A stretch of 60,475 nt of DNA from Oscillospiraceae bacterium (GTDB lineage Bacteria > Bacillota > Clostridia > Oscillospirales > Oscillospiraceae): the NCBI GenBank assembly GCA_902778665.1, contig CACYYN010000011.1, forward strand, positions 1-60,475, given 5' to 3'. Below the pieces are notes generated by a model. The model made no database searches, was not told where the DNA came from, and saw nothing but the letters and a program-made list of their open reading frames with translations. Below, in pieces: positions 1-60,475 of the stretch; position 1 is the stretch's first letter, and every line of letters begins with the position of its first letter. The position numbers were made by a program, and so were the translations under genes.

Positions 1-120
1 TCATGATGCTTTCAGTTAGAAAAATTATATTCGGTTTAAAGATTTTGTGGTGATTCTTGCCAAGTTTCCTCTTGACAACGGTCATTACATATCAGTTGAT
101 AGTTTGAAAGTTGGCGGCAG

Positions 121-1176
121 TTAAGGGATGTAGATGGAGGCGCTCTGGCCGAGCTTCACGTTCTTCTCGTCAAGGGAGACGTGGACGGTGAAGTAGGCGG
201 CGTTGAGCTTTGGAATGCCGAGGGAGGAGATCTCCGTGACGGTGCCGGTGAGAACTTTAGACTCATCGGTATCCAGCGTGACGGGGACGGTATCCCCCAC
301 CTTCAGGGCGTGGAGATCCATCTCGTCCACATCGGCAACGACTTCGAGACTGTCCGTCCGGAGAAGGCGGGCAAGGACCTGACCCTTCCAGACCTGCTGT
401 CCGGAGGCAACGGGGACAGAGGCGAGCACACCGTCAGAGGGGGCGGCGACAGAGGGAGACGCGCCGAAATCGGCATCCGGAGAGAGAACCGAGAAGAGGG
501 CATCGCCCTTCTTCACAGCCTCACCGGGAGCAACCATGATCTCTGCAATGACGCCGGAGGCAGGGATGAGGAGATCATCCCGCTTTATCACCTTGCCGCT
601 GCCGGTTTTATTGTCATAGGCGTAGTCACTGTCTTTAAAAAGGTCCAGGGTTTTGCCGGAATCATACTCACCGGTGAGGACCTCAACCTCATATCCCCCG
701 TCCCGGGTGGCAATGACAACACCGGTTCCCTTTTCCTTGTCCAGCTTGAAATAAAGCTTTTCACCGATGTGAAGATGGCGGCACTCCTCATAGTCAGCTG
801 CACCGGAATAGGTGCAGGAAAGCCTGAGAGTGTTGGAAGGCTCCATAGCCAGAACGGCACCGTAACGGGAAACCGTCTGGTCGGCACTGTCCCCTGCGGA
901 GGCAAAGAGATAGCGGACGGTTCCGTCCTCCGGAGCGGTGATGACCGTGGTGAGCATGGTAAAGAGCTCCTGCCCGGCTGTGACGGCATCGCCCGCCTCC
1001 AGATCAAAAGAGGTGAGGACACCGGAACAGGGCGCGGTGAGATCATCAAAGGCTGACGCGTTGACCGTGCCGCTTGCCACGCTGTAGGCAGTGAGATCCG
1101 GCTCGGCAAAGGCAAAGGAAGAGACGGAGGCCTGGAGAAGAATCAGAACGAGGAAAATGCAACAGAGTTTTTTCAT
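121..1176 (-). CDS. periplasmic adaptor / membrane fusion protein of a MacB-type ABC exporter
   Basis: HlyD/RND-type adaptor of about 351 residues that should connect the FtsX permease encoded just upstream to the cell exterior. The ATG at 1176 is chosen because it opens a classical signal peptide (MKKLCCIFLVLILL, cleavage near AFA-EPD) and has AAAGGA 7 bases upstream; an earlier in-frame codon at 1209 would overlap the permease. Three barrel-sandwich half-motifs are visible (GVLTSFDLEAGDAVTAGQ near residue 50, GVIAEIMVAPGEAVKKGD near 205, GVLASVPVASGQQVWKGQ near 250). There is no long coiled-coil hairpin, so it is a short Gram-positive type adaptor. It is the last gene of the 4242-121 transport operon. 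Confidence 0.8.
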   Translation of the reverse strand: MKKLCCIFLVLILLQASVSSFAFAEPDLTAYSVASGTVNASAFDDLTAPCSGVLTSFDLEAGDAVTAGQELFTMLTTVITAPEDGTVRYLFASAGDSADQTVSRYGAVLAMEPSNTLRLSCTYSGAADYEECRHLHIGEKLYFKLDKEKGTGVVIATRDGGYEVEVLTGEYDSGKTLDLFKDSDYAYDNKTGSGKVIKRDDLLIPASGVIAEIMVAPGEAVKKGDALFSVLSPDADFGASPSVAAPSDGVLASVPVASGQQVWKGQVLARLLRTDSLEVVADVDEMDLHALKVGDTVPVTLDTDESKVLTGTVTEISSLGIPKLNAAYFTVHVSLDEKNVKLGQSASIYIP

Positions 1177-1198
1177 GGAGAATCCTTTCCGGAAGAGA

Positions 1199-3547
1199 TT
1201 ATTCCACACTTTTCAGCGCTTCCACCATGTTGATGCTGCGTACCTTGCGGGTGAGGATCCACTCCACAAACACGGCAAACACAAAGGTGATGACGCTGGA
1301 AATCAGAACAGACGAGATGCTCACATGGCCGACGAAGACCATGGAGTCAAATTCACAGGTTTTGAGAATGATGCTCACCAGAGCGATGCCGGGGGGAATG
1401 CCCAGAAGCACGCCGAGAAAAGCGGTGGCGGAGCTTTCACGGAGCATCAGAGAGCGGATTTCACGCTGGTGATAGCCCAGAACCTTCAGCGTGGCATAGT
1501 CACGAATGCGTTCGGTGAAGTTCATGAGGCCCATGTTGTAGCAGATGACAAAGGCAAGCCCAAGTGCAGCCCCGGACATGATGGAGAAGGCGGTGGCCGT
1601 GGCATCGAGAATGGTCATGCCCTCGGCATATTGGGTTTCCAGATATTTGACGGTATCGGTCTCAGGCAGTTCACGGATGCGGTGAAGAGTGAGATCGGAG
1701 GGAGATTTCAGCAGCAGGGCCGTGGGGGTGAAGTCACCCTTGCGGCAGGCCTCCCAGGCAGAGCGGGAGAGATAGATGCCCTGCCCCACATTTACATCGG
1801 CAAAGTCGTCCACGGTGAGTTTCAGAGGGTCTGTATCCCCGGGGAGGTAAACCTTCACAGCGTCCCCAAGGGAGATGCCCATGATGGAGGCAAGCTTGCG
1901 GCTGATGACAAGATTTCTCTCCGGCATGGGGAGAATCTGCTGATCGGCAGTGAGACGGACGATGGTCTGGCCATCCTCCAGCACGGTTAAAAGGCAGGCT
2001 CTCGCTGCGTCGCCCCCATGGAGGGAGACGGAAACCTCCATAACGCCCTCGCAAACGTCGGCATCCAGCCGGGAACGATAGCTCTCCAGTGTGCCGGCGA
2101 GGCCGGATTTGAGATCAACACGCACATCGTAAGTGAGGGTGCCCCCGTAATACTGCCGCATAAAGAAGTTGATGGACTCAATGAGGCCGAAGGTGGCAAT
2201 GATGAGCATGTTGCAGCAGATGATGCCCACCAGCAGAATCGCCGTGCGCCCCTTGTTGCGGAAGAGGTTGCGGATGATCATTTTGCTGTTGAAGGAAAGG
2301 GAGCTCCAGAGTTTATGAAACCGCTCGAGGAAAATGCGTGTGCCGCCTTTCGGCGGTTTGGGCCGCAAAAGCTCGGCGGGTGATTCCCTCAGAGAGCGGC
2401 GAAGCGTCCACAGGCAGATGACCACCGAGAGGACAACGGACAGAACCGTCATCCCCCAGGCAGAAAAGCTGATGGGAGGGATGAGCATATAGGGATAGCG
2501 GGAGTTGTGGACCATCATGGTCCAGAGGATCTCCGGCAGGGTGTACCACCCCACGAAAAGCCCCGTAAAGGAACCGATGACGGAGGGAATGAGGGCATAC
2601 CAGATATAATGCCGGCGGATTTTTCTGCCGGTATAGCCCAGCTCCTTGAGGGTGCCGATCTCCATGCGCTGTTTATCAATCATGCGTTTGAGGGTGGACA
2701 CCACAATCAGTGCAGCGACCGAGAAGGCCAGCACCGGGAACACGTAGGTCATACCGCGGAACATGACGGCATAGCCTCTCGCGGTGGACACGTTGTTGTG
2801 AGCCTTCGTGGTGACCACCAGAGCAGAGGGCATGGTGGTTTCAATGGCCATGCGCACGCTGTTTTCGTCGGCTCCGGGCTCCATTTTCACAAGCACGTTG
2901 GTATAGGGCAGATCCGGCAGTGCACTGTGAGAGAGAAGAATAAAGCCGTAATGCTCCGGTTCGGGGACGGTGCCACGGGAGGTGACGGTATATTCCGGCG
3001 AGAGGACCGTACCGCGAATGGTAAAGCGGACGCTCTGCCCGGCAACAACAAGGGTGACGGAATCGCCCACAGAGAGGTTATGGGCCTTCGCAAACTGCTC
3101 CTCCATCAGGCAGCCGTGCACATCCCCGCTGCGGAGAAGACTGCCGGAACGAAGATAGGGCCTGTTGATGGCCATGTCACCCTCATAGATTTCAAGAGCG
3201 GCCTGCACATCCTCCCCCATGCTGTCCACATCCACGGTGATGGAGGTTCTGGGCTGGATCTGACTGACGCCGGGAATATGGCGCAGGCTTTCCAGCTCCT
3301 GCCGGGAGACGGAAGAGGCGTGCACCCAGAAATCCGTCAGGTTGCACTCGGCAAAATAGGTCTCTACGGTATGGTCCATGAGACGCCATGTCCCGTCCAG
3401 CCCGGAAAAGACCCAGGTGCCGAGAAAGCAGAGAAGCACCATGGCGATGATCTGCATGGAATTGGACCGGAGATCGCGCAGAAGCTTTCTGCCGAGAGGA
3501 TGCCGTGTGCCGCCGCTTTTGGAAGAAGTGGCAGTACGGGTCACCAT
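1199..3547 (-). CDS. ABC transporter permease, FtsX/MacB family
   Basis: Integral membrane permease of 782 residues with two FtsX domains. One N-terminal membrane segment (about residues 30-50) precedes an extracytoplasmic MacB-like core domain. Three further segments follow (about 275-385), then a second soluble domain, and a last group of segments at about 655-775. The conserved LGYTGRKIRRHYIW and LGYHQREIRSLMLRES coupling helices follow the two FtsX cores. The start overlaps the end of the ATPase gene by 7 bases (ATGGTGA), so the two are translationally coupled. In this family the permease does mechanotransmission or export of peptides, lipids or drugs rather than import; no substrate can be read from the sequence. 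Confidence 0.88.
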   Translation of the reverse strand: MVTRTATSSKSGGTRHPLGRKLLRDLRSNSMQIIAMVLLCFLGTWVFSGLDGTWRLMDHTVETYFAECNLTDFWVHASSVSRQELESLRHIPGVSQIQPRTSITVDVDSMGEDVQAALEIYEGDMAINRPYLRSGSLLRSGDVHGCLMEEQFAKAHNLSVGDSVTLVVAGQSVRFTIRGTVLSPEYTVTSRGTVPEPEHYGFILLSHSALPDLPYTNVLVKMEPGADENSVRMAIETTMPSALVVTTKAHNNVSTARGYAVMFRGMTYVFPVLAFSVAALIVVSTLKRMIDKQRMEIGTLKELGYTGRKIRRHYIWYALIPSVIGSFTGLFVGWYTLPEILWTMMVHNSRYPYMLIPPISFSAWGMTVLSVVLSVVICLWTLRRSLRESPAELLRPKPPKGGTRIFLERFHKLWSSLSFNSKMIIRNLFRNKGRTAILLVGIICCNMLIIATFGLIESINFFMRQYYGGTLTYDVRVDLKSGLAGTLESYRSRLDADVCEGVMEVSVSLHGGDAARACLLTVLEDGQTIVRLTADQQILPMPERNLVISRKLASIMGISLGDAVKVYLPGDTDPLKLTVDDFADVNVGQGIYLSRSAWEACRKGDFTPTALLLKSPSDLTLHRIRELPETDTVKYLETQYAEGMTILDATATAFSIMSGAALGLAFVICYNMGLMNFTERIRDYATLKVLGYHQREIRSLMLRESSATAFLGVLLGIPPGIALVSIILKTCEFDSMVFVGHVSISSVLISSVITFVFAVFVEWILTRKVRSINMVEALKSVE

Positions 3548-4242
3548 TGAATGTCCTCCACGCGCATAGGCGTCGGGTTGACGGTGACCTCCTGAACAGA
3601 TCCGTTGTGCAGCCGGATGATCTTGTTGCCCAGCGGGGCAATGGAGGAGTTATGGGTGATCATGACAACCGTCGTGCCGAAGTCACGACAGAGGCGGGTG
3701 AGCAGCTCCAGAACCTGCTCACCGGTTCGGCTGTCGAGAGCTCCGGTGGGCTCGTCACAGAGGAGAAGGGCCGGGTTTTTGCACAGGGCCCTGGCAATGG
3801 AAACTCGCTGCTGCTCGCCGCCGGAGAGCTGTGAGGGGAAGTTATCCATCCGCTCCCCCAGCCCCACCTGCTCCAGCACCTCCTGGGGATTGAGAGCGTT
3901 GCTGCAGACCTGCCGGGCCAGCTCCACATTCTCCAGCGCCGTCAGGTTCTGCATCAGGTTATAAAACTGGAAGACAAAACCCACGTCAATGCGCCGGTAT
4001 TCCGTGAGCTGCCGGTCTGAAAGGGCTGTGATCTCCTTGCCGCCGACGGTGATGATGCCGGAGGTGGCTCTGTCCATCCCGCCGAGCAGGTTCAGGCAGG
4101 TGGTTTTGCCCGAGCCGGAGTTCCCGTAAATCACGCAGAGCTCGCCCTTGTCGATGGAAAAGGACACATGGTCGGCTGCATGGACCACCACTTCACCGGT
4201 GATATAATCTTTGCAGACGGAATCAAATTCAATATAACTCAT
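3541..4242 (-). CDS. ABC transporter ATP-binding protein, MacB/LolD type
   Basis: Cytoplasmic ATPase of 233 residues that powers the FtsX permease. Walker A is GNSGSGKTT (residues 40-48), the Q-loop is FVFQFYNLM, the signature LSGGEQQRVSIARAL lies near 139, Walker B LLLCDEPTGALD near 162, and the H-loop is MITHN. The spacing and the PTGALD Walker B are typical of the MacB/LolD/BceA group that pairs with FtsX permeases. It heads the ATPase-permease-adaptor group; an imperfect hairpin at 4266-4292 separates it from the STAS gene upstream. Confidence 0.9.
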   Translation of the reverse strand: MSYIEFDSVCKDYITGEVVVHAADHVSFSIDKGELCVIYGNSGSGKTTCLNLLGGMDRATSGIITVGGKEITALSDRQLTEYRRIDVGFVFQFYNLMQNLTALENVELARQVCSNALNPQEVLEQVGLGERMDNFPSQLSGGEQQRVSIARALCKNPALLLCDEPTGALDSRTGEQVLELLTRLCRDFGTTVVMITHNSSIAPLGNKIIRLHNGSVQEVTVNPTPMRVEDIQW

Positions 4243-4265
4243 GATCAGGATTTCCTTTGAAAGAA

Positions 4266-4292
4266 CCTCCGACGAATCATCATCGCCGGAGG
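4266..4292 (-). terminator. weak hairpin terminator between STAS gene and ABC operon
   Basis: CCTCCG..CGGAGG stem with one internal mismatch and an AT-rich loop. On the minus strand it is followed by TTCTTTC. It probably attenuates read-through from the STAS gene into the transporter genes rather than ending transcription completely. Confidence 0.45.
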
Positions 4293-4325
4293 CTCAACCG
4301 TAAATCGAAAAACAACCCAAAAGAA

Positions 4326-4625
4326 TTATTCAATGGTGAGGATATCCACAAAGCCGGTAACCTCAAAGATCTCCATCACCACGTCATTGACGTTGATAAT
4401 CTTCATGCTGCCCTGCTTGCTCATAATCTTCTGGGCGGAAAGCAGAACACGAAGACCGGCGGAAGAGATATACTCCAGTTTTGCAAAATCCATCACCAGT
4501 TCGGTCACGTTGGCAAGGCTGTCTTTCAGGTTCTGCTCCAGCTCGGGAGCGGTGGTGGTGTCGAGGCGACCCTCGAGAGCAACGGTGAGAACGGAACCTT
4601 CGGCATTTTTATGAATGGTCAGCAT
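4326..4625 (-). CDS. STAS-domain anti-sigma factor antagonist (SpoIIAA/RsbV-like)
   Basis: Single-domain STAS protein of 99 residues. The motif YISSAGLRVLL (residues 52-62) contains Ser55, two residues before the conserved Gly, which is the position phosphorylated by partner-switching kinases in SpoIIAA and RsbV. The N-terminal EGRLDTTTAPELE matches the usual strand-turn-helix of the family. It lies 30 bases downstream of an RsbW-like ATPase gene, the normal partner arrangement. No sigma-factor gene is present in the window, so the switched partner is unknown; it could be the cyclase, the exporters or something elsewhere. Confidence 0.85.
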   Translation of the reverse strand: MLTIHKNAEGSVLTVALEGRLDTTTAPELEQNLKDSLANVTELVMDFAKLEYISSAGLRVLLSAQKIMSKQGSMKIINVNDVVMEIFEVTGFVDILTIE

Positions 4626-4655
4626 GGAATGTTTCCTCCTGTATAATATAGTAAT

Positions 4656-5276
4656 TCAGAATTTCTTAAGAATGGTGAGGGTGGCCTTGTCCCCTGCCAC
4701 ACCTACCAGCACGTCGTCGGAAAGGCTGGCAACGATGGACTTTTCCAGCTCGTCCCAGGCCCGGTCGACTTCCGGGGTCTCCTGTTTTTCGTTCAGAGCG
4801 TCTTTATAGCTGTGGAGGGACCACATGGGCACAACGTCCATCTCCATGCCGGGATCTACGCCCAGATAATCCATGGATGTGACGGGGCCGCAATATTCCG
4901 TCTGAACCTTGTTGACATAGTCATAATCCAGCAGAGCATTTTCAATCATATCGGCTATTTTGCCCATAAAGCCCTGGCGGGAGGCATTCTGCCCGGATGA
5001 GGAGGCTGCAAGGAGAGCTTCCTTTTTAGTGAGGTCCATCTTGGTTTCCACCTCAAGACAGATGTGGCAGGTTTTGCCCTCGCCCTCAATCCAGAACTGA
5101 CCTTCAAACCCGTCCGTCAGGACGCAGGCCATGCCGAGTGTCTCCTCCGCAAGGAGCTGGAGACGGATGGAATCCTTATGGCTGAGGCCGAGGCGAAACG
5201 CCATATCTTCCACGATTTTCTGGGCAGTGGCCAGCTTGATGTTGGAGCTTGCAACCCTGATTTTATTGGACTGCAT
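4656..5276 (-). CDS. degenerate RsbW-like GHKL ATPase-fold protein
   Basis: Protein of 206 residues. The ATG at 5276 is chosen for the AAAGGA 8-9 bases upstream. The N-terminal half has the layout of an anti-sigma-factor serine kinase (helix ending in LLAEETLG, residues 41-48, like the N-box EEALxN of RsbW). However, the Mg-binding Asn is replaced by Met49, and no DxGxG box can be found. The C-terminal half (from about residue 110) does not resemble the standard kinase and may be a new domain. The pairing with the STAS gene supports a partner-switching role. I infer it binds the STAS protein but is probably not an active kinase. Confidence 0.6.
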   Translation of the reverse strand: MQSNKIRVASSNIKLATAQKIVEDMAFRLGLSHKDSIRLQLLAEETLGMACVLTDGFEGQFWIEGEGKTCHICLEVETKMDLTKKEALLAASSSGQNASRQGFMGKIADMIENALLDYDYVNKVQTEYCGPVTSMDYLGVDPGMEMDVVPMWSLHSYKDALNEKQETPEVDRAWDELEKSIVASLSDDVLVGVAGDKATLTILKKF

Positions 5277-5326
5277 AAATCGGTGTCCTTTCTTCCCCAT
5301 TTTAATCAATCACTTGATCAAAATTT

Positions 5327-5355
5327 ATTATAACTTATTTTATTTCAAATTACAA
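5327..5355 (-). promoter_or_regulatory. sigma-A promoter for the RsbW-like/STAS genes
   Basis: -35 TTGTAA (5350-5355), 17-bp spacer, -10 TATAAT (5327-5332) reading toward the gene at 5276, inside a very AT-rich stretch. It gives the ATPase/STAS pair a promoter separate from the cyclase gene upstream. Confidence 0.65.
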
Positions 5356-5413
5356 TACAATTACAATATTTTTCCTTCAACGGAAATCACCGGATATCAC
5401 GCCGGAAAACAGG

Positions 5414-6169
5414 TCACCGGAGGAGATTGGTGCCGAAGCCGATCACATCATGGAGGGGAATATCCTCACTGATGCCTTTTGGCCGAACCAGCAGCTCCCC
5501 GGCCGGGTTGAGGATAACCTGATCGCCGGCAGCCTCCAGTGTTTCGCTGGAGATGAGAATCTGCCCGCCCTTGCAGTAGCCCTCGATTCGGGAGGCAAGG
5601 TTCACGTTGCGGCCGATCATATCATACTTGGTGCGGAGCTTGGAACCGATGTTGCCGAGAACAGCCTCGCCGGTGTGGATGCCGATGCCCATGGCCAGGT
5701 CCGGCAGACCCTGAGAGCGGGCCCATTCATTCACCTTGCCCATTCGATTCTGCATGGCAACGGCACAGGCCACCGCATCACGGGCGGAATCGGGATTGTC
5801 CTTCGGGGCACCGAAAACCACAACGATGGCATCGCCCACGAAGGAGAGAATATTCCCCTGCCAGCAGTTGATGATAAAAATCATCTTCTCCAGATAGTTG
5901 TTCAGAAGATTGATAAAATCCGTCGGCGAGAGCTCTTCCGAGAGCTTGGTGGAATCCCGCAGGTCGGTAAACATCATGGTGACGGTTTTGCGAAATCCGC
6001 CGATTTTCAGATTCTCTTTCGATTCCAGAATCTCATCCAGCACATCATCGGTGAGAAACCGGCCGAAGGTACGGCGAATATAGGCTTCGCGCTGGGATAG
6101 CGACTGCTTCAGAGAACGGTTTTCCGCCTCGAGGGCAGCAATGCGCTGTTCAAGTTCGTTATTATTCAA
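5414..6169 (-). CDS. class III adenylate/guanylate cyclase catalytic domain protein
   Basis: Soluble protein of 251 residues: an N-terminal coiled coil (1-30), a short linker ending RRTFGRFLTDDV, then one cyclase homology domain (60-240). Both metal-binding Asp residues are present (FTDLRDST, Asp69; GDAIVVVFG, Asp113), as are the transition-state Asn190 and Arg194 in GRNVNLASRIE. The purine-contacting Asp183 is kept, but the residue that is Lys in adenylate cyclases (four before Asp113) is Ser109, so the product may not be cAMP. Translation starts at TTG (6169), overlapping the MBL gene stop by TTGA, which implies tight coupling. The coiled coil suggests dimer control, since active sites form between two subunits. 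Confidence 0.88.
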   Translation of the reverse strand: MNNNELEQRIAALEAENRSLKQSLSQREAYIRRTFGRFLTDDVLDEILESKENLKIGGFRKTVTMMFTDLRDSTKLSEELSPTDFINLLNNYLEKMIFIINCWQGNILSFVGDAIVVVFGAPKDNPDSARDAVACAVAMQNRMGKVNEWARSQGLPDLAMGIGIHTGEAVLGNIGSKLRTKYDMIGRNVNLASRIEGYCKGGQILISSETLEAAGDQVILNPAGELLVRPKGISEDIPLHDVIGFGTNLLR

Positions 6170-6963
6170 ATACTGTATACCTCACCTTCCCGTGCGAAAC
6201 GGACATTTTCACGGCGCAGAATCGCCTCCTGCAGGAGCATGATGCGGTCGGTCTTTCCCGGGTCGTGGTGGATCAGCAGCAGACGCTTAGCATTGCAGCG
6301 ATCCTTCAGCTCGATGCCGATCTCGGGTGTGGAGTGGCCGAAGCCTTTCCGTTTCGGGTATTCCTCCGTGGTATACTGCCCGTCGACCATCAGCAGATCC
6401 GCATCCCGGGCAAAGGAGACAAGCATTTCATAGGAGGCATCGTCTCTTTCATAATCGGTGACGTAAACAAGGGTTTTGCCCCGATAACGGAGGCGAAACA
6501 CCAGGCTGCCGCCGGGATGTGAGCCCGTGATCCAGTCAATTGCCACATCCCCCACCGTAAAGGGCTCTTTCAGGGCATTCACCTCCAGGCTGCCGGCATA
6601 GTCCGTCAGACTGAGAGGCCAGTAAGGAGGCGAATAGAGCCCGTTTAAAAGCGAAAGGGCATTCTCCTCTTCGTCAACGGGGAGATAAAGGCGGGTCTCC
6701 ATCCCCTTTCGGGAAAGGCGGGGATACATGCCGAGACCGATAATATGGTCCAGATGCAGATGGCTGAGAAGAATAACGGGTGTGGAGGAAAAAGAGACTG
6801 GTGCATTGACAAGGCCGCTGCCCGCATCGAGAAAAATGGTTTCCTCCCCGGCCGTGACCATGTAGCAGGAGGTGTTGCCGCCGAAAACGGAGTAATCCCT
6901 TCCGCAGACCGGCACCGAACCGCGGGTACCGAGAACCGTAAGCTGAAACAATGAGCCGCTCAC
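6166..6963 (-). CDS. MBL-fold metallo-hydrolase, candidate cyclic-nucleotide phosphodiesterase
   Basis: Metallo-beta-lactamase fold hydrolase of about 265 residues. GTG at 6963 is preferred over ATG at 6987 because the strong AAGGAGGAAGG site lies between them and the promoter start point is too close to the ATG. Metal ligands seen: HLHLDH (68-73), His149, Asp170, and His232/233 in IHHDPG. The N-terminal GTRGSVP and GGNTSC signatures are those of the RNase Z/PhnP/phosphodiesterase-like branch, which act on phosphodiesters including cyclic ones. Coupling to a cyclase gene by a 4-base overlap suggests it degrades the cyclase product, but this is inference; a tRNA or phosphonate-type substrate is not excluded. 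Confidence 0.75.
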   Translation of the reverse strand: MSGSLFQLTVLGTRGSVPVCGRDYSVFGGNTSCYMVTAGEETIFLDAGSGLVNAPVSFSSTPVILLSHLHLDHIIGLGMYPRLSRKGMETRLYLPVDEEENALSLLNGLYSPPYWPLSLTDYAGSLEVNALKEPFTVGDVAIDWITGSHPGGSLVFRLRYRGKTLVYVTDYERDDASYEMLVSFARDADLLMVDGQYTTEEYPKRKGFGHSTPEIGIELKDRCNAKRLLLIHHDPGKTDRIMLLQEAILRRENVRFAREGEVYSI

Positions 6964-7007
6964 TGCAAACCCTTCCTCCTTCTGCATCCAAGTGCATTTT
7001 CAAGGGA

Positions 7008-7036
7008 ATTATAGCATCTCTTTTCCGGAAGTGCAA
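7008..7036 (-). promoter_or_regulatory. promoter for MBL hydrolase-cyclase operon
   Basis: -35 TTGCAC (7031-7036), 17-bp spacer, -10 TATAAT (7008-7013), firing leftward into the hydrolase gene. It is divergent from the promoter at 7109-7137, with about 70 bases between the two -35 boxes. Confidence 0.6.
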
Positions 7037-7108
7037 TGAAAACTCCCTAGAAGATGGCTCTTTCAGCCCCATATCTGACAATATTTACGGACCGTTCAAA
7101 ATCATTTC

Positions 7109-7137
7109 TTGCATTGAAGACAATCGTGTTGTATAAT
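7109..7137 (+). promoter_or_regulatory. promoter for the two cyclic-nucleotide-binding proteins
   Basis: -35 TTGCAT (7109-7114), 17-bp spacer, perfect -10 TATAAT (7132-7137); the start point falls about 50 bases before the GGAGG ribosome site of the first gene. Confidence 0.7.
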
Positions 7138-7196
7138 ACTGCGATAGAAGACAAACAAACTACATCTGAAAAATTAACTGGGAGGAATACGAAACC

Positions 7197-7664
7197 ATGA
7201 ACATCAAAACCTATTCTCGCGGTGAGATAATTTTCCGCGAGGGTGACGCAGGCGATTGTGTCTATGAGCTCTCCTGCGGCAGCGTTGGCATCTACGCCAA
7301 CTATGGCAAGGAGAATGAACAGAAGATTTCCGAACTGATGGGCGAGCAGTTCTTCGGTGAGATGGGCCTGCTGGAACATGCCCCCCGTTCCGCAACGGCT
7401 GTTGCCCTGGAGGAAGGAACCTGCGTCGATGTCATCACAGAAGACAACTTCAATGAGTTCTTCAAGGAGAACCCGGCCAAAGTGCTGATGATGATCCAGC
7501 AGATGTGCCACCGCCTTCGCAGAACCACCGATGACTATCTGGAAGTCTGCCGCACCGCCCACGATGTGGTCACCACGGAAAAGGCCGGCAAGCAGCAGCC
7601 TCTCGGCCTGAAGGCCAGTATCCGGAAGTTCTGCGAGTTCTACAAAGAACTCCTCGGGATCTGA
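7197..7664 (+). CDS. stand-alone cyclic-nucleotide-binding (CNB) domain protein 1
   Basis: Protein of 155 residues consisting of one CRP-type CNB domain plus a C-terminal helical tail. The phosphate-binding cassette FFGEMGLLEHAPRSATAVA (residues 52-70) contains the Glu that binds the ribose 2'-OH and Arg64 that binds the cyclic phosphate, so it should bind a cyclic nucleotide. There is no helix-turn-helix, unlike CRP/FNR regulators. It must therefore act by binding another protein, perhaps the partner-switch proteins or an exporter encoded nearby. First gene of a two-gene unit, GGAGG 8 bases before ATG. Confidence 0.88.
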   Translation: MNIKTYSRGEIIFREGDAGDCVYELSCGSVGIYANYGKENEQKISELMGEQFFGEMGLLEHAPRSATAVALEEGTCVDVITEDNFNEFFKENPAKVLMMIQQMCHRLRRTTDDYLEVCRTAHDVVTTEKAGKQQPLGLKASIRKFCEFYKELLGI

Positions 7665-7681
7665 TTGAAAGGAGAGTTTCC

Positions 7682-8143
7682 ATGAAAAACATGACCTTTA
7701 ACTGCAACGATGTGATTTTTAAGCAGGGAGATTTTGCAGAGACCATGTATGACGTTGTGAGCGGCAAAGTGGGCGTCTATGCAGATTTCCAGACCGATAA
7801 GGAACAGCTTCTGGCCTGCTTCGGCCCGGGAGAAACCTTCGGTGAGATGGGCATGCTGGAAGTGTATCCCCGTTCCGCCACTGCTGTTGCCCTGGAAGAC
7901 GGCACCGTGATTGCCGAAATCGCAGAGCCGGAACTCACCGAGTATTTCCAGAGTGCACCGGAGAAGCTGCTGAACATCATGCGTCAGCTCAGCAAAAGAA
8001 TCCGTGAGACCAACGATAAATACGTCAACGCCTGCCGTGCCATCTATGAAAACGAGAAGGGTGCAGAAGATGAGGCACAGGCCGAATGGGTCAGAGACGA
8101 GCTTCAGGCTCTCACAAAAGCCTACGAGTATAACGCCATCTGA
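7682..8143 (+). CDS. stand-alone cyclic-nucleotide-binding (CNB) domain protein 2
   Basis: Tandem paralogue of the preceding gene (153 residues) starting 17 bases after its stop with AAAGGAG before ATG. The cassette is TFGEMGMLEVYPRSATAVA (52-70) with Arg64 at the same position as in the first copy. Again there is no DNA-binding domain. The two copies differ clearly outside the cassette, including a Glu-rich C-terminal helix here, so they may form a heterodimer or serve two targets. Confidence 0.87.
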   Translation: MKNMTFNCNDVIFKQGDFAETMYDVVSGKVGVYADFQTDKEQLLACFGPGETFGEMGMLEVYPRSATAVALEDGTVIAEIAEPELTEYFQSAPEKLLNIMRQLSKRIRETNDKYVNACRAIYENEKGAEDEAQAEWVRDELQALTKAYEYNAI

Positions 8144-8158
8144 TCTGTATTATACTGC

Positions 8159-9004
8159 ATGAAAATTGACTTTAAAAATATTGGCTGCCTGCCGGGATAT
8201 CCCGGCAGGCAGTTGATTCTCACGCTGGTGATGATTCTGATGCTTCTGCTGCCCTTTTCGGTGGCAGAGGCGGAGGAAAACACGGCTGCACAACGGGGCA
8301 AAGAGGCACTGACTGCCACGGGCCATGCACAGTTTCTGCAGTTTCCGGAAGAGGAGGATTATCTGCCGGAAATGAAAACCCTCTATGCACGCAAAGCCTT
8401 TCACGCACCCTGCCTTGAGGTGAAGGAAGTGCCGGATCAGAAGGTGATGGGACGGAACATGCCCTATCTCTATGAGGGGACGGCCGTCACGGTAGTTGCC
8501 GAGCAGGGAGAAATGTCCTGCATCATCTATCCCGGCAGCAACAACAAAACCTATTGCGGCTGGATCAGAAGCATCCGCCTGCTGGAGGAATTCCCCGGGG
8601 AACAGTACACAGCCAGTACAGAGCCGGCGTCTGGTGAAAGAACGGTAAGGGAAGACATCACCTGCTCCTGGGGAGAGCTGGGATATGCGAAATACTGGCA
8701 TCCCTATACCAAGCTTTCAAGCGAGGTGCAAAACTGCATCGGCTTTACGCTGGAGTATCAGATGATTGCGGAAAACACGGAAAAGTGGGGCAATATCTTC
8801 GGCGACAGAGTCATCATGATCTGTTCTGGGCAGGAATGGATTGAGGTAGGCCGATTCCCCTATCCGGAGCAGGGTGCCGTAAAGGTGCAGGTGTGGCTGG
8901 AGGAGCCGGAGACCGTCACGGCAGTCTGCACGAGAGCACAGTGCCTTGAGCCGGACACACCCGATATCCGGCAGCTTGCCTATGATTTCATCACTGCCGG
9001 ATAA
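8159..9004 (+). CDS. secreted protein with a possible SH3-like domain, function unknown
   Basis: Not recognised as a named family. The frame encodes 281 residues with a signal peptide whose charged region ends in GRQ, a hydrophobic core LILTLVMILMLLLPF and cleavage near AEA-EEN. Residues about 85-125 (ending YCGWIRSIRLLEEF) look like an SH3b-type surface domain; the rest is beta-rich. The start is uncertain: ATG 8159 has no ribosome site and a 28-bp perfect palindrome lies at codons 9-18, while ATG 8231 would leave a signal peptide with no charged region. It converges with the FtsX gene with a 3-base gap and may be the extracellular component of this island. Confidence 0.55.
   Translation: MKIDFKNIGCLPGYPGRQLILTLVMILMLLLPFSVAEAEENTAAQRGKEALTATGHAQFLQFPEEEDYLPEMKTLYARKAFHAPCLEVKEVPDQKVMGRNMPYLYEGTAVTVVAEQGEMSCIIYPGSNNKTYCGWIRSIRLLEEFPGEQYTASTEPASGERTVREDITCSWGELGYAKYWHPYTKLSSEVQNCIGFTLEYQMIAENTEKWGNIFGDRVIMICSGQEWIEVGRFPYPEQGAVKVQVWLEEPETVTAVCTRAQCLEPDTPDIRQLAYDFITAG
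8185..8212. terminator. 28-bp perfect palindrome, probable bidirectional terminator
   Basis: Perfect inverted repeat built from CTGCCTGCCGGGAT and its complement with no loop bases to spare. On the minus strand it is followed by CCAATATTTTT, a reasonable U-tract; on the plus strand by TTGATTCT. It could end CNB transcription or leftward read-through from the FtsX operon. It lies inside the first codons of the secreted-protein frame. Confidence 0.5.
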
Positions 9005-9007
9005 AGC

Positions 9008-11890
9008 CTACTGAATGTCATTCAGCTTCAGCTTGCGGATGCGCCGCAGGGCAAACCCGTTGGTGACCCCTGAAAAAACAAAGGTAAAGAGGGCGGAAAA
9101 GAGGAAGGATTCCAGCCGAGGTTCACGGATGGCCTGAAGGTCCGGCGTTTCGAGAATATGGAGAATGCGAGATCCCATCAATCCGCCTAAAGCCAGCCCG
9201 ATGGCAGTGCCAAGAACGGTGGTGACAATCAGGTCCAGCTGCAGATAGCGGATGCACTCCCCGATGGAAAAGCCGTTGATGCACATGATGGTGAGTTCCG
9301 GCGTCTTTCGCTGGATGAAGGTGACCGTGAAGTTTGCCACGATAAAACAGGCCATCATAGCGGCAATCATCAGCATCAGATACACCACGAAATTCAGCGA
9401 GGCGTTGAACTGCTCAATCAGTGTGCGACCGGCCGCAGCATCATTCACAGCCAGAATACCGGGGACGTCAGCAAACCACTGCTGAACCTCAGAAAGGGGC
9501 ATACCGCCTGTTTTGACAAAAAAGCAGTTGGGAGCGGAGGGTGTATCGAAGATTTTTTCATACCCCTGGGGCGTCAGGAAGAAGATCTGGCCGAAGTAGT
9601 TTTCAAACACATCGGAAACCCGGACTTCCCGCCGGTTCATCCCGGAGGAGAACACCGTGACTGCCCCGCCCGAGTTGATGCCGTAATATTCCGAGAAGCG
9701 CCTCGGCACCAGTGCACCCTCATCCGGCAATTCGAGAGGCTCAGAAGTAAGAATCGAACGGAGATGATAAAACCCGTCCAGCGATCCCCTCTCGGCCACA
9801 ATCAGGGTGAGGGGGTTGAGCTTACCGTTAAACGCAAAAACAGTGCTCTCCTTACGCACGGGCACATACTGCAGGCTGGTCTGATCCAGCCTGTTTTTAA
9901 TTGTCTCTGCGGTTTCCTCCCCTGCAACGGTTTCAAAGAGGATTTCCGCATCATAGGTCATGATATCACCGAACTGCCGGACCGGAATACCGCTGATGCC
10001 GTAGCGAATGGTGAAGCCCACTACCATCAGCACACAGCCACCCGCAATGCTGACAATGGTGACCAGAACACGGTTTTTATCCGTCATCATATTACGTAGA
10101 ATCAGCCGGAAAAAGAGACTGCGTTTTGCGGATGAACCCCGTTTTCTACGCCCGGAGGAGATGGACGAGCCCTGTATCAGACTCAGGGCAGATTGGCGAA
10201 GCAGCCCGGCACAACCCAGATACACCGCCAGGAAAGAGACAATGAGTCCTCCGCCCAACACAATGGCCGTATCTGTTTTCAGGAAAGACTTCGTGCCGAC
10301 ACCGTAGTTCAGATGGGCTTCATAAGAGCTCAGCACTGCCCGCTGCATCGGGAGGTAGGCCAGCCCTACACCAAGCCCCACACCAAGCAGCACAGCGAAG
10401 CATGCAAAAAAGAGATATTTTGCAAAAATCTCCCGGTTAAAGAGGCCCAGAGCCTTATTCACGCCGATGAGCTTTCGCTGCTGCTCCACCATACGGGATA
10501 TGGTGGCATAGATAACCAGTGCACCCACAATGAGAAAGATGACGGAGAAAGACATGCTGAGAGAAGCAAGCTTGTTTGAATTTGCAATGCCGTAGACGAA
10601 GCCGGGATTGGTGTTGTTGTCAAACACAACCCACCGGCAGGTGCCGACGGAATTCATTTTATCTTTCGCGTCAGCAAGCTGCTGCTCCCCGTCTTTGATC
10701 TGCTGTTCCCCGTCTCTGATCTGCTGCTCCCCTTCCTGCAGCTGCTTTTTGCCCTTCTCAAAACGGGTGAGGCCGTCCAGATATTCCTCGCCGGAGTAAT
10801 ACCAGTCGTTCCGTTTTTTCTCCAGCTCCTTTTCGGCAAAGTCAAAAAGCATCTCAAGGCTGGAGCCGTTTAAGTGATCCGCCATCCAGGCATACTTGGG
10901 GAATTGAGCTGCAACTTCAGTGTCTACAGTGCCTGTGTCGATCATACGCTGGGTTCTGGCCAGCAGATAGCCGGTATAATCCAGCAGCTCCTTCATATGG
11001 CCCAGCTGCTCTTCGGCTGCTTCCAGTTCACGCCGGCCGTCTTCCAGTTTTTTCATAGACGCACGAAGCTGTTCCCTGGCAGCTTCGATTTTTTCTTCCC
11101 CTTCACGAATCTGGTCTTCAAATCCGCTTCGGAGATCGTCACTCCGCATGGGAGCACGCACGTCTGCTAACGTCTCCAGATCAGCAATCACTTCGTCTAT
11201 GAAGTTGTTATAATCCTCTCCGTACCGATCCTCCGGTGCACCGTCAATCCGGAGGCGGGCCTTCATGAATGCCCCGTTCAGACCTTCCAGATTGAAAGCG
11301 TTCTCCGGCACCATCAGGTAAGGCGTTACCGGAACCAGATAGCTGAAATGATCCGGCGAATAGACGATGCCGGTGACGGTAAAGCTGTGAACAGCCAGCG
11401 GATCCACTTCCATCAGAGCATCACAGCTCACCGTGATGCTCTGGCCGACGGAATACCCGTCCTCATCCGCCAGCTTTTTCTCAATAGCGCATTCGTCTGC
11501 CCGTTCCGGCAGGCGCCCTTCAACAAGAATCGGTTTTGAAATATCTCCGGGCAGGCTGATCACCGTGACGTCACCCTCACGGTCCATCACGGGAAGATCC
11601 CCCTCCACCTGCCAGACACGCTCCGCTTCCCTCACATTTTCGAGTGCCCGGATAGCGTCCAGGTCCTCATCCGTCATCAGCATGGTGGAGGTGACCTCCA
11701 CATCCCAGAATCCGGTGCGGTTAAAGAAGCTCAATGCGTCTTTTTTCAGTGTGGCGGCGGAATAGACGATGCCGAGATAGGCCAGGGCTGCCAGCAGGCC
11801 GATCATCACAATGGAAATAAAAGCGACAAATTCCTTTCGGATATTGCGCCTTGCATCCAGAAACTGCGTTTTTTTCATCTTACCATACAA
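9008..11890 (-). CDS. large FtsX-family ABC permease with extracellular coiled coil
   Basis: Permease of 960 residues. The start at 11890 (MYGKMKK) is supported by AAAGGA 6 bases upstream and an 11-base overlap with the ATPase gene. N-terminal membrane segment (about 20-45), then a long extracellular region that includes heptad-rich helices (about 255-300 and 365-400, with EGEQQI-DGEQQI-DGEQQL repeats). Three membrane segments surround 440-560, then a second periplasmic-type domain and the C-terminal FtsX segments (about 830-945). This layout resembles large Firmicute FtsX proteins that handle lipids, cell-wall enzymes or peptides. Its partner is the GAF-ABC ATPase, so the exporter appears to be gated by a small-molecule sensor. 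Confidence 0.87.
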   Translation of the reverse strand: MYGKMKKTQFLDARRNIRKEFVAFISIVMIGLLAALAYLGIVYSAATLKKDALSFFNRTGFWDVEVTSTMLMTDEDLDAIRALENVREAERVWQVEGDLPVMDREGDVTVISLPGDISKPILVEGRLPERADECAIEKKLADEDGYSVGQSITVSCDALMEVDPLAVHSFTVTGIVYSPDHFSYLVPVTPYLMVPENAFNLEGLNGAFMKARLRIDGAPEDRYGEDYNNFIDEVIADLETLADVRAPMRSDDLRSGFEDQIREGEEKIEAAREQLRASMKKLEDGRRELEAAEEQLGHMKELLDYTGYLLARTQRMIDTGTVDTEVAAQFPKYAWMADHLNGSSLEMLFDFAEKELEKKRNDWYYSGEEYLDGLTRFEKGKKQLQEGEQQIRDGEQQIKDGEQQLADAKDKMNSVGTCRWVVFDNNTNPGFVYGIANSNKLASLSMSFSVIFLIVGALVIYATISRMVEQQRKLIGVNKALGLFNREIFAKYLFFACFAVLLGVGLGVGLAYLPMQRAVLSSYEAHLNYGVGTKSFLKTDTAIVLGGGLIVSFLAVYLGCAGLLRQSALSLIQGSSISSGRRKRGSSAKRSLFFRLILRNMMTDKNRVLVTIVSIAGGCVLMVVGFTIRYGISGIPVRQFGDIMTYDAEILFETVAGEETAETIKNRLDQTSLQYVPVRKESTVFAFNGKLNPLTLIVAERGSLDGFYHLRSILTSEPLELPDEGALVPRRFSEYYGINSGGAVTVFSSGMNRREVRVSDVFENYFGQIFFLTPQGYEKIFDTPSAPNCFFVKTGGMPLSEVQQWFADVPGILAVNDAAAGRTLIEQFNASLNFVVYLMLMIAAMMACFIVANFTVTFIQRKTPELTIMCINGFSIGECIRYLQLDLIVTTVLGTAIGLALGGLMGSRILHILETPDLQAIREPRLESFLFSALFTFVFSGVTNGFALRRIRKLKLNDIQ
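10679..10741 (-). repeat. three tandem 21-bp repeats encoding heptads
   Basis: Three near-identical 21-base units within the FtsX gene encode EGEQQIR, DGEQQIK and DGEQQLA. They are in phase with a coiled-coil heptad, so copy number could vary without breaking the frame. Confidence 0.75.
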
Positions 11891-13118
11891 GATCCTTTGC
11901 CGCTGCCGGATGAAGATTGACCCGGATGCTGGCGATCATGCCGTTTCTCAGTTTTACAACCCGGTTTGCCATGCGGGCGATCTCCGGATTGTGAGTGATC
12001 ATCACAACGGTCGCTCCCCTGCTCTGCACGATCTGCTCAAACACCGAGAGCACCTCAATGCTGGTCTGATAATCCAGAGCTGCAGTGGGCTCATCGGCAA
12101 AAATAATCTTCGGCTTTTTCACAATGGCGCGTGCGATGGAAACTCTCTGCTGCTGCCCGCCAGACAGTGCCGCCGGGAAGTTATCGGCCCGGTCTGTCAG
12201 GCCCACCTTTGCAATGGCTTCTGCAGCCGGCATGGGGTCCTTCACCAGATCCGCAATGAACTGGACGTTTTCCTGCGCCGTCAGATTCGGCATGAGATTA
12301 TACTGCTGAAATACAAACCCCATATATTCCCGGCGAAATATCGTAAGCTCGGCATCGGTCGGCCGTGAGAAGTCCTTCCCGTCGATCATCAGGCTGCCGT
12401 CCGTGAGCTGATCCATGCCGCCGATGATGTTCACCAGGGTTGACTTGCCGCAGCCGGATTCCCCGAGAATCACCACAAATTCATTTTTATAAAGCTCCAG
12501 ATTGATCCCCTTGAGCACACGGATAACACCTTCCCCCGAGGGGAACTCCTTGATCACATTGCGAAGGGTGATGAGCACATCCTTTTTTTCTCCCACGGAG
12601 ACGGCAAAGCCCTTTTCCTCCATGGTGATTGCCGCAAGAGCCGCAATACGCTCACAAAGCTGCACCTCTTCCTCATCGTAGGAAGATCCGTCCGTTTTGT
12701 TGGCAATCTGAATGCAACCCAGTGTCTGGCCGGGGCTCTTCACAGGCACGCACAGCATATTGCGAACCTGCGGGCCGCAATCGTCAAGCACACTGCCGGG
12801 ATAGTCCTCCGTGAGGGTGTCCCGGATGAGGAGTGTTTTTCCGCTGCGTGTCACAGTGCCTTCCACCCCGAGGCCGTTTTCCACGGTGATATTGGTGAAG
12901 CTGACAGGCCCGATATGGCAGAGAGGCATAAGAAGGTTTGTGTCCTTCGCCAGAAGCCAGATGGCACCTTCCTCACACTTCAGAACGCTGACAATCATCT
13001 CCAGAGCACCGTTGAGAGCCTCTGTAATATCATCCGTCTCCAGCACAAGCCGCAGAAGATTCATCAGTTCGCCGAGAAGCCGATTGTTTTTCACGCGATT
13101 CACCGCCTCAGTCATCAT
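11880..13118 (-). CDS. GAF domain-ABC ATPase fusion (MacB/LolD type)
   Basis: Protein of 412 residues in two parts. Residues 10-170 form a GAF domain (GAIWLLAKD, GLGVEGTV, MLCVPVKSPGQTLGCIQIANK, then the closing helix). Residues 180-412 form an ABC ATPase with Walker A GESGCGKST (219-227), QQYNLMPNLT Q-loop, LSGGQQQRVSIARAI signature (318-332), IIFADEPTAALD Walker B and MITHN H-loop. GAF domains bind small ligands, in several enzymes cyclic nucleotides, and this locus encodes a cyclase and CNB proteins. I infer ligand-controlled ATPase activity. Two ATG codons start the gene, with no clear ribosome site. It overlaps the permease gene by 11 bases. Confidence 0.88.
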   Translation of the reverse strand: MMTEAVNRVKNNRLLGELMNLLRLVLETDDITEALNGALEMIVSVLKCEEGAIWLLAKDTNLLMPLCHIGPVSFTNITVENGLGVEGTVTRSGKTLLIRDTLTEDYPGSVLDDCGPQVRNMLCVPVKSPGQTLGCIQIANKTDGSSYDEEEVQLCERIAALAAITMEEKGFAVSVGEKKDVLITLRNVIKEFPSGEGVIRVLKGINLELYKNEFVVILGESGCGKSTLVNIIGGMDQLTDGSLMIDGKDFSRPTDAELTIFRREYMGFVFQQYNLMPNLTAQENVQFIADLVKDPMPAAEAIAKVGLTDRADNFPAALSGGQQQRVSIARAIVKKPKIIFADEPTAALDYQTSIEVLSVFEQIVQSRGATVVMITHNPEIARMANRVVKLRNGMIASIRVNLHPAAAKDLVW

Positions 13119-13149
13119 GGTAATGCAACATGTAACTTCTTAAATCATT

Positions 13150-13178
13150 ATTATAGCAGAAAGCAACCATCCTTTCCA
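13150..13178 (-). promoter_or_regulatory. promoter for GAF-ABC/FtsX operon
   Basis: -10 TATAAT (13150-13155) with a poor -35 (TGGAAA, 13173-13178) at 17 bp; the weak -35 suggests an activator may be needed. Confidence 0.45.
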
Positions 13179-13182
13179 CGAA

Positions 13183-13211
13183 AAAATTAAGGCCTGCCGG
13201 GATCAGCAGGC
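13183..13211 (-). terminator. terminator downstream of the lipoprotein gene
   Basis: GCCTGC/GCAGGC stem followed on the minus strand by CCTTAATTTTTT. A second hairpin (AGGCAGGG/CCCTGCCT, 13238-13257) lies between it and the stop codon. Confidence 0.65.
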
Positions 13212-13271
13212 TATTCTTTTGCGCAAGGGATGTCATCAGGCAGGGTCTCCCCTGCCTGTTTTCGTTCAGAT

Positions 13272-13967
13272 TCAGTTTCCGAGGGGTGAGATGGTTTTCA
13301 CCATATAGGAAAAACGTCTCAAATAGCCTTCCGATTCCGTGATATAGCAATGGGCGGTGGCCACGATGCATCCGTCGGACGCCGGGATGATATACACTGC
13401 CTGCAGATGCTCCGGCATCTGGTCGGTGTTTTTGATCTGAGAAGCTTCAATGTAAATGCACTCATCGATTCTGCCGTGCTCAAAGGGACCACGGTAGATT
13501 TCAAATTCCCTGGACAGGGTCTCGCTGACAGCATCAGCTGCTGCCTGGGCGTTTTTAGATTCGTGCCTTACCTCAAGATAATTTTCGGGAACCTTTTCAT
13601 CGTCCCACACGGAGAAAAAGGATTCCCCATCCGCTTCACTTTTCCTCTTGAAGAAATCATAGTCATAGTCCATCTCAAACCCGGCAGTCTGATTCACGAG
13701 GTGCTCGTAATGGACCGGCTCCTCCATGCCTTCGATCATGATAACGGAATCAAAACGCTCACCGTCCTGCCTGCGAGGTTCGGCTGCGGAGGGCACAGAA
13801 ACCGGGGTCGCGGTCGTTGGAACAGATTCCGCCGGAGCCTGCGTTACTGCAGCAGCCTGGGGCATCGTTGTCGGTGTTTCGTTTATAACCGGGCGTGCTT
13901 TTCCGCAGGTGGTCAGAGAAAGGAGCATCACTGTGGAAAGGGCGAAGGCCAATAATCTGTTTTTCAT
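13272..13967 (-). CDS. putative lipoprotein of unknown function
   Basis: Protein of 231 residues, family not recognised. MKNRLLAFALSTVMLLSLTTC gives a lipoprotein-type signal peptide with Cys21; the -1 residue is Thr rather than Gly/Ala/Ser, so lipidation is likely but not certain. A Thr/Ala/Pro-rich tether (about 22-65) leads to a compact mixed alpha/beta domain (about 75-231) with aromatic residues (YDYDFFKR) and a C-terminal strand RRFSYMVKTISPLG. It is a single-gene unit with its own promoter and terminator. Confidence 0.65.
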   Translation of the reverse strand: MKNRLLAFALSTVMLLSLTTCGKARPVINETPTTMPQAAAVTQAPAESVPTTATPVSVPSAAEPRRQDGERFDSVIMIEGMEEPVHYEHLVNQTAGFEMDYDYDFFKRKSEADGESFFSVWDDEKVPENYLEVRHESKNAQAAADAVSETLSREFEIYRGPFEHGRIDECIYIEASQIKNTDQMPEHLQAVYIIPASDGCIVATAHCYITESEGYLRRFSYMVKTISPLGN

Positions 13968-13997
13968 GGTTTCCTCCAGTCGTGTTATGCTGAGGAG

Positions 13998-14026
13998 ATT
14001 ATAGTCTCTTTCCGCAGAGAACGCAA
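13998..14026 (-). promoter_or_regulatory. promoter for the lipoprotein gene
   Basis: -35 TTGCGT (14021-14026), 17-bp spacer, -10 TATAAT (13998-14003), about 30 bases before the start codon. Confidence 0.6.
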
Positions 14027-14131
14027 GGAGATTTACAGAGACCGGAAATCATTCACCAGAGGACCAGGCCAGAATATCAGTGCCCGGCCGCCTGAAGTGC
14101 ATCAAGGAGATACTCCCACCACTCCTTATCC

Positions 14132-14160
14132 TTGACTGAGCCGGAAAGACATGAGATAAT
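14132..14160 (+). promoter_or_regulatory. promoter for the aldolase gene
   Basis: -35 TTGACT (14132-14137), 17-bp spacer, -10 GATAAT (14155-14160), 41 bases before the ATG. Confidence 0.6.
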
Positions 14161-14201
14161 AGATTTGATGGGATCAACGGTATGAAAAGAGGAAAGGGAA
14201 A

Positions 14202-14975
14202 ATGGAAACTTTCAGAGAGAAATTGAAGGCCGGGAAGCATCTGATCGGCTTCGAGGTCGATTTATGTGATGCATGCATTTCGGAGATGGTGGGGATGCTC
14301 GGATATGATTATATCTGGATCGACACGGAGCATGAGGCCATGGATTATCAGACCGTGCTGATGCAGATTATAGCCTGCAAGGCTGCCGGGAGTGCTTCGG
14401 TTGTGCGAATCCCCTTTAATGAGCCGTACCTTGCCAAACGGATTCTGGAGATGGGACCGGACGGGATAATCTTCCCCATGGTGAACTCGGCAAAAGAGGC
14501 TCAGGCCGCCATTGATGCCTGTCTCTACCCGCCCCTGGGCAAACGGGGATTCGGCCCGAGGCGTGCCTGCAGGTACGGAGCGGAAGATCTGTTTGATTAT
14601 ATCCGGGAAGCCCCGGAACGTACCTGCCGCTTTATCCAGCTTGAGCACGTGGATGCAATCCGTGATCTGGACAGCATGCTGCAGATACAGGGCATTGACG
14701 GCTTTATTGTCGGGCCCTGTGATCTCTCCGGCTCCATCGGGCATCTCAATGAGATATTCCACCCGGAGGTACTTGCACTGATTGATGAGGCGATTGCAAA
14801 ATGCCGGGAAGCCGGAATGCCGATCGGTGTTGCTGTTGGAGCCAACAGCGAAGAGGATGTGCGATTCTGGTTTGAACGCGGTTTTCAGTTTATCTCGGCA
14901 GGCAGCGACATCAGCGCAATTGTTAGCACGGCGAAAAAGCAGGCTGAAATGATGCGAAGAGTCTTCCATAACTGA
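14202..14975 (+). CDS. HpcH/HpaI-family class II pyruvate aldolase
   Basis: Protein of 257 residues, the full length of the family. It should cleave or form 4-hydroxy-2-oxo acids to pyruvate plus an aldehyde using a divalent metal. Catalytic and binding residues are visible: His44 in WIDTEH, Arg69 in VVRIPF, metal ligands Glu148 (IQLEH) and Asp174 (GPCDLSGSIG). The start has GGAAAGGGAAA just upstream. It stands alone between a lipoprotein gene and a convergent redox operon, so the natural aldehyde cannot be deduced; 2-keto-3-deoxy sugar acids or hydroxyheptenedioate are both known substrates in the family. Confidence 0.88.
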   Translation: METFREKLKAGKHLIGFEVDLCDACISEMVGMLGYDYIWIDTEHEAMDYQTVLMQIIACKAAGSASVVRIPFNEPYLAKRILEMGPDGIIFPMVNSAKEAQAAIDACLYPPLGKRGFGPRRACRYGAEDLFDYIREAPERTCRFIQLEHVDAIRDLDSMLQIQGIDGFIVGPCDLSGSIGHLNEIFHPEVLALIDEAIAKCREAGMPIGVAVGANSEEDVRFWFERGFQFISAGSDISAIVSTAKKQAEMMRRVFHN

Positions 14976-15013
14976 AAGGCACTTCCAATCCTGAAAAGCA
15001 ATCATAAAATTCG

Positions 15014-15044
15014 ATCCCGGTCCTCCGGAAAGGAGAACCGGGAT
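15014..15044. terminator. intergenic hairpin between convergent genes
   Basis: ATCCCGGT...ACCGGGAT stem with a GGAA tetraloop region and additional CTCC/GGAG pairs. It sits between the convergent aldolase and reductase genes; U-tracts are poor on both sides. Confidence 0.5.
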
Positions 15045-15069
15045 TGCTGATAGGGTGAGTTATGGGATT

Positions 15070-16293
15070 TTATTCCGTCGGATAAACACACAGCTCCACA
15101 TCACTGAGGGGGAAGCTGACGCAGGGGTGAATCCAGCCGTATTTTTCATCGGCGGCACGCCGGCCGTCTGCATCCTTCGGGACGTAGACACTGCCCTTTA
15201 CCAGCTTGGAATGGCACCAGCCGCATTCACCGCTGCGGCAGTGAGACGGGGCATGAATGCCGGCCTTTTCCATCGCCCAGAGGAGAGACTCCTCTGCCTT
15301 GCAGGGGACGGTCTGCTTTTCGCCGCGAATATCGACAGTGAGAATAAACTCCTTTCCCTTCTTTTCCGCAGGAAAATCCGCATTGTCGGAGGCCTTCAGA
15401 TAGTCGCCGGACATTTCCATGCGATAGCGACGCTTCGGGAGACCGAGCTTTTTCATCTCCCCTTCTTCAAACACGTACATCGCCTTGGGGCCGCACATAA
15501 AAACGGAATAATCTCCTTCGGGCGCATATTTTTGAATCAGCTCTGCGGTGAGAAAACCGTGTTCATAACCGGGCGCCTCCTCATGGGAGAGAACATGAAC
15601 CACTTTCACACGGCCGTTTGAACGGGAGGCCAGTTCTTCAATCTCGTCCTTGAGAAGAATACCGTCAGCCGTGCGGCTGCCGTAGAGAATCGTCAGGTCG
15701 AAATCCTCGATACCGTCAACAATGGCAGCAGCCATGGAATAAAAGGGTGTGATGCCAGAGCCTCCTGCGAGAGCCACAACATGCTTTGCGTCACGAAGAG
15801 ACTGATAATAGAATTCACCTAGGGGCCCGCTGATATCGACTTTGTCGCCCTGCTTCCAGGTGCCCAGGATATAGGCGGAGGCATAGGAGGGATTGGTGAG
15901 CTTGACGGTGAGAATATAGCTGTTGTTCTCCCTGCCCAGAGCATCCTTCGGGTTGGAGCGTATGGTGTAGGGCTTGCAGACCGTGGCACCGTCAATATTC
16001 AGAGAAACCGAAACATACTGGCTGGCCCGGAAATAGGCCAGTTCTGCGGTCCCCTTTTCCGCATCCGGCACAAGGGTGAAGCTTTTGGCATCGCCATGAT
16101 CCGTAACTTTTACGATGATGCAGTGCTGAACCGCCGGGTGCAGCCTTGCGGAAAGAATGTTGGCATTGAACATGGAATTTGCGATGGTATCAGGGGCTGC
16201 ATTGATGGCAGCGGTACGTGTTTTCACCTCGCCGAGGAACGGAAAGGGAGTCAGACCCTTCAGGGCCTTTTTGTCATAATTGTATTTTGCCAT
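15070..16293 (-). CDS. FAD/NAD(P)H oxidoreductase with C-terminal 2Fe-2S ferredoxin domain
   Basis: Protein of 407 residues: an N-terminal ferredoxin-reductase-type FAD domain (RASQYVSVSL and KPYTIRSNP, about 90-120), an NAD-binding domain (GGSGITPFYSM, then MCGPKAMY), and a plant-type 2Fe-2S domain with Cys352, Cys357, Cys360 and Cys391 (CRSGECGWC...HPC). It should pass electrons from NAD(P)H through FAD to the iron-sulfur centre. It begins 1 base after the stop of the phytoene-desaturase-like gene, so the pair probably forms one redox system, this protein supplying or accepting electrons for the flavoprotein. Confidence 0.85.
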   Translation of the reverse strand: MAKYNYDKKALKGLTPFPFLGEVKTRTAAINAAPDTIANSMFNANILSARLHPAVQHCIIVKVTDHGDAKSFTLVPDAEKGTAELAYFRASQYVSVSLNIDGATVCKPYTIRSNPKDALGRENNSYILTVKLTNPSYASAYILGTWKQGDKVDISGPLGEFYYQSLRDAKHVVALAGGSGITPFYSMAAAIVDGIEDFDLTILYGSRTADGILLKDEIEELASRSNGRVKVVHVLSHEEAPGYEHGFLTAELIQKYAPEGDYSVFMCGPKAMYVFEEGEMKKLGLPKRRYRMEMSGDYLKASDNADFPAEKKGKEFILTVDIRGEKQTVPCKAEESLLWAMEKAGIHAPSHCRSGECGWCHSKLVKGSVYVPKDADGRRAADEKYGWIHPCVSFPLSDVELCVYPTE

Positions 16294-16294
16294 C

Positions 16295-17845
16295 TCACTT
16301 GCCCTCCTTCTTCATTTCTTCCAGCATATAACGTGCCTGCTCCGCTCCCGAGAGATAGGCCTGGGAATAACCGTCCATCTGGGTGCCATGTCCGCCGACA
16401 AAGCGAAGGCCGTGGATGGTGTAGTCTTCATGATGGCCGGACTGCACTCTTGGGAACATCCCGTCCCATCCGGCAGGCTCATAGCCGTATACATCGCCTC
16501 GCGGCGTGCCCAGATATCTGGCCCATGTCATAGGAGAGGCCACGACAATCTCTTCGATATGGTCACGGATATGGCATCCGGTGACCTCCTCATAGATATC
16601 AACGCATTCTTTGGCAATGCGGTCTTTCACTTTGAAATACTCCTCTTCCGTCACGTCGGCAAAGGGATCACCCGTGTAGAACTTTGAGAAATTGACCGTG
16701 CAGCGGCCTTCGCCGGCTGCACCGGGAAGCGCATTGTCGATGATGGTGATACTGAAATCCTTATGGGTTTCAATGTTATCACAGGTGAGATACTGATTAT
16801 GGTTATTCGGGTCATGACGGAGGAATGTGTCATATCCCTTCAGGCCGAGTTCCTTTGCGGTAGCATCCAGGCCGAGACAGACCACAAAGGCCGCCTGGCC
16901 CAGCTTCTGGGCATTGGTCATTCTTCTGCTGCGCTCGGGAACCTCACTTTTGTCCACCATGCGGTCGAACACCACCGTGGGCATCAGGTTGGAGATGACC
17001 CAGCTGCAGGGAATGGTCGTGCCGTCAGACAGCTCCACTCCGCAGACCCTGTTATCGCGCACGTCTATCTTCTCCACCTTGGTGTTATACCAGATGTCAG
17101 CTCCCAGCTGCCGGAGTCGGTTGTCGAAGGCGAGGCCGATTTCGTGGCTTCTGTTTCTGGCAAACCAGGGAAGCTGGGTGAGGTAGGTGTAGGTCATAAA
17201 CGAATAGACCGCGAAGCTCATGTTGGTGGAATCGGCAGCCACATAGGTCCAGTAGGATTCATAGATCCGTTTCGCTTTTTCCGGAACTCCGATGCGTGTG
17301 AGCATCTCCTCGGTGGAAACAGGGACGACACGCATCAGGTCATAATACTTCAGGAGCATTTCAACCTTGGCAGGAGGTGAAGGCTCATTGTCGTGTTTCG
17401 CGAGCCAGTCAACCCCGTCACCGACCATGCGGGCCAGCTCCATCACCGTGGTCATTGACTCCCGGCTGCCCGGCACAAGCCGCTCCATCTCATCGATGAA
17501 GGCCTGCACGCCCACCGGCATGACAACATCATAGCCGTTTTCTCCGGGAATCACGGAAGCGAATGCCTCATGGACAGGAACCCAGTCAACCCCCAGCTGA
17601 TACTCCTCCTCCAGAAGCTTGTAGACTGCCCCCTTCGGACGGCCTTCCTTCCCGTCGCCCATCTGGCAGAGCTCATGCAGGGTAGCTTCAAACTCAAAGT
17701 TGCCGCGTACAAAGCTTGTGGCACAGCCGCCGGGGAGATTGTGCTTTTCCAGCACGAGAACCTTCTTTCCCGCCTTGGCCAGATAGGTTGCAGCGGAAAG
17801 GCCGCCGTTTCCGGCGCCTACAACAATTACGTCGTATTTCTGCAT
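16295..17845 (-). CDS. phytoene desaturase-like FAD-dependent oxidoreductase
   Basis: Protein of 516 residues of the CrtI/CrtN/retinol-saturase group. The Rossmann dinucleotide motif GAGNGGLSAAT is at 10-20, followed by EKHNLPGGCATSF, and the FAD-closing C-terminal GLRFVGGHGTQMDGYSQAY. Carotenoid genes are absent nearby, so a lipid, sterol or other polyene substrate is as likely as phytoene. GGAGG precedes the ATG. First gene of the two-gene operon with the ferredoxin-reductase protein. Confidence 0.82.
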   Translation of the reverse strand: MQKYDVIVVGAGNGGLSAATYLAKAGKKVLVLEKHNLPGGCATSFVRGNFEFEATLHELCQMGDGKEGRPKGAVYKLLEEEYQLGVDWVPVHEAFASVIPGENGYDVVMPVGVQAFIDEMERLVPGSRESMTTVMELARMVGDGVDWLAKHDNEPSPPAKVEMLLKYYDLMRVVPVSTEEMLTRIGVPEKAKRIYESYWTYVAADSTNMSFAVYSFMTYTYLTQLPWFARNRSHEIGLAFDNRLRQLGADIWYNTKVEKIDVRDNRVCGVELSDGTTIPCSWVISNLMPTVVFDRMVDKSEVPERSRRMTNAQKLGQAAFVVCLGLDATAKELGLKGYDTFLRHDPNNHNQYLTCDNIETHKDFSITIIDNALPGAAGEGRCTVNFSKFYTGDPFADVTEEEYFKVKDRIAKECVDIYEEVTGCHIRDHIEEIVVASPMTWARYLGTPRGDVYGYEPAGWDGMFPRVQSGHHEDYTIHGLRFVGGHGTQMDGYSQAYLSGAEQARYMLEEMKKEGK

Positions 17846-17893
17846 TAATGTCCCTCCAATCGTTACGTATTTGTGCAGATTTTCTATATCTAT

Positions 17894-17922
17894 ATCATAC
17901 TACGGTTGCTGTTTTTGTGCAA
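17894..17922 (-). promoter_or_regulatory. promoter for the flavoprotein operon
   Basis: -35 TTGCAC (17917-17922), 17-bp spacer, -10 TATGAT (17894-17899). Confidence 0.55.
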
Positions 17923-17967
17923 CTATTTTTTAACGGTAAATGTATCGGACAGGTTTTAATTTACTGC

Positions 17968-17996
17968 TTGTTATCCGATATCCGAATTGCTATAAT
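17968..17996 (+). promoter_or_regulatory. strong promoter of a very short transcription unit
   Basis: -35 TTGTTA (17968-17973), 17-bp spacer, perfect -10 TATAAT (17991-17996). The only things downstream before the terminator at 18058-18079 are a ribosome site and an 11-codon frame. Confidence 0.65.
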
Positions 17997-18002
17997 GATG
18001 CA

Positions 18003-18083
18003 AATCTGATTGGGGGAAACTTTTTATGAAATACGGCGAATCCACAAAGAAAAGATAAAATGCCGTTTTAACGGCATTTATTT
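18003..18083 (+). ncRNA. candidate small RNA / micro-peptide transcript of about 80 nt
   Basis: Predicted transcript from the promoter at 17968-17996 to the perfect-stem terminator at 18058-18079. It contains a GGGGG ribosome-type site and ATG at 18026 opening MKYGESTKKR followed by TAA at 18056-18058. There is no downstream gene on this strand, so it is not an attenuator leader. Either the RNA or the basic 10-residue peptide could be functional; neither matches anything I know. Confidence 0.45.
18058..18079 (+). terminator. terminator of the short transcript
   Basis: Perfect 10-bp arms AAATGCCGTT / AACGGCATTT with a TT loop, followed by ATTTAT. Confidence 0.6.
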
Positions 18084-18085
18084 AT

Positions 18086-18114
18086 CAAAAAAATCCACCC
18101 GAAGAGGGTGGATT
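18086..18114 (-). terminator. terminator of the peptide-export operon
   Basis: AATCCACCC / GGGTGGATT stem with a short loop; on the minus strand it runs into a seven-U tract, 10 bases past the DUF218 stop codon. Confidence 0.85.
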
Positions 18115-18123
18115 ATAAACCGG

Positions 18124-19332
18124 TCAGGCGTAGGCATAGAATGTGAGGAGTGCATAGACCGCAACCAGGCTCAGTGCAATGAGGGCCTGCTTCCCTTTAT
18201 GCTCGGTCAGAAGACCCACAAATTCCCGCACGGCGGCATTCGGCCAGAACCACCAGCGGGTGGGGGCCCCTACGCCCTCTGAATGCATGCCGGCCTGTTC
18301 GGCTTTGATGCCGGAGCGAAAGACGTGGTAATTGGTGGTGAAAAAGGCTGTGCGGTCATCTGTCCCGTGCTTCAGGATAACCTCACGGGAAAAACGCATG
18401 TTCTCCTCCGTGCTGACAGACCGGTCTTCCCGGAGAATCTCGCTTTGCGCTATACCGTGAGAAGTGAGATAGGCAGACATGGAGGCCGCTTCCGACTGCA
18501 CCTCATCTCTCCCCTGCCCGCCGGAAACCACGAAGCAGGGGCGAAACCCTGTACCGGAAACCTCCTCCTCCCGAAACCTCAGGGCTGCATCCAGCCTGCC
18601 GGCGAGAAGGGGTGTGGGAGAGCCGTCCTTTTTCAGGCCGCAGCCCAGAACGATCAGATAGGTTTTGTCATGATCCGGCCGATAACGGGCTGCAATGATG
18701 TCTGCTGCGGCAGAGCCGATGATCATGCACTCAAAATAGAGGTAAAAAGCAGCCAGCAGATTCACCAGCATGTTCAGCAGCAGCGGTGAAGAACCGGAGA
18801 CGGATGAGCGATAGTCCAGAAAACCGATGACCGCCTCCCCTGCAACAAGCAGAAAGGCGAGCATGATGCCCAGGAGATTCACAAACCGGAAACCCTCATG
18901 CCGGATCAGCCTGAGGTTGGAGATCAGAAGGGCACCGGAAAAAATCAGGAGGAAGGGCGTTGTGAGCAGCATGTAGTTCTTCGCAGAATGCAGGAGGATG
19001 AAGAGAATCTGCTCCTCCCGAAAGGAATCGGGACGCAGGATGCAGCTGACCGTCACATACAGGTGCGTAATGGCCAGAGAGAGAATAAACAGGGCGAAGC
19101 CGTTAAAAAAAATGGTGTTGTAGGAATAGGGGCAATACTGCAGCTGATGCACAAAAGCAACCCAGAGGGAGACGGCACTGAGGAAAAAGAAGGCCGACAG
19201 CACCGCATTACCCCAGACGGCCCTGCTCTCTCCCCCAAAATAGTGGAGAGTAAACAGGGCCGCTGCAGCTGCCAGAGCGAAAACCGCCAGAAACCAGACC
19301 TTCGGCTTCCGGGCACGGGAATAGAATCTCAA
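18124..19332 (-). CDS. DUF218/YdcF-family membrane protein
   Basis: Protein of 402 residues: six or more membrane segments in the first 220 residues, then a DUF218 domain (LIVLGCGLKKDGSPTPLLAGRL, VVSGGQGRDEVQSEA, DRSVSTEENMRFS, TTNYHVFRSG) and one C-terminal membrane segment. The domain occurs in SanA, ElyC and YdcF proteins tied to envelope or vancomycin-type phenotypes; its reaction is not established. Translation probably starts at TTG, overlapping the stop of the double-glycine peptide gene by TTGA, so it belongs to the export operon and might serve in immunity or envelope modification. Confidence 0.78.
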   Translation of the reverse strand: MRFYSRARKPKVWFLAVFALAAAAALFTLHYFGGESRAVWGNAVLSAFFFLSAVSLWVAFVHQLQYCPYSYNTIFFNGFALFILSLAITHLYVTVSCILRPDSFREEQILFILLHSAKNYMLLTTPFLLIFSGALLISNLRLIRHEGFRFVNLLGIMLAFLLVAGEAVIGFLDYRSSVSGSSPLLLNMLVNLLAAFYLYFECMIIGSAAADIIAARYRPDHDKTYLIVLGCGLKKDGSPTPLLAGRLDAALRFREEEVSGTGFRPCFVVSGGQGRDEVQSEAASMSAYLTSHGIAQSEILREDRSVSTEENMRFSREVILKHGTDDRTAFFTTNYHVFRSGIKAEQAGMHSEGVGAPTRWWFWPNAAVREFVGLLTEHKGKQALIALSLVAVYALLTFYAYA

Positions 19333-19520
19333 GGCTTGTTCCCTTCCGGCTTCTCGGGGGAATCCTTCCCTCCGCGGAGAAGATTCATCAGGAGGGTGAC
19401 AAACCAGGAGTGCCTGTCCACCCCGTCCTTATCCGGGAAGGTGGTGAGACCGCCGGTCACATCATTCAGCTCCCGATCATGCAGAGCGATCATTTTTTTC
19501 ACTGCTTGTTCTTTTTTCAT
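19329..19520 (-). CDS. double-glycine leader peptide, likely cargo of the C39 exporter
   Basis: Peptide of 63 residues. The ATG at 19520 has AAGGA seven bases upstream; an in-frame TTG at 19544 would add 8 residues. Residues 1-24 (MKKEQAVKKM... ending ELNDVTGG) match the double-glycine leader consensus ELxxVxGG that C39 peptidase transporters cleave, which leaves a 39-residue core starting LTTFPDKDG. The core has no Cys, a hydrophobic stretch WFVTLLMNLL, a second Gly-Gly, and a charged Pro-rich tail. No lanthionine, radical-SAM or cyclodehydratase gene is present, so an unmodified bacteriocin or signalling peptide is likely. The cargo gene sits unusually far downstream in its operon. Confidence 0.65.
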   Translation of the reverse strand: MKKEQAVKKMIALHDRELNDVTGGLTTFPDKDGVDRHSWFVTLLMNLLRGGKDSPEKPEGNKP

Positions 19521-19544
19521 CCGGGTTTCCTTCACATTATTCAA

Positions 19545-20354
19545 TCAGTCATCATAGAGGGCATAGCTGATCTCATCCAGCTCGGCGTGGAAATACTCCG
19601 GCCAGCTGTACTGGTTCATATAATCCCCCATATACTGATATTTGGATTCATTCTTTTTATCCAGCCAGTCATACAGGTCACACTCAATTTTGTCGGCTGC
19701 GATGGCAAGGCTGCCACGCTGCTTGAGGATGATGCCGTTGAGCTTCAGGCGTGTCATGGTGTTCTGCAGATCCTGCCGGAGATTGCTGAGATAGGAGGCC
19801 TTCTTCTCCGGGTCTCCTTCATCCTCCCACAGGGAGGCAATGATCTCACCGTTGGTGGTCTGTGCGCCCCGGTTGTTGATAAGCAGGGCCATAATCTCCT
19901 TGGTTCTGGCATACTTGAAGGCGATGGGCTTGCCGTCACAGAAGATTTCAAAGTTGCCGAAGCACTGGGCAAACACCCGCTTCTGCTTCTTCTGCGCCTC
20001 CGGATGGCGGAGATCCTCCAGCTCCTGCTTAAACGACGCCTCCGACGCCGGGTTGAGCAGATAGCCGCTGGCATGCTGGATTATGGCGTCATAGGCGAAA
20101 TCGGAGGTATCATGCAGATAGATGAGGTTGATGAGCGGATAAAGGTCAATGAGGTACTGACCAAGATCAAGCCCGCGAAGCTCCGGCATCTCGGGTGCAA
20201 GAAAGGCAAGGTCAATCTCATGTTCACGGGCCTTGGCAAGAGCCTCCAGGCTGTCGGTAAAGGACAGGATCTCCGCATCAGGCTTCAGAGCCGCAATGGC
20301 GGAAGAAGTTTTTTCAAGGCGAGTCGCCTGATCGTCCACAATCAGAATGGTCAT
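19545..20354 (-). CDS. atypical response regulator: pseudo-receiver plus SARP-like winged helix
   Basis: Protein of 269 residues. Residues 1-120 have a CheY-like fold (ILIVDDQ with Asp7 and Asp8), but the phosphoacceptor Asp is Ala53 (FLAPEMP where FLDIEMP is usual). The switch Thr/Ser is lost (YLHDTSD) and the conserved Lys is Asn101 (YLLNP), so it cannot be phosphorylated normally. Residues 130-225 form an OmpR/SARP-type winged helix (FGNFEIFCDGKPI, TKEIMALLINNRG, SYLSNLRQDLQN). No histidine kinase accompanies it. It overlaps the preceding gene by ATGA and abuts the peptide frame, suggesting it senses a ligand or protein and controls this operon. Confidence 0.8.
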   Translation of the reverse strand: MTILIVDDQATRLEKTSSAIAALKPDAEILSFTDSLEALAKAREHEIDLAFLAPEMPELRGLDLGQYLIDLYPLINLIYLHDTSDFAYDAIIQHASGYLLNPASEASFKQELEDLRHPEAQKKQKRVFAQCFGNFEIFCDGKPIAFKYARTKEIMALLINNRGAQTTNGEIIASLWEDEGDPEKKASYLSNLRQDLQNTMTRLKLNGIILKQRGSLAIAADKIECDLYDWLDKKNESKYQYMGDYMNQYSWPEYFHAELDEISYALYDD

Positions 20355-20842
20355 GAGCCACCTCCTGCCCGAATCACACGGACATCCTGATGTTCTCTCT
20401 CTTCTCTGGTCATGTGCAGGGGGTCAAGCCCGCCTACAAGAAGCATATCACCGCCGTTTACGGCAGCATCACGCAGAGGGCCTGCTCTGAGATCAGCGAT
20501 GACAAGAGCTGCGAAGCGGTCATAGTTGTCCTCATCGATGACGGGAAAATGGTGCTGCATACGATACCAGTGCTGCGGGTCAAACCCCATGCTACCGGTA
20601 TAGAGCCGGTCCGCTGTGGCTTCCACCTCTTCAAAGCCGGCCTCCTGACCGGGTCGCATGTCAAGATCATCACAGAAAAGCATGGCGTAAGCCCGGAGGA
20701 TCTGCTTGCGCACGGTGGACTTTTTTCCGTCCCGTTCCACCATGGTGTCCATTACCTTGTAATAATAGTCCTGCGCGGTTTCATCCTCCTCGAAACGGAG
20801 GATGGCATCATAAAAATCTCTGTTGATCAGCTGTTGTGCCAT
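20351..20842 (-). CDS. uncharacterised protein in the peptide-export operon
   Basis: Protein of 163 residues, not recognised. Helical and acidic, with a strong AAGGAG ribosome site before ATG. The N-terminal half (NRDFYDAILRFEEDETAQDYYYKVMD) and the middle (PGQEAGFEEVEATADRLYTG) look like a compact soluble helical domain. The C-terminus is Gly-rich (VNGGDMLLVGG..., ending RAGGGS). No signal peptide or membrane segment. It is translationally coupled to the pseudo-receiver gene (ATGA overlap). Possible roles include an immunity, chaperone or regulatory partner; a large precursor is less likely because no leader-like N-terminus is seen. Confidence 0.5.
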   Translation of the reverse strand: MAQQLINRDFYDAILRFEEDETAQDYYYKVMDTMVERDGKKSTVRKQILRAYAMLFCDDLDMRPGQEAGFEEVEATADRLYTGSMGFDPQHWYRMQHHFPVIDEDNYDRFAALVIADLRAGPLRDAAVNGGDMLLVGGLDPLHMTREEREHQDVRVIRAGGGS

Positions 20843-20887
20843 TTTTTTCTCCTTATTTTGTTGCTCGCATTTCGTGCTTTGTTCCTT

Positions 20888-20935
20888 GCGCGCGAGATTA
20901 CGCCATAACCCCGACGGTTCTGCTCTGTCGCGCGC
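20888..20935. repeat. inverted repeat in the gap between exporter ABC and the 163-residue protein
   Basis: GCGCGCGA at 20888-20895 and TCGCGCGC at 20928-20935 can pair around a 32-base loop. It could be an RNA stem that tunes expression between the two parts of the operon, or a regulator site. Confidence 0.4.
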
Positions 20936-20948
20936 TGAAGGTCAGGGC

Positions 20949-23129
20949 TTAGACATCAAGTCTTTGACGTTCCACCAGTTCGGTGAAGCGGCCGCCCAGA
21001 GCAATAAGCTCTTCATAGGTGCCGTCCTCAGCAATTTTACCGTTCTCCAGATAGAGGATTCTGTCACAGTGGCGGATGGTGGAGAGACGGTGGGCGATGA
21101 CAATTCGGGTGCATTTGAGTGCGTCCAGTGCATCGGAAATCTGCTTCTGGGTCTTGTTGTCGAGGGCGCTGGTGGCCTCGTCAAACATCAGGATTCTGGG
21201 TTTGGGTGCGATGGCCCGGGCAATCATCAACCGCTGCTTCTGCCCGCCGGAGATGCCGCCCTGCCCCTCGCTGATCATGGTGAACATGCCCATGGGCATG
21301 GCGCGGATATCATCGGCAATGCCGGCGATTTCGGCGGCCTCCCAGGCATCATCGACGGTGAGCTGGGGTGCCGAGATCACAATATTGGAATAGATATCCC
21401 CCAGGAAGAGGCTGCCGTTCTGGGTGACGGCCCCGATCTTACGGCGGAGAGAGGAGAGATCCATGGTGTTGAGGTCCTTGCCGTCGTAATAGATGGCACC
21501 GCGCTCCGGCTTTTCAAAGCCTAGGAGAAGACGCATGAGGCTGCTCTTTCCCGCACCGGTTTTGCCGACGATGGCCACATACTCTCCGGCTTTGATTTTG
21601 AGATTCATTCCGTCCACCACGTAGGGCATATGCTCAGTATAGCGGAAGTAGACGTTGTTGAGCTCAATATTGCCGTTCAGGCGGGTGATAATCTCCCTGC
21701 CTTCCGACATTTCCGGCTCGGCGTCCAGCACGGGCTTCGCCATATCGAGGATGGGTTTGATCTGCGCAACAGACACTGCGATGCCTGCCATGGCAGAGAA
21801 TGCACCCATCACCATGCCGTAGGAAGCGGAAAAGGCATAATACTCCGAGGGCTGGATTTTCGTCTCCACGGAGAAGTAATACATCAGCACGGTGCCGACA
21901 AGGGAAATGGCCATGGAGAGAGAGGCATTGATCTTCAGGAAAAGAGGCGGGTTATACTGGATGCGGGCACCCCTGGTATAAGCCTCTGCCCACTTGGAAA
22001 AGGCCCGCTTCTCCGCCCCGGCCAGCTTGATTTTCTGCACGCCGGTGATGAGGGCATAGGTCAGGCCGCTTTCCTTGGCACCGTATTCCATCATCTGTTT
22101 GCTCAGCCCCATCTGCATAAAGGTGGTGAGGAGCATCATGACAACGGTGGCGAGAATAATCAGCAGTGCCGGGCGAACAAGCCCGGGAGCAAAGTGGAAG
22201 ATCTGCCCCACATACAGCAGAGATGTGACGGATGTGATGCCGGCGGAGAACACGCTGCCCAGCAGAAGCGAACACAGCTGATTCACTGCCTGGCTGCGGC
22301 TGGAGAGTTCCCCGGAGCTGTATTTCCGGAAGAAGGGAGCCGGCAGGCTCAGAATACGCTGCATCATGGCAGCCTCCACCGCAATGGAGGTTTTGGTCTG
22401 AATGCGGGAAAGGGCCAGCTCACGGGACGCCGTTAAAAGCTGGGAGGAGAGCGCCGTGCAGAACAGCAGCAACGCCGTGCCCCAGAGAACGTTGGTTTTG
22501 CCGGTGCTGACCACAAATCCGGTGAGGAGCTTTGTGATGTTCGGTACCATGAGCCCGACCAGGGTGATCATCAGCGTGATGGCCACAAAAAGCCCCACGT
22601 CTCCCCCGCTGACACAGTCTTTCATATAGTTGAAGAGATCCGGAATGCCGATCTTCTTCAGCGGGAAGGGACGATAGAAGACAATGGCGTCTCTATCAAA
22701 GGAGGAAGCCATGTCTTTTCGCACCGGATGGCGGTTGCCGCCGGCATCCACATAGCTGTAGCCTCGGATCGGGCCGGGCACCACTGCCACGGGAAGAGCA
22801 TCCTCCTGCCGGAAGACGATCATCGGGCCGAAGGCGTCATTCAGCCAGCCCTCCTCCAGCTCGACGGTGCGATACATGATGCCGTGGGGCCGCAGGGCAT
22901 AATCCAGCTGGTCATCCAGCTCCTTTACCGAGGGAGGGATATCCGTGGGCTTGAGGTGATAGAATTTCAGGATTTCATCGATGGCGTTTCTGGTGACAAT
23001 TCTGCCGTCTGCCATGCTGTTCATCTGCTTGCCGCCGACGACAGAGGATGCCATGCGGAGGATGGACTCCTCAAACAGTTCCTGATCCGTCTGCTTCCGC
23101 TGTCGGATCTGTTCATTAAACCAGTTCAG
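20949..23129 (-). CDS. NHLM-type peptide exporter ABC protein (no peptidase domain)
   Basis: About 726 residues. The first ATG (23054) cuts into a conserved-looking segment: the open frame continues upstream as LNWFNEQIRQRKQTDQELF, typical of the second ABC protein of NHLM systems. A CTG at 23129 with GGAG 10 bases before it is the best start. An N-terminal soluble domain of about 190 residues replaces the peptidase; then come six membrane segments and an ABC ATPase with GKTGAGKSS Walker A, ISGGQKQRLMIARAI signature and ILMFDEATSALD Walker B. It should form a heteromeric exporter with the C39-containing ABC protein encoded 18 bases upstream. Confidence 0.85.
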   Translation of the reverse strand: MNWFNEQIRQRKQTDQELFEESILRMASSVVGGKQMNSMADGRIVTRNAIDEILKFYHLKPTDIPPSVKELDDQLDYALRPHGIMYRTVELEEGWLNDAFGPMIVFRQEDALPVAVVPGPIRGYSYVDAGGNRHPVRKDMASSFDRDAIVFYRPFPLKKIGIPDLFNYMKDCVSGGDVGLFVAITLMITLVGLMVPNITKLLTGFVVSTGKTNVLWGTALLLFCTALSSQLLTASRELALSRIQTKTSIAVEAAMMQRILSLPAPFFRKYSSGELSSRSQAVNQLCSLLLGSVFSAGITSVTSLLYVGQIFHFAPGLVRPALLIILATVVMMLLTTFMQMGLSKQMMEYGAKESGLTYALITGVQKIKLAGAEKRAFSKWAEAYTRGARIQYNPPLFLKINASLSMAISLVGTVLMYYFSVETKIQPSEYYAFSASYGMVMGAFSAMAGIAVSVAQIKPILDMAKPVLDAEPEMSEGREIITRLNGNIELNNVYFRYTEHMPYVVDGMNLKIKAGEYVAIVGKTGAGKSSLMRLLLGFEKPERGAIYYDGKDLNTMDLSSLRRKIGAVTQNGSLFLGDIYSNIVISAPQLTVDDAWEAAEIAGIADDIRAMPMGMFTMISEGQGGISGGQKQRLMIARAIAPKPRILMFDEATSALDNKTQKQISDALDALKCTRIVIAHRLSTIRHCDRILYLENGKIAEDGTYEELIALGGRFTELVERQRLDV

Positions 23130-23147
23130 CTTGTCCCCACTCCTTTC

Positions 23148-25325
23148 TCAGTCGCTGGTGATGAGCTCGGTGTAGATGCCGTTTTTGGCAAAGAGCTCCT
23201 CATGGGTGCCACGCTCGGCCACCTTGCCGTGATCGAGAACGATGATCTCATCACAGTCACGGATGGTGGAGAGACGGTGGGCAATGACAATGCAGGTGAT
23301 GCCCCTGTCCTTCACGGCCTTCACCAGCTCATACTCGGTTTTTGCATCCAGGGCACTGGTGGCCTCATCGAGAATGATGATGGACGGATCCTGTGCCAGA
23401 ACACGGGCAATCTCCAGCCGCTGACGCTGCCCGCCGGAGAGGTCCTTGCCGCCTTCGGTGAGCCTGCCCTGATACCCGCCATCGCGAAGCATAATGTCGT
23501 CATGGATCTGGGCATCGCGGGCAGCGAGAATCACTTCAAAATCTTCGATGGAGTCATCCCACATGCGGATGTTGTTGGCAATGGTGTCTTCAAAGAGAAT
23601 AATATCCTGGTCTACCACGGCGACCGAGCCGGTAAATACACTGCGGTCAATCTGGCTGATGGGCTTGCCGTCAAACAGGATCTCACCGCTCCAGGGTTGG
23701 TACAGCCCGGAAATCAGCTTTGCCATGGTGCTTTTGCCGCATCCGCTGCTGCCTGCGAAGGCAACCCGGCTGCCGGGCTTCATGGTCATGGAGAAGTTCT
23801 CAATGAGAGGCGGAGCCAGCCGGGAGTAGCCGAAGGTGACATTTTTCAGCTCGATATTCCCCCTGAGCTTGGAATAATCCGTCTCCTCACTGACGGGGGT
23901 GTCTTTATAGTGCACATCCTCGGGATACTGCATCACGTCTTCCACACGCTCCATCTGGGTGCGCATCTCCTGAATGGTCTGGCCGGCGGAGATAAGGGTG
24001 GTGGCCGGGTTCATGAAGGAGGAGAGAAAGGACTGGAAGGTCATAATCATGCCCAGGGTGAACTTACCCTCCATGGTGAGAAACACACCGAGAATCAGCA
24101 CCACGAAGTTTGCCAGTGTGGAGAGGAAAACCGGCACCATGCCGAGATAGGTGTTGAGCCTGGAAAATTTGACCGTCTGTGCGTTGACCGAGGCCTGATA
24201 GCCCGCCCAGCGGGCAAAAAAGCCGTTTTCGGCGCCGCTGGCCTTGATGGTCTCCACCATCTGAATTCCCGAAACCGTGGAGGATGCCAGCTTGCCCGCA
24301 TCCCGCATCTGAACACGGGTGATGTTGATGCGTTTTTTGGAGATCAGGTTGCCGAAAAAGGCGTTGATGACGATGGTGGAGATGCCCACCATGGTGAGCA
24401 CAACACTGTAGCGGAGCATGACGGCAAGATATAAAATCATCATTGCCATGTTCAGTGCGAGAGGCGTCAGCGTGTTGACGAGGGTGGCGGCAATGGAGGC
24501 ATTGGTGCCCTGCCGCATCTGGATGTCTCCGGCCATGCGCTGAGAGAAAAACTCCATAGGCATGCGGAGAATCTTCCACATATAGGTGCTGCTGCCCACA
24601 AGAGCCATCTTCCCGTTAATCTTCAGAGAATAGATGGACTGGGCGGCACTGACAAAGACCTGCAGAAACCCAACCCCCACAAGCAGGGCAAGAAACGGCA
24701 TCAGCAGCTCCCGGTTCTCACCGGTGAGAAGCCCGTCCATAAAAAACCGGGAAAACACCGGGTTGATCATGCCGAAGAGATAGCCGATGATGGTGGTGAG
24801 CATGACAAACAGCACAGCGGCACCGGCCCCCTTGAGCCGCCTCCGGGCAAACTCCAGGGTGCTTTTTTTCTTGCCGCCCGGCACAAAGCTCTCCGTGGGG
24901 CTGAACATCAGGCAGATGCCGGTGAATGCCTCGTCAAACTCCTGCAGGGTAACTTTCACATTGCCCCGGGCAGGGTCATTGAGATAGGCATATTTGCCTT
25001 TAAAGCCGCAGACGACCACGAAATGGTTAAAATTCCAGTGCACAATGCAGGGGAATGTCCCCTCCGTCCGCAATGTTTCGGGCTCAACGCGATAGCCCTT
25101 GGCATCCAGCCCGTAGTTCCGGGCTGCCTTCATACAGTTGAGGGCGTTGGAGCCGTCACGGGAGACACCGCAGTCAAACCGCACCTGTTCCAGCGGCACC
25201 CATTTATCATAATAGGCCAGCACCATGGTGAGACATGCTGCACCGCATTCCAGTGCTTCCATCTGCATGACCACCGGCACATTCGCCACCCCGTGGGTAA
25301 CGGGTTGTTTCAATTCTCTCTTCAC
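23148..25325 (-). CDS. NHLM-type C39 peptidase-permease-ATPase exporter
   Basis: About 725 residues. GTG at 25325 is chosen for the AGGAG 7 bases upstream; the earlier TTG at 25343 touches the preceding stop. The N-terminal C39 peptidase domain has oxyanion Gln21, catalytic Cys27 (MEALECGAAC), His101 (WNFNHFVVV) and Asp117 (LNDPARG), so leader cleavage at double glycine should work. Six membrane segments (about 160-430) follow, then an ATPase (GSSGCGKST, LSGGQRQRLEIARVL, IIILDEATSALD). It cleaves and exports a double-glycine peptide, the best candidate being encoded at 19329-19520. Confidence 0.92.
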   Translation of the reverse strand: MKRELKQPVTHGVANVPVVMQMEALECGAACLTMVLAYYDKWVPLEQVRFDCGVSRDGSNALNCMKAARNYGLDAKGYRVEPETLRTEGTFPCIVHWNFNHFVVVCGFKGKYAYLNDPARGNVKVTLQEFDEAFTGICLMFSPTESFVPGGKKKSTLEFARRRLKGAGAAVLFVMLTTIIGYLFGMINPVFSRFFMDGLLTGENRELLMPFLALLVGVGFLQVFVSAAQSIYSLKINGKMALVGSSTYMWKILRMPMEFFSQRMAGDIQMRQGTNASIAATLVNTLTPLALNMAMMILYLAVMLRYSVVLTMVGISTIVINAFFGNLISKKRINITRVQMRDAGKLASSTVSGIQMVETIKASGAENGFFARWAGYQASVNAQTVKFSRLNTYLGMVPVFLSTLANFVVLILGVFLTMEGKFTLGMIMTFQSFLSSFMNPATTLISAGQTIQEMRTQMERVEDVMQYPEDVHYKDTPVSEETDYSKLRGNIELKNVTFGYSRLAPPLIENFSMTMKPGSRVAFAGSSGCGKSTMAKLISGLYQPWSGEILFDGKPISQIDRSVFTGSVAVVDQDIILFEDTIANNIRMWDDSIEDFEVILAARDAQIHDDIMLRDGGYQGRLTEGGKDLSGGQRQRLEIARVLAQDPSIIILDEATSALDAKTEYELVKAVKDRGITCIVIAHRLSTIRDCDEIIVLDHGKVAERGTHEELFAKNGIYTELITSD

Positions 25326-25343
25326 AGTCTGTTCTCCTGTCAA

Positions 25344-25769
25344 TCAGTTGAAGAGAAGCTGAAGGATTCTCGTGCTTTTATAACCGACGCTGGCCTCATA
25401 CTTCCCGTCCGGAATGTCAGCCATAGCAACAACGACCATCTTCCCTTCGGCATCGGTGGTGACGGAAGAAATCTCAGCGCTGACGCTGCCGATGGTCACT
25501 TCCATGCCGGGTTGGATCTGTTTGGAGGCAGTGTTATCCGGAAAGGTGACCTGCAGCACGCCTTTTTCTGCGATGGCCTCACCGATCACACGGCTTTCTA
25601 CCGTGGTGACGGAGCTCCACACAAAAAGGCCCACCAGAAGGAGAATCACAGCCGTCAGAATAATCCAGACCGCAGGATTTGTCACATGCAGATAGGCATT
25701 CAGGTCCTCCGGAGAGGAGAGACGTTCCAGGCTTTTTTTTCGAAAAATCTGATTATTCTGCTGATCCAT
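25344..25769 (-). CDS. short HlyD-like membrane-fusion subunit of the peptide exporter
   Basis: Protein of 141 residues: a cytoplasmic N-terminus (FRKKSLERLSSPEDLN), one membrane segment (VWIILTAVILLLVGLFVW, about 35-52), and a small extracytoplasmic beta domain (EAIAEKGVLQVTF, IQPGMEVTIG). The RKxxLExLSSPEDL start is characteristic of NHLM-system secretion proteins, but the long coiled-coil arm of normal HlyD proteins is missing. The first gene of the operon, GGGAGTG before ATG. A reduced adaptor fits a one-membrane cell. Confidence 0.75.
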   Translation of the reverse strand: MDQQNNQIFRKKSLERLSSPEDLNAYLHVTNPAVWIILTAVILLLVGLFVWSSVTTVESRVIGEAIAEKGVLQVTFPDNTASKQIQPGMEVTIGSVSAEISSVTTDAEGKMVVVAMADIPDGKYEASVGYKSTRILQLLFN

Positions 25770-25837
25770 AGCACACTCCCGGGTTGAGGCTCCGGCAGGA
25801 AATCAGGTGCCGGAACCGTATTTCTATTCATCATAAT

Positions 25838-25866
25838 ATAATATAATCTGACCGGTTATTTGTCAA
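25838..25866 (-). promoter_or_regulatory. promoter of the NHLM peptide-export operon
   Basis: Consensus -35 TTGACA (25861-25866), 17-bp spacer, -10 TATTAT (25838-25843). The -35 box occupies the same bases as the -35 of the divergent promoter at 25860-25888. Confidence 0.75.
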
Positions 25867-25888
25867 GAACAGGGTTTTATGTTATAAT
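25860..25888 (+). promoter_or_regulatory. promoter of the LRR/VWA/MoxR operon
   Basis: -35 TTGTCA (25860-25865), 17-bp spacer, perfect -10 TATAAT (25883-25888). RNA polymerase cannot occupy this and the leftward promoter at once. Confidence 0.75.
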
Positions 25889-25942
25889 GCCGTATAATCG
25901 GAAAACGGGCAAAAGTACTTCTGCACGAAGGAGGAGTGGCCG

Positions 25943-26917
25943 ATGACTAACCTCACAGGAATCAGCAACTGGAAGCTGACCGTGCAAAGAGAAAATGAGC
26001 GCATCAGGATTCTTCGCGCCTCCACCTGTGACACCTCTGCCGTATTGCCGGATGAGCTCTTCGGCCTGCCGGTAACGGCCCTGTCCGACAGGGCACTCTC
26101 CCCTTCCGCAGCGGAAATCGACGGTGAGACGCTGCTTCTTGGTAACGGCAGAGCGCAGGACGGATGGGATAACGGCAAGCTGCAGGAGCTGACCGTGCCG
26201 GAATCCGTCACGGAGATCGGGAGCTACGCCTTTTATAACTGCCGCTCTCTCCGCAGGCTGCACCTGACGGACAGCGTCTGCAGGCTGGGAGCGGAGGCCT
26301 TTATGAACTGCCGGGCCTTTCACACCCTGGAGCTGAAGCGGAAAAAAGACACCGGGAGCACACTCCTCTCCGACATCGTCTCCTCCCTGCCCCAGGAGCT
26401 GGACGTGACTGTATTACCGGAGGGAGCGGAGAGCTTCCGCCTGCTCTTTCCGGAATATTATGAACTGCACACGGAAAACAGCCCCGCCCACCATTTCGAT
26501 TATACCATCGAGGGCTCCGGCTATCCCTATCACCACGTGTTTCGAAACAAGGTTCTGCATCTGTCGGATTATGACAGTCTGTGGCCGGATCTGCTGAAGG
26601 GGGAATATGACATCCCCACGGCCCTGCGGCTTTCCTGGTACCGGCTGCGGTATCCGAAAGATCTTGCTGACCGGGCGAAGGAGGCCTATACCGCTTTTGT
26701 GGGTGACCACCTGGCATCAGCCCTGGCCCTGTGCCTGAGAGAAGAAGACCTGCAGGGGCTGCAGCAGCTTCTCGCCATGCCCGCAATCACGGCGGAGGAC
26801 CTGTCCTCTGCCCTGGAGGTAAGCCGGCAGGCCGGGTTTACTGCGGCAACCGCCCTTCTTCTGGAAAAGGAGCACAGGATGCTGTCAGCCGGGCGGCGCA
26901 GGGACTATACATTATAA
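25943..26917 (+). CDS. leucine-rich-repeat protein in a MoxR-VWA operon
   Basis: Protein of 324 residues without a signal peptide. Residues about 85-150 carry BspA-type LRR units (LQELTVPESVTEIGSYAFYNC, then SLRRLHLTDSVCRLGAEAFMNC). The C-terminal 120 residues are helical repeats (LALCLREEDLQGLQQLLAMPAI... resembling ankyrin-like helical pairs). GGAGGAG precedes the ATG. The gene lies 23 bases before the metallopeptidase/VWA gene, so it is likely a cytoplasmic partner or substrate-recognition subunit of the MoxR system. Confidence 0.7.
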   Translation: MTNLTGISNWKLTVQRENERIRILRASTCDTSAVLPDELFGLPVTALSDRALSPSAAEIDGETLLLGNGRAQDGWDNGKLQELTVPESVTEIGSYAFYNCRSLRRLHLTDSVCRLGAEAFMNCRAFHTLELKRKKDTGSTLLSDIVSSLPQELDVTVLPEGAESFRLLFPEYYELHTENSPAHHFDYTIEGSGYPYHHVFRNKVLHLSDYDSLWPDLLKGEYDIPTALRLSWYRLRYPKDLADRAKEAYTAFVGDHLASALALCLREEDLQGLQQLLAMPAITAEDLSSALEVSRQAGFTAATALLLEKEHRMLSAGRRRDYTL

Positions 26918-26940
26918 AAAAATCAGCAAAGGAGGCCAGC

Positions 26941-28284
26941 ATGGCTCAGCAGGACCTGAATGCTGTCGGGATGCGGATTCTAGATGCGTCCAGAGCCGCA
27001 CTGATGATTGAACTGCCCTATCTGGATGTGCTGCTCTGTGCCCTGCAGAGCAGAAACGGAGAGGACGTCACCTCCTCCGTCGCAACAGACGGCCAGTACC
27101 TTTTTTATACAGGCAGCTATCTGGCGGATCTCTATCTGCGATCATCCGTGAAAACGAACAGAACCCTTCTCCATATTCTGCTGCACTGCATGCTTCGCCA
27201 CCCCTTCAAATCAGCGGGAAAGGACCTGCCACTCTGGGACCTGGCCTGTGACACAGCTGTTGAGAGCATTCTGGACTCTCTCCCCTGCCGGTGTCTGAAG
27301 GAAAAGGACGTGCCTGCCAGGCAGAAGTTCTACGCCCAGTGCCTCGCGGAAATGCGGGTGCTGACCGCCGAGAGCATCTACCGCAAGCTGCTGCGGGACA
27401 GAAGAAGCGAATATGAAATTGCCGTGCTGCAGCGGCTCTTTATGGCCGACGACCACAGCCCCTGGCAGAAGCAGGAGGATGAGACCAACGGCAAGGAACA
27501 GGAGGAGCGATGGAAAAACATCGCCTCTCAGGTCTCCACAGCCATGTCCGCTTCCCTTACACGGCAGGCAGATGGGGGTGAGACGCTGACCGAGCAGGCC
27601 CGCATAGCAGCCCGGGATGAGACAGACTACCGTGCATTTCTCCGTCGTTTTGCAGCGCCCCGGGAGATTCTCAAAAGTGATGACGACGCCTTTGATCCCA
27701 TCTACTATACCTACGGCCTGCAGACCTTCGGCAACATGCCCCTGATCGAGCCGCCGGAGACGAGAGAGGAACGGAGAATTGAGGACCTGGTGATCGCCAT
27801 CGACACCTCCATGTCCACCACCGGGGAGACCGTGCGTGCATTTCTCGGCACAACCTATTCCATTCTGCGGACCAGTGAGAGCTTCACGCGCAAGTTCAAC
27901 ATTCGTATCATCCAGTGCGATGACCGGGTACGGTCCGACACGGTGATCACAGATGCCTCCCAACTGAAGGCATATATGGACCGTGTGACACTCTCCGGAG
28001 GGAGTTCAACAGACTTTCGGCCGGTATTTGCCCATGTGGAAGAGCTCAGAAAGCAGGGAGCACTGCCTGCATTGCGCGGCCTGCTGTATTTTACCGACGG
28101 GATGGGCATCTACCCCACCCACCGGACGGATTATGAAACCGCATTCATCCTGCCGGAGGAGCCTCCCTTGGCCTATCACGTGCCCCCCTGGGCAATCCGG
28201 ATTGTGCTGGACATGGCCGAAACGGACAGAGCCACCCCGGAAGACTGGGAAGACGAGCTCAAAGATGAAATGCCTGAACTGTGA
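26941..28284 (+). CDS. DUF2201-type putative metallopeptidase with VWA-like domain
   Basis: Protein of 447 residues; ATG 26941 is used because AAAGGAGG lies just before it. The N-terminal domain has a possible zinc site HILLHCMLRHP (about 80-90) in the layout HxxxHxxxxH. The C-terminal half is a VWA-like domain with a MIDAS-type motif VIAIDTSMSTTGE (about 283-295), a Thr/Ser-rich second loop GGSSTDF, and FTDGMG. VWA proteins beside MoxR ATPases act as adaptors or co-chaperones that remodel or load metal-containing enzymes. It precedes the MoxR gene by 9 bases. Confidence 0.82.
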   Translation: MAQQDLNAVGMRILDASRAALMIELPYLDVLLCALQSRNGEDVTSSVATDGQYLFYTGSYLADLYLRSSVKTNRTLLHILLHCMLRHPFKSAGKDLPLWDLACDTAVESILDSLPCRCLKEKDVPARQKFYAQCLAEMRVLTAESIYRKLLRDRRSEYEIAVLQRLFMADDHSPWQKQEDETNGKEQEERWKNIASQVSTAMSASLTRQADGGETLTEQARIAARDETDYRAFLRRFAAPREILKSDDDAFDPIYYTYGLQTFGNMPLIEPPETREERRIEDLVIAIDTSMSTTGETVRAFLGTTYSILRTSESFTRKFNIRIIQCDDRVRSDTVITDASQLKAYMDRVTLSGGSSTDFRPVFAHVEELRKQGALPALRGLLYFTDGMGIYPTHRTDYETAFILPEEPPLAYHVPPWAIRIVLDMAETDRATPEDWEDELKDEMPEL

Positions 28285-28293
28285 GGAAAACCG

Positions 28294-29790
28294 ATGAACA
28301 TTCAAAACGCAAAAATTCAGATTGCAAACACCCTGCGTGCCTATCTTGCAAAGGACGAGACAGGCAATTATCGCATTCCCCCCATGCGGCAGAGGCCTGT
28401 TTTTCTCATCGGCCCTCCGGGCATCGGGAAGACCCAGATTATGGAGCAGATTGCTGCCGAGGAAGGGGTGGGGCTGGTGGCCTATACCATCACCCATCAC
28501 ACCAGGCAGAGTGCCGTCGGCCTGCCCTTTATCGAAAAGCGCATGTTTGACGGCAGAGAATACACCGTGACGGAGTATACCATGAGCGAGATTCTCACCT
28601 CGGTGCACACGCTGATGGAGAAAACCGGTATTCGGGAGGGCATTCTCTTTCTGGATGAGATCAACTGCGTGTCAGAGACGCTGGCGCCCATGATGCTGCA
28701 GTTTCTGCAGTATAAAACCTTCGGCAATCAGCGCCTGCCGGAGGGCTGGCTGATTGTGGCTGCCGGCAACCCACCGGAATATAACCGTTCCGTGCGGGAT
28801 TTTGACGTGGTCACGCTGGATCGTATGAAGGTCATCCCCGTGGAGGAGGATTACGGCGTCTGGAAGGACTACGCTCTCAGGAGGAACATCCACGGTGCGA
28901 TTCTCAGCTATCTGGACCTGAAGCGGGACAATTTTTACCGCATGGAAACCTCGGCCGACGGGCCTCAGTTTATAACGGCGAGAGGCTGGGAGGACCTGAG
29001 CGACCTGATACGAACCTATGAAAAGCTGGGCATATCCGTAGATGCCGACGTGACCATGCAGTATATCCGCCTGCCCGAAATTGCCAGAGATTTTGCCAAT
29101 TACCTCTCCCTCTATCGGAAGTATCATGAGATCTACCATGTGGAGGAACTGCTCTCCGGCCGGTGGCCTGCCATAGCGGAAAGCCAGTTTCGATCCGCAG
29201 CGTTTGATGAGCGGCTTTCCGTAATCGGCCTTCTGTCCTCTGCCCTGGCAGAGAAAGCCGGGGCTGTTCACCGGCAGGATGACATCACCGCCTGCCTCCA
29301 TGAGAACCTGCAGGCGTGGAAGGCTTCTCTCGGATCTTCTTCCCCTGGAGAAGAGCTGGACAAGCTTCTCTCCTCCCTGCGGCAGACTCTGAATCGGGCA
29401 AAGGAGGCCGGGCAGGGTGCGTCCGAGCGTGACAGGCCACAAAGAGCTGCTATCATCGCCCTCGAAGCCCTGCGGGAATCTCTCCGTGATACGCTCACGC
29501 CCGAGCAGGCACTGGATGCCGCGAGACAAATGCTAGCCCGGGAGAGCGAAAAAACTGACAGCCTGTCAGAGGACTGCTCCCGGACCTTTGAAAATGCCTT
29601 TCGTTTTCTCGAGGGTGCAGTCGGTGACAGCCAGGAAATGGTGCTCTTCGTCACCAACCTCACAGCCGGTCCGGACACCTCCTGGTTTGTGGAAAACTTC
29701 GGCTGTGAAAGCTACTTCCGCCATAATAAGGAGCTGCTGGCCGATGAGACCCGTCGCAGCATCCTCCGGGATATTGCAAACGCAACCTGA
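28294..29790 (+). CDS. MoxR-family AAA+ ATPase
   Basis: Protein of 498 residues. Walker A GPPGIGKTQ (about 42-50), Walker B GILFLDEINCV (about 113-123), sensor 1 VAAGNPPEYN, arginine finger region in RDFDVVTLDRM. After the AAA+ core (to about 270) comes a 220-residue helical C-terminal extension that is not typical of short MoxR proteins. It probably works with the VWA-like protein encoded immediately upstream, as in RavA-ViaA pairs. The client is unknown. Confidence 0.88.
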   Translation: MNIQNAKIQIANTLRAYLAKDETGNYRIPPMRQRPVFLIGPPGIGKTQIMEQIAAEEGVGLVAYTITHHTRQSAVGLPFIEKRMFDGREYTVTEYTMSEILTSVHTLMEKTGIREGILFLDEINCVSETLAPMMLQFLQYKTFGNQRLPEGWLIVAAGNPPEYNRSVRDFDVVTLDRMKVIPVEEDYGVWKDYALRRNIHGAILSYLDLKRDNFYRMETSADGPQFITARGWEDLSDLIRTYEKLGISVDADVTMQYIRLPEIARDFANYLSLYRKYHEIYHVEELLSGRWPAIAESQFRSAAFDERLSVIGLLSSALAEKAGAVHRQDDITACLHENLQAWKASLGSSSPGEELDKLLSSLRQTLNRAKEAGQGASERDRPQRAAIIALEALRESLRDTLTPEQALDAARQMLARESEKTDSLSEDCSRTFENAFRFLEGAVGDSQEMVLFVTNLTAGPDTSWFVENFGCESYFRHNKELLADETRRSILRDIANAT

Positions 29791-29819
29791 AAAACCATAC
29801 CGAAAAGGAGATCAATACA

Positions 29820-30005
29820 ATGCCGAACACTTCCCTGCCCAAGGATCCCGTTATTCTTTTAAGCTATATCAACACTCTGCTGCGGGATGAATACGCCTCC
29901 CTCTCCTCTCTCTGCGAAGACCGGCAGGTGGATGAGGAAGAACTGCAAAAAACGCTTTCATCCATCGGCTATGAATACGACAGCACCCTGAATCGCTTCC
30001 GCTGA
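29820..30005 (+). CDS. DUF4250 small protein
   Basis: Protein of 61 residues matching the DUF4250 pattern: LPKDPVILLSYINTLLRDEY, SLxxLCED near 30, GYEYDxxxNRF at the end. Function not known in the family, which is common in Clostridia. The ATG has AAAAGGAG 8 bases upstream. It is the last intact gene of the LRR/VWA/MoxR operon. Confidence 0.85.
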   Translation: MPNTSLPKDPVILLSYINTLLRDEYASLSSLCEDRQVDEEELQKTLSSIGYEYDSTLNRFR

Positions 30006-30009
30006 AGCT

Positions 30010-30153
30010 GTGCATGATGGCTCTGCCATTGTTCGACACGACACAGGCCATTACGGCATCCCCGAGCCCATCCGCATCAAAGCCCTCACCTGCCTCGACC
30101 ATACCCAGCTCTCCATCCTCAAAAGCTTTGAATCCCGCTACGGCACAAAATGA
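30010..30153 (+). pseudogene. coding scrap after DUF4250
   Basis: A 47-codon frame with codon use like its neighbours, reading HDGSAIVRHDTGHYGIPEPI then RIKALTCLDHTQLSILKSFE and ending YGTK, closed by TGA at 30151. It has only a possible GTG start with no ribosome site, and the frame is closed by a stop just upstream at 29989. It is most likely the remaining 3' end of a gene that once followed DUF4250; the family is not recognised. Confidence 0.4.
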
Positions 30154-30183
30154 AGATTCATATCATATCAGGAGGTAAATGCC

Positions 30184-30447
30184 ATGCAGGAAAACACAAA
30201 CACTTTACCCCTCTCCATCGATCTTCGCCCTTGAATTAGCTCTACAAATGAGAACCTATTTGAGGAAATTGTTCATTATCTCTCTTATATTGGTAATATA
30301 ATACCTATTGATATTCTAATTCCTGATTATTATAATAATACATGTTCTACTAAACAATTAAAACTAAAACCAAAATATTTTCCCCACCATAAACTGATAA
30401 TTACGATGATTTTAAATGTTTCAGGGCTGCGAGTCGGATGCTGCTAG
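30184..30447 (+). pseudogene. interrupted AT-rich frame, origin unknown
   Basis: A good AGGAGG ribosome site precedes ATG 30184, but TGA stops the frame after 16 codons (30232-30234). The same frame then stays open for 70 codons (NENLFEEIVHYLSYIGNI...) to TAG at 30445. The part after the TGA is very AT-rich compared with everything around it and rich in Ile, Tyr, Asn and Lys codons, which points to foreign DNA joined to a native 5' end. This and the scrap before it account for the 30.0-30.47 kb stretch, where I see no other gene. Confidence 0.35.
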
Positions 30448-30470
30448 TAATCCTGATTGCCTTAAAACTT

Positions 30471-31118
30471 ATGTGCACACGATTTTATTTAGACAACACG
30501 ATACAGCTGGAAAACTACGCTGAGCAGGCGAAGAAAACGTCTCTCGGCCGGCAGATGGCGATAAGATTGCCGCTGAACCTGACGAGAATGAGCGGTGAGA
30601 TACGGCCTGAAACGGCGGCGCCGGTGATTGCTTTCAGCCAGAGCTTTGAGCGGAAGGTATTCCCGATGTTATGGGGATATCATCTGGGGGATAAGGCTCC
30701 CCTGCTGGTGAACGCCAGGACCGAGACCGCGAAGGTGAAGCCCACCTTTATGGACTCGTGGATGGCTCACAGATGCGCGATCCCCTGCTCCTGGTATTTT
30801 GAGTGGGAGCACACTAAGCAGGAAAACGGAAAAAAGGCTGCAGGGACGAAATATCGCCTGCAGTCAAAGAACGGGATGATCACATGGTTATGCGGATTAT
30901 ACCGGATGGAGGGACATTTCCCCCATTTTGTGGTGCTGACACAGAATGCAGCCGAGGATATAGCATTCATCCATGACAGGATGCCGCTGATGCTGCCGGA
31001 GGAAGCGGTGGATGACTGGATCAACCCGAGAAACAGCAACCCCTCAAAGCTGCTGCCGCTGGCGCTGACAGACATGCATTATGAAATAGCCGAAAGCGCA
31101 GCACAGACCGATCCATAA
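30471..31118 (+). CDS. SRAP-domain protein (HMCES/YedK family)
   Basis: Protein of 215 residues. The start is fixed at ATG 30471 because the family requires Cys as residue 2 after Met removal (MCTRFYLD here, MCGRF in most members). An upstream ATG at 30438 would bury that Cys. The other active-site residues are present: Asn81 (LLVNARTETA), Glu111 (SWYFEWE), His168 (FIHDRMPLML). The protein forms a thiazolidine crosslink with abasic sites in single-stranded DNA, protecting them. No ribosome site is seen before the ATG, and the upstream DNA is an AT-rich junction, so the native promoter may be lost. Confidence 0.85.
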   Translation: MCTRFYLDNTIQLENYAEQAKKTSLGRQMAIRLPLNLTRMSGEIRPETAAPVIAFSQSFERKVFPMLWGYHLGDKAPLLVNARTETAKVKPTFMDSWMAHRCAIPCSWYFEWEHTKQENGKKAAGTKYRLQSKNGMITWLCGLYRMEGHFPHFVVLTQNAAEDIAFIHDRMPLMLPEEAVDDWINPRNSNPSKLLPLALTDMHYEIAESAAQTDP

Positions 31119-31130
31119 AGGCACAATCTC

Positions 31131-31499
31131 TCAGGCTTTCTGTCGGGCGAGAGGAAGCCGGCGAAAGATGACGGCCGCAATCACGCCGCAAAGCAGGGAT
31201 GGAAGAATCCAGATCATATCGATGCCGGCGAGGGGCAAAGCGTGAAGCCATGGCATGGACAGCCCCATGGAATCGACCGTGAAGAGAATGTTCATGACTG
31301 TGGCACCCAGAACAGCCGCGATGCAGGCCTGTCTGGAAAGGTGAGGCGCCACCAGTGACACTGCCGTAAGCACCAGCACCACAGGATAGACGAGCTCAAG
31401 AATCGGTGCAGAGACGGAGATAATGGTGTCGAGGCTGAGATTTGAAATGACGGCGCTGAAAACGCAAATGATGACAACAAAGAGTTTGTAAGGAGACCT
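31131..31499 (-). pseudogene. brnQ fragment: C-terminal part of a branched-chain amino acid carrier
   Basis: About 123 codons corresponding to the last membrane segments of BrnQ (PYKLFVVIICVFSAVISNLS, then SAPILELVYPVVLVLTAVSL, ending AVIFRRLPLARQKA). A full carrier has about 430 residues and 12 segments; the first three quarters are missing. Homology stops abruptly near 31499, where a tlpA fragment begins on the other strand. The frame continues into antisense tlpA sequence (the basic, Arg-rich start SRRIPFRWNRAG), which is not authentic protein. Confidence 0.78.
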
Positions 31500-31501
31500 T
31501 C

Positions 31502-31984
31502 CTCTCGGTCCTGACCCTCTCTGAGCCGGAGCCTGTGAACCTGCCCGGTTCCAACGGAAAGGTATCCTTCGAGACAACCGATCTGGCGGGAAACCCCGTC
31601 ACCAGTGAAGAGCTTTTTGCAGACCACAAGGTGACGATGGTGAATCTCTGGGCCACCTGGTGTGTGCCCTGCAAAAAGGAGCTGCCGGAGCTGCAGCCCA
31701 TGAGTGAGGCGTTTGAAGCCAGGGGCTGCCAGCTGGTGGGCATCTGCCTGGATGCATCAGAGGAAGGCAAAACAGAGGAGGCGCTTTCGATTCTGCAGGA
31801 TGCGGGGGTGAAGTATCTCAACCTGGTGGGGACGGACGAGATCAGGGAGCAGATGAACTCTCTGGGCATCCCCGTGTCCTTCTTCCTGGACAGCGAGGGC
31901 AACATCCTCACCGAGCCGGTTGAGGGAGCATATCTGGAGCTCTATCCCGAGCGGATGGAGGAAGCCCTGGCAATCGTCGGCTAA
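31502..31984 (+). pseudogene. tlpA fragment: thioredoxin-fold disulfide reductase lacking its signal peptide
   Basis: The TlpA/ResA-type domain is complete: VNLWATWCVPCKKELPE with the WCVPC redox motif, ICLDASEEGK, and the cis-Pro loop GIPVSFFLDSEGN. The N-terminal signal or lipoprotein anchor that such proteins need is absent; the frame can only begin at GTG 31535 inside the mature domain, or run in from the brnQ junction at about 31500. It is followed by good terminators. It is either dead or produces a mislocalised cytoplasmic thioredoxin. Confidence 0.72.
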
Positions 31985-31991
31985 AAACAAG

Positions 31992-32019
31992 CCGCCGGAG
32001 TGATCCGGTGGTTTTTTTT
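31992..32019 (+). terminator. terminator after tlpA fragment
   Basis: CCGCCGGA / TCCGGTGG stem with GTGA loop and a run of eight T. Confidence 0.85.
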
Positions 32020-32056
32020 CGGCAGACGGCTGCGAGCTATGGAGATTATGCGAAAC

Positions 32057-32088
32057 AAAAAAATCCAGCCGGAGGGGCTGGATTTTTT
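32057..32088. terminator. bidirectional terminator
   Basis: AATCCAGCC / GGCTGGATT stem flanked by A-run on the left and T-run on the right, so it works for both the tlpA fragment and the DUF6465 gene. Confidence 0.8.
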
Positions 32089-32140
32089 ACAGTTTGATTT
32101 TGGCACCCTCCCGGAAGACGGAAGGGACGGGATCTGAAAA

Positions 32141-32551
32141 TTACTCCCAGATGGCGACAGAGCCGGTCTCGTTGCCGGAAACCCAGTAGATCGCATTCTG
32201 ATCCACTCTGACGTAGACATCGGTAGCATCGGCAGGAACCTTTGCAGCGATCTCGGCGGGAGTGATTTCGCCACCCATGGGGCTCTGGATGTGGATATTC
32301 GCACCCTTGCAGGCTTCAACGGTCTTCTCGATGGCCTGCTTGGCATCGGAGATAGCCTTCTTGGCCTTTTTGCCAGCAGCCTTGATCTTCTTTGCGTTCT
32401 CAGCTTCGATCTCGGCAAGCTCCGTTCTCCACTTGTTGAGGGAGCCGACAGCAATGCCCAGTTCCTTGGAGGCCTTGGTGATGCCCAGTTCTTTCACTTT
32501 TGCAACGGCTGCCTGTTTTTCAGCTTCCGTATACTTTTTTCTTTCTGCCAT
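32141..32551 (-). CDS. DUF6465 protein with HTH-like N-terminus
   Basis: Protein of 136 residues. The N-terminus (YTEAEKQAAVAKVKELGITK then GSLNKWR) looks like a helix-turn-helix of the transposase orfA type. A Lys/Ala-rich helix (about 50-80) follows, and the C-terminal 55 residues (IQSPMGGEITPAEIAAKVP, AIYWVSGNETGSVAIW) match DUF6465, a small beta domain widespread in gut Clostridia. GGAG lies 10 bases before ATG. Function unknown; the domain order suggests a DNA-binding or nucleoid-associated protein. Confidence 0.75.
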   Translation of the reverse strand: MAERKKYTEAEKQAAVAKVKELGITKASKELGIAVGSLNKWRTELAEIEAENAKKIKAAGKKAKKAISDAKQAIEKTVEACKGANIHIQSPMGGEITPAEIAAKVPADATDVYVRVDQNAIYWVSGNETGSVAIWE

Positions 32552-32671
32552 TTCTTATAAACTCCTATTTCATATGATGATAGCAAATTGATAATCCGAT
32601 TTTTAACCGGATGCGCATCATAATACTCTTCTTTATTGCATTTTGCAAGTGTTTTTCGCAAATAGTCGTTC

Positions 32672-33312
32672 TTAGGCCGCCTGGTTATACATGATATTGC
32701 CGTTCTGGATGGAGAAGCTGACCGTATCGGACATCCAGGAGCCGCCGTAGATATCATCAATCCAGAAGCTGTAGAGATACTCCCCTTCCGGCAGGGCGCC
32801 GAAGACGAGACCGTTATCGCCGGTGTAGGAGAAGGGTGTGCCGGAGGCATAGAAACTCTCATTGGTATTGTCATAGGAATCGTAGAGAGGCGTGATGACG
32901 TTGCCCGGTTTGAGGGTGACGGTAGGACGGCCGGAGAAGCCGGCGGAGTCTACACCGTCCCAGATGTCGGTAATGGTGACTGCACCGGTGTCATAGTCCC
33001 AGCGGAAGCGGAGGTTGGTCTGGTTACCGTTGAGCATGATGGGCGATGTTCCTCGATGAGGCCACCCATATCCACCATGTTGGTGTAGCCCTCGCTGCGG
33101 TTGTTGCCGCCGAAGTTGTCGGCAGCATTGATGGACCGGGCGACGGGAGCATAGTCAAGCCCCTGCACCAGATCGGTGTAGAGGTCTTTGGCATAGGCAT
33201 CAAAGGCAGTGCGGAGGGCGGGAATGGCGCCGAGGTCAATGACGGACATGGTGGCACTGTCGCTGTCGTCATCTTCCACGGTGGACTTAGCATACGCACC
33301 AGGCTGTGGCAA
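32672..33312 (-). pseudogene. broken clostripain-family (C11) cysteine protease
   Basis: Two overlapping frames on the minus strand. The first (from 33312) encodes MSVIDLGAIPALRTAFDAYA and continues to INAADNFGGNNRSEGYTNMV. The second (to 32672) encodes LNGNQTNLRFRWDYDTGAVT and the C-terminal beta domain ending IYGGSWMSDTVSFSIQNG. Both match the middle and C-terminal parts of clostripain-like proteases. The frame changes near 33045, and the N-terminal signal peptide and His-Cys catalytic part are absent upstream of about 33295, so it is dead. Confidence 0.75.
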
Positions 33313-33344
33313 ACAAAAATAAGCGACGGTGGGTTATTTTTCTC

Positions 33345-33374
33345 TTTACAGAGTTTTGAAAGATCATGTATAAT
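33345..33374 (+). promoter_or_regulatory. promoter for the hybrid histidine kinase
   Basis: -35 TTTACA (33345-33350), 18-bp spacer, perfect -10 TATAAT (33369-33374). Confidence 0.6.
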
Positions 33375-33430
33375 AGATTTTAAAGGATAAGTATACATAT
33401 CTTAGAATTCCGGGAAGCGGGTGATGTTTT

Positions 33431-36301
33431 TTGTATACCAGTAAACGAAATAAAAGACTGCTGCGTATCCTCTGCAGCCTGCTCATTTTTGCCCTGCTGC
33501 TGCCGGCCCTGCTTCCGCAGCAGGCAAAGGCTGACAGGGATGAGCCGGTAAAAATCGGCTATTATGAAAATGAGGTTTTTCAGGAAGGCGCACGAGAGGG
33601 AGCAGTGAGAACCGGGTATGCCTATGAGTATTACAGAAAGCTCTCCGAATATACCGGGTGGAGCTATGAATATGTCTACGGCAGCTACTCTGAGCTCTAC
33701 CAGAAGCTCTTAAACCACGAGGTGGATCTGCTGGCAGGGCTGGCCTTCCGGGAGGATCGGGTGGGGCTGCTGTCCTATCCGGACGAGCCCATGGGCCACG
33801 AGACCTACAACCTTTTAAAGCATGCCGCCGACACTGAGATCACACTGGAGAAGGCTGCCATGAAGGGCAGGAAGATTGTGGTGCTGGAGAGTGCCATGGT
33901 TGACGTACTGAAAAACTATCTCCGGGAGCACAGGCTGGAGGCGGAGATTGTGGCCCTGCCGGACTATGAGCATGTGTTTGCCGCCTTTGACAGCCATGAG
34001 GCGGACATGATTGCCGTGGAGAGCAACGGCACCTACGGGAGAAGTGACGCAGAGTTTCTATGCACCTTCGGCACGTCAGACTACTATCTTTGTGTAAGTT
34101 CCTCAAGGCCGGATCTTCTCGCCGAGCTGAACAGGGCCCAGACCATGCTGAACTCGGAGGAGCCCAACTATCTGACCACACTGAGCGAGAAGTATTATCC
34201 CTATACCCTCTTCAGCCGTGCCTTTTCCGTGATGGAGAGGGACTGGATGGACACCCACAGCGAGCTGAAAGTGGGCTATCTCGCCCATTACCTGCCCTAT
34301 AGTGACACGGATGAGAACGGCGACATCACGGGCCTTATACAGGATGTGACGCCCCGGATATTTGAGACCCTGGGCATTGATCTGGCCGTGAGCTATCACG
34401 GATATGACAGCTATGACGACATGATAGCAGCTGTAAACAGCGGTGACGTTGACGCCGTATTCCCCATCGGGGGCGGGCTCTACTTCTCCGAGGAGAACGG
34501 CATTTATCAGTCTGCTCCCGTGATCCCGGCCACCAATGAGCTGATTTTCGCAGGAAAATACAGCGAGGAGACGGTAAAGTCTCTCGCGGTGAATGAGAAC
34601 AACCGGATCCATGAATACTATGTGAAATCCCACTTCCCCGAGGCGGAGATTATCAGGGTTTCCTCGGCGGAGGAATGTCTGGACGCGGTGCTTTCGGGCA
34701 GAGCGGGCAGCACCTTCCTCAACAGCCTGAGAGCCAGTGACATGCTGAAAAACTGGAAGTATCGGGAGCTGTCCCTCATGCACCTGAACTGGAATGACGA
34801 CAGGTGCTTCGGGGTGAAAATCGGCAACGACGGGCTGCTGAAGCTTTTAAACCGCGGCATCAGCGTGATCGGCAACGAATATGCCCAGAGCCAGGTTTAC
34901 CGCTACACAGACCAGCTGCATACCTACTCCATCACCGACTATCTGATGGATCATATCGTCTTTTTCAGCTTTCTGATCTTTTCAGCAGCCCTGCTGGTGA
35001 TTCTGCTGCTGATCCGCAGAACCCGAATGGAGCGTGCCCAGACCATGGAGAAGGAGCTGGCCAGGCAGCAGCTGGAGGAGAAGAACCGGGAGCTGGAAGA
35101 AAACCGCAAAGCGCTTTCAGATGCGCTGGACACGGCAGAAAACGCCAACCGGGCCAAGACCGCCTTTCTCAACAACATGAGCCACGACATTCGCACGCCG
35201 ATGAATGCCATAACGGGCTTCACGGCACTGGCGCAAGCCAACATCGACGACCGGGAGAAGGTGGAGGACTATCTGGACAAGATATCGGTGTCAGGCCAGC
35301 ATCTGCTCTCACTGATCAATGACGTGCTGGATATGAGCCGCATTGAAAGCGGAACCACCGTGATTGAAGAGGAGGAGGTGCATCTGCCGAATGTGATTGA
35401 TGACTTGTCCACCATGGTAAGGGAAGATGCCGGGTCCAAGGGGCAGGAATTCACCGTGGAGGTGCTTACCCTCCCCCATGAGGACGTGATGGCGGACAAG
35501 CTGCGGCTCAAGCGCATTCTGCTGAACATTCTCTCCAACGCTGTGAAGTACACCCCGGAGGGCGGGAAGATCCGCTTCACAGTGAAGGAAGAGGAGACAG
35601 AATCCGAGGGCATGACAAATGCGGTGTTCACCATCTGTGACAACGGCATCGGCATGAACCCGGAATTCCAAAAGACGATTTTTGACGCCTTCACCCGGGA
35701 GCGGAGCACAACCATCAGCGGCATCCAGGGGACAGGGCTGGGCATGGCCATCACAAAGAGCCTGGTGGACATGATGAACGGCACCATCACGGTGAAGAGC
35801 ACTGAGGGTGAGGGCAGCGAGTTCACGGTGGTGATCCCCTGCAGGATCGTCACCGGAGAGAAGAAAGCCCCTGCCGCCGACAAGGACAAACCAAAGGAAG
35901 GCGCAACGAAGACCGGACTTGCCGGAAAACGCATTCTCCTGGCGGAGGACAACGAGATGAACCAGATGATCGCCGTGGCGATTCTGGAAAGTGCCGGCCT
36001 TGCGGTAGACATAGCGAACAACGGGGCCGAAGCCGTGGAAAAAATAGAAGCTGCCCCAGCAGGAACCTACGACGTGATCTTCATGGACATCCAGATGCCG
36101 GTGATGGACGGCTATGAGGCAGCGAGACGCATCCGCAGCATGGAGGACACCGCGAAGGCCACCATCCCCATTGTGGCCGTGACCGCCAATGTGTTTGAGG
36201 AAGACAAAAAGACCGCTCAGGACGCCGGCATGAACGGCCACCTGGCAAAACCCTATGACGTGCCGAAGATGATGGAGACACTATCTTCCCTGCTGGGATG
36301 A
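33431..36301 (+). CDS. hybrid sensor histidine kinase with two extracellular solute-binding domains
   Basis: Protein of 956 residues starting at TTG (33431) with a GGGTGATG site before it; no in-frame ATG precedes the signal peptide ([20 protein letters not shown]). Two SBP_bac_3 domains sense a solute outside (about 40-260, [11 protein letters not shown]; and 275-495, [14 protein letters not shown]). A membrane segment (about 510-530) and coiled coil follow. Then come HisKA with [10 protein letters not shown] (His near 587), HATPase ([25 protein letters not shown]) and a receiver with phosphoacceptor Asp in [13 protein letters not shown]. No output regulator is adjacent, so a phosphorelay partner lies elsewhere. 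Confidence 0.92.
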
Positions 36302-36309
36302 ATTGCCAC

Positions 36310-36338
36310 TTGAAAACGGGATTATCAAGTGCTATAAT
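36310..36338 (+). promoter_or_regulatory. promoter for the antiporter gene
   Basis: -35 TTGAAA (36310-36315), 17-bp spacer, perfect -10 TATAAT (36333-36338), immediately after the kinase stop codon. Confidence 0.75.
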
Positions 36339-36380
36339 ACCCGCCGTTGTCTAATAAAGAAAGAAGGAATCAAGTACCCC

Positions 36381-37685
36381 ATGCGTATTCTGCTGGCAAC
36401 GGCTTTTGCCTTATTTGCAGGCCTGATGATGACCCGTGTTTTTAAGTATCTTCACCTGAAGCTCCCTGATGTCACCGCCTTTCTCATCGCCGGCGTGATT
36501 GTGGGTCCGTTTTGTCTCGGTTCCACCAAAATTCCCGGCCTCGGTTTTGACTCGATGGAGGATATCAGCCAGGTGGCTTTTCTCTCCAATGTGGCTCTGG
36601 GCTTTATTGCATTTGATATCGGCAATGAGTTTCGCCTGGCCCAGCTTCGGCAGACCGGCAAAACGGCAACCGTAATTGGCATTATTCAGGCGGTTACGGC
36701 CACGATTCTGGTTGATATCGCCCTGATTATCCTGCACTTTATTGTAGGGGCGGATGTGCTGCCTCTGCCGGTGGCCATCACCCTCGGCTCCATCGCTGCT
36801 GCAACGGCACCGGCCGCAACGCTGATGGTAGTACGGCAGTACAAGGCCAAGGGGCCGCTGACCAGCCTCCTGCTGCCGATTGTTGCACTGGACGACGCAG
36901 TCGGCCTTGTGGTATTTGCCGTGTCCTTCGGCATTGCCCAGGCTCTGGAAGGCGGAGCACTGAATGTGATCTCCGTCATCGTAAACCCCGTGCTGGAGAT
37001 AGTCTGCTCCCTGGTTCTCGGTGCTTTTATGGGCACGCTTCTGACCGTGCTGGAAAAGATGTTTTTCTCCAACTCCAACCGCCTTTCCCTGACCATCTCC
37101 TTTGTGATCATGACAATTGCGCTCGCATCGGTGAAAATCACACTGGTGGGCGGGGTAACGGTCTCCTTCTCTTCCCTGCTGGTGTGCATGATGTTGGGCA
37201 CCATGTTCTGCAATCTCAGTGAGTATTCCACCGATATTATGCAGCGCTCCTCCAAGTGGACGGCACCGCTCTATGCCGTGTTCTTCGTGATCTCCGGCTC
37301 CCAGCTGGATCTGAGTGTGTTCCGCTATCCGGTGATCATTCTGATCGGTGCGGTGTATATCATTGTTCGATGCCTCGGCAAATATATCGGTGCCCGGCTC
37401 AGCAGCAGCATGATGCACTGCAGTGAGACGGTGCGCAAATATCTGGGCGTGACGCTCTTCCCGCAGGCCGGTGTGGCCCTCGGCATGGTGGTTTCCGCAC
37501 AGAGCCTCGGGGCCGAGTACGGCTCGATGATCCGCAACATCATTCTCTTCAGCGTGCTGGTGTATGAGCTTGTCGGCCCGATGCTGACCAAGATTTCGCT
37601 TGAGCGTGCGGGCGAAATCACCACCGGTGCCACCGATGCCCAGAACCGGGCACGCTTTGAAAAAAAGAAAATGCCTACAGCCTGA
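36381..37685 (+). CDS. CPA2-family cation:proton antiporter
   Basis: Membrane protein of 434 residues with about 12 segments, starting at ATG 36381 downstream of GAAGGAA. Typical signatures: LPDVTAFLIAGVIVGPFCLG (segment 2), GSIAAATAPAATLMVVRQY, and LDDAVGLVVFAVSF, the Asp-Asp-containing half helix that binds the ion in NhaA/KefB-like antiporters. It lacks the C-terminal TrkA-N nucleotide-binding domain of KefB/KefC. Probably exchanges Na+ or K+ for H+. Monocistronic with its own promoter and terminator. Confidence 0.85.
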   Translation: MRILLATAFALFAGLMMTRVFKYLHLKLPDVTAFLIAGVIVGPFCLGSTKIPGLGFDSMEDISQVAFLSNVALGFIAFDIGNEFRLAQLRQTGKTATVIGIIQAVTATILVDIALIILHFIVGADVLPLPVAITLGSIAAATAPAATLMVVRQYKAKGPLTSLLLPIVALDDAVGLVVFAVSFGIAQALEGGALNVISVIVNPVLEIVCSLVLGAFMGTLLTVLEKMFFSNSNRLSLTISFVIMTIALASVKITLVGGVTVSFSSLLVCMMLGTMFCNLSEYSTDIMQRSSKWTAPLYAVFFVISGSQLDLSVFRYPVIILIGAVYIIVRCLGKYIGARLSSSMMHCSETVRKYLGVTLFPQAGVALGMVVSAQSLGAEYGSMIRNIILFSVLVYELVGPMLTKISLERAGEITTGATDAQNRARFEKKKMPTA

Positions 37686-37721
37686 TAGGCTGCAGACAGT
37701 TTCCTCTCTTTTGAAGGGACT

Positions 37722-37755
37722 CCCTGTTTTCCGAAGTGAAAACAGGGGGTTTTTT
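37722..37755 (+). terminator. terminator of the antiporter gene
   Basis: CCCTGTTTTC / GAAAACAGGG stem, six-base loop, then six T. Confidence 0.88.
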
Positions 37756-37757
37756 GT

Positions 37758-38513
37758 TTAAAGACTGTTGCGGTATTCGTTGGCGCTCATGCCCGCGATC
37801 TTGCGAAAGACTCTTGCAAAATGGGCAGGGTCGGCATAGCCGATCATCTCCCCGATATCCCCGATGCGAAGCTTCGGATCTGCAAGAAGCTCCTTTGCCG
37901 CCTGCACACGCCGGGTGTTGAGGAGATCGTAGAAGTTTTTCTTTGTGTAGCGGTTGAGAAGCTTGGAGAGATGCCACTGGGAAACATAGCAGGCGTCGGC
38001 TACGTCCAGCAGGGTGAGCTTCTCGGCAAAATGGGCGTCAATATAATCCAGCGCCCGGTTGACAAGAAAGCTGCCGGCACTCTCCTTCTCATCCGATTCC
38101 TCCTCCGGCTCGGCAGGCGAATGCAACGGGGCATGCATTCTGTCAAGCTTTTCTGTCATGGTCCTGAGGGCCTCGTTGATTTCATCCATCTTGGAGGGCT
38201 TGAGGAGAAAGCGGCTTACCCCGAGGCGGATGGCCTGCTGGGCGTAGGCAAAGTCACGGTAACCGGTGAGCACGGTGACCAGCATATCCGGAAACTCGCT
38301 GCGTAGGCCGGCCAGCATGGTGAGCCCGTCAACGCCGGGCATACGGATATCGGTGAAGAGGATATCCGGGTGCACCCGTCTGATCAGCTCCGCTCCACTC
38401 TCCGCATCATCGGCAGTGCCGGAGACTATGCAGTGATAGTCCTCCCAGCGGACGACTTTTCTCAGACCCTCGACAATGAGAGGCTCATCATCAATCAGGA
38501 CAACAGTGTACAT
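37758..38513 (-). CDS. YesN-type response regulator with AraC DNA-binding domain
   Basis: Protein of 251 residues; ATG 38513 preferred for GAGGAG nine bases upstream. The receiver has VVLIDDEP, phosphoacceptor Asp in ILFTDIRMPGVDG (about 55) and Lys in FLLKPSK. The C-terminal AraC/XylS domain has two HTH motifs (LTLLDVADACYVSQWHLSKL and LRIGDIGEMIGYADPAHFAR). It is the last gene of the sugar-uptake operon; its kinase partner is the YesM-type protein at 41912-43609. Expected to activate this locus when the sugar is sensed. Confidence 0.9.
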   Translation of the reverse strand: MYTVVLIDDEPLIVEGLRKVVRWEDYHCIVSGTADDAESGAELIRRVHPDILFTDIRMPGVDGLTMLAGLRSEFPDMLVTVLTGYRDFAYAQQAIRLGVSRFLLKPSKMDEINEALRTMTEKLDRMHAPLHSPAEPEEESDEKESAGSFLVNRALDYIDAHFAEKLTLLDVADACYVSQWHLSKLLNRYTKKNFYDLLNTRRVQAAKELLADPKLRIGDIGEMIGYADPAHFARVFRKIAGMSANEYRNSL

Positions 38514-38551
38514 GAATAACTTCTCCTCGAACAAAATACAAGCAGATTATT

Positions 38552-39409
38552 TTATCCCTTCACAGCGCCGGCCGTCAAGCCCTTGATAATGTGCTTCTGC
38601 AGGCAGACGTAGACCACCAGCACCGGGATCACCACCAGCACAACCGAGGCCGCCATCAGCCCGTAGTTCACCCCCGCCTGGGAGGAGATCTCATTGAGGA
38701 GGCCGGTGATGGCACGTTCCTGGGGATAGCGGAGGAAGAAGGACTGGGTGAAGAGATCGTTATAGCTCCAGAGGAAGGCAAAGATGGCCACCGTTGCAAA
38801 GGAGGACTTCGCCGCCGGGATGATGATGTGAAAGTAGATCTGGAAGACGTTGCACCCGTCCAGATAAGCACTCTCTTCCAGCTCTATGGGAACGGACTGG
38901 ATAAACCCCATGAGAATGACGATGGCAAAGCAGAGGTTGCCCGCCACCTGCGGGAGAATGACCGCAATGAGACTGAGCCAGCGGTTGCCCGTACCGGCGA
39001 TGCCCATAACAGCCTCCATGCGGAAAACCGGGATAATGGTGGAGAAGACGGGAAACATCATCCCGCCGAGGACGACGCTGTATAAAAGCCCTCTGCCCCG
39101 GAATCTATAGCGCACAAGGCCATAGGCTGCAAGCCCCGCGATCACCACCACGCATACAGTGACCGTGCCGGAGATGAGGAAGCTGTTGAGATAGGCATTT
39201 TTAAAATCGGACCGATGCCAGGCGGTGAGGTAATTGTCCCAGGTGAAGGCCTCCCCCAGTGGGATGGAGAAGGAGTCGGACATGATGAGGCCCTTCTGCC
39301 GGAAGGAATTGAGAATGACCCAGATGAAAGGATAGATGGTGGTGAGTGCCCAGAGACAGAGCACCAGATAGGTAAAGGCGTGGGAAAGCTTTCTGCGTCC
39401 GTTGATCAT
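38552..39409 (-). CDS. carbohydrate ABC importer permease, MalG type
   Basis: Protein of 285 residues with six membrane segments and the EAA coupling loop ELEESAYLDGCNVFQIYFHI. AGGAGGGA precedes the ATG. It lies 12 bases after the other permease gene, making the usual heterodimeric channel of CUT1 sugar importers. No ATPase gene is in the locus, so a shared MsmK-like ATPase encoded elsewhere must energise it. Confidence 0.9.
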   Translation of the reverse strand: MINGRRKLSHAFTYLVLCLWALTTIYPFIWVILNSFRQKGLIMSDSFSIPLGEAFTWDNYLTAWHRSDFKNAYLNSFLISGTVTVCVVVIAGLAAYGLVRYRFRGRGLLYSVVLGGMMFPVFSTIIPVFRMEAVMGIAGTGNRWLSLIAVILPQVAGNLCFAIVILMGFIQSVPIELEESAYLDGCNVFQIYFHIIIPAAKSSFATVAIFAFLWSYNDLFTQSFFLRYPQERAITGLLNEISSQAGVNYGLMAASVVLVVIPVLVVYVCLQKHIIKGLTAGAVKG

Positions 39410-39421
39410 AAACTATCCCTC

Positions 39422-40348
39422 CTACAGATCTTCCGAAGGGCGGAAGATACGGTTTGCCACGTTAGAGAGCACGACACCCAGCACCACAATCAGCACGGCG
39501 ATGGTGGAGCCGTAGTCCACATTCATTTTATTGAAGGTCTGATCATACATGTAGGTGCCGGTTAGCCAGCCCTGATTTTCCGGCATGCCCGCCCCGAACA
39601 TGACCCAGGGCAGATCAAACACCTTGAGAGCCCCGGTGATGGCCAGCACAAGGCAGGTGCAGAGCACGTTGCGAAGCAGCGGGAGGGTGATGAAGCGGGT
39701 ACGCTTCCATCCGTCGGCTCCGTCCAGGGCAGCCGCCTCGTACACATCCTCCGGGATGTTGTTGAGACCGGTAACCAGAATGACGAAATAAAACCCCACA
39801 TACTGCCACATGACCGGCAGAAACATGGTGAAAAGGAAGTGGGCCTGATCCTTCCAGTCCAGCCACTGCACAATCACCTTGCCGCTTGGCTTGACCTCGT
39901 AAGGGAGACGGCCGAGGCTCAGCAGCAGCTGGTTGACCATGCCCCCCTTGTAGAGAAACATCAGGTTGAACATCAGCCCGAGTGCTGTGGCCGAGATGAC
40001 GATGGGGAAGAAATAGACCGTGCGGAAGAACTCAGCCCCTACCCGGATGGTATCCACCAGCAGAGCGAGAATCAGTGCGATGCCAACCTGGAAGATTACT
40101 GTACACAGCACCAGAACCAGTGTGTTTTTCAGGGCCGTTCTCATATAAGGGTCAGACACAAGCCGCTGATAGTTTTCATACCAGGGGGTGTTCAGCCCCT
40201 CCGGAGCTCTGCCCAGCCCGCCGATCTGCAGGAAGGTGTTGAGAATGTTCTGGAAAAAGGGATAATAGAGAAAGACCAGCAGAAAGGCAAACGCCGGAAT
40301 CAGAAAAATCAGCAGCGGCGACTTCTTTTTATAGATCATGGAATTCAT
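39422..40348 (-). CDS. carbohydrate ABC importer permease, MalF type
   Basis: Protein of 308 residues, six membrane segments, with the EAA loop DVYEAAALDGADGWKRTRFI. It follows the binding-protein gene after a GC-rich hairpin (40376-40400) that should lower permease expression relative to the binding protein, the normal stoichiometry for this transporter class. Confidence 0.9.
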   Translation of the reverse strand: MNSMIYKKKSPLLIFLIPAFAFLLVFLYYPFFQNILNTFLQIGGLGRAPEGLNTPWYENYQRLVSDPYMRTALKNTLVLVLCTVIFQVGIALILALLVDTIRVGAEFFRTVYFFPIVISATALGLMFNLMFLYKGGMVNQLLLSLGRLPYEVKPSGKVIVQWLDWKDQAHFLFTMFLPVMWQYVGFYFVILVTGLNNIPEDVYEAAALDGADGWKRTRFITLPLLRNVLCTCLVLAITGALKVFDLPWVMFGAGMPENQGWLTGTYMYDQTFNKMNVDYGSTIAVLIVVLGVVLSNVANRIFRPSEDL

Positions 40349-40375
40349 GGTTATACCGCCCTCAGGATAGAATAG

Positions 40376-40400
40376 GGGGAGGGCTTTTGAGGCCCTCCCC
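40376..40400 (-). terminator. attenuating hairpin between binding protein and permease genes
   Basis: GGGGAGGGC / GCCCTCCCC stem with seven-base loop and no strong U-tract; likely protects the upstream mRNA and reduces read-through. Confidence 0.65.
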
Positions 40401-40443
40401 TTTACAAGTTACATCAGAGCCCCTGAGAAGATCAAGGGAGCAT

Positions 40444-41694
40444 TCAGTTGAGTGCGATGGCAGAGGCGATGGCGTCCTCGGCAGTCATCTTGCCGGTGAC
40501 TACATTCTGCACGTTGGCAAACAGGTCGCCGCGCGCTTCGGCCGTCAGTCTATCCTGCACAGCACCGGCAATGGCTGTGATTTTGGCGTTGGCTTCGGCT
40601 GCAGACTCCTGCAGGGCGTTGAGGCCGGCAGGGCTTGCGCCGTTGACGAGAGCCGTGACCTCGGTGGTTACGAATGTGCTCAGCACCTCATCGGAGGTGA
40701 GCTGGGAGACGAAGGCAACTGCAGCTTCCCGCTTTGCAGGATCGTCCCAGGCCTTGCGGGTGATAAAGTAACCCATGGAGATGCCGCCGATAGCCTCGGA
40801 TGCGCTGCGTTCACCCTTGCCGGGCACGAAGGCGATGGCGAAGTCATTGAGATCTGCTGCGTTGGAAGTGAAGTAACCGACCTTCCAGGAGCCGTCGATC
40901 AGGAAGGCTGCTTCGCCGGAGTTGAAGAGCTCAACCGTCTCGGCGTCGGAAGCGGTGAGGGTGTTGGCCGGGAAGTATCCTGCTTCATAGAGGGCCTTGA
41001 TATCATTGAGGCCTGCCGCCCACTTGGCAGCGACGGCGTCATCTGCACTCTGGGGCAGATCCAGGTGGTTTGCAACGGTGCCGTTATTCATAACCATGAA
41101 TTCAAACCAGTAGTGAGGAACCTCTACCAGAGAGCAGGCGATGGGGGTGTAGCCGGCTTCCTTGATGGTTGCACAGTCTGTAAGGAACTGATCCCAGGTA
41201 TAGTCGGGGCCGGGAACTGCCACGCCGCAGTCTTCCAGAACTGCCTTGTTGACGAACATATTCTCCCAGTAGCCGGAAGAGGGGACGGAATACTGCTTGC
41301 CGTCAGCGGCAACGGCCATCATGCTGCTCTTCATGTTGGTGGCATAGTCGGGATACTCGGCACGGATCTCATCGATGGAGACCACTTTGCCGGCAGAGAT
41401 GAAGGGCTCGGCATCGGCATTGGTGAAGTAGAAGAGGACATCGGGCTCGGAGCCGGTTTCAAAGTCGGTGAGGACTTTGGCCTTCCACTCTTCGTTGGAG
41501 GTGGCGGAGCCGTCATTGACCTTGTTGCCGGTGGACTCTTCATAGGCTTTGACAGCGGCTTCGAAGTTGCCGCGGTTGCCGTCATCACCGCCGTAGGATG
41601 TGACCACATTGAGTGTTACGGAATCTGCGAAGGACAGGGATGCGAGACTCAGCACCATAATGAGTGCAAGAAGCAGAGCAAACGCTTTTTTCAT
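40444..41694 (-). CDS. sugar ABC transporter solute-binding protein
   Basis: Protein of 416 residues; ATG 41694 has AAAGGAG just upstream. Signal peptide MKKAFALLLALIMVLSLASLSFADS has no Cys at or near the cleavage site, so unlike most Gram-positive binding proteins it has no lipid anchor. The mature part is a type 1 extracellular solute-binding protein (EPDVLFYFTNADAEPF, GYWENMFVNKAVLED, FNSGEAAFLIDGSWK). By context it binds a disaccharide or oligosaccharide for the GH94 phosphorylase. Confidence 0.88.
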   Translation of the reverse strand: MKKAFALLLALIMVLSLASLSFADSVTLNVVTSYGGDDGNRGNFEAAVKAYEESTGNKVNDGSATSNEEWKAKVLTDFETGSEPDVLFYFTNADAEPFISAGKVVSIDEIRAEYPDYATNMKSSMMAVAADGKQYSVPSSGYWENMFVNKAVLEDCGVAVPGPDYTWDQFLTDCATIKEAGYTPIACSLVEVPHYWFEFMVMNNGTVANHLDLPQSADDAVAAKWAAGLNDIKALYEAGYFPANTLTASDAETVELFNSGEAAFLIDGSWKVGYFTSNAADLNDFAIAFVPGKGERSASEAIGGISMGYFITRKAWDDPAKREAAVAFVSQLTSDEVLSTFVTTEVTALVNGASPAGLNALQESAAEANAKITAIAGAVQDRLTAEARGDLFANVQNVVTGKMTAEDAIASAIALN

Positions 41695-41749
41695 GTTGAT
41701 TCTCCTTTTTTGATTTTTTATCTGACACCCTTTCGGTATCGTTAATCCT

Positions 41750-41778
41750 ATTATAAAGGAAACCGATGAGAAGGTGAA
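41750..41778 (-). promoter_or_regulatory. promoter for the sugar-uptake operon
   Basis: -35 TTCACC (41773-41778), 17-bp spacer, -10 TATAAT (41750-41755). The imperfect -35 is consistent with activation by the YesN-type regulator. Confidence 0.55.
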
Positions 41779-41847
41779 GATTTGCGCTTGGTGTTTCTTG
41801 TCTGTTGTTGTTATGATCTGTTTCTTCGCGGCAAGAAAAAGCAAGTT

Positions 41848-41895
41848 GCGCGGGAAAACACCAACCTGCCACGATTTTGGTCTGTTTTCCCGCGC
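41848..41895 (-). terminator. 13-bp perfect inverted repeat after the kinase gene
   Basis: GCGCGGGAAAACA and its exact complement separated by 22 bases, followed on the minus strand by AACTTGCTTTTTC. It is a likely terminator of the phosphorylase-mutase-kinase operon; an operator role upstream of the uptake promoter is also possible. Confidence 0.55.
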
Positions 41896-41911
41896 TTTAT
41901 ACTGAAGGGTT

Positions 41912-43609
41912 TTACGATTCAATCGGAAACGTAACTTTTGCGAGGATACGCTCCGGGGTGATCTGGGTGAGGGTGAGAGTCCCCTTCTCCCCGTAGAGAA
42001 GGTTGAGGCGCTGGCGCAGATTCCTCAATCCAACATGGCCGGAGATTTCCTTTTCGCCTTCATTTGTTGCAAGCATAGACGCAATGTTGGCAAGATCTTC
42101 CGGTGTCAGCACGCCTTCGTGCTCCACTTCCACGACGGCAGTGCCCTCTTCCCTTCTGATGCGGATGCAGAGTTCACCGCCGTGTTTCGGTGTCAGATCA
42201 TGCTCCACGGCGTTTTCCGCCAGCGGCTGGAGACAGAGGCGGGGAAAGAGCAGCTCGTCCAGCCCCTCGTCAATCTCCTTGACGACGGTAAGCTTTTCAC
42301 CCAGCCGCTCCCGGATGATGTAGAGATAGGCATCGGTATAGCGAAGCTCCTCCTTCAGGGGGATGCGTGTACGCCCGTCCCGTGCGAGGGCTCCGTCCAT
42401 CATGATGGAGAGTGACTCAATCATGGCACTGACCCTCTCATCCCCGGCGATTCGCGCCTCCCAGTTGATAATCTCCAGCGTGTTGTTGAGAAAATGGGGG
42501 TTGATCTGAGACTGGAGCGCCTTGATCCTGGCCTGCTGCAGTGCCTGCTGCTCCTGATAGGAGCGTTCAAACTGGTTTTTCAGTTCCGCGGACATGGTGT
42601 TAAAGTGGCCGAAGAGTGCCTGAAACTCCCGGCTATTAGGCTTTTCCGTGATGCGGTAGCCCCGTTCTCCCTCCTGCAGATGGCGGCTTGCCGAAATGAG
42701 AGCATCCATGGGCTTTGCCACAAAGCGGCGAAACAACAGCACCACCACGAAAAGAAGCGGAATAGCCAGCAGAGCGACAAAAAGAGCAGCCGTTCGGATC
42801 TCTGGTACATCGCGCCAGAAATCAAAGGGGGCTATCAGGGCCGTGAGGCATAGGGTGTGGCCGGACACTTCATCCGTGAAGACCGAACCGGTGCTCGGAG
42901 GCGGGAACTGCTCCGTGGTGGTCAGGCTGCCATCGGATCCTAAAAGAAGCCGATCATCCAGCGTCAGAGAACAGCTTTTGCTGATGCTCTTCACCGGCTC
43001 CATCGATTGAAACAGAACCTCCCTGTCACAAAGAAGAGTCACCGTGGCATAGGGCTGAAAGCGGCTGTCCAGCAGATTGCGGGCTACATAGAGCTCCCCG
43101 CCGTATTCCAGCAGGAGAATGCCCGTGTCAATGTCCCCCATTCTTTCCAGCAGATCCGGCTCGATCGTATCCCGATATTCCCGCTGGGCACTGTAGCCCT
43201 GATCGCCTCTAGAGGCGGCATAGGGGTAGACCCCGATGTCCTCCCAGAAGGTGATGAAGGCGGAGAGCACACGTTCATCCCGGGTAAAGTTCTGGTTGAG
43301 ATAGTCCGTCACCGTGCGGTAGAGCACGGCCTTGTCCCCCTCCCGCTGATAGAGGCGGTAGGAATTGCGGACCACACCGTCATAGGACACGGCCTTGGAG
43401 GACTCAAACACGGCATCGAGCCGCATGCCGATCTGCTCCAGGGCATTGTTTGCACGGCTTTCCAGCTCCTGCCGGGAAGAATGCTCATAGCTCTGCCCGA
43501 TGAGAACCCCGGCCAGCACCATGACGATCATCACGGGCAGGACCCAGCACAGCAGCACGGCCGTCAGGAGGCCTGCGTGGATGGAGGGCAGATGTTTTTC
43601 TCTTTTCAT
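41912..43609 (-). CDS. YesM-type sensor histidine kinase
   Basis: Protein of 565 residues: membrane segment at about 13-38, extracytoplasmic Cache-like sensor (about 40-285), second membrane segment (about 288-308), HAMP (RRFVAKPMDALISASRHLQ), then a LytS/YesM kinase core with His in NPHFLNNTLEIINWE and the ATPase boxes PLAENAVEHDL and GLRNLRQRLNLLYG. It overlaps the mutase stop by ATGA. It should phosphorylate the YesN-type regulator at 37758-38513 in response to an external sugar. Confidence 0.9.
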   Translation of the reverse strand: MKREKHLPSIHAGLLTAVLLCWVLPVMIVMVLAGVLIGQSYEHSSRQELESRANNALEQIGMRLDAVFESSKAVSYDGVVRNSYRLYQREGDKAVLYRTVTDYLNQNFTRDERVLSAFITFWEDIGVYPYAASRGDQGYSAQREYRDTIEPDLLERMGDIDTGILLLEYGGELYVARNLLDSRFQPYATVTLLCDREVLFQSMEPVKSISKSCSLTLDDRLLLGSDGSLTTTEQFPPPSTGSVFTDEVSGHTLCLTALIAPFDFWRDVPEIRTAALFVALLAIPLLFVVVLLFRRFVAKPMDALISASRHLQEGERGYRITEKPNSREFQALFGHFNTMSAELKNQFERSYQEQQALQQARIKALQSQINPHFLNNTLEIINWEARIAGDERVSAMIESLSIMMDGALARDGRTRIPLKEELRYTDAYLYIIRERLGEKLTVVKEIDEGLDELLFPRLCLQPLAENAVEHDLTPKHGGELCIRIRREEGTAVVEVEHEGVLTPEDLANIASMLATNEGEKEISGHVGLRNLRQRLNLLYGEKGTLTLTQITPERILAKVTFPIES

Positions 43610-45018
43610 GTGAGAGAGAGTGCACTGCGCCAGAGGCTGATATAGCCCTCTGCCTGTTCACCGGTCTCTGCCTCCGACGCCATACGGAGAAGAGGCTCTG
43701 TACCGGAGAAACGGCAGATAACCCAGCTTCCGTCCTGAAACCAGATCTTCACCCCGTCGGACCGATCGATCCGTTCTATCTGCTCAAAGGCAGGGATAAA
43801 CTTCTGCTCGAAGAGCTTTTCCTGCAGGGCAAGCTTGTGCTCCGGCGTCATACGGAAGTCCGCCTCCCGGTAAACCAGGTCTCCGTACTGATCGGTGATC
43901 TCCCGGTAGAGCTCGGTGATGGACTTGCCCGTGATGGCAATCATCTCCGCCAGAAGCGCTGCAGCATATATTCCGTCCTTCCCCGAGATGTGGCCCCGAA
44001 CCGACAATCCGCCGGAGCTTTCGCCCCCGATGATGGCTCCCGTCTCAGCCATTTTTGCCGAGACATGCTTAAATCCCACCGGCACTTCATAGCACTGCTG
44101 GCCCAGACCAAGCGCCACACGGTCCAGCATGTGGGTGGTGGAATTATTCCTCACACAGGGGCCGGACCATTTGCGCACCTTCACAAGATAGTAATAGAGC
44201 AGCACCAGCAGCTTGTTGGGATGGAGAAAGCTACCCTTCTCGTCAATCACACCCAGCCGGTCCGCATCACCGTCGGTGGCGATACCGAAATGGCAGTGCT
44301 TGTCCGTCACCAGATACGATAAAGAGGAGAGCGTCACGGCGTTGGGGGCGGGAAGCTTTCCGCCGAAAAGAGTATCGTGACGGTCATGGATGACTTCAAG
44401 ATCGCAGCGGCAGGTAGCAAGGATGGTGCGAAGGCTGGTCTGACTGACCCCGTACATCGGGTCCAGTGCAATCTTCAGGCGGGCAGAGCGGATCGCGGAA
44501 GTGTCAATCAGATCTAAAATGCTGTCAATATATTCATTGGCCGGGTTCTCCTCCTGCACAAGCCCCCGGGAGAGAGCCTCGTCATAATCCATGCTGCGGA
44601 TGTCGGAAGGGTCAATCGCTGCAATGCAGTGCTCGATCTTATCCGTCACGGACTGATCGGCGTCTCTGCCGCCTGCGGTAAAGACCTTGACGCCGTTGTA
44701 GATGGCGGGGTTATGGCTGGCCGTAACCATGAGGCCGTAGGGCATGGCTCTGGTTTTCACGGTATACATCAGCAGCGGTGTGGGAGAGGAACGATTGACC
44801 ATAGTAACACGGTAGCCGTTTGCAGTCAGCACCTCCGCCAGCCAGTGGGCAGACTCCTTGGCGAGAAAACGCCGGTCGTAACCCACGGCGATTTCCGTAC
44901 CGGTCAGGCCCTCTTCGTCCATCAGGCGGCAGAGGCCAGCAGCCAAAAGACGCAGATTCTCTTTTGTAAACCCATCCGCAATGACGGCCCGCCAGCCGCC
45001 GGTTCCGAAATGTATCAT
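43606..45018 (-). CDS. phosphohexomutase (phosphoglucomutase/phosphomannomutase family)
   Basis: Protein of 470 residues; ATG 45018 has AAGGAGGAG upstream. Landmarks: substrate entry FGTGGWRAVIADGFT, catalytic phosphoserine TASHNP (about 109-114), metal loop DGDADR, sugar loop GGESSGG and phosphate loop RFSGTEPLLR. It lies between the GH94 gene and the kinase, so its likely job is to turn the sugar-1-phosphate released by the phosphorylase into the 6-phosphate. If the phosphorylase acts on chitobiose, the substrate is GlcNAc-1-phosphate. Confidence 0.88.
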   Translation of the reverse strand: MIHFGTGGWRAVIADGFTKENLRLLAAGLCRLMDEEGLTGTEIAVGYDRRFLAKESAHWLAEVLTANGYRVTMVNRSSPTPLLMYTVKTRAMPYGLMVTASHNPAIYNGVKVFTAGGRDADQSVTDKIEHCIAAIDPSDIRSMDYDEALSRGLVQEENPANEYIDSILDLIDTSAIRSARLKIALDPMYGVSQTSLRTILATCRCDLEVIHDRHDTLFGGKLPAPNAVTLSSLSYLVTDKHCHFGIATDGDADRLGVIDEKGSFLHPNKLLVLLYYYLVKVRKWSGPCVRNNSTTHMLDRVALGLGQQCYEVPVGFKHVSAKMAETGAIIGGESSGGLSVRGHISGKDGIYAAALLAEMIAITGKSITELYREITDQYGDLVYREADFRMTPEHKLALQEKLFEQKFIPAFEQIERIDRSDGVKIWFQDGSWVICRFSGTEPLLRMASEAETGEQAEGYISLWRSALSLT

Positions 45019-45031
45019 TTTTTGCTCCTCC

Positions 45032-47413
45032 TTAACCCATAATGACTTCTGCACGGCATTCACTGCCAGCAGGGAGAATCGGCAGGATCTCCACGATCTC
45101 ACCGTCAACCGTTATGCTTTTCACACCCTTTTCCACGCCGTCGGGATTGGTGACATGGATATAATAGGTGCTCCCCCGCCATTTGCGGACAACGGAAAAC
45201 TCCTTCCACTCGACCGGGATGCAAGGGTCCACCCGCAAGCCTGCAAAGGTTGGCCGGATGCCCAGCAGATACTGGGTGGCTGCGTAATAGGCCCAGCCAG
45301 AGGAACCCGTCATAAACGGGTGGCGGGCTCTGCCGAAAGCGGTGTGATCTCTGCCCACGATAAACTGGCAATAGCTGTAGGGCTCCGCCTGGCGGATTTC
45401 AATGCTGTCATTCTGCAGGGGCGGGCAGAGGGCATTGTAGAACTTCATGGCCCGGCTGCCCCGGCCGAGGATTGCCTCGGCACACCAGGCCCAGGGGTTC
45501 GGATGGCTGAAGACAGCTCCGTTCTCCTTCAGCCCGGGATACACCCTTGTGACAAAACCGATGGCATCATCGGGCTTTGTGTAGCAGGGGGCGTTGAGCA
45601 TGAGGCCGTAGGGGGTGTAGAGATAATTGTCCACACTGTCCATGGCTGCAATCCCCTGCTGATGCGTAGCTGCCCCTGAAAGGACAGCCCAGGTGTTTGA
45701 CTCCATATGCACTCTGCCTTCCGCATCTGTATGGGTGCCGATCTTCCGGTTGTCTGCCGTGATGCCCCGGATAAACCACGCCCCGTCCCAGAGGACCTGT
45801 CTGCAGTGTTCCGCCGTTTTCTCTGCAAGAGAAGAATAGCGCTCCGCATCCTCTCTTTTTCCCAGCGTCTCAGCAAGTGTGCAGAAACGCCTCATGGCCC
45901 AGATGTGCAGAAAGCTGACCATGGCGCTTTCCCCGCCGCCCAGATTCAGGCAGTCATTCCAGTCAGCCCGGAGGCCCTTGCAGATGCCGTTCAGGCCCAC
46001 CTCCCGGGCAGAGAAATCCAGAATACGCTTGAGATGCTCGTAAACCGTGCCCTCTCCTCCGTCGGCATAGGTCACGGTCTCGGAGGCGAAGGACAGATCT
46101 CCCGTCTCCTCCATATATTGCACCACGGAGGATACCAGCCAGAGGGCATCGTCGGCACAGGCATCCTTCAGCCCGTGGACGATCTGAGCCCTGTCCGGCA
46201 TGGGGATGACCGTGGGCGAACGGAAGGACTGCTCCTCCTGCTCCGGCTCAAACCACCTGGGCTCAAACAGATGGAGGCCGTAGCCCGCAGAAGTCAGGGC
46301 ACGCAACAGCTCCACAATCCGCTTTCTGCAGCCGGCAGGGTCGGCATGGGGAATCATCATGGCATCCTGCGCCGTGTCACGATACCCGAGGCCGGTACGG
46401 CCGCCCACCTCGATAAAGGAGGTGAAGCGGGAAAACATCACATTGATCTCACTCTGATATAGATTCCAGATATTCAGTTCGGTATTCATGCCCTCATTTG
46501 GCGTTGAGACCTGCAGGCATGAAAGCCGTTCGTCCCAGAAGGCGGCGAGCCGGCGAAAATCCTCATCCACCTTTTCCGCCGTGTATTTTGTGCGCATTCG
46601 TCTGCCTTCCTCCAGGTTACCCTCCCCCAGCAGATAAAGGAGGCGAACGCTCTCCCCGGGTTGAAGGGTGAGCTTCTTCTGCAGGCAGCCGCAATGGTTG
46701 CCGCCCTTTTCAAAGCTCTGTTTACAAACTCCGCTCTCCACCGCAATCGGGTTTCGCTCCGTGCGGTAGGGGCCAATAAAGGAATCCCGCAGGCAGTCAT
46801 ACCCGTCCGGGTCAAAATCTGCCGTGAAGAACTGGTAGCCCTTTTCTTCATAGTAAAGGTCATGCTCGATGACGCCGCTGTCATACCGGCTGCCGGCTGC
46901 ATACAGGCTCATCTGGAAATTGCGGTTGTCCATATCCACCTGATGGAAGCTGAACTCCAGATAGGAATAGACCGAGAGACGGCGTGGTCTTTCATCATCA
47001 TTGCGAAGGGAGACATCCCAGATCTCCACCGGATCGTCCATGGCCACAAAAAGAGTCTGAGTTGCATCAATGCGGCTATAGTCGCTGTGATATTTCACAT
47101 AGCTCAGGCCGTGCCGGCAGGAGTAATGCTCCTTCGGCTTGCCCACCGGCTGCCAGGAGACGGACCAGTAATCACCGGTGTCCTCATCCCGCAGATAGAT
47201 ATAATGCCCGGGCCCGTCCATCGGAATGCCGTTGGGGCGAAAACGGGTAATGCGGTGATACTCGGGGCTTTTATAGAGCAGATAACCCCCGGCTGTGTGG
47301 TTGAAAACGCCGTACATGTCCCCGGTGCCGATGTAATTGGTCCAGGACACAGGCAGATCCACCCGGTCGATCACATATTCTCTTCGTTCGTTGTCAAAAT
47401 GGCCGTACTGCAT
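45032..47413 (-). CDS. GH94 glycoside phosphorylase, N,N'-diacetylchitobiose phosphorylase-like
   Basis: Protein of 793 residues, normal GH94 length, starting at ATG 47413 behind GGGGGAG. The N-terminal beta domain has MQYGHFDNERREYVIDR and PGHYIYLRDEDTGDYWS. The catalytic barrel has GGRTGLGYRDTAQD and KGLRADWNDCLNLGGGES, where the Asp of DWND is the general acid. The sequence follows the pattern I recall for Vibrio chitobiose phosphorylase more closely than cellobiose phosphorylase (SWQPV, SYVKYHSDY, DPDGYDCLRD), but specificity is inference. It acts in the cytoplasm (no signal peptide) on imported disaccharide with phosphate. Confidence 0.85.
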   Translation of the reverse strand: MQYGHFDNERREYVIDRVDLPVSWTNYIGTGDMYGVFNHTAGGYLLYKSPEYHRITRFRPNGIPMDGPGHYIYLRDEDTGDYWSVSWQPVGKPKEHYSCRHGLSYVKYHSDYSRIDATQTLFVAMDDPVEIWDVSLRNDDERPRRLSVYSYLEFSFHQVDMDNRNFQMSLYAAGSRYDSGVIEHDLYYEEKGYQFFTADFDPDGYDCLRDSFIGPYRTERNPIAVESGVCKQSFEKGGNHCGCLQKKLTLQPGESVRLLYLLGEGNLEEGRRMRTKYTAEKVDEDFRRLAAFWDERLSCLQVSTPNEGMNTELNIWNLYQSEINVMFSRFTSFIEVGGRTGLGYRDTAQDAMMIPHADPAGCRKRIVELLRALTSAGYGLHLFEPRWFEPEQEEQSFRSPTVIPMPDRAQIVHGLKDACADDALWLVSSVVQYMEETGDLSFASETVTYADGGEGTVYEHLKRILDFSAREVGLNGICKGLRADWNDCLNLGGGESAMVSFLHIWAMRRFCTLAETLGKREDAERYSSLAEKTAEHCRQVLWDGAWFIRGITADNRKIGTHTDAEGRVHMESNTWAVLSGAATHQQGIAAMDSVDNYLYTPYGLMLNAPCYTKPDDAIGFVTRVYPGLKENGAVFSHPNPWAWCAEAILGRGSRAMKFYNALCPPLQNDSIEIRQAEPYSYCQFIVGRDHTAFGRARHPFMTGSSGWAYYAATQYLLGIRPTFAGLRVDPCIPVEWKEFSVVRKWRGSTYYIHVTNPDGVEKGVKSITVDGEIVEILPILPAGSECRAEVIMG

Positions 47414-47453
47414 GGGTAAAGCACTCCCCCTTCGGGTTTTATCTTGTAAGAGC

Positions 47454-47482
47454 ATTATACAGGAAGAGTCAGAACTTTTAAA
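47454..47482 (-). promoter_or_regulatory. promoter for phosphorylase-mutase-kinase operon
   Basis: -35 TTTAAA (47477-47482), 17-bp spacer, perfect -10 TATAAT (47454-47459). Confidence 0.55.
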
Positions 47483-47575
47483 GCGCTGGAAATGCTTCTT
47501 TTTGTCTGTCGCTGTGCAGAAGAAGCTGCCCGAAACACAGGTAAACGAAAAACGGAAATTTCCAAAAAATTCTTC

Positions 47576-47604
47576 TTGACAAAGCGCACACCGGAAACTA
47601 TAAT
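47576..47604 (+). promoter_or_regulatory. consensus promoter of tRNA-Pro
   Basis: Perfect -35 TTGACA (47576-47581), 17-bp spacer, perfect -10 TATAAT (47599-47604), 11 bases before the mature tRNA. Confidence 0.92.
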
Positions 47605-47615
47605 AGAAAAGCTTT

Positions 47616-47688
47616 CGGGGTGTAGCGCAGCTGGTAGCGTGCTTGGTTCGGGACCAAGAGGCCTCGGGTTCAAATCCCGACACTCCGA
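47616..47688 (+). tRNA. tRNA-Pro (CGG anticodon)
   Basis: Cloverleaf of 73 nt: acceptor CGGGGTG/CACTCCG with A73 discriminator, D-arm AGCGCAGCTGGTAGCG, anticodon stem CTTGG/CCAAG with loop TTCGGGA (anticodon CGG), T-loop GGTTCAAATCC. CCA is not encoded and must be added enzymatically. It reads the rare CCG codon. Strong promoter and terminator make it a single-gene unit. Confidence 0.95.
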
Positions 47689-47691
47689 CTG

Positions 47692-47725
47692 AAAAAACCT
47701 GATTTCTCTGAAATCAGGTTTTTTG
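47692..47725 (+). terminator. terminator of tRNA-Pro
   Basis: AAACCTGATTTC / GAAATCAGGTTT stem, TCT loop, T-run. Confidence 0.9.
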
Positions 47726-47744
47726 TTTTCCCTTTTCAAGAAGC

Positions 47745-47768
47745 ACTCCCGGGCGTGAGCCCGGGAGT
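47745..47768. terminator. hairpin downstream of hydA
   Basis: ACTCCCGGGC / GCCCGGGAGT with GTGA loop. The U-tract is weak on the minus strand (TGCTTCTTG); it probably ends the hydrogenase operon. Confidence 0.6.
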
Positions 47769-47803
47769 TTTCCGTTATGATCTTATTCCAAGGGGCAAAG
47801 CCA

Positions 47804-49495
47804 TCAATGGTGGCCGTGCAGCGGATAATGGATATGGAGCAGATCGTGGGCACGACCCTGCAGAAGATTATCATAGATATAATCCAGTGCCGGGTTCTGC
47901 TGCGGGATCTTGAGCTCGCACTGCTCATCCGCCTTGAAGATTGCCTGGCAGCGCTCTGCCTTGCGGGCGTTGGATGCAGGAGGCTGTCCGCCGCCGCCGA
48001 TGCAGCCGTTGGGGCAGGCCATGACTTCAATAAAGTCAAAGTACTCTTCCCCACTCTCCACCTTCTCAATGAGAGCATCGGCATTGCCGAGACCGTTGGC
48101 CACCGCGATGCGAAGGCTAAGGTCGCCGGCCGTCACGGTGAAGGCCTTGATGCCCTCCAGACCGCGAACACCGCACTCGGCAATGGTCTTGAGGGTGTCG
48201 GGAGAGGCATCGTTCAGCACACGGCGGATAACAGCTTCCGTCACACCGCCGGTGACACCGAAGATCACGCCGGCACCGGTGTAATCGCCCAGAGGATCAT
48301 CCGGCTCGGAATCCGGCAGATTCTTAAAGTCAATGCCGGCAGCCTTGATGAGACGGGCAAGCTCGTCGGTGGTGAGGACGAGGTCGATGAGGCGCTTGCC
48401 GTCCTTCTCCAGCTCGGGGCGCTGCGCCTCAAACTTCTTGGCGGTGCAGGGCATGATGGCGACGGAGTAGACATCCTCATCCTTGAACTGCTGACGGATC
48501 AGGGCACCCAGCATTTCCATGGGGCTGCCGCAGGTGGAAACCTGAGGCATCAGATTCGGGTGGGCTTTTTCCACATGCTGGATCCAGCCGGGGCAGCAGG
48601 AGGTGAACATGGGGAGCTTTGCACCGGTCTTCACCTTCTCGAGGAACTCGGCACTCTCCTCCATGATGGTGAGGTCGGCGGAGAGGTTGGTGTCATACAC
48701 AACGTCAACACCCAGACGGCGAAGTGCCGTGACAATCTTGCCGGTGACAGGCTCGGTTGCGGGCATGCCGAATTCCTCAGCAAGTCCCACACGGACAGAC
48801 GGGGCAAACTGAACCACCACACGCTTGTCCGGATCGTTGATCATGCGCCACATCTCGGGAATCTGACGGTTGATGGTGATGGCACCCGTCGGGCAGACGG
48901 CTGCACACTGGCCGCAGCCCACACAGCCCGTCTCGATAAGCATCTTGCCGAAGCCGGGAGCCACGATGGCTTTTTTGCCGCGTTTGGTAAAGTCGATGGC
49001 GCCGATATTCTGCACCTCGGAGCACATACGTACACAAAGGCCGCAAAGAATGCACTTGGAGGGATCTCTCGTGATGCAGGGTGAGGAGACGTCCAGCCGC
49101 TCGCGGGAATAGGTGTTCTCACTGAAGCGGGGCTCGACCACGTTGTAGCGGTGGGCATATTCCTGCAGCTTGCATCTGCCGCTCTCCTCACAGGTGAGGC
49201 ACTCTGCCCTGTGGCTGCTCATCAGAAGCTGGAGGGTGGTTCTGCGGCTCTCCAGCACCTTTCTCGTGTGGGTGTGGACCACAAGGCCGTTTCTCGGCTG
49301 CATGGAGCAGGCGGCGTCAAGGGCGCCCCGGTCATTCTCCACCAGGCAGAGACGGCAGCCGCCGTAGATGGAAAGATTTTCGCAATAGCAGAGAGAAGGA
49401 ATGTCAATGCCGTTGTGGCGGGCAACCTCGAGGACATTGCGCTCGTCGGTAAACGGGCATTCAATCCCGTCGATAATCATTTTCTTTTCAGACAT
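47804..49495 (-). CDS. hydA: [FeFe] hydrogenase catalytic subunit HydA (electron-bifurcating type)
   Basis: Protein of 563 residues; ATG 49495 has AAGGAGGG upstream. Domains: N-terminal 2Fe-2S (CYCENLSIYGGCRLC), His-Cys 4Fe-4S (HRAECLTCEESGRC), two 4Fe-4S clusters (CILCGLCVRMC, CVGCGQCAAVC), then the H-cluster domain with TSCCPGW, MPCTAKKFE and ACPNGCIGGGGQP. This is the group A subunit that joins NuoE/NuoF-like partners. It makes or consumes H2 while bifurcating electrons between NADH and ferredoxin. A His-rich C-terminus (HDLLHIHYPLHGHH) is present. Third gene of hydC-hydB-hydA. Confidence 0.95.
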   Translation of the reverse strand: MSEKKMIIDGIECPFTDERNVLEVARHNGIDIPSLCYCENLSIYGGCRLCLVENDRGALDAACSMQPRNGLVVHTHTRKVLESRRTTLQLLMSSHRAECLTCEESGRCKLQEYAHRYNVVEPRFSENTYSRERLDVSSPCITRDPSKCILCGLCVRMCSEVQNIGAIDFTKRGKKAIVAPGFGKMLIETGCVGCGQCAAVCPTGAITINRQIPEMWRMINDPDKRVVVQFAPSVRVGLAEEFGMPATEPVTGKIVTALRRLGVDVVYDTNLSADLTIMEESAEFLEKVKTGAKLPMFTSCCPGWIQHVEKAHPNLMPQVSTCGSPMEMLGALIRQQFKDEDVYSVAIMPCTAKKFEAQRPELEKDGKRLIDLVLTTDELARLIKAAGIDFKNLPDSEPDDPLGDYTGAGVIFGVTGGVTEAVIRRVLNDASPDTLKTIAECGVRGLEGIKAFTVTAGDLSLRIAVANGLGNADALIEKVESGEEYFDFIEVMACPNGCIGGGGQPPASNARKAERCQAIFKADEQCELKIPQQNPALDYIYDNLLQGRAHDLLHIHYPLHGHH

Positions 49496-49500
49496 GGAAA

Positions 49501-51384
49501 TTAACCCTCCTTGATTGCGCCCACCGGGCAATTCGCTTTGCAGGTTCCGCACTTGATGCACTTTGTGGTGTCGATCACGTGTTTGTGGCGGACGGTTCCG
49601 GTAATGGCATTGACCGGGCAGTTACGGGCACACTTGGTGCAGCCGATGCACTTGTCGGTAATGACATACTGAGACAGAGCCTTGCAGGTGCCGCAATGGC
49701 AACGTTTGTCGCGGATATGCTCGACATACTCCTCCTCGAAGTTCTGAAGCGTGGAGAGAACCGGGTTCGGAGCCGTCTTCCCGAGGCCGCAGAGAGAGGA
49801 GATCTGAATCATGTTGGCAAGGCTCTTGAGCTCATCAATGTCGCTCATTCTTCCGTTGCCCTGAGTGATGCGGGTGAGAATCTCATTCATGCGGGTGGTG
49901 CCTTCACGGCAGGGCGTGCACTTGCCGCAGGACTCCTCACAGATGAAGTTCATGAAGAACTGGGCAATGTTGACCATGCAGCTGTCCTCGTCCATAACCA
50001 CGAGACCGCCGGAGCCGATGATGGCACCCACCTTCTTGAGAGAGTCAAAGTCCATCGGGAGGTCAAGATGCTCTTCCGTCAGGCAGCCGCCGGAGGGGCC
50101 GCCGATCTGAACAGCCTTGAACTTTTTGCCGTTCTTGATGCCGCCGCCGATATCATAGACCACTTCACGAAGGGTTGTGCCCATGGGAACCTCAATAAGG
50201 CCGGTGTTCACCACGTTGCCCGTGAGAGCGAAGGCCTTGGTGCCCGGGCTGCCTGCCGTGCCGACGGAGCGGAACCAGGCTGCGCCCTTCTTAATGATAT
50301 CGGGGACGTTGGCGAAGGTTTCCACGTTGTTGAGGCAGGTGGGTTTTTCAAACAGGCCCTTGTCCACACTGCGTGGGGGCTTGGTGCGAGGCATGCCGCG
50401 ATTGCCTTCAATGGAGGCGGTCATGGCAGAACCCTCGCCGCAGACGAATGCGCCGGCACCACGGTTGATGTGCATATGGAAGCTCTTGCCGCTGCCGAGG
50501 ATATCATCGCCCAGCACGCCCAGCTCCTCTGCCTGCTTTATTGCTATGGTGAGACGGGAAACCGCCAGCGGATACTCGGCACGCACGTAGATATACCCTT
50601 CCGTGGAACCGGTGGCCACACCGGCAATAATCATGCCCTCCAGCACCTTGTGGGGGTCTCCTTCCATGCAGGAACGGTCCATAAAGGCACCGGGGTCACC
50701 CTCGTCACCGTTGCAGACGATGTACTTCACCGGCTCTTCCTTATGGGCAGCGACCTGCTCCCATTTTTTGCCGGTGGGGAAGCCAGCACCGCCACGGCCA
50801 CGAAGGCCGGAGTCGGAAACTTCCTTGATGATCTCTTCTTCCGTCAGCTCAAAGAGGCATTTGACGAGGGCGGAGTAGCCGCCGATGGCCAGATATTCCT
50901 CAATGGACTCGGCATCGATATGACCGCAGTGTTCAAGAACACGACGGGTCTGCTTTTTATAGAAAGGAATGTCCTCCTGGCGTTTATACAGCTCCCCGTT
51001 CTGATGGTAGCCGAGACGCTCGATAAACTCGCCGCCGATGATCGACTTCTCAACAATTTCCTGCACGTCATCGGCCTTTACCTTGCAGTAAAGCCAGCCT
51101 TCCGGCTCAATGCGGACCAGCGGCCCCATTTCGCAGAACCCGTGGCAGCCGGACTTTTTGATGCCGGTGACATCAGTGCAGGAACTGAGATTCAAAGCCA
51201 CTTCAAAAGCCTCGCCGTGAAGGGCCATCTGATTTTTCAGCTCTTCAAATACCTGCAGATTTCCGCCCGCTGTACAGCCGGTGCCGCAGCAGACAAGAAT
51301 TTTGCGCTTCTCGGAATTACGTGCCGAAACGCACTTCTCCTGCAGGGCTTTAAACTCTTCCAGATTCGTCAGTCTTTCACGCAT
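49501..51384 (-). CDS. hydB: NuoF-like flavoprotein subunit HydB of the bifurcating hydrogenase
   Basis: Protein of 627 residues: N-terminal thioredoxin-like 2Fe-2S domain (CCGTGCTAGG), NADH/FMN domain (GLRGRGGAGFPTGKKW), SLBB region, 4Fe-4S site CGKCTPCREGT, and C-terminal two-cluster ferredoxin (CIGCTKCARNC, CIKCGTCKANC). It holds the FMN where bifurcation between NAD and ferredoxin takes place. The gene starts 4 bases after hydC and ends 5 bases before hydA. Confidence 0.95.
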   Translation of the reverse strand: MRERLTNLEEFKALQEKCVSARNSEKRKILVCCGTGCTAGGNLQVFEELKNQMALHGEAFEVALNLSSCTDVTGIKKSGCHGFCEMGPLVRIEPEGWLYCKVKADDVQEIVEKSIIGGEFIERLGYHQNGELYKRQEDIPFYKKQTRRVLEHCGHIDAESIEEYLAIGGYSALVKCLFELTEEEIIKEVSDSGLRGRGGAGFPTGKKWEQVAAHKEEPVKYIVCNGDEGDPGAFMDRSCMEGDPHKVLEGMIIAGVATGSTEGYIYVRAEYPLAVSRLTIAIKQAEELGVLGDDILGSGKSFHMHINRGAGAFVCGEGSAMTASIEGNRGMPRTKPPRSVDKGLFEKPTCLNNVETFANVPDIIKKGAAWFRSVGTAGSPGTKAFALTGNVVNTGLIEVPMGTTLREVVYDIGGGIKNGKKFKAVQIGGPSGGCLTEEHLDLPMDFDSLKKVGAIIGSGGLVVMDEDSCMVNIAQFFMNFICEESCGKCTPCREGTTRMNEILTRITQGNGRMSDIDELKSLANMIQISSLCGLGKTAPNPVLSTLQNFEEEYVEHIRDKRCHCGTCKALSQYVITDKCIGCTKCARNCPVNAITGTVRHKHVIDTTKCIKCGTCKANCPVGAIKEG

Positions 51385-51388
51385 CGGC

Positions 51389-51862
51389 TCAGGCCTCCTC
51401 TCTCAGCTCTTCCACCAGTGCACGGGCCTTCTCGGGGGTCATGGAGGCATGGACCGTGTCATTGACCATGACAACCGGGCTCAGGCCGCAGGCACCGAGG
51501 CAGGAAACGATTTCCAGGGTAAACAGGCCGTCATCCGAGGTGGGTTTGTGCTCATTTGTCCCCGTGGCGTCATAGAGTGCCTGAAGAACATTGCTGCTCT
51601 TGCGGACATGGCATGCCGTGCCACGGCAGACCTTCATAACATACTTGCCCTTGGCGTCCAGAGAGAAGTTGCCGTAAAAGGTTGCCACGCCGTAGAGCTT
51701 AGACTCACTCATCCCCACCTTTTTGGCGATATAGGTGAGTGCGTCCTGGGGCAGATAGCGGTATCTCTCCTGAACATCCTGCATGATTGCAATGATCTTC
51801 GACTTGTCATTGCCATATTTCTCCAATATGGAGTCAATGAACTTCAGATCAAGGTTTTCCAA
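51389..51862 (-). CDS. hydC: NuoE-like subunit HydC of the bifurcating hydrogenase
   Basis: Protein of 157 residues of the 24-kDa thioredoxin-like 2Fe-2S family. Helical N-terminus (QDVQERYRYLPQDALTYIAK), GVATFYGNFS, cluster ligands in CRGTACHV and CLGACG. Translation starts at TTG (51862) with AAGGAG 10 bases upstream. First gene of the operon. Confidence 0.93.
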   Translation of the reverse strand: MENLDLKFIDSILEKYGNDKSKIIAIMQDVQERYRYLPQDALTYIAKKVGMSESKLYGVATFYGNFSLDAKGKYVMKVCRGTACHVRKSSNVLQALYDATGTNEHKPTSDDGLFTLEIVSCLGACGLSPVVMVNDTVHASMTPEKARALVEELREEA

Positions 51863-51924
51863 CGTGATCGATCTCCTTATCCCTATTATTCGACGGACGT
51901 TTAATTTCCCATCGTATGTTTAAT

Positions 51925-51953
51925 ATCTTACATTGTTATCAAAAAAATATCAA
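51925..51953 (-). promoter_or_regulatory. promoter of hydCBA
   Basis: -35 TTGATA (51948-51953), 17-bp spacer, -10 TAAGAT (51925-51930). It lies in the AT-rich 300-base gap 51863-52163, which otherwise holds only this and the divergent promoter at 52090-52118. Confidence 0.5.
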
Positions 51954-52089
51954 GTAAAATTTGAGGCTTATCCAACCCTTTTACGGGCTTTTTCCAAATT
52001 TTGTTGAATTCGACGAAAATGTTCTTAAAATTAGCAAAAACTAACTATTTTCAAATATTTATTGACACGTACTACCTTGCGAGAATAGC

Positions 52090-52118
52090 TTTACACGGGC
52101 GATAAAATGATGTACAAT
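52090..52118 (+). promoter_or_regulatory. promoter of the isochorismatase-family gene
   Basis: -35 TTTACA (52090-52095), 17-bp spacer, -10 TACAAT (52113-52118). Confidence 0.65.
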
Positions 52119-52163
52119 GGTCGCATAAAAATACTTTTACCTGATCAAAAGGGAGGCGAAAAG

Positions 52164-52694
52164 ATGAATCATTTTCTTGTAGTGGTGGACATGCAGAAGG
52201 ACTTTGTGAACGGTTCCCTGGGCACGGCAGAGGCGGAAGCTATGGTGCCACGGGCTGCCGAGAAGATCCGCAATTTTGAGGGGGAAATCTTTGTAACCTA
52301 CGACACCCATTTTACCGATTACATGGACAGTGCGGAGGGGAAGAAGCTGCCCGTCCCCCACTGCATCAAGGGCACAGCCGGCTGGGAGCTGGATGAGCAA
52401 ATCACCGATGCACTGGAGGGCAAGAGCGTGACGAAGGTGAAAAAATACACCTTTGGGTCGGACGAGCTGCCGGATCTGATCTTCGGCAAGTCGGTGGATG
52501 ACGATTTCTCCATCGAGCTGATCGGCCTGTGCACCGATATCTGCGTGGTGAGCAATGCACTGATTCTCAAAGCCAGCTTTCCCGAGATGCCCATCTCGGT
52601 GGATGCCTCCTGCTGTGCAGGTGTTACGCCGGCACTCCATGAGGCGGCACTGCAGGTCATGAAGAGCTGCCAGATCGATATTCTCAACGCCTGA
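52164..52694 (+). CDS. isochorismatase-family cysteine hydrolase, nicotinamidase-like
   Basis: Protein of 176 residues starting at ATG 52164 behind GGGAGG. Catalytic triad candidates: Asp9 in VVDMQKDFV, a mid-chain Lys (KVKKYTFGS) and Cys in IGLCTDICVVSNALILK. Metal-ligand-like residues YDTHFTDY occur near 50. Nicotinamidase (nicotinamide to nicotinate for NAD salvage) is the most likely activity, fitting an adjacent NADH-dependent hydrogenase, but ureidoacrylate or isochorismate hydrolases share the fold. Confidence 0.82.
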   Translation: MNHFLVVVDMQKDFVNGSLGTAEAEAMVPRAAEKIRNFEGEIFVTYDTHFTDYMDSAEGKKLPVPHCIKGTAGWELDEQITDALEGKSVTKVKKYTFGSDELPDLIFGKSVDDDFSIELIGLCTDICVVSNALILKASFPEMPISVDASCCAGVTPALHEAALQVMKSCQIDILNA

Positions 52695-52714
52695 CATTCA
52701 TTTCTGCGGGATAA

Positions 52715-52752
52715 AAGCCTGGGAGATCACAAGGTCTCTCAGGCTTCTTTTA
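52715..52752 (+). terminator. terminator of the hydrolase gene
   Basis: AAGCCTGGGAGA / TCTCTCAGGCTT stem with one mismatch, then CTTTTAA. Confidence 0.7.
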
Positions 52753-52879
52753 ACCTTGAACAGTCAATCAACAAAATCTGTGTGGATCTTCATCTGCTGC
52801 GGATTCTGATCTAAGCAACAGACACACTTCTGCAAGGTACGATTTTCTCTCTGCATCATTATTTGTAAAGATTTTCATC

Positions 52880-52908
52880 TTTACAGTTGTCCTAAACTAT
52901 GGTAGAAT
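52880..52908 (+). promoter_or_regulatory. promoter of the large secreted protein gene
   Basis: -35 TTTACA (52880-52885), 17-bp spacer, -10 TAGAAT (52903-52908). Confidence 0.6.
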
Positions 52909-52936
52909 AACACCATCACTTGAAAGGAGCTCATGA

Positions 52937-54715
52937 ATGAACCCCAAAAAGCGAATTCTTAAAATCCTGTCCGTTTTTCTTTCCCTGATTTTTCTCTCCT
53001 CACTTGCATGTGCTGCATATGCAGAATATGAGGAATATGACAAAGATGATACATCCCAGTGGGTGGAACACAACGGAGAACTTATTCCGAAAGAAGTGTA
53101 CGAGAGAGACTTCGCCCCTTCTCAACCTGCCGGCGGGCCGGAGCAAAATCCCGATGAAGTGATTGACCAGACTCCACACACTTCTCCCGGTACCAATGTT
53201 GAAATTGACTATCCGCCCTCCTCTCCTGCTTCCGAGCCGGATGATACTAAGAGCGACTTCGGAAAACAGCACAGCTTCAGAGACAATACTTTTTACTTCC
53301 CTGACTATGAGATCCCTGTAGAGCCAAAGCTCCCTCCCATGTGGGGCGAGGGGCTGACGAGTTATGTGGATAACGCAATCTCTGCCGTTGAAGAGACGGC
53401 AGCAGGCGGCACCATGACCATCCGTGCCGACGAAAGCGGCATGACCACCGTCAGCCGCACCGTTCTCCAGGCTTTTGAAGACCGGGGAGATTTTGACCTG
53501 GAATGCTATTATGATCGCTTCGGCACCGTGATGAAGCTTGTCATTCCCGCCGGGACTAAGGTGATTGAGCACATCGGCAACGCCTCCTTTGTGGAATTCA
53601 ACACCCTGGCTGACCGGCTGGGCATCACGCCGGTACCGGAAGAGGAGGCAAACGCTGAGCCTGATAAAGGAAGCATTCACGTTGTAGACACCGCTTTATG
53701 GCTGCGGGACTCAAGGGACGCGGAAACTGCTAACTGGTACAACGTCAATATTAGCGATATTGTGCATCTTCCAGACGGCGCTATTGTCTCGATCCCATGG
53801 TATAAACCCGAAGATGGTTTAACGATAGGCGACCTTCTTACAGCAGATGGCAGCGTGCAGCCTCTCACGGTGAATGAGAACGGCGAAGCGGAGATCCCTG
53901 TGGAGCCGGGCAAGGCAGAGGCCATTCTGGATGAGGATTTTGCCGTTGATGGCAAAACCCCGGAAGAAACGAAAGAAGACATCACTTCCCTCCTCAGCCT
54001 TCTGCAGAAAGGCATGGATGAGAAGAAAGCCGAGTATCTGCAGCCGGATCAGGACATCGGCATTGTGCTGGTGTTTGAGGAAGAGCAGGAAAGAGTCGCC
54101 TTTGAGGAAGAAGCGAAAGCTCAGAGCGAACCCGATGCTATCCCGGAAGCGGAAAACCAGCCGGAAGCGGCAAAGCCCACAGCTGCAAAAACTGTTCTCC
54201 TTTATGATGAGAGGACTGCCGACCTGCAGGAGCTGCTGAGCCTGGACAGGCATTTCTACGCCGATGAGGAGAAGATTACCCTCAGTGAAAACGCCGCAGA
54301 TATTCTGAAAAACAACCGGGCACTTGCCGATGCAGTGATGGAAGCCATTCTGGCCATTGACCGGCACAGAAGTCAGGCCGAGGACACCTACAGCTTCGAC
54401 CTTGGGGACGGTGAATCTGTTACCTTCACAAAGGATGGCATTGCCCATCTGCTGAGCAAGGCAAGAGAAAGAATCTTCTACAAGAGCGATGAGGAACAGC
54501 AGCCCGATGGTGATAAAGATCTCAATGAATTCCTCAATACTTTTCTTGAGGAAGAGATGAATTATATAAACTCCATGCAGAATAACGGATACTACGAAAC
54601 CATCGAACCTGCCTATACCATTACGCTTGTTTTTAGTAATGCAACGAGTAAAACCGCCTTTGAGCCTGCGCCTCCTGAGGCGCCGAAGCCTCAGGACTTC
54701 ACCTGGTACAATTAA
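52937..54715 (+). CDS. large acidic secreted protein of unknown function
   Basis: Protein of 592 residues, family not recognised. Signal peptide to about residue 29 (ILKILSVFLSLIFLSSLACAAYA). An acidic, Pro/Ser-rich low-complexity stretch follows (about 60-125). Structured parts lie at about 130-300 (MTIRADESGMTTVSRTVLQA, FGTVMKLVIPAGTKVIEHIG) and 440-592. A central Glu/Ala-rich segment (380-420) links them. No sortase signal, membrane anchor or catalytic motif. AAAGGAG precedes the ATG. Borders the prophage, so it could be a bacterial neighbour or a lysogenic cargo gene; codon use resembles the chromosome. Confidence 0.6.
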   Translation: MNPKKRILKILSVFLSLIFLSSLACAAYAEYEEYDKDDTSQWVEHNGELIPKEVYERDFAPSQPAGGPEQNPDEVIDQTPHTSPGTNVEIDYPPSSPASEPDDTKSDFGKQHSFRDNTFYFPDYEIPVEPKLPPMWGEGLTSYVDNAISAVEETAAGGTMTIRADESGMTTVSRTVLQAFEDRGDFDLECYYDRFGTVMKLVIPAGTKVIEHIGNASFVEFNTLADRLGITPVPEEEANAEPDKGSIHVVDTALWLRDSRDAETANWYNVNISDIVHLPDGAIVSIPWYKPEDGLTIGDLLTADGSVQPLTVNENGEAEIPVEPGKAEAILDEDFAVDGKTPEETKEDITSLLSLLQKGMDEKKAEYLQPDQDIGIVLVFEEEQERVAFEEEAKAQSEPDAIPEAENQPEAAKPTAAKTVLLYDERTADLQELLSLDRHFYADEEKITLSENAADILKNNRALADAVMEAILAIDRHRSQAEDTYSFDLGDGESVTFTKDGIAHLLSKARERIFYKSDEEQQPDGDKDLNEFLNTFLEEEMNYINSMQNNGYYETIEPAYTITLVFSNATSKTAFEPAPPEAPKPQDFTWYN

Positions 54716-54759
54716 GAGAACACAGCAGAATAGATCCGGGCTGATCCCGGATTATGCCG

Positions 54760-54788
54760 AACCGGGCAGGGCTTCTCCCCTGCCCGGT
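54760..54788 (+). terminator. terminator of the secreted protein gene
   Basis: AACCGGGCAGGG / CCCTGCCCGGTT type stem with short loop, followed by TTCTCATTG. Lies at the boundary between chromosome and prophage genes. Confidence 0.6.
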
Positions 54789-54839
54789 TCTCATTGACTG
54801 CACCCGGCTTGCAATTCTCAAAATCATCAATCAGCTTTA

Positions 54840-55586
54840 TCATTCTTTGAAGAATGCTTTCTCACTGTCTGCAGGAAAACCATGCTGACTGCGGAAAAGA
54901 TCAGATGACTCCACGAATCTCCAATGATACCCACCGGCATGTTTGCAATCCCCGGTGCACGTATCGTGAATATGATATATACCTGTCATCCGAAAAGCTT
55001 CCTTCTGAGATGAATAGATAACCCCCGTCTCTATGCACTGTACAGGCCTGGGTGTTTTATCCGAATAAATAAAGGCATCGTTTCCGCCTTCCGCACAGCG
55101 ACGTTTCATTTTGTCGGATATTGCCTTGCGGTATTCCGATGACTCCCTGTATTTTTTTCGGATCGATCTGCTGACCTTCTCTCTTGAAGCATCACTGGCT
55201 ACGCAGCCCTTATCGCTGCCACCCGTTTTAGCATTATACCCCTTTTCCGGGTTCATACTGTCATAGAGTTCAATGAACTTGGCCTCCAGTTCCCAAGCAC
55301 CCTCCTGTGTCAGATTTTCACACAGAGGCTCTATGCTGAAATTCTCTTTACCATACTTCAGCATCGCCTCTTTGATTGCGCCCCTGGCTGATTTGTCGGA
55401 CAGATGATACCCTTTCCGCCACCGAATCTTCAGCGGCAACCCCGTCTGCCCGATGTAAACCTTCCCGTCTGGACCGGTAATTTTATAAACCGTCCAGTGT
55501 GCCTCCGGAGGCGATGCCGGCATAGATAGCTCCGACCCGGGGATCTTAACGCGACTGTGCTGAATTGCTTTATCTGAACTATTCAT
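54840..55586 (-). CDS. GIY-YIG homing-type endonuclease
   Basis: Protein of 248 residues; ATG 55586 has GGAGG six bases upstream. The GIY-YIG core is WTVYKITGPDGKVYIGQTG (about 33-51) with catalytic Arg in LKIRWRKGYH and Glu in AWELEAKFIELYD. C-terminal NUMOD-type DNA-recognition modules follow (SREKVSRSIRKKYRES, KAISDKMKRR, and QCIETGVIYSSQKEAFRMTG). It is a free-standing selfish nuclease typical of phage genomes. The last prophage gene on this side. Confidence 0.83.
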   Translation of the reverse strand: MNSSDKAIQHSRVKIPGSELSMPASPPEAHWTVYKITGPDGKVYIGQTGLPLKIRWRKGYHLSDKSARGAIKEAMLKYGKENFSIEPLCENLTQEGAWELEAKFIELYDSMNPEKGYNAKTGGSDKGCVASDASREKVSRSIRKKYRESSEYRKAISDKMKRRCAEGGNDAFIYSDKTPRPVQCIETGVIYSSQKEAFRMTGIYHIHDTCTGDCKHAGGYHWRFVESSDLFRSQHGFPADSEKAFFKE

Positions 55587-55588
55587 TT

Positions 55589-56758
55589 TCAACCTCCATT
55601 TGCCATGCGATAAATCCAGTACTGTTGCGGCGTCCAACCCATAGCCTCTAACTGAGAAGCGCTCGGCACAATGCCGGCATTCATCATGGCACGTGCCCCT
55701 TCCGCATACCGGTCTGCCACAGCATTCCGGTAATCCGCCGTCTCGGCGCCGTTTGCCGAAACCCCAAACAGCTTTGCGGCCTGCAGCTCTGTATTGGTGA
55801 GATACTCCCCCACCTTCAGCAGATATTCATTCTCCCACTGCCGGAGCTTAGCGTTGAACTCCTGCACACCGACGTTTTTCTCTTTCGCCCATTTCTCCAG
55901 ATTCTGCAGCTCGGTGAGATATTTGTTACTGATCTCCAGCACCTTGTCCGCTTTTTCAAATTCTCCCTGCGCCCGCAAATCGGCAATCTGCCTTGCCGTG
56001 TCAGTCTGCAGCTTCATCTCGGCTGAATTGACTACCTGTCGGTTTGTAGCAGCAGTATTCTGAATGCCACCGTATTGCGTTTTCCCGATTCCGCCCCGGT
56101 CACCTCTTGCTTCCGCGAACAAGACCTGATTGTCCAGAGCTTTTGCCTCATCAGCATCCACCTGATTTCGCTGGGTCTGGAACTTCGCTCTGCTGTCCTG
56201 CAGATTTCGGTCCAGAGCCTTTACTCCCTGAGCGACCGCATAATCCGCAGCCAACACAGCTCTCCCCTTTTCCTGATTCTCTCTTGCAGCCAGCTCGGCT
56301 TTCTGCTGGGCGATATCCACATAGTCAATGGGTGCCACATTACCGGGCATGATGTTTGCCTTCGCTCCTGCAACAATTCCCTTTGCAGCGTCTGCCGCCT
56401 TATCCTTTGCAATAAATTCTGAAGCATTAATCCCATTCGGAACCCCTGCTGCCAGAGCGGCATAGAACTTGTCACTATAAGGAGTCTCCGCCTGTTCAGG
56501 CCAGGCGCCCGAACCGGCATTATTACCCGTACTCGTCTTCGTGCTGCTGGAATAAGAATTCTTCACACTCGTGCTGGTAGAACTCTTATTACTTGATGAA
56601 CTCTTATTAGAAGAAGAGCCCGCCCCGGAGGACGAGCTCTTGCCATAATTTCCTGCTGCCGAACCGGCAGCTTCACTTTTATAAAATGTCGGGGACGTGT
56701 CCGATGTACCAGTAATGCCGGCCACCGCCTGGTTCCCCGGCCTTGATGCTTTAGCCAT
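55589..56758 (-). CDS. phage virion protein, Ser-rich with long coiled coil
   Basis: Protein of 389 residues. The first 130 residues are Ser/Asn/Thr/Gly-rich low complexity (SSSSGAGSSSNKSSSSNKSS). Residues 170-330 are helical coiled coil rich in Gln, Ala and Glu (FQTQRNQVDADEAKALDNQV, ADLRAQGEFEKADKVLEISN). The C-terminus ends GWTPQQYWIYRMANGG. No enzymatic motif. Position downstream of the lysis genes in a capsid operon suggests a minor structural or DNA-ejection protein; this is inference. GGAGG before ATG. Confidence 0.55.
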   Translation of the reverse strand: MAKASRPGNQAVAGITGTSDTSPTFYKSEAAGSAAGNYGKSSSSGAGSSSNKSSSSNKSSTSTSVKNSYSSSTKTSTGNNAGSGAWPEQAETPYSDKFYAALAAGVPNGINASEFIAKDKAADAAKGIVAGAKANIMPGNVAPIDYVDIAQQKAELAARENQEKGRAVLAADYAVAQGVKALDRNLQDSRAKFQTQRNQVDADEAKALDNQVLFAEARGDRGGIGKTQYGGIQNTAATNRQVVNSAEMKLQTDTARQIADLRAQGEFEKADKVLEISNKYLTELQNLEKWAKEKNVGVQEFNAKLRQWENEYLLKVGEYLTNTELQAAKLFGVSANGAETADYRNAVADRYAEGARAMMNAGIVPSASQLEAMGWTPQQYWIYRMANGG

Positions 56759-56776
56759 AATAAAAACCTCCCACCA

Positions 56777-56992
56777 TCAAATCGGGCATGAATCACTCAC
56801 ATTCGCAGCATCGATCAGGCCTTCTCCGAGCACATACGCAATTACTGTAGCTCCGGCCATAATCATGCCGGATATGGTTTCTGCCGTCTCTGCATCACCT
56901 TTAAATGCAACAATCAGCTCTGTAATAAACGCTGCAATAGCCAGCCAGAACTTACGGCTTGTGAGCTTGCGGATAATATCGTTTTTATTCAT
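56777..56992 (-). CDS. putative phage holin
   Basis: Protein of 71 residues: basic N-terminus (NKNDIIRKLTSRKFW), membrane segment LAIAAFITELIVAF, short loop with acidic residues, second segment SGMIMAGATVIAYVLGEGLI. Two-segment small proteins in this position pair with a lysin to permeabilise the membrane. GGAGG precedes the ATG. Confidence 0.65.
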   Translation of the reverse strand: MNKNDIIRKLTSRKFWLAIAAFITELIVAFKGDAETAETISGMIMAGATVIAYVLGEGLIDAANVSDSCPI

Positions 56993-57008
56993 AACTTCCT
57001 CCGAAATA

Positions 57009-57140
57009 AGATATTTTTGTTAATATACATCGGGCGCCAGCCCGGAAAAACCTGTAGCTATTACAGGATAAACAGGCAGGCTGGGTGGAGGCCGTGTGGG
57101 AAACCCAAAGGGTTTTCCATGAGGAGGCACCCGGCCTGCC
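57009..57140 (-). ncRNA. candidate structured RNA between two phage membrane-protein genes
   Basis: Three consecutive inverted repeats: CGGGC-GCCA-GCCCG (about 57030-57043), CCTGTA-GCTAT-TACAGG (about 57050-57066) and a long compound stem at 57075-57140. In the last, outer GGCAGGC/GCCTGCC, then GGGTG/CACCC, then TGGGAAACCC/GGGTTTTCCA are nested around a three-base loop. There is no reading frame. Strand is assigned from the direction of the phage operon. It could be a regulatory RNA, a packaging element or a processing site. Confidence 0.45.
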
Positions 57141-57164
57141 GTCGTCAAAAAGGCAGCACTAAAA

Positions 57165-57380
57165 CTAACGTTTCTCCAAAGCCGCCACTCTCTTCGTCAG
57201 CTCATCAATCTGTACTTCCACTATCGGCATCCTCTGGGCGAAGTTATTATGCTTTTTCACTTCCTCCGTCAGATGCTTGATCTCATTATTCGTCACTGCT
57301 GCCGCTTTGCTGTTCGCAAGGATAACACCAAACAATGTCACGGCACTGGTAATCAGTGCAACAAGAATCGCATCACTCAT
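57165..57380 (-). CDS. small phage protein with one membrane segment and coiled coil
   Basis: Protein of 71 residues: membrane segment ILVALITSAVTLFGVILA near the N-terminus, then a charged coiled coil (EIKHLTEEVKKHNNF, VQIDELTKRVAALEKR). XhlA-like holin-associated or Rz-like lysis accessory proteins look like this. It overlaps the end of the lysozyme gene by 8 bases, supporting a role in lysis. Confidence 0.6.
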   Translation of the reverse strand: MSDAILVALITSAVTLFGVILANSKAAAVTNNEIKHLTEEVKKHNNFAQRMPIVEVQIDELTKRVAALEKR

Positions 57381-58038
57381 TCTTAAACTCCTCCATTGCC
57401 TGCAGCAGATCTCTCAGCGTCAGCACAACCAGAACGGCCCTGGAGTAAACCTGGAACTCTTCTTCCGTGATTTTCACCATTCCTGCTTCTTCATCCGGGA
57501 TTCCATCCGGATCTTCGGCTTCAGCCTCTGAGAACTCCTGGTAGAATTCTCTCCCGAGGTCCGCCCTTTTCTTCAACACGGCTTCACTCTGATCTGCCGG
57601 CCGAAGGAACACCTTCACCAGCACATCGGAACATTCCCTTATTGATATAGACTTCTCCAATGTTTCTCTTACAATACTGTACTCATCCTGCCATAATTCT
57701 CTTGTCAGCCATTCCACCTGCAGGAATTCATCCCCGATGGAAAGCCCCTGTTCCAATGCCAGATCATATAGTCCGGCTTTTCTCGGCGGATACGTCCACT
57801 GGCATAAGCCGTAACCGCCCCCACTAGGACCGTTATACACAAACTCGTTCTTTTCAATAATCCCTGCATCAACCTGAGCGGTATAATCCTTTGACCTCTG
57901 GAAGTTCTTCCCGAAGTCTCCCTGTAATCTGTAGCTGATACAACCACTTTCAGCCTCCATATTGCCCATGATGGCTGCAGTAGCAATATCACTGAAACCC
58001 TTGTGCTTCAGAAATCTCCAAATATTCTCTTTCGACAT
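57373..58038 (-). CDS. phage tail-type lysozyme
   Basis: Protein of 221 residues; ATG 58038 has GGAGG just upstream. The N-terminal 130 residues match the phage tail lysozyme family: NIWRFLKHKGFSDIATAAIM, GNMEAESG with the likely catalytic Glu, then GYGLCQWTYPPRKAGLYDLA. It cleaves peptidoglycan for entry or release. The acidic C-terminal helices (about 170-221) may tether it to the virion. Its neighbours are small membrane proteins, so endolysin is equally possible. Confidence 0.82.
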   Translation of the reverse strand: MSKENIWRFLKHKGFSDIATAAIMGNMEAESGCISYRLQGDFGKNFQRSKDYTAQVDAGIIEKNEFVYNGPSGGGYGLCQWTYPPRKAGLYDLALEQGLSIGDEFLQVEWLTRELWQDEYSIVRETLEKSISIRECSDVLVKVFLRPADQSEAVLKKRADLGREFYQEFSEAEAEDPDGIPDEEAGMVKITEEEFQVYSRAVLVVLTLRDLLQAMEEFKNE

Positions 58039-58054
58039 TGTAATCCTCCATAAA

Positions 58055-58705
58055 TCAATGCGGACCGTGATGCCACGGCCCATGATGGTGATGATGAAAA
58101 CCGGGCATCCGGTAAACATCTTCAATCGGTCCCGGCTCAATCCAGACAGGTTCTCTCAAACGGCTTATCCGTTCTTCGTACATATTCAGGAACACGGTGT
58201 ACCGGTAGCCATCATCATAAGCGAGCAGATGGGCTGCCACATAGAACACCAGGCACTCATGCACATCCGGCGTATTATCAAGCTCTGTGCTGTCCACAGT
58301 TTCAGCACTCACTCTCTCGGGATAACGCCAGTATTCCAGTGCCAGATCAGGCGGATGATGACACGGCAGCTCTATTTTGCCGGAGATAAACCGGTAACCG
58401 AAAAACCGTTCATACCGTCTGCTTCTCTCCATGAGCAGCCCGCCGGTAAACGGCAGCCAGCAGTCATCCGGGAGCTTATACAAGACTCTCTCCCCTACCT
58501 GCTCCTGCTCAAGATCACTGAGAAGCACAATAGCCGGGATCCGTTTCACACTGGTGGCTATGTCCATCTGACCGTTGTTCACCAGTCCCGGGATCATGGT
58601 GATGTAATCCGCCTGATTGTTATACGTGGCAGGGATTTGACTCCCTGCCACACTGTAACTGAAGATGAGCTCCAGAACCCGGTTCTTCAGTTCTCCATAA
58701 GTCAT
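58055..58705 (-). CDS. phage head-tail connector-like protein with His-rich tail
   Basis: Protein of 216 residues downstream of the capsid gene (4-base overlap). Helical N-terminus (TYGELKNRVLELIFSYSVAG), beta middle (ERVLYKLPDDCWLPFTGGLL), helical C-terminal part (HECLVFYVAAHLLAYDDGYR). Size, helices and gene order fit an adaptor/connector such as P22 gp4, but I cannot place it firmly. The last residues FHHHHHGPWHHGPH form a natural histidine cluster that may bind metal. Confidence 0.6.
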   Translation of the reverse strand: MTYGELKNRVLELIFSYSVAGSQIPATYNNQADYITMIPGLVNNGQMDIATSVKRIPAIVLLSDLEQEQVGERVLYKLPDDCWLPFTGGLLMERSRRYERFFGYRFISGKIELPCHHPPDLALEYWRYPERVSAETVDSTELDNTPDVHECLVFYVAAHLLAYDDGYRYTVFLNMYEERISRLREPVWIEPGPIEDVYRMPGFHHHHHGPWHHGPH

Positions 58706-59847
58706 CCGATATTCAGCTTCCTCTCGGAAACGCCGATCGGTTTCATGTTTCGGAGCACTTCCACGACCTTGATACGGGTGTGGCCCTCGGGAGGAGTAAT
58801 CTCCATCTCCATACCGGTGATTTCCACTGCACCTGCCCAGGCCCCGCTGGTGGGGTCAATGGCAGTGCCGAAGGTAACTTCCGGAAGAGAAGCATGGTCC
58901 TCAGCGGTGATGTAATACCACTTGTTGGTGTCCTTCTCCTTCTCCATGTTCATGATGATGCTGGTCTTACCGGGGTTCGTTGCGGAGGTAATGAACGGAA
59001 TATCCTTAAGCACAGGCTGACCTCCATGGTAATAGATACCGTCTGCCTTTTCGTCGAGAACAAAGCAGTCATAGAGCACACGGCCTTCACAAAGCGTACC
59101 GGACAGTCCGGGAGGGTCCTCATGGGTTTTGTACTCTTCAAGCTGTCTCGGAGCCACACAGGCATCCTTATGCACCAGCAGGAATGCCGAGCCGGCCGGC
59201 AGCTTGCTGTGGGGAACAAGCACAATTTCAATGCCGTCCACCATGCCGATCCGCCCGGTCTTCAGCATCTCCTGGGAAGAGTTGCCGTTGCGGATAAAGG
59301 ACGGATCCTGCATCAGCAGGTTGCCGTAATGATAGGTGCAGAAGGCATAGCAGTTATCAATAGGAACATTTCTGTCGCTCATGTGTTCAATGCCGTTGAG
59401 AAGCATTGCATGAGCATTTGCCTTCGTCACCTCAGTCGTGGCATTATGCCCGTTGTCAATAGCGGAGAATGCCATGGTTCTGAAGCAATACCGGTCATAG
59501 TTCGGGACAATCACTTCACGCAGCTCACGAGCAAGACATTTGCCCGGATTGCTGACAAATTCGCTCTGCACATAGTCGCCACGGTCAATCACAAAGCTGA
59601 AGCCTTTATCCTGCGTCACTTTAAGCGTCTGGATATTTCGGCTCAGGTCATTCGGATTACCGTACCGATTCATACCGCTGCGGGTATAATCATTCAGCGG
59701 TGCGTAAGGGATAGAGTAAACGACAAAGGTCTGGTCGCCCTTGTATTCAAAAGCGTTACCTGTTACAAGAGCTGCCTGGGATTCGGACACCCAGCGTTCG
59801 TCTACTTCTCTGAGATATTTGGTTGCAAGATTCATTCCACCTGCCAT
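58702..59847 (-). CDS. phage major capsid protein
   Basis: Protein of 381 residues starting MAGGMNLATKYLREVDERW behind GGAGG. Family traits: an N-terminal arm, SGMNRYGNPNDLSRNIQTLK, GFSFVIDRGDY, LKTGRIGMVDGIEIVLVP, and a C-terminal beta part with an Ig-like flavour (PEVTFGTAIDPTSGAWAGAV). Placement between the scaffold and connector genes strongly supports the call. Expected HK97 fold. Confidence 0.82.
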   Translation of the reverse strand: MAGGMNLATKYLREVDERWVSESQAALVTGNAFEYKGDQTFVVYSIPYAPLNDYTRSGMNRYGNPNDLSRNIQTLKVTQDKGFSFVIDRGDYVQSEFVSNPGKCLARELREVIVPNYDRYCFRTMAFSAIDNGHNATTEVTKANAHAMLLNGIEHMSDRNVPIDNCYAFCTYHYGNLLMQDPSFIRNGNSSQEMLKTGRIGMVDGIEIVLVPHSKLPAGSAFLLVHKDACVAPRQLEEYKTHEDPPGLSGTLCEGRVLYDCFVLDEKADGIYYHGGQPVLKDIPFITSATNPGKTSIIMNMEKEKDTNKWYYITAEDHASLPEVTFGTAIDPTSGAWAGAVEITGMEMEITPPEGHTRIKVVEVLRNMKPIGVSERKLNIG

Positions 59848-59889
59848 AGTTTAAAAAACCTCCATAAAAATAAGAATTAGTTAAATCGT

Positions 59890-60039
59890 TTCCCCGCGAC
59901 GAAGCCCAACGGCGAAGCACACGACGTGTAGCGAGTGTGCGAAGCAAAACGTGGGTTTGGAGCGGAAAGAGAAAATGGCACGAATGTCTTTTCCGGGAAA
60001 GGCTCGCCTTTTCCGGCAGACATGAAGGTGCCATTTTCG
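59890..60039 (-). promoter_or_regulatory. structured spacer between scaffold and capsid genes
   Basis: Two hairpins lie in this 160-base gap. One pairs GCACAC with GTGTGC around 59915-59945. The longer one (59972-60039) pairs AAAATGGCAC with GTGCCATTTT and, inside, ATGTCT with AGACAT and CCGGGAAAGG with CCTTTTCCGG. On the minus strand the latter is followed by TTTTCTCTTT, so it can act as a partial terminator and mRNA stabiliser between scaffold and capsid. Confidence 0.55.
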
Positions 60040-60040
60040 A

Positions 60041-60475
60041 TTAATAAGAATTGAAGCCTTTCATGAAAAGGTCTTCCGGTTCATTTGCGGGGCCTTCGGC
60101 AGCTGCCACTACCGGGGCTCTCGCGGTGTTTTCTGCGTTCTGCCTCAATGTCGCAATCTCCTGCTGAAGGGCAGAAATCTGATCTGCCTGCTTCTGCAGC
60201 ATCATGGATTCATACACACGCAGAGGAGGCAGCTCGCTCTGCATGCACGCCTGATAGATATCCTCGGGCAATTCCTTACCCACAACCTCCGGATGTGCTT
60301 CAGCCAGTTCCTGCCATTCTGCGTAGTAATCCCTGTGCTGCACAACCATACCGGGCAAAGGCTGGTTTTCTTCAGCGCCTGCAGGTTCTTCAGGTTCTTC
60401 TGCTTCTCCCTGCTCCGCAGGCTCTTCAGCAGAAAGCCCGGCATCGGAAGCATTATCAGCTTCTTCTGTCGGGCT
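60041..60475 (-). CDS. phage scaffold-like protein (partial, cut by window edge)
   Basis: The frame enters from the right edge and ends at 60041; at least 144 residues are visible. The upstream part is very acidic (many Glu/Ala/Pro, EEPAEQGEAEEPEEPAGAEE). The rest is helical with a coiled coil (MMLQKQADQISALQQEIATL) and a C-terminal MKGFNSY. Acidic, helical, directly before the capsid gene: the usual profile of a scaffolding protein. The true start is outside the window. Confidence 0.65.
   Translation of the reverse strand, partial: SPTEEADNASDAGLSAEEPAEQGEAEEPEEPAGAEENQPLPGMVVQHRDYYAEWQELAEAHPEVVGKELPEDIYQACMQSELPPLRVYESMMLQKQADQISALQQEIATLRQNAENTARAPVVAAAEGPANEPEDLFMKGFNSY

Follow-up and report, generated by a model that had tools for sequence, protein, structure and literature searches.

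The window analyzed here (60,475 nucleotides of contig CACYYN010000011.1 from the Oscillospiraceae bacterium assembly GCA_902778665.1) carries genes for a class III nucleotide cyclase, an MBL-fold hydrolase, two stand-alone CNB-domain proteins, a STAS protein and two exporters, and in related genomes such genes are grouped beyond chance, in recurring pairwise links with no fixed island. Since relatives keep the parts together in pieces, one little-studied signaling circuit is suggested: a cyclic-mononucleotide module of gut-type Clostridia and Coriobacteriales, set by a STAS switch, read by CNB proteins and coupled to an exporter, of which the window would hold the fullest local assembly. We put the probability of this reading at about one half; confidence in it is lowered by the finding that the STAS and exporter links occur in none of the nine loci with this type of cyclase (clade A, below) from outside the genus sampled. 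That the cyclase, MBL and CNB proteins make up one pathway has good support; for a coupling to STAS and to the GAF-ABC exporter the evidence is the gene order of a minority of relatives, all belonging to one genus.

Layout of the locus

On the minus strand the order is MBL (6987-6166), cyclase (6169-5414), RsbW-like (5309-4656) and STAS (4625-4326), followed 83 nt further on, on the same strand, by the ABC1, FtsX1 and HlyD genes (4242-121) of a second exporter. The plus-strand genes CNB1, CNB2 and X281 (7197-9004) are head to head with MBL, and the X281 end of these genes converges on the minus-strand genes for GAF-ABC and FtsX2 (13118-9008). The features are:

121-1209, minus strand: HlyD-type adaptor of the second exporter (Pfam HlyD_3)
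1199-3547, minus strand: FtsX1, permease of the second exporter (Pfam FtsX and MacB_PCD)
3541-4242, minus strand: ABC1, ATPase of the second, MacAB-like exporter (Pfam ABC_tran)
4326-4625, minus strand: STAS protein of the RsbV/SpoIIAA type (Pfam STAS, E 2e-15; TIGR00377)
4656-5309, minus strand: RsbW/SpoIIAB-like protein, apparently degenerate (low-confidence SpoIIAB/RsbW-like fold)
5414-6169, minus strand: class III nucleotide cyclase, TTG start (Pfam Guanylate_cyc, PF00211, E 2e-27)
6166-6987, minus strand: MBL-fold hydrolase, candidate cyclic-nucleotide phosphodiesterase (Pfam Lactamase_B_2, E 3e-15)
7197-7664, plus strand: CNB1, stand-alone CNB domain with a C-terminal tail (Pfam cNMP_binding, E 9e-20)
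7682-8143, plus strand: CNB2, stand-alone tandem paralogue of CNB1 (Pfam cNMP_binding, E 4e-20)
8159-9004, plus strand: X281, part of the GAF-ABC/FtsX unit and predicted to be secreted (signal peptide by eye)
9008-11890, minus strand: FtsX2, permease of the GAF-ABC exporter (Pfam FtsX and MacB_PCD)
11880-13118, minus strand: GAF-ABC, exporter ATPase with an N-terminal GAF domain (Pfam GAF, E 3e-14; ABC_tran, E 9e-36)

Open reading frames and Pfam matches agree with a preliminary description of this DNA in placing a class III cyclase, an MBL hydrolase, two CNB proteins, a STAS protein and a GAF-ABC protein here, and gene overlaps are present, as it reported: 4 nt for MBL and cyclase and 11 nt for GAF-ABC and FtsX2, the latter provided that FtsX2 starts at TTG. 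Its parts list left out X281, the FtsX permease at 9008-11890 and the second exporter at 121-4242. Of the "divergent promoters" that it saw, what remains is genes lying head to head: promoter-like sites are no commoner than in shuffled sequence (8 vs. 6.9 +/- 2.6); promoter and terminator scans of the locus gave the same counts as in shuffles. The start codon of X281 is uncertain, with a palindrome (8185-8212) lying just inside the open reading frame. The source genome (79 contigs, 84% complete) has one other class III cyclase, of the CHASE2 type and adjoining a GAF-HD protein.

The cyclase, hydrolase and CNB proteins

The cyclase begins with a coiled-coil-like stalk, and no sensor domain was found in it with Pfam. 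In a quick, midpoint-rooted tree of 111 rows it falls in clade A, a group of 26 rows from Clostridia and Coriobacteriales (SH-aLRT 100) that stands apart both from the cyanobacterial, proteobacterial and other relatives and from a clade B of Firmicutes. Clade-B proteins are about 460-540 amino acids long, with a common N-terminal region that is a PAS domain in the one scanned; among the carriers of clade B is a cultured relative, Butyrivibrio sp. FCS014 (L198). Residues were counted in the 25 clade-A rows above a 55% identity line; a further locus (L148, 52% identity) falls below that line and was counted as "other" in the residue and neighbor tallies, though the tree places it in clade A. The nearest named loci, among the matches listed, are in MAGs labelled Clostridia, Ruminococcaceae, Lachnospiraceae, Eubacteriales and Coriobacteriales, several of them from sheep or roe deer gut by their titles.

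The two metal-binding Asp residues and the Asn-Arg transition-state pair that mark class III enzymes are kept in all 25 clade-A rows, and because of this we expect, on sequence grounds, that the window cyclase is active. It has Ser at the adenine-specifying Lys position and Asp at the second specificity position (S-D). Across the 25 clade-A rows the first position holds D in 10, E in 8, S in 3 (the window included), A in 2 and G in 2, and the second is Asp throughout. With this S-D pair the protein matches neither the class III adenylyl cyclases, which would have Lys-Asp, nor the Cya2-type guanylyl cyclases, which would have Glu-Gly. Clade B has Glu in 29/29 rows and Gly in 27/29, the E-G pair being complete in 27/29; as this is the pair of Cya2, the nearest solved sequence, clade B would be expected to consist of guanylyl cyclases.

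The PDB sequences closest to the window cyclase are those of Cya2 of Synechocystis (2w01, and the E488K fusion 6fht), with which it shares the catalytic core and, as far as Cya2 is described, an FGR[FY] transducer motif in front of that core. Cya2 is reported to have the E-G specificity pair (PMC4215837) and a CHASE2 sensor (PMC5995499), in contrast to the S-D pair and apparently sensor-less stalk of the window protein.

The MBL protein carries the site HLHLDH (H76, H78, D80, H81), invariant in 13 aligned sequences and in agreement with the HxHxDH site of class II phosphodiesterases. Its best PDB match, by sequence profile (E 1e-17) as well as by fold, is 6kns, and its predicted structure (pLDDT 87) is matched best by Bacillus subtilis YhfI (Foldseek E 1e-14) and also by Apyc1 (E 4e-11). 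YhfI is described as preferring cAMP and cGMP, and Apyc1 as cleaving cyclic mononucleotides broadly (PMC9117128). The likeness lies in the MBL fold and the HxHxDH site; identity to the YhfI chains is 20-22%, the NF041851 model for cyclic nucleotide phosphodiesterases matches far under its cut-off (54.5 vs. 400 bits), and, as a further difference from YhfI, the window MBL gene overlaps that of its own cyclase. From its sequence and predicted fold the protein should be a candidate class II cyclic-nucleotide phosphodiesterase. Another MBL type adjoins related cyclases in 11 cases, mostly in cyanobacteria and desulfobacteria and also in a Riflebacteria MAG; all three scanned (two cyanobacteria, one Riflebacteria) match the Pfam Apyc1 model, and a profile of ten such proteins matches the window MBL (E 9e-10, probability 96%). 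The cyclase-MBL gene pair thus recurs with two types of MBL.

As the preliminary description had it, the phosphate-binding cassettes of both CNB proteins are intact: G54 E55 M56 and P63 R64 S65 A66 are invariant in 19 aligned CNB proteins, and the match to PF00027 is over its cut-off, with the Glu (E55) and Arg (R64) of a CNB receptor in place. In the CNB loci seen, the genes are mostly tandem pairs. Ten of 74 CNB proteins examined (one of them, L093/L190, counted twice) have two CNB domains in one chain, and 50 of the 64 single-domain proteins are 130-189 amino acids long. In Pfam, cNMP_binding is the sole match of CNB1 and of CNB2, which are probably paired adaptors that would bind the nucleotide. 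Some second CNB members end in a ParB_N-like domain (PF02195; the one scanned scores 26.2 bits, slightly below the 26.3-bit cut-off).

Recurrence in relatives, and the links to switch and exporter

Co-occurrence was counted in 101 genomes of the genus, many of them incomplete, with E <= 1e-8 for the CNB family and E <= 1e-20 for MBL and with the cyclases sorted into clades by hand. A clade A or B cyclase is present in 30/101 and the CNB family in 31/101, with both in 29 (Fisher 8e-22, ignoring shared ancestry) and three exceptions (G213, G217 and G247). MBL is present in 32/101, every one of which has a cyclase of some clade (Fisher 2e-21, again ignoring shared ancestry), and two of the 30 clade A/B genomes (G180, G186) are without it. 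Clade C, made up of CHASE2-type and other distant cyclases, does not track the CNB family (2/9 genomes), so that only clades A and B show the CNB link; clade C cyclases often have an MBL gene nearby.

Gene order was compared in runs, defined as strand-consistent genes with gaps of <200 nt, around 16 clade-A loci of the genus, the window not counted, and 20 clade-B loci. MBL is in the cyclase run at 12/16 clade-A loci, STAS at 6/16, and at 6/16 the cyclase is followed by GAF-ABC, FtsX2 and X281; CNB is in the run at 2/16 clade-A and 19/20 clade-B loci. Three clade-A cyclases (L065, L067, L068) have no partner in their run, and one of these genomes has a CNB pair and MBL in a run of their own elsewhere (L114). 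Two loci, L073 and L074, are single runs of MATE-like, PP2C, HATPase, STAS, MBL, cyclase, GAF-ABC, FtsX2 and X281 genes. According to the tree, clade A has exporter-linked loci in at least two distinct branches (L076/L077 vs. L069 and L072-L074).

A wider tally covered 24 clade-A and 29 clade-B deduplicated rows, from the genus and from named loci among the matches listed; the named loci are the best 80 of a longer list, six copies of genus loci were dropped before the tree and the counts, the clade-B locus G034:C145 was left out, and the split clade-B locus of G212 (L233) enters the genome counts only. CNB lies within four open reading frames of the cyclase in 10/24 clade-A and 27/29 clade-B rows, and MBL adjoins it on the same strand in 20/24 and 10/29, respectively. 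FtsX2 is within four frames in 6/24 clade-A and 0/29 clade-B rows, and STAS likewise in 6/24 of the sensor-less clade A and 0/29 of clade B. All six STAS and all six FtsX2 cases come from the genus. Conservation of neighbors, which the preliminary description had proposed as a check, holds in part within the genus for the cyclase-exporter and STAS-cyclase links (each 6/16 clade-A loci). It does not extend beyond the genus sample: of the nine named clade-A loci from elsewhere, among the matches listed, none has STAS or FtsX2 beside the cyclase (three are on contigs of <10 kb).

Switch and exporter genes also occur together without a cyclase in the locus. L124 and L125 have the order PP2C, nucleosidase-like protein (by eye), STAS, GAF-ABC, FtsX2, X281, with a clade-A cyclase elsewhere in both genomes, and L223 and L224 have RsbW-like, GAF-ABC, FtsX2 and STAS, in genomes without clade A or B. 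The exact gene set of the window was found in no fetched relative, and the idea of a single conserved nine-kilobase island was for that reason dropped in favor of pairwise links. The earlier view of all the parts as one circuit survives in part: cyclase, MBL and CNB do recur together, but not as members of that exact set.

Of the supposed STAS/GHKL partner-switch pair, the STAS half has firmer support than the other. STAS matches TIGR00377 with 72 bits against a cut-off of 53, and its site YISSAGLR, with the SSAG serine site kept, is identical in the window and in six cyclase-linked STAS proteins. The RsbW-like protein finds no Pfam support in any of eight family members, its predicted structure gives only a low-confidence SpoIIAB/RsbW-like match, a PDB search with its profile gave nothing relevant, and the N-box Asn is absent; it is apparently degenerate. 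The ten best rows of the fold search include one chain, presumably SiaB, from a SiaB-SiaC entry. The RsbW-like gene occurs in 10/150 genomes of the family and 27/101 of the genus, with neighbors that include ABC exporters and PP2C proteins, and it is not associated with the cyclase (a clade A/B cyclase is present in 5 of its 27 genomes in the genus, p 0.22); as a marker of the system it was rejected.

No PP2C (SpoIIE) phosphatase is encoded on the window's contig, and five are encoded elsewhere in the 84%-complete genome. PP2C is in the cyclase run of 4/16 clade-A relatives in the genus, and also in three clade-B runs (L081, L087, L090), which weakens a sensor-or-switch contrast between the clades.

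Both exporters resemble the MacAB/LolCDE type in having ABC_tran ATPases and FtsX/MacB_PCD permeases. The GAF-ABC unit differs from that type in the GAF domain of its ATPase (GAF 30-165, ABC_tran 202-346) and in the addition of X281, a predicted secreted protein of no known family (no match in Pfam or NCBIfam). The NKFDE motif marks GAF domains that bind cyclic nucleotides. It is not intact in the window protein, which reads NK...Y...E-V, and among 15 GAF-ABC proteins N-[KR] is present in 12 and the final Glu in none; by this motif the GAF domain would not be recognized as a cyclic-nucleotide binder. Of 27 X281 copies examined, 17 adjoin GAF-ABC or FtsX2 (a hand count; further copies exist). 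X281 is found in 14/17 clade-A genomes vs. 16/84 others (p 1e-6), with no enrichment in clade-B-only genomes (5/13, p 0.52).

The proposed circuit and its alternatives

In the circuit that we favor, the cyclase would make a cyclic nucleotide, the overlapping YhfI-like MBL would hydrolyze it, and the CNB-only proteins, probably as a pair, would bind it and serve as adaptors, having no output domain themselves. The STAS partner switch would most likely set the activity of the cyclase in this genus, as SiaC does on the stalk of SiaD, since the stalk is bare and carries no sensor. The cyclase itself may be what the switch acts on, and the switch would then not lie downstream of it. The same circuit would run the GAF-ABC/FtsX/X281 exporter and perhaps also the second one. 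A narrower version, with an S-D cyclase under the STAS switch, the CNB pairs as a heteromeric adaptor and the product gating the GAF-ABC/FtsX exporter, all in one operon, is tentative and rather doubtful.

The nearest parallel for the switch is SiaABCD of Pseudomonas aeruginosa, where a PP2C protein, a kinase and a STAS-like protein are described as setting a nucleotide cyclase, SiaC binding the stalk helix of SiaD (PMC8457831). In that system SiaD is a cyclase of the diguanylate type and SiaC belongs to DUF1987; the window has instead a class III cyclase and, with it, a STAS protein of family PF01740, CNB readers and a candidate phosphodiesterase. Cyclase and phosphodiesterase genes are also described as conserved side by side in CHASE2 clusters of Campylobacterota (PMC9239204), with FecR and TPR partners and a CHASE2 cyclase as described, in contrast to the CNB pairs, STAS, FtsX exporter and sensor-less cyclase of the window. 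No paper that we recognized as being on this gene set came up in a literature search (most subscription literature lay outside its scope). Most Firmicutes (69/78 representatives) are reported to be probably without adenylate cyclases (PMC5217690). Here a candidate maker of a cyclic nucleotide, a candidate breaker and a candidate pair of readers are found repeatedly in Clostridia of this genus, and also in some MAGs of Lachnospiraceae and Coriobacteriales; if the reading is right, a partner switch would be tied to a class III cyclase, as it is to a diguanylate cyclase in SiaABCD, and to an exporter, and the stand-alone CNB pairs would be a new kind of reader. The cyclase, MBL, CNB and STAS proteins are all small, with no membrane segment predicted, which puts each step within reach of tests in vitro.

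A quite possible alternative, if the less probable one, is that three independent modules (cyclase-MBL-CNB, RsbW-like/STAS and GAF-ABC/FtsX) are merely co-located in a signaling-rich region, with only the first of them a pathway. The modules are separable: exporter units occur in genomes without a clade A/B cyclase (GAF-ABC with X281 in G190 and G230), as does the RsbW-like gene in 22, and the counts of FtsX2 near clade-B cyclases and of STAS or FtsX2 in the named clade-A loci are zero. Against independence, the pairs recur in strand-consistent runs with gaps of <200 nt, all three modules come together in L073 and L074, and the exporter link is spread over more than one branch of clade A.

Compared with our preferred circuit, it is unlikely that the locus is a CRP-like housekeeping cAMP/cGMP pathway, with the exporters as passengers or ordinary regulated genes. 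The CNB proteins do match CRP models, as well as PKG/PKA and CRP chains, by sequence, and CNB pairs also lie far from any cyclase beside unrelated genes, in two genomes (L101, L105) after genes that resemble, by eye, those of a Liv transporter. However, no HTH or other output domain was found in CNB1 or CNB2 with Pfam, most single-domain members of the family are of the same short length class, and the S-D pair of the cyclase is neither the adenylyl K-D nor the E-G of Cya2. A Pycsar-type antiphage system of cyclase and CNB effector is highly improbable: the PADLOC models that match the cyclase (PycC, best E 1e-20) and CNB1 and CNB2 (TIR effectors, 2e-9 and 3e-12), all scored without cut-offs, cover only the common cyclase and CNB domains and are to that extent generic, Pfam finds no TIR, membrane or nuclease part of an effector in either CNB protein, and a candidate phosphodiesterase is part of the module, which is found again in many related genomes.

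Neighbours of clade-B-type and clade-C cyclases

An AP_endonuc_2 TIM-barrel protein lies immediately 5' of the class III cyclase at six loci of the clade-B (Firmicutes) type, L092, L168, L150, L179, L196 and L209; the six proteins were grouped by BLAST, and both of those scanned match PF01261:

L092, 5090-5845, AP_endonuc_2 TIM-barrel protein
L168, 7859-8638, AP_endonuc_2 TIM-barrel protein

No MBL, the YhfI-like candidate phosphodiesterase of the window, was seen adjoining the cyclase at these six loci, and the AP_endonuc_2 protein is a candidate non-homologous replacement for it there. Among the more distant clade-C cyclases, an MBL of the window's family is found close to the cyclase at L228-L230, loci of the genus, and the intervening gene encodes a GAF-HD protein in L229, the one scanned of the three. 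A GAF-HD protein adjoins the CHASE2 cyclase in the window's own genome (L023, G000:C16), with no MBL match near that cyclase within the 19 kb fetched.

Other proteins with HATPase-like or RsbW-like parts

Four loci (L070, L071, L073 and L074) carry, 5' of a PP2C-STAS-MBL-cyclase run, a protein of 584-591 aa that by eye is MATE-like with a HATPase-like end. Two others encode proteins of 1310-1321 aa with an RsbW-like domain; of the two, the L018 protein was scanned, and it also carries PF00924, a mechanosensitive-channel domain.

L074, 13578-15353, MATE-like protein (by eye), with relatives in L070, L071 and L073
L018, 9489-13421, large protein, RsbW-like domain C-terminal
L235, ORF at 8095, 1321 aa, large protein with RsbW-like domain

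A further CNB pair and a palindrome

The window's genome has a further CNB pair (L115, G000:C30:1-9000), whose second member is short with a ParB-like end. Three genes with STAS domains lie 3' of this pair, along with one for a SpoIIE-type phosphatase. In the window, a palindrome with a 12-bp stem (8185-8212) lies after the CNB2 stop and before the likely signal peptide of X281, a predicted secreted protein, falling within the X281 ORF as listed; a sequence resembling it occurs at 13191-13212.
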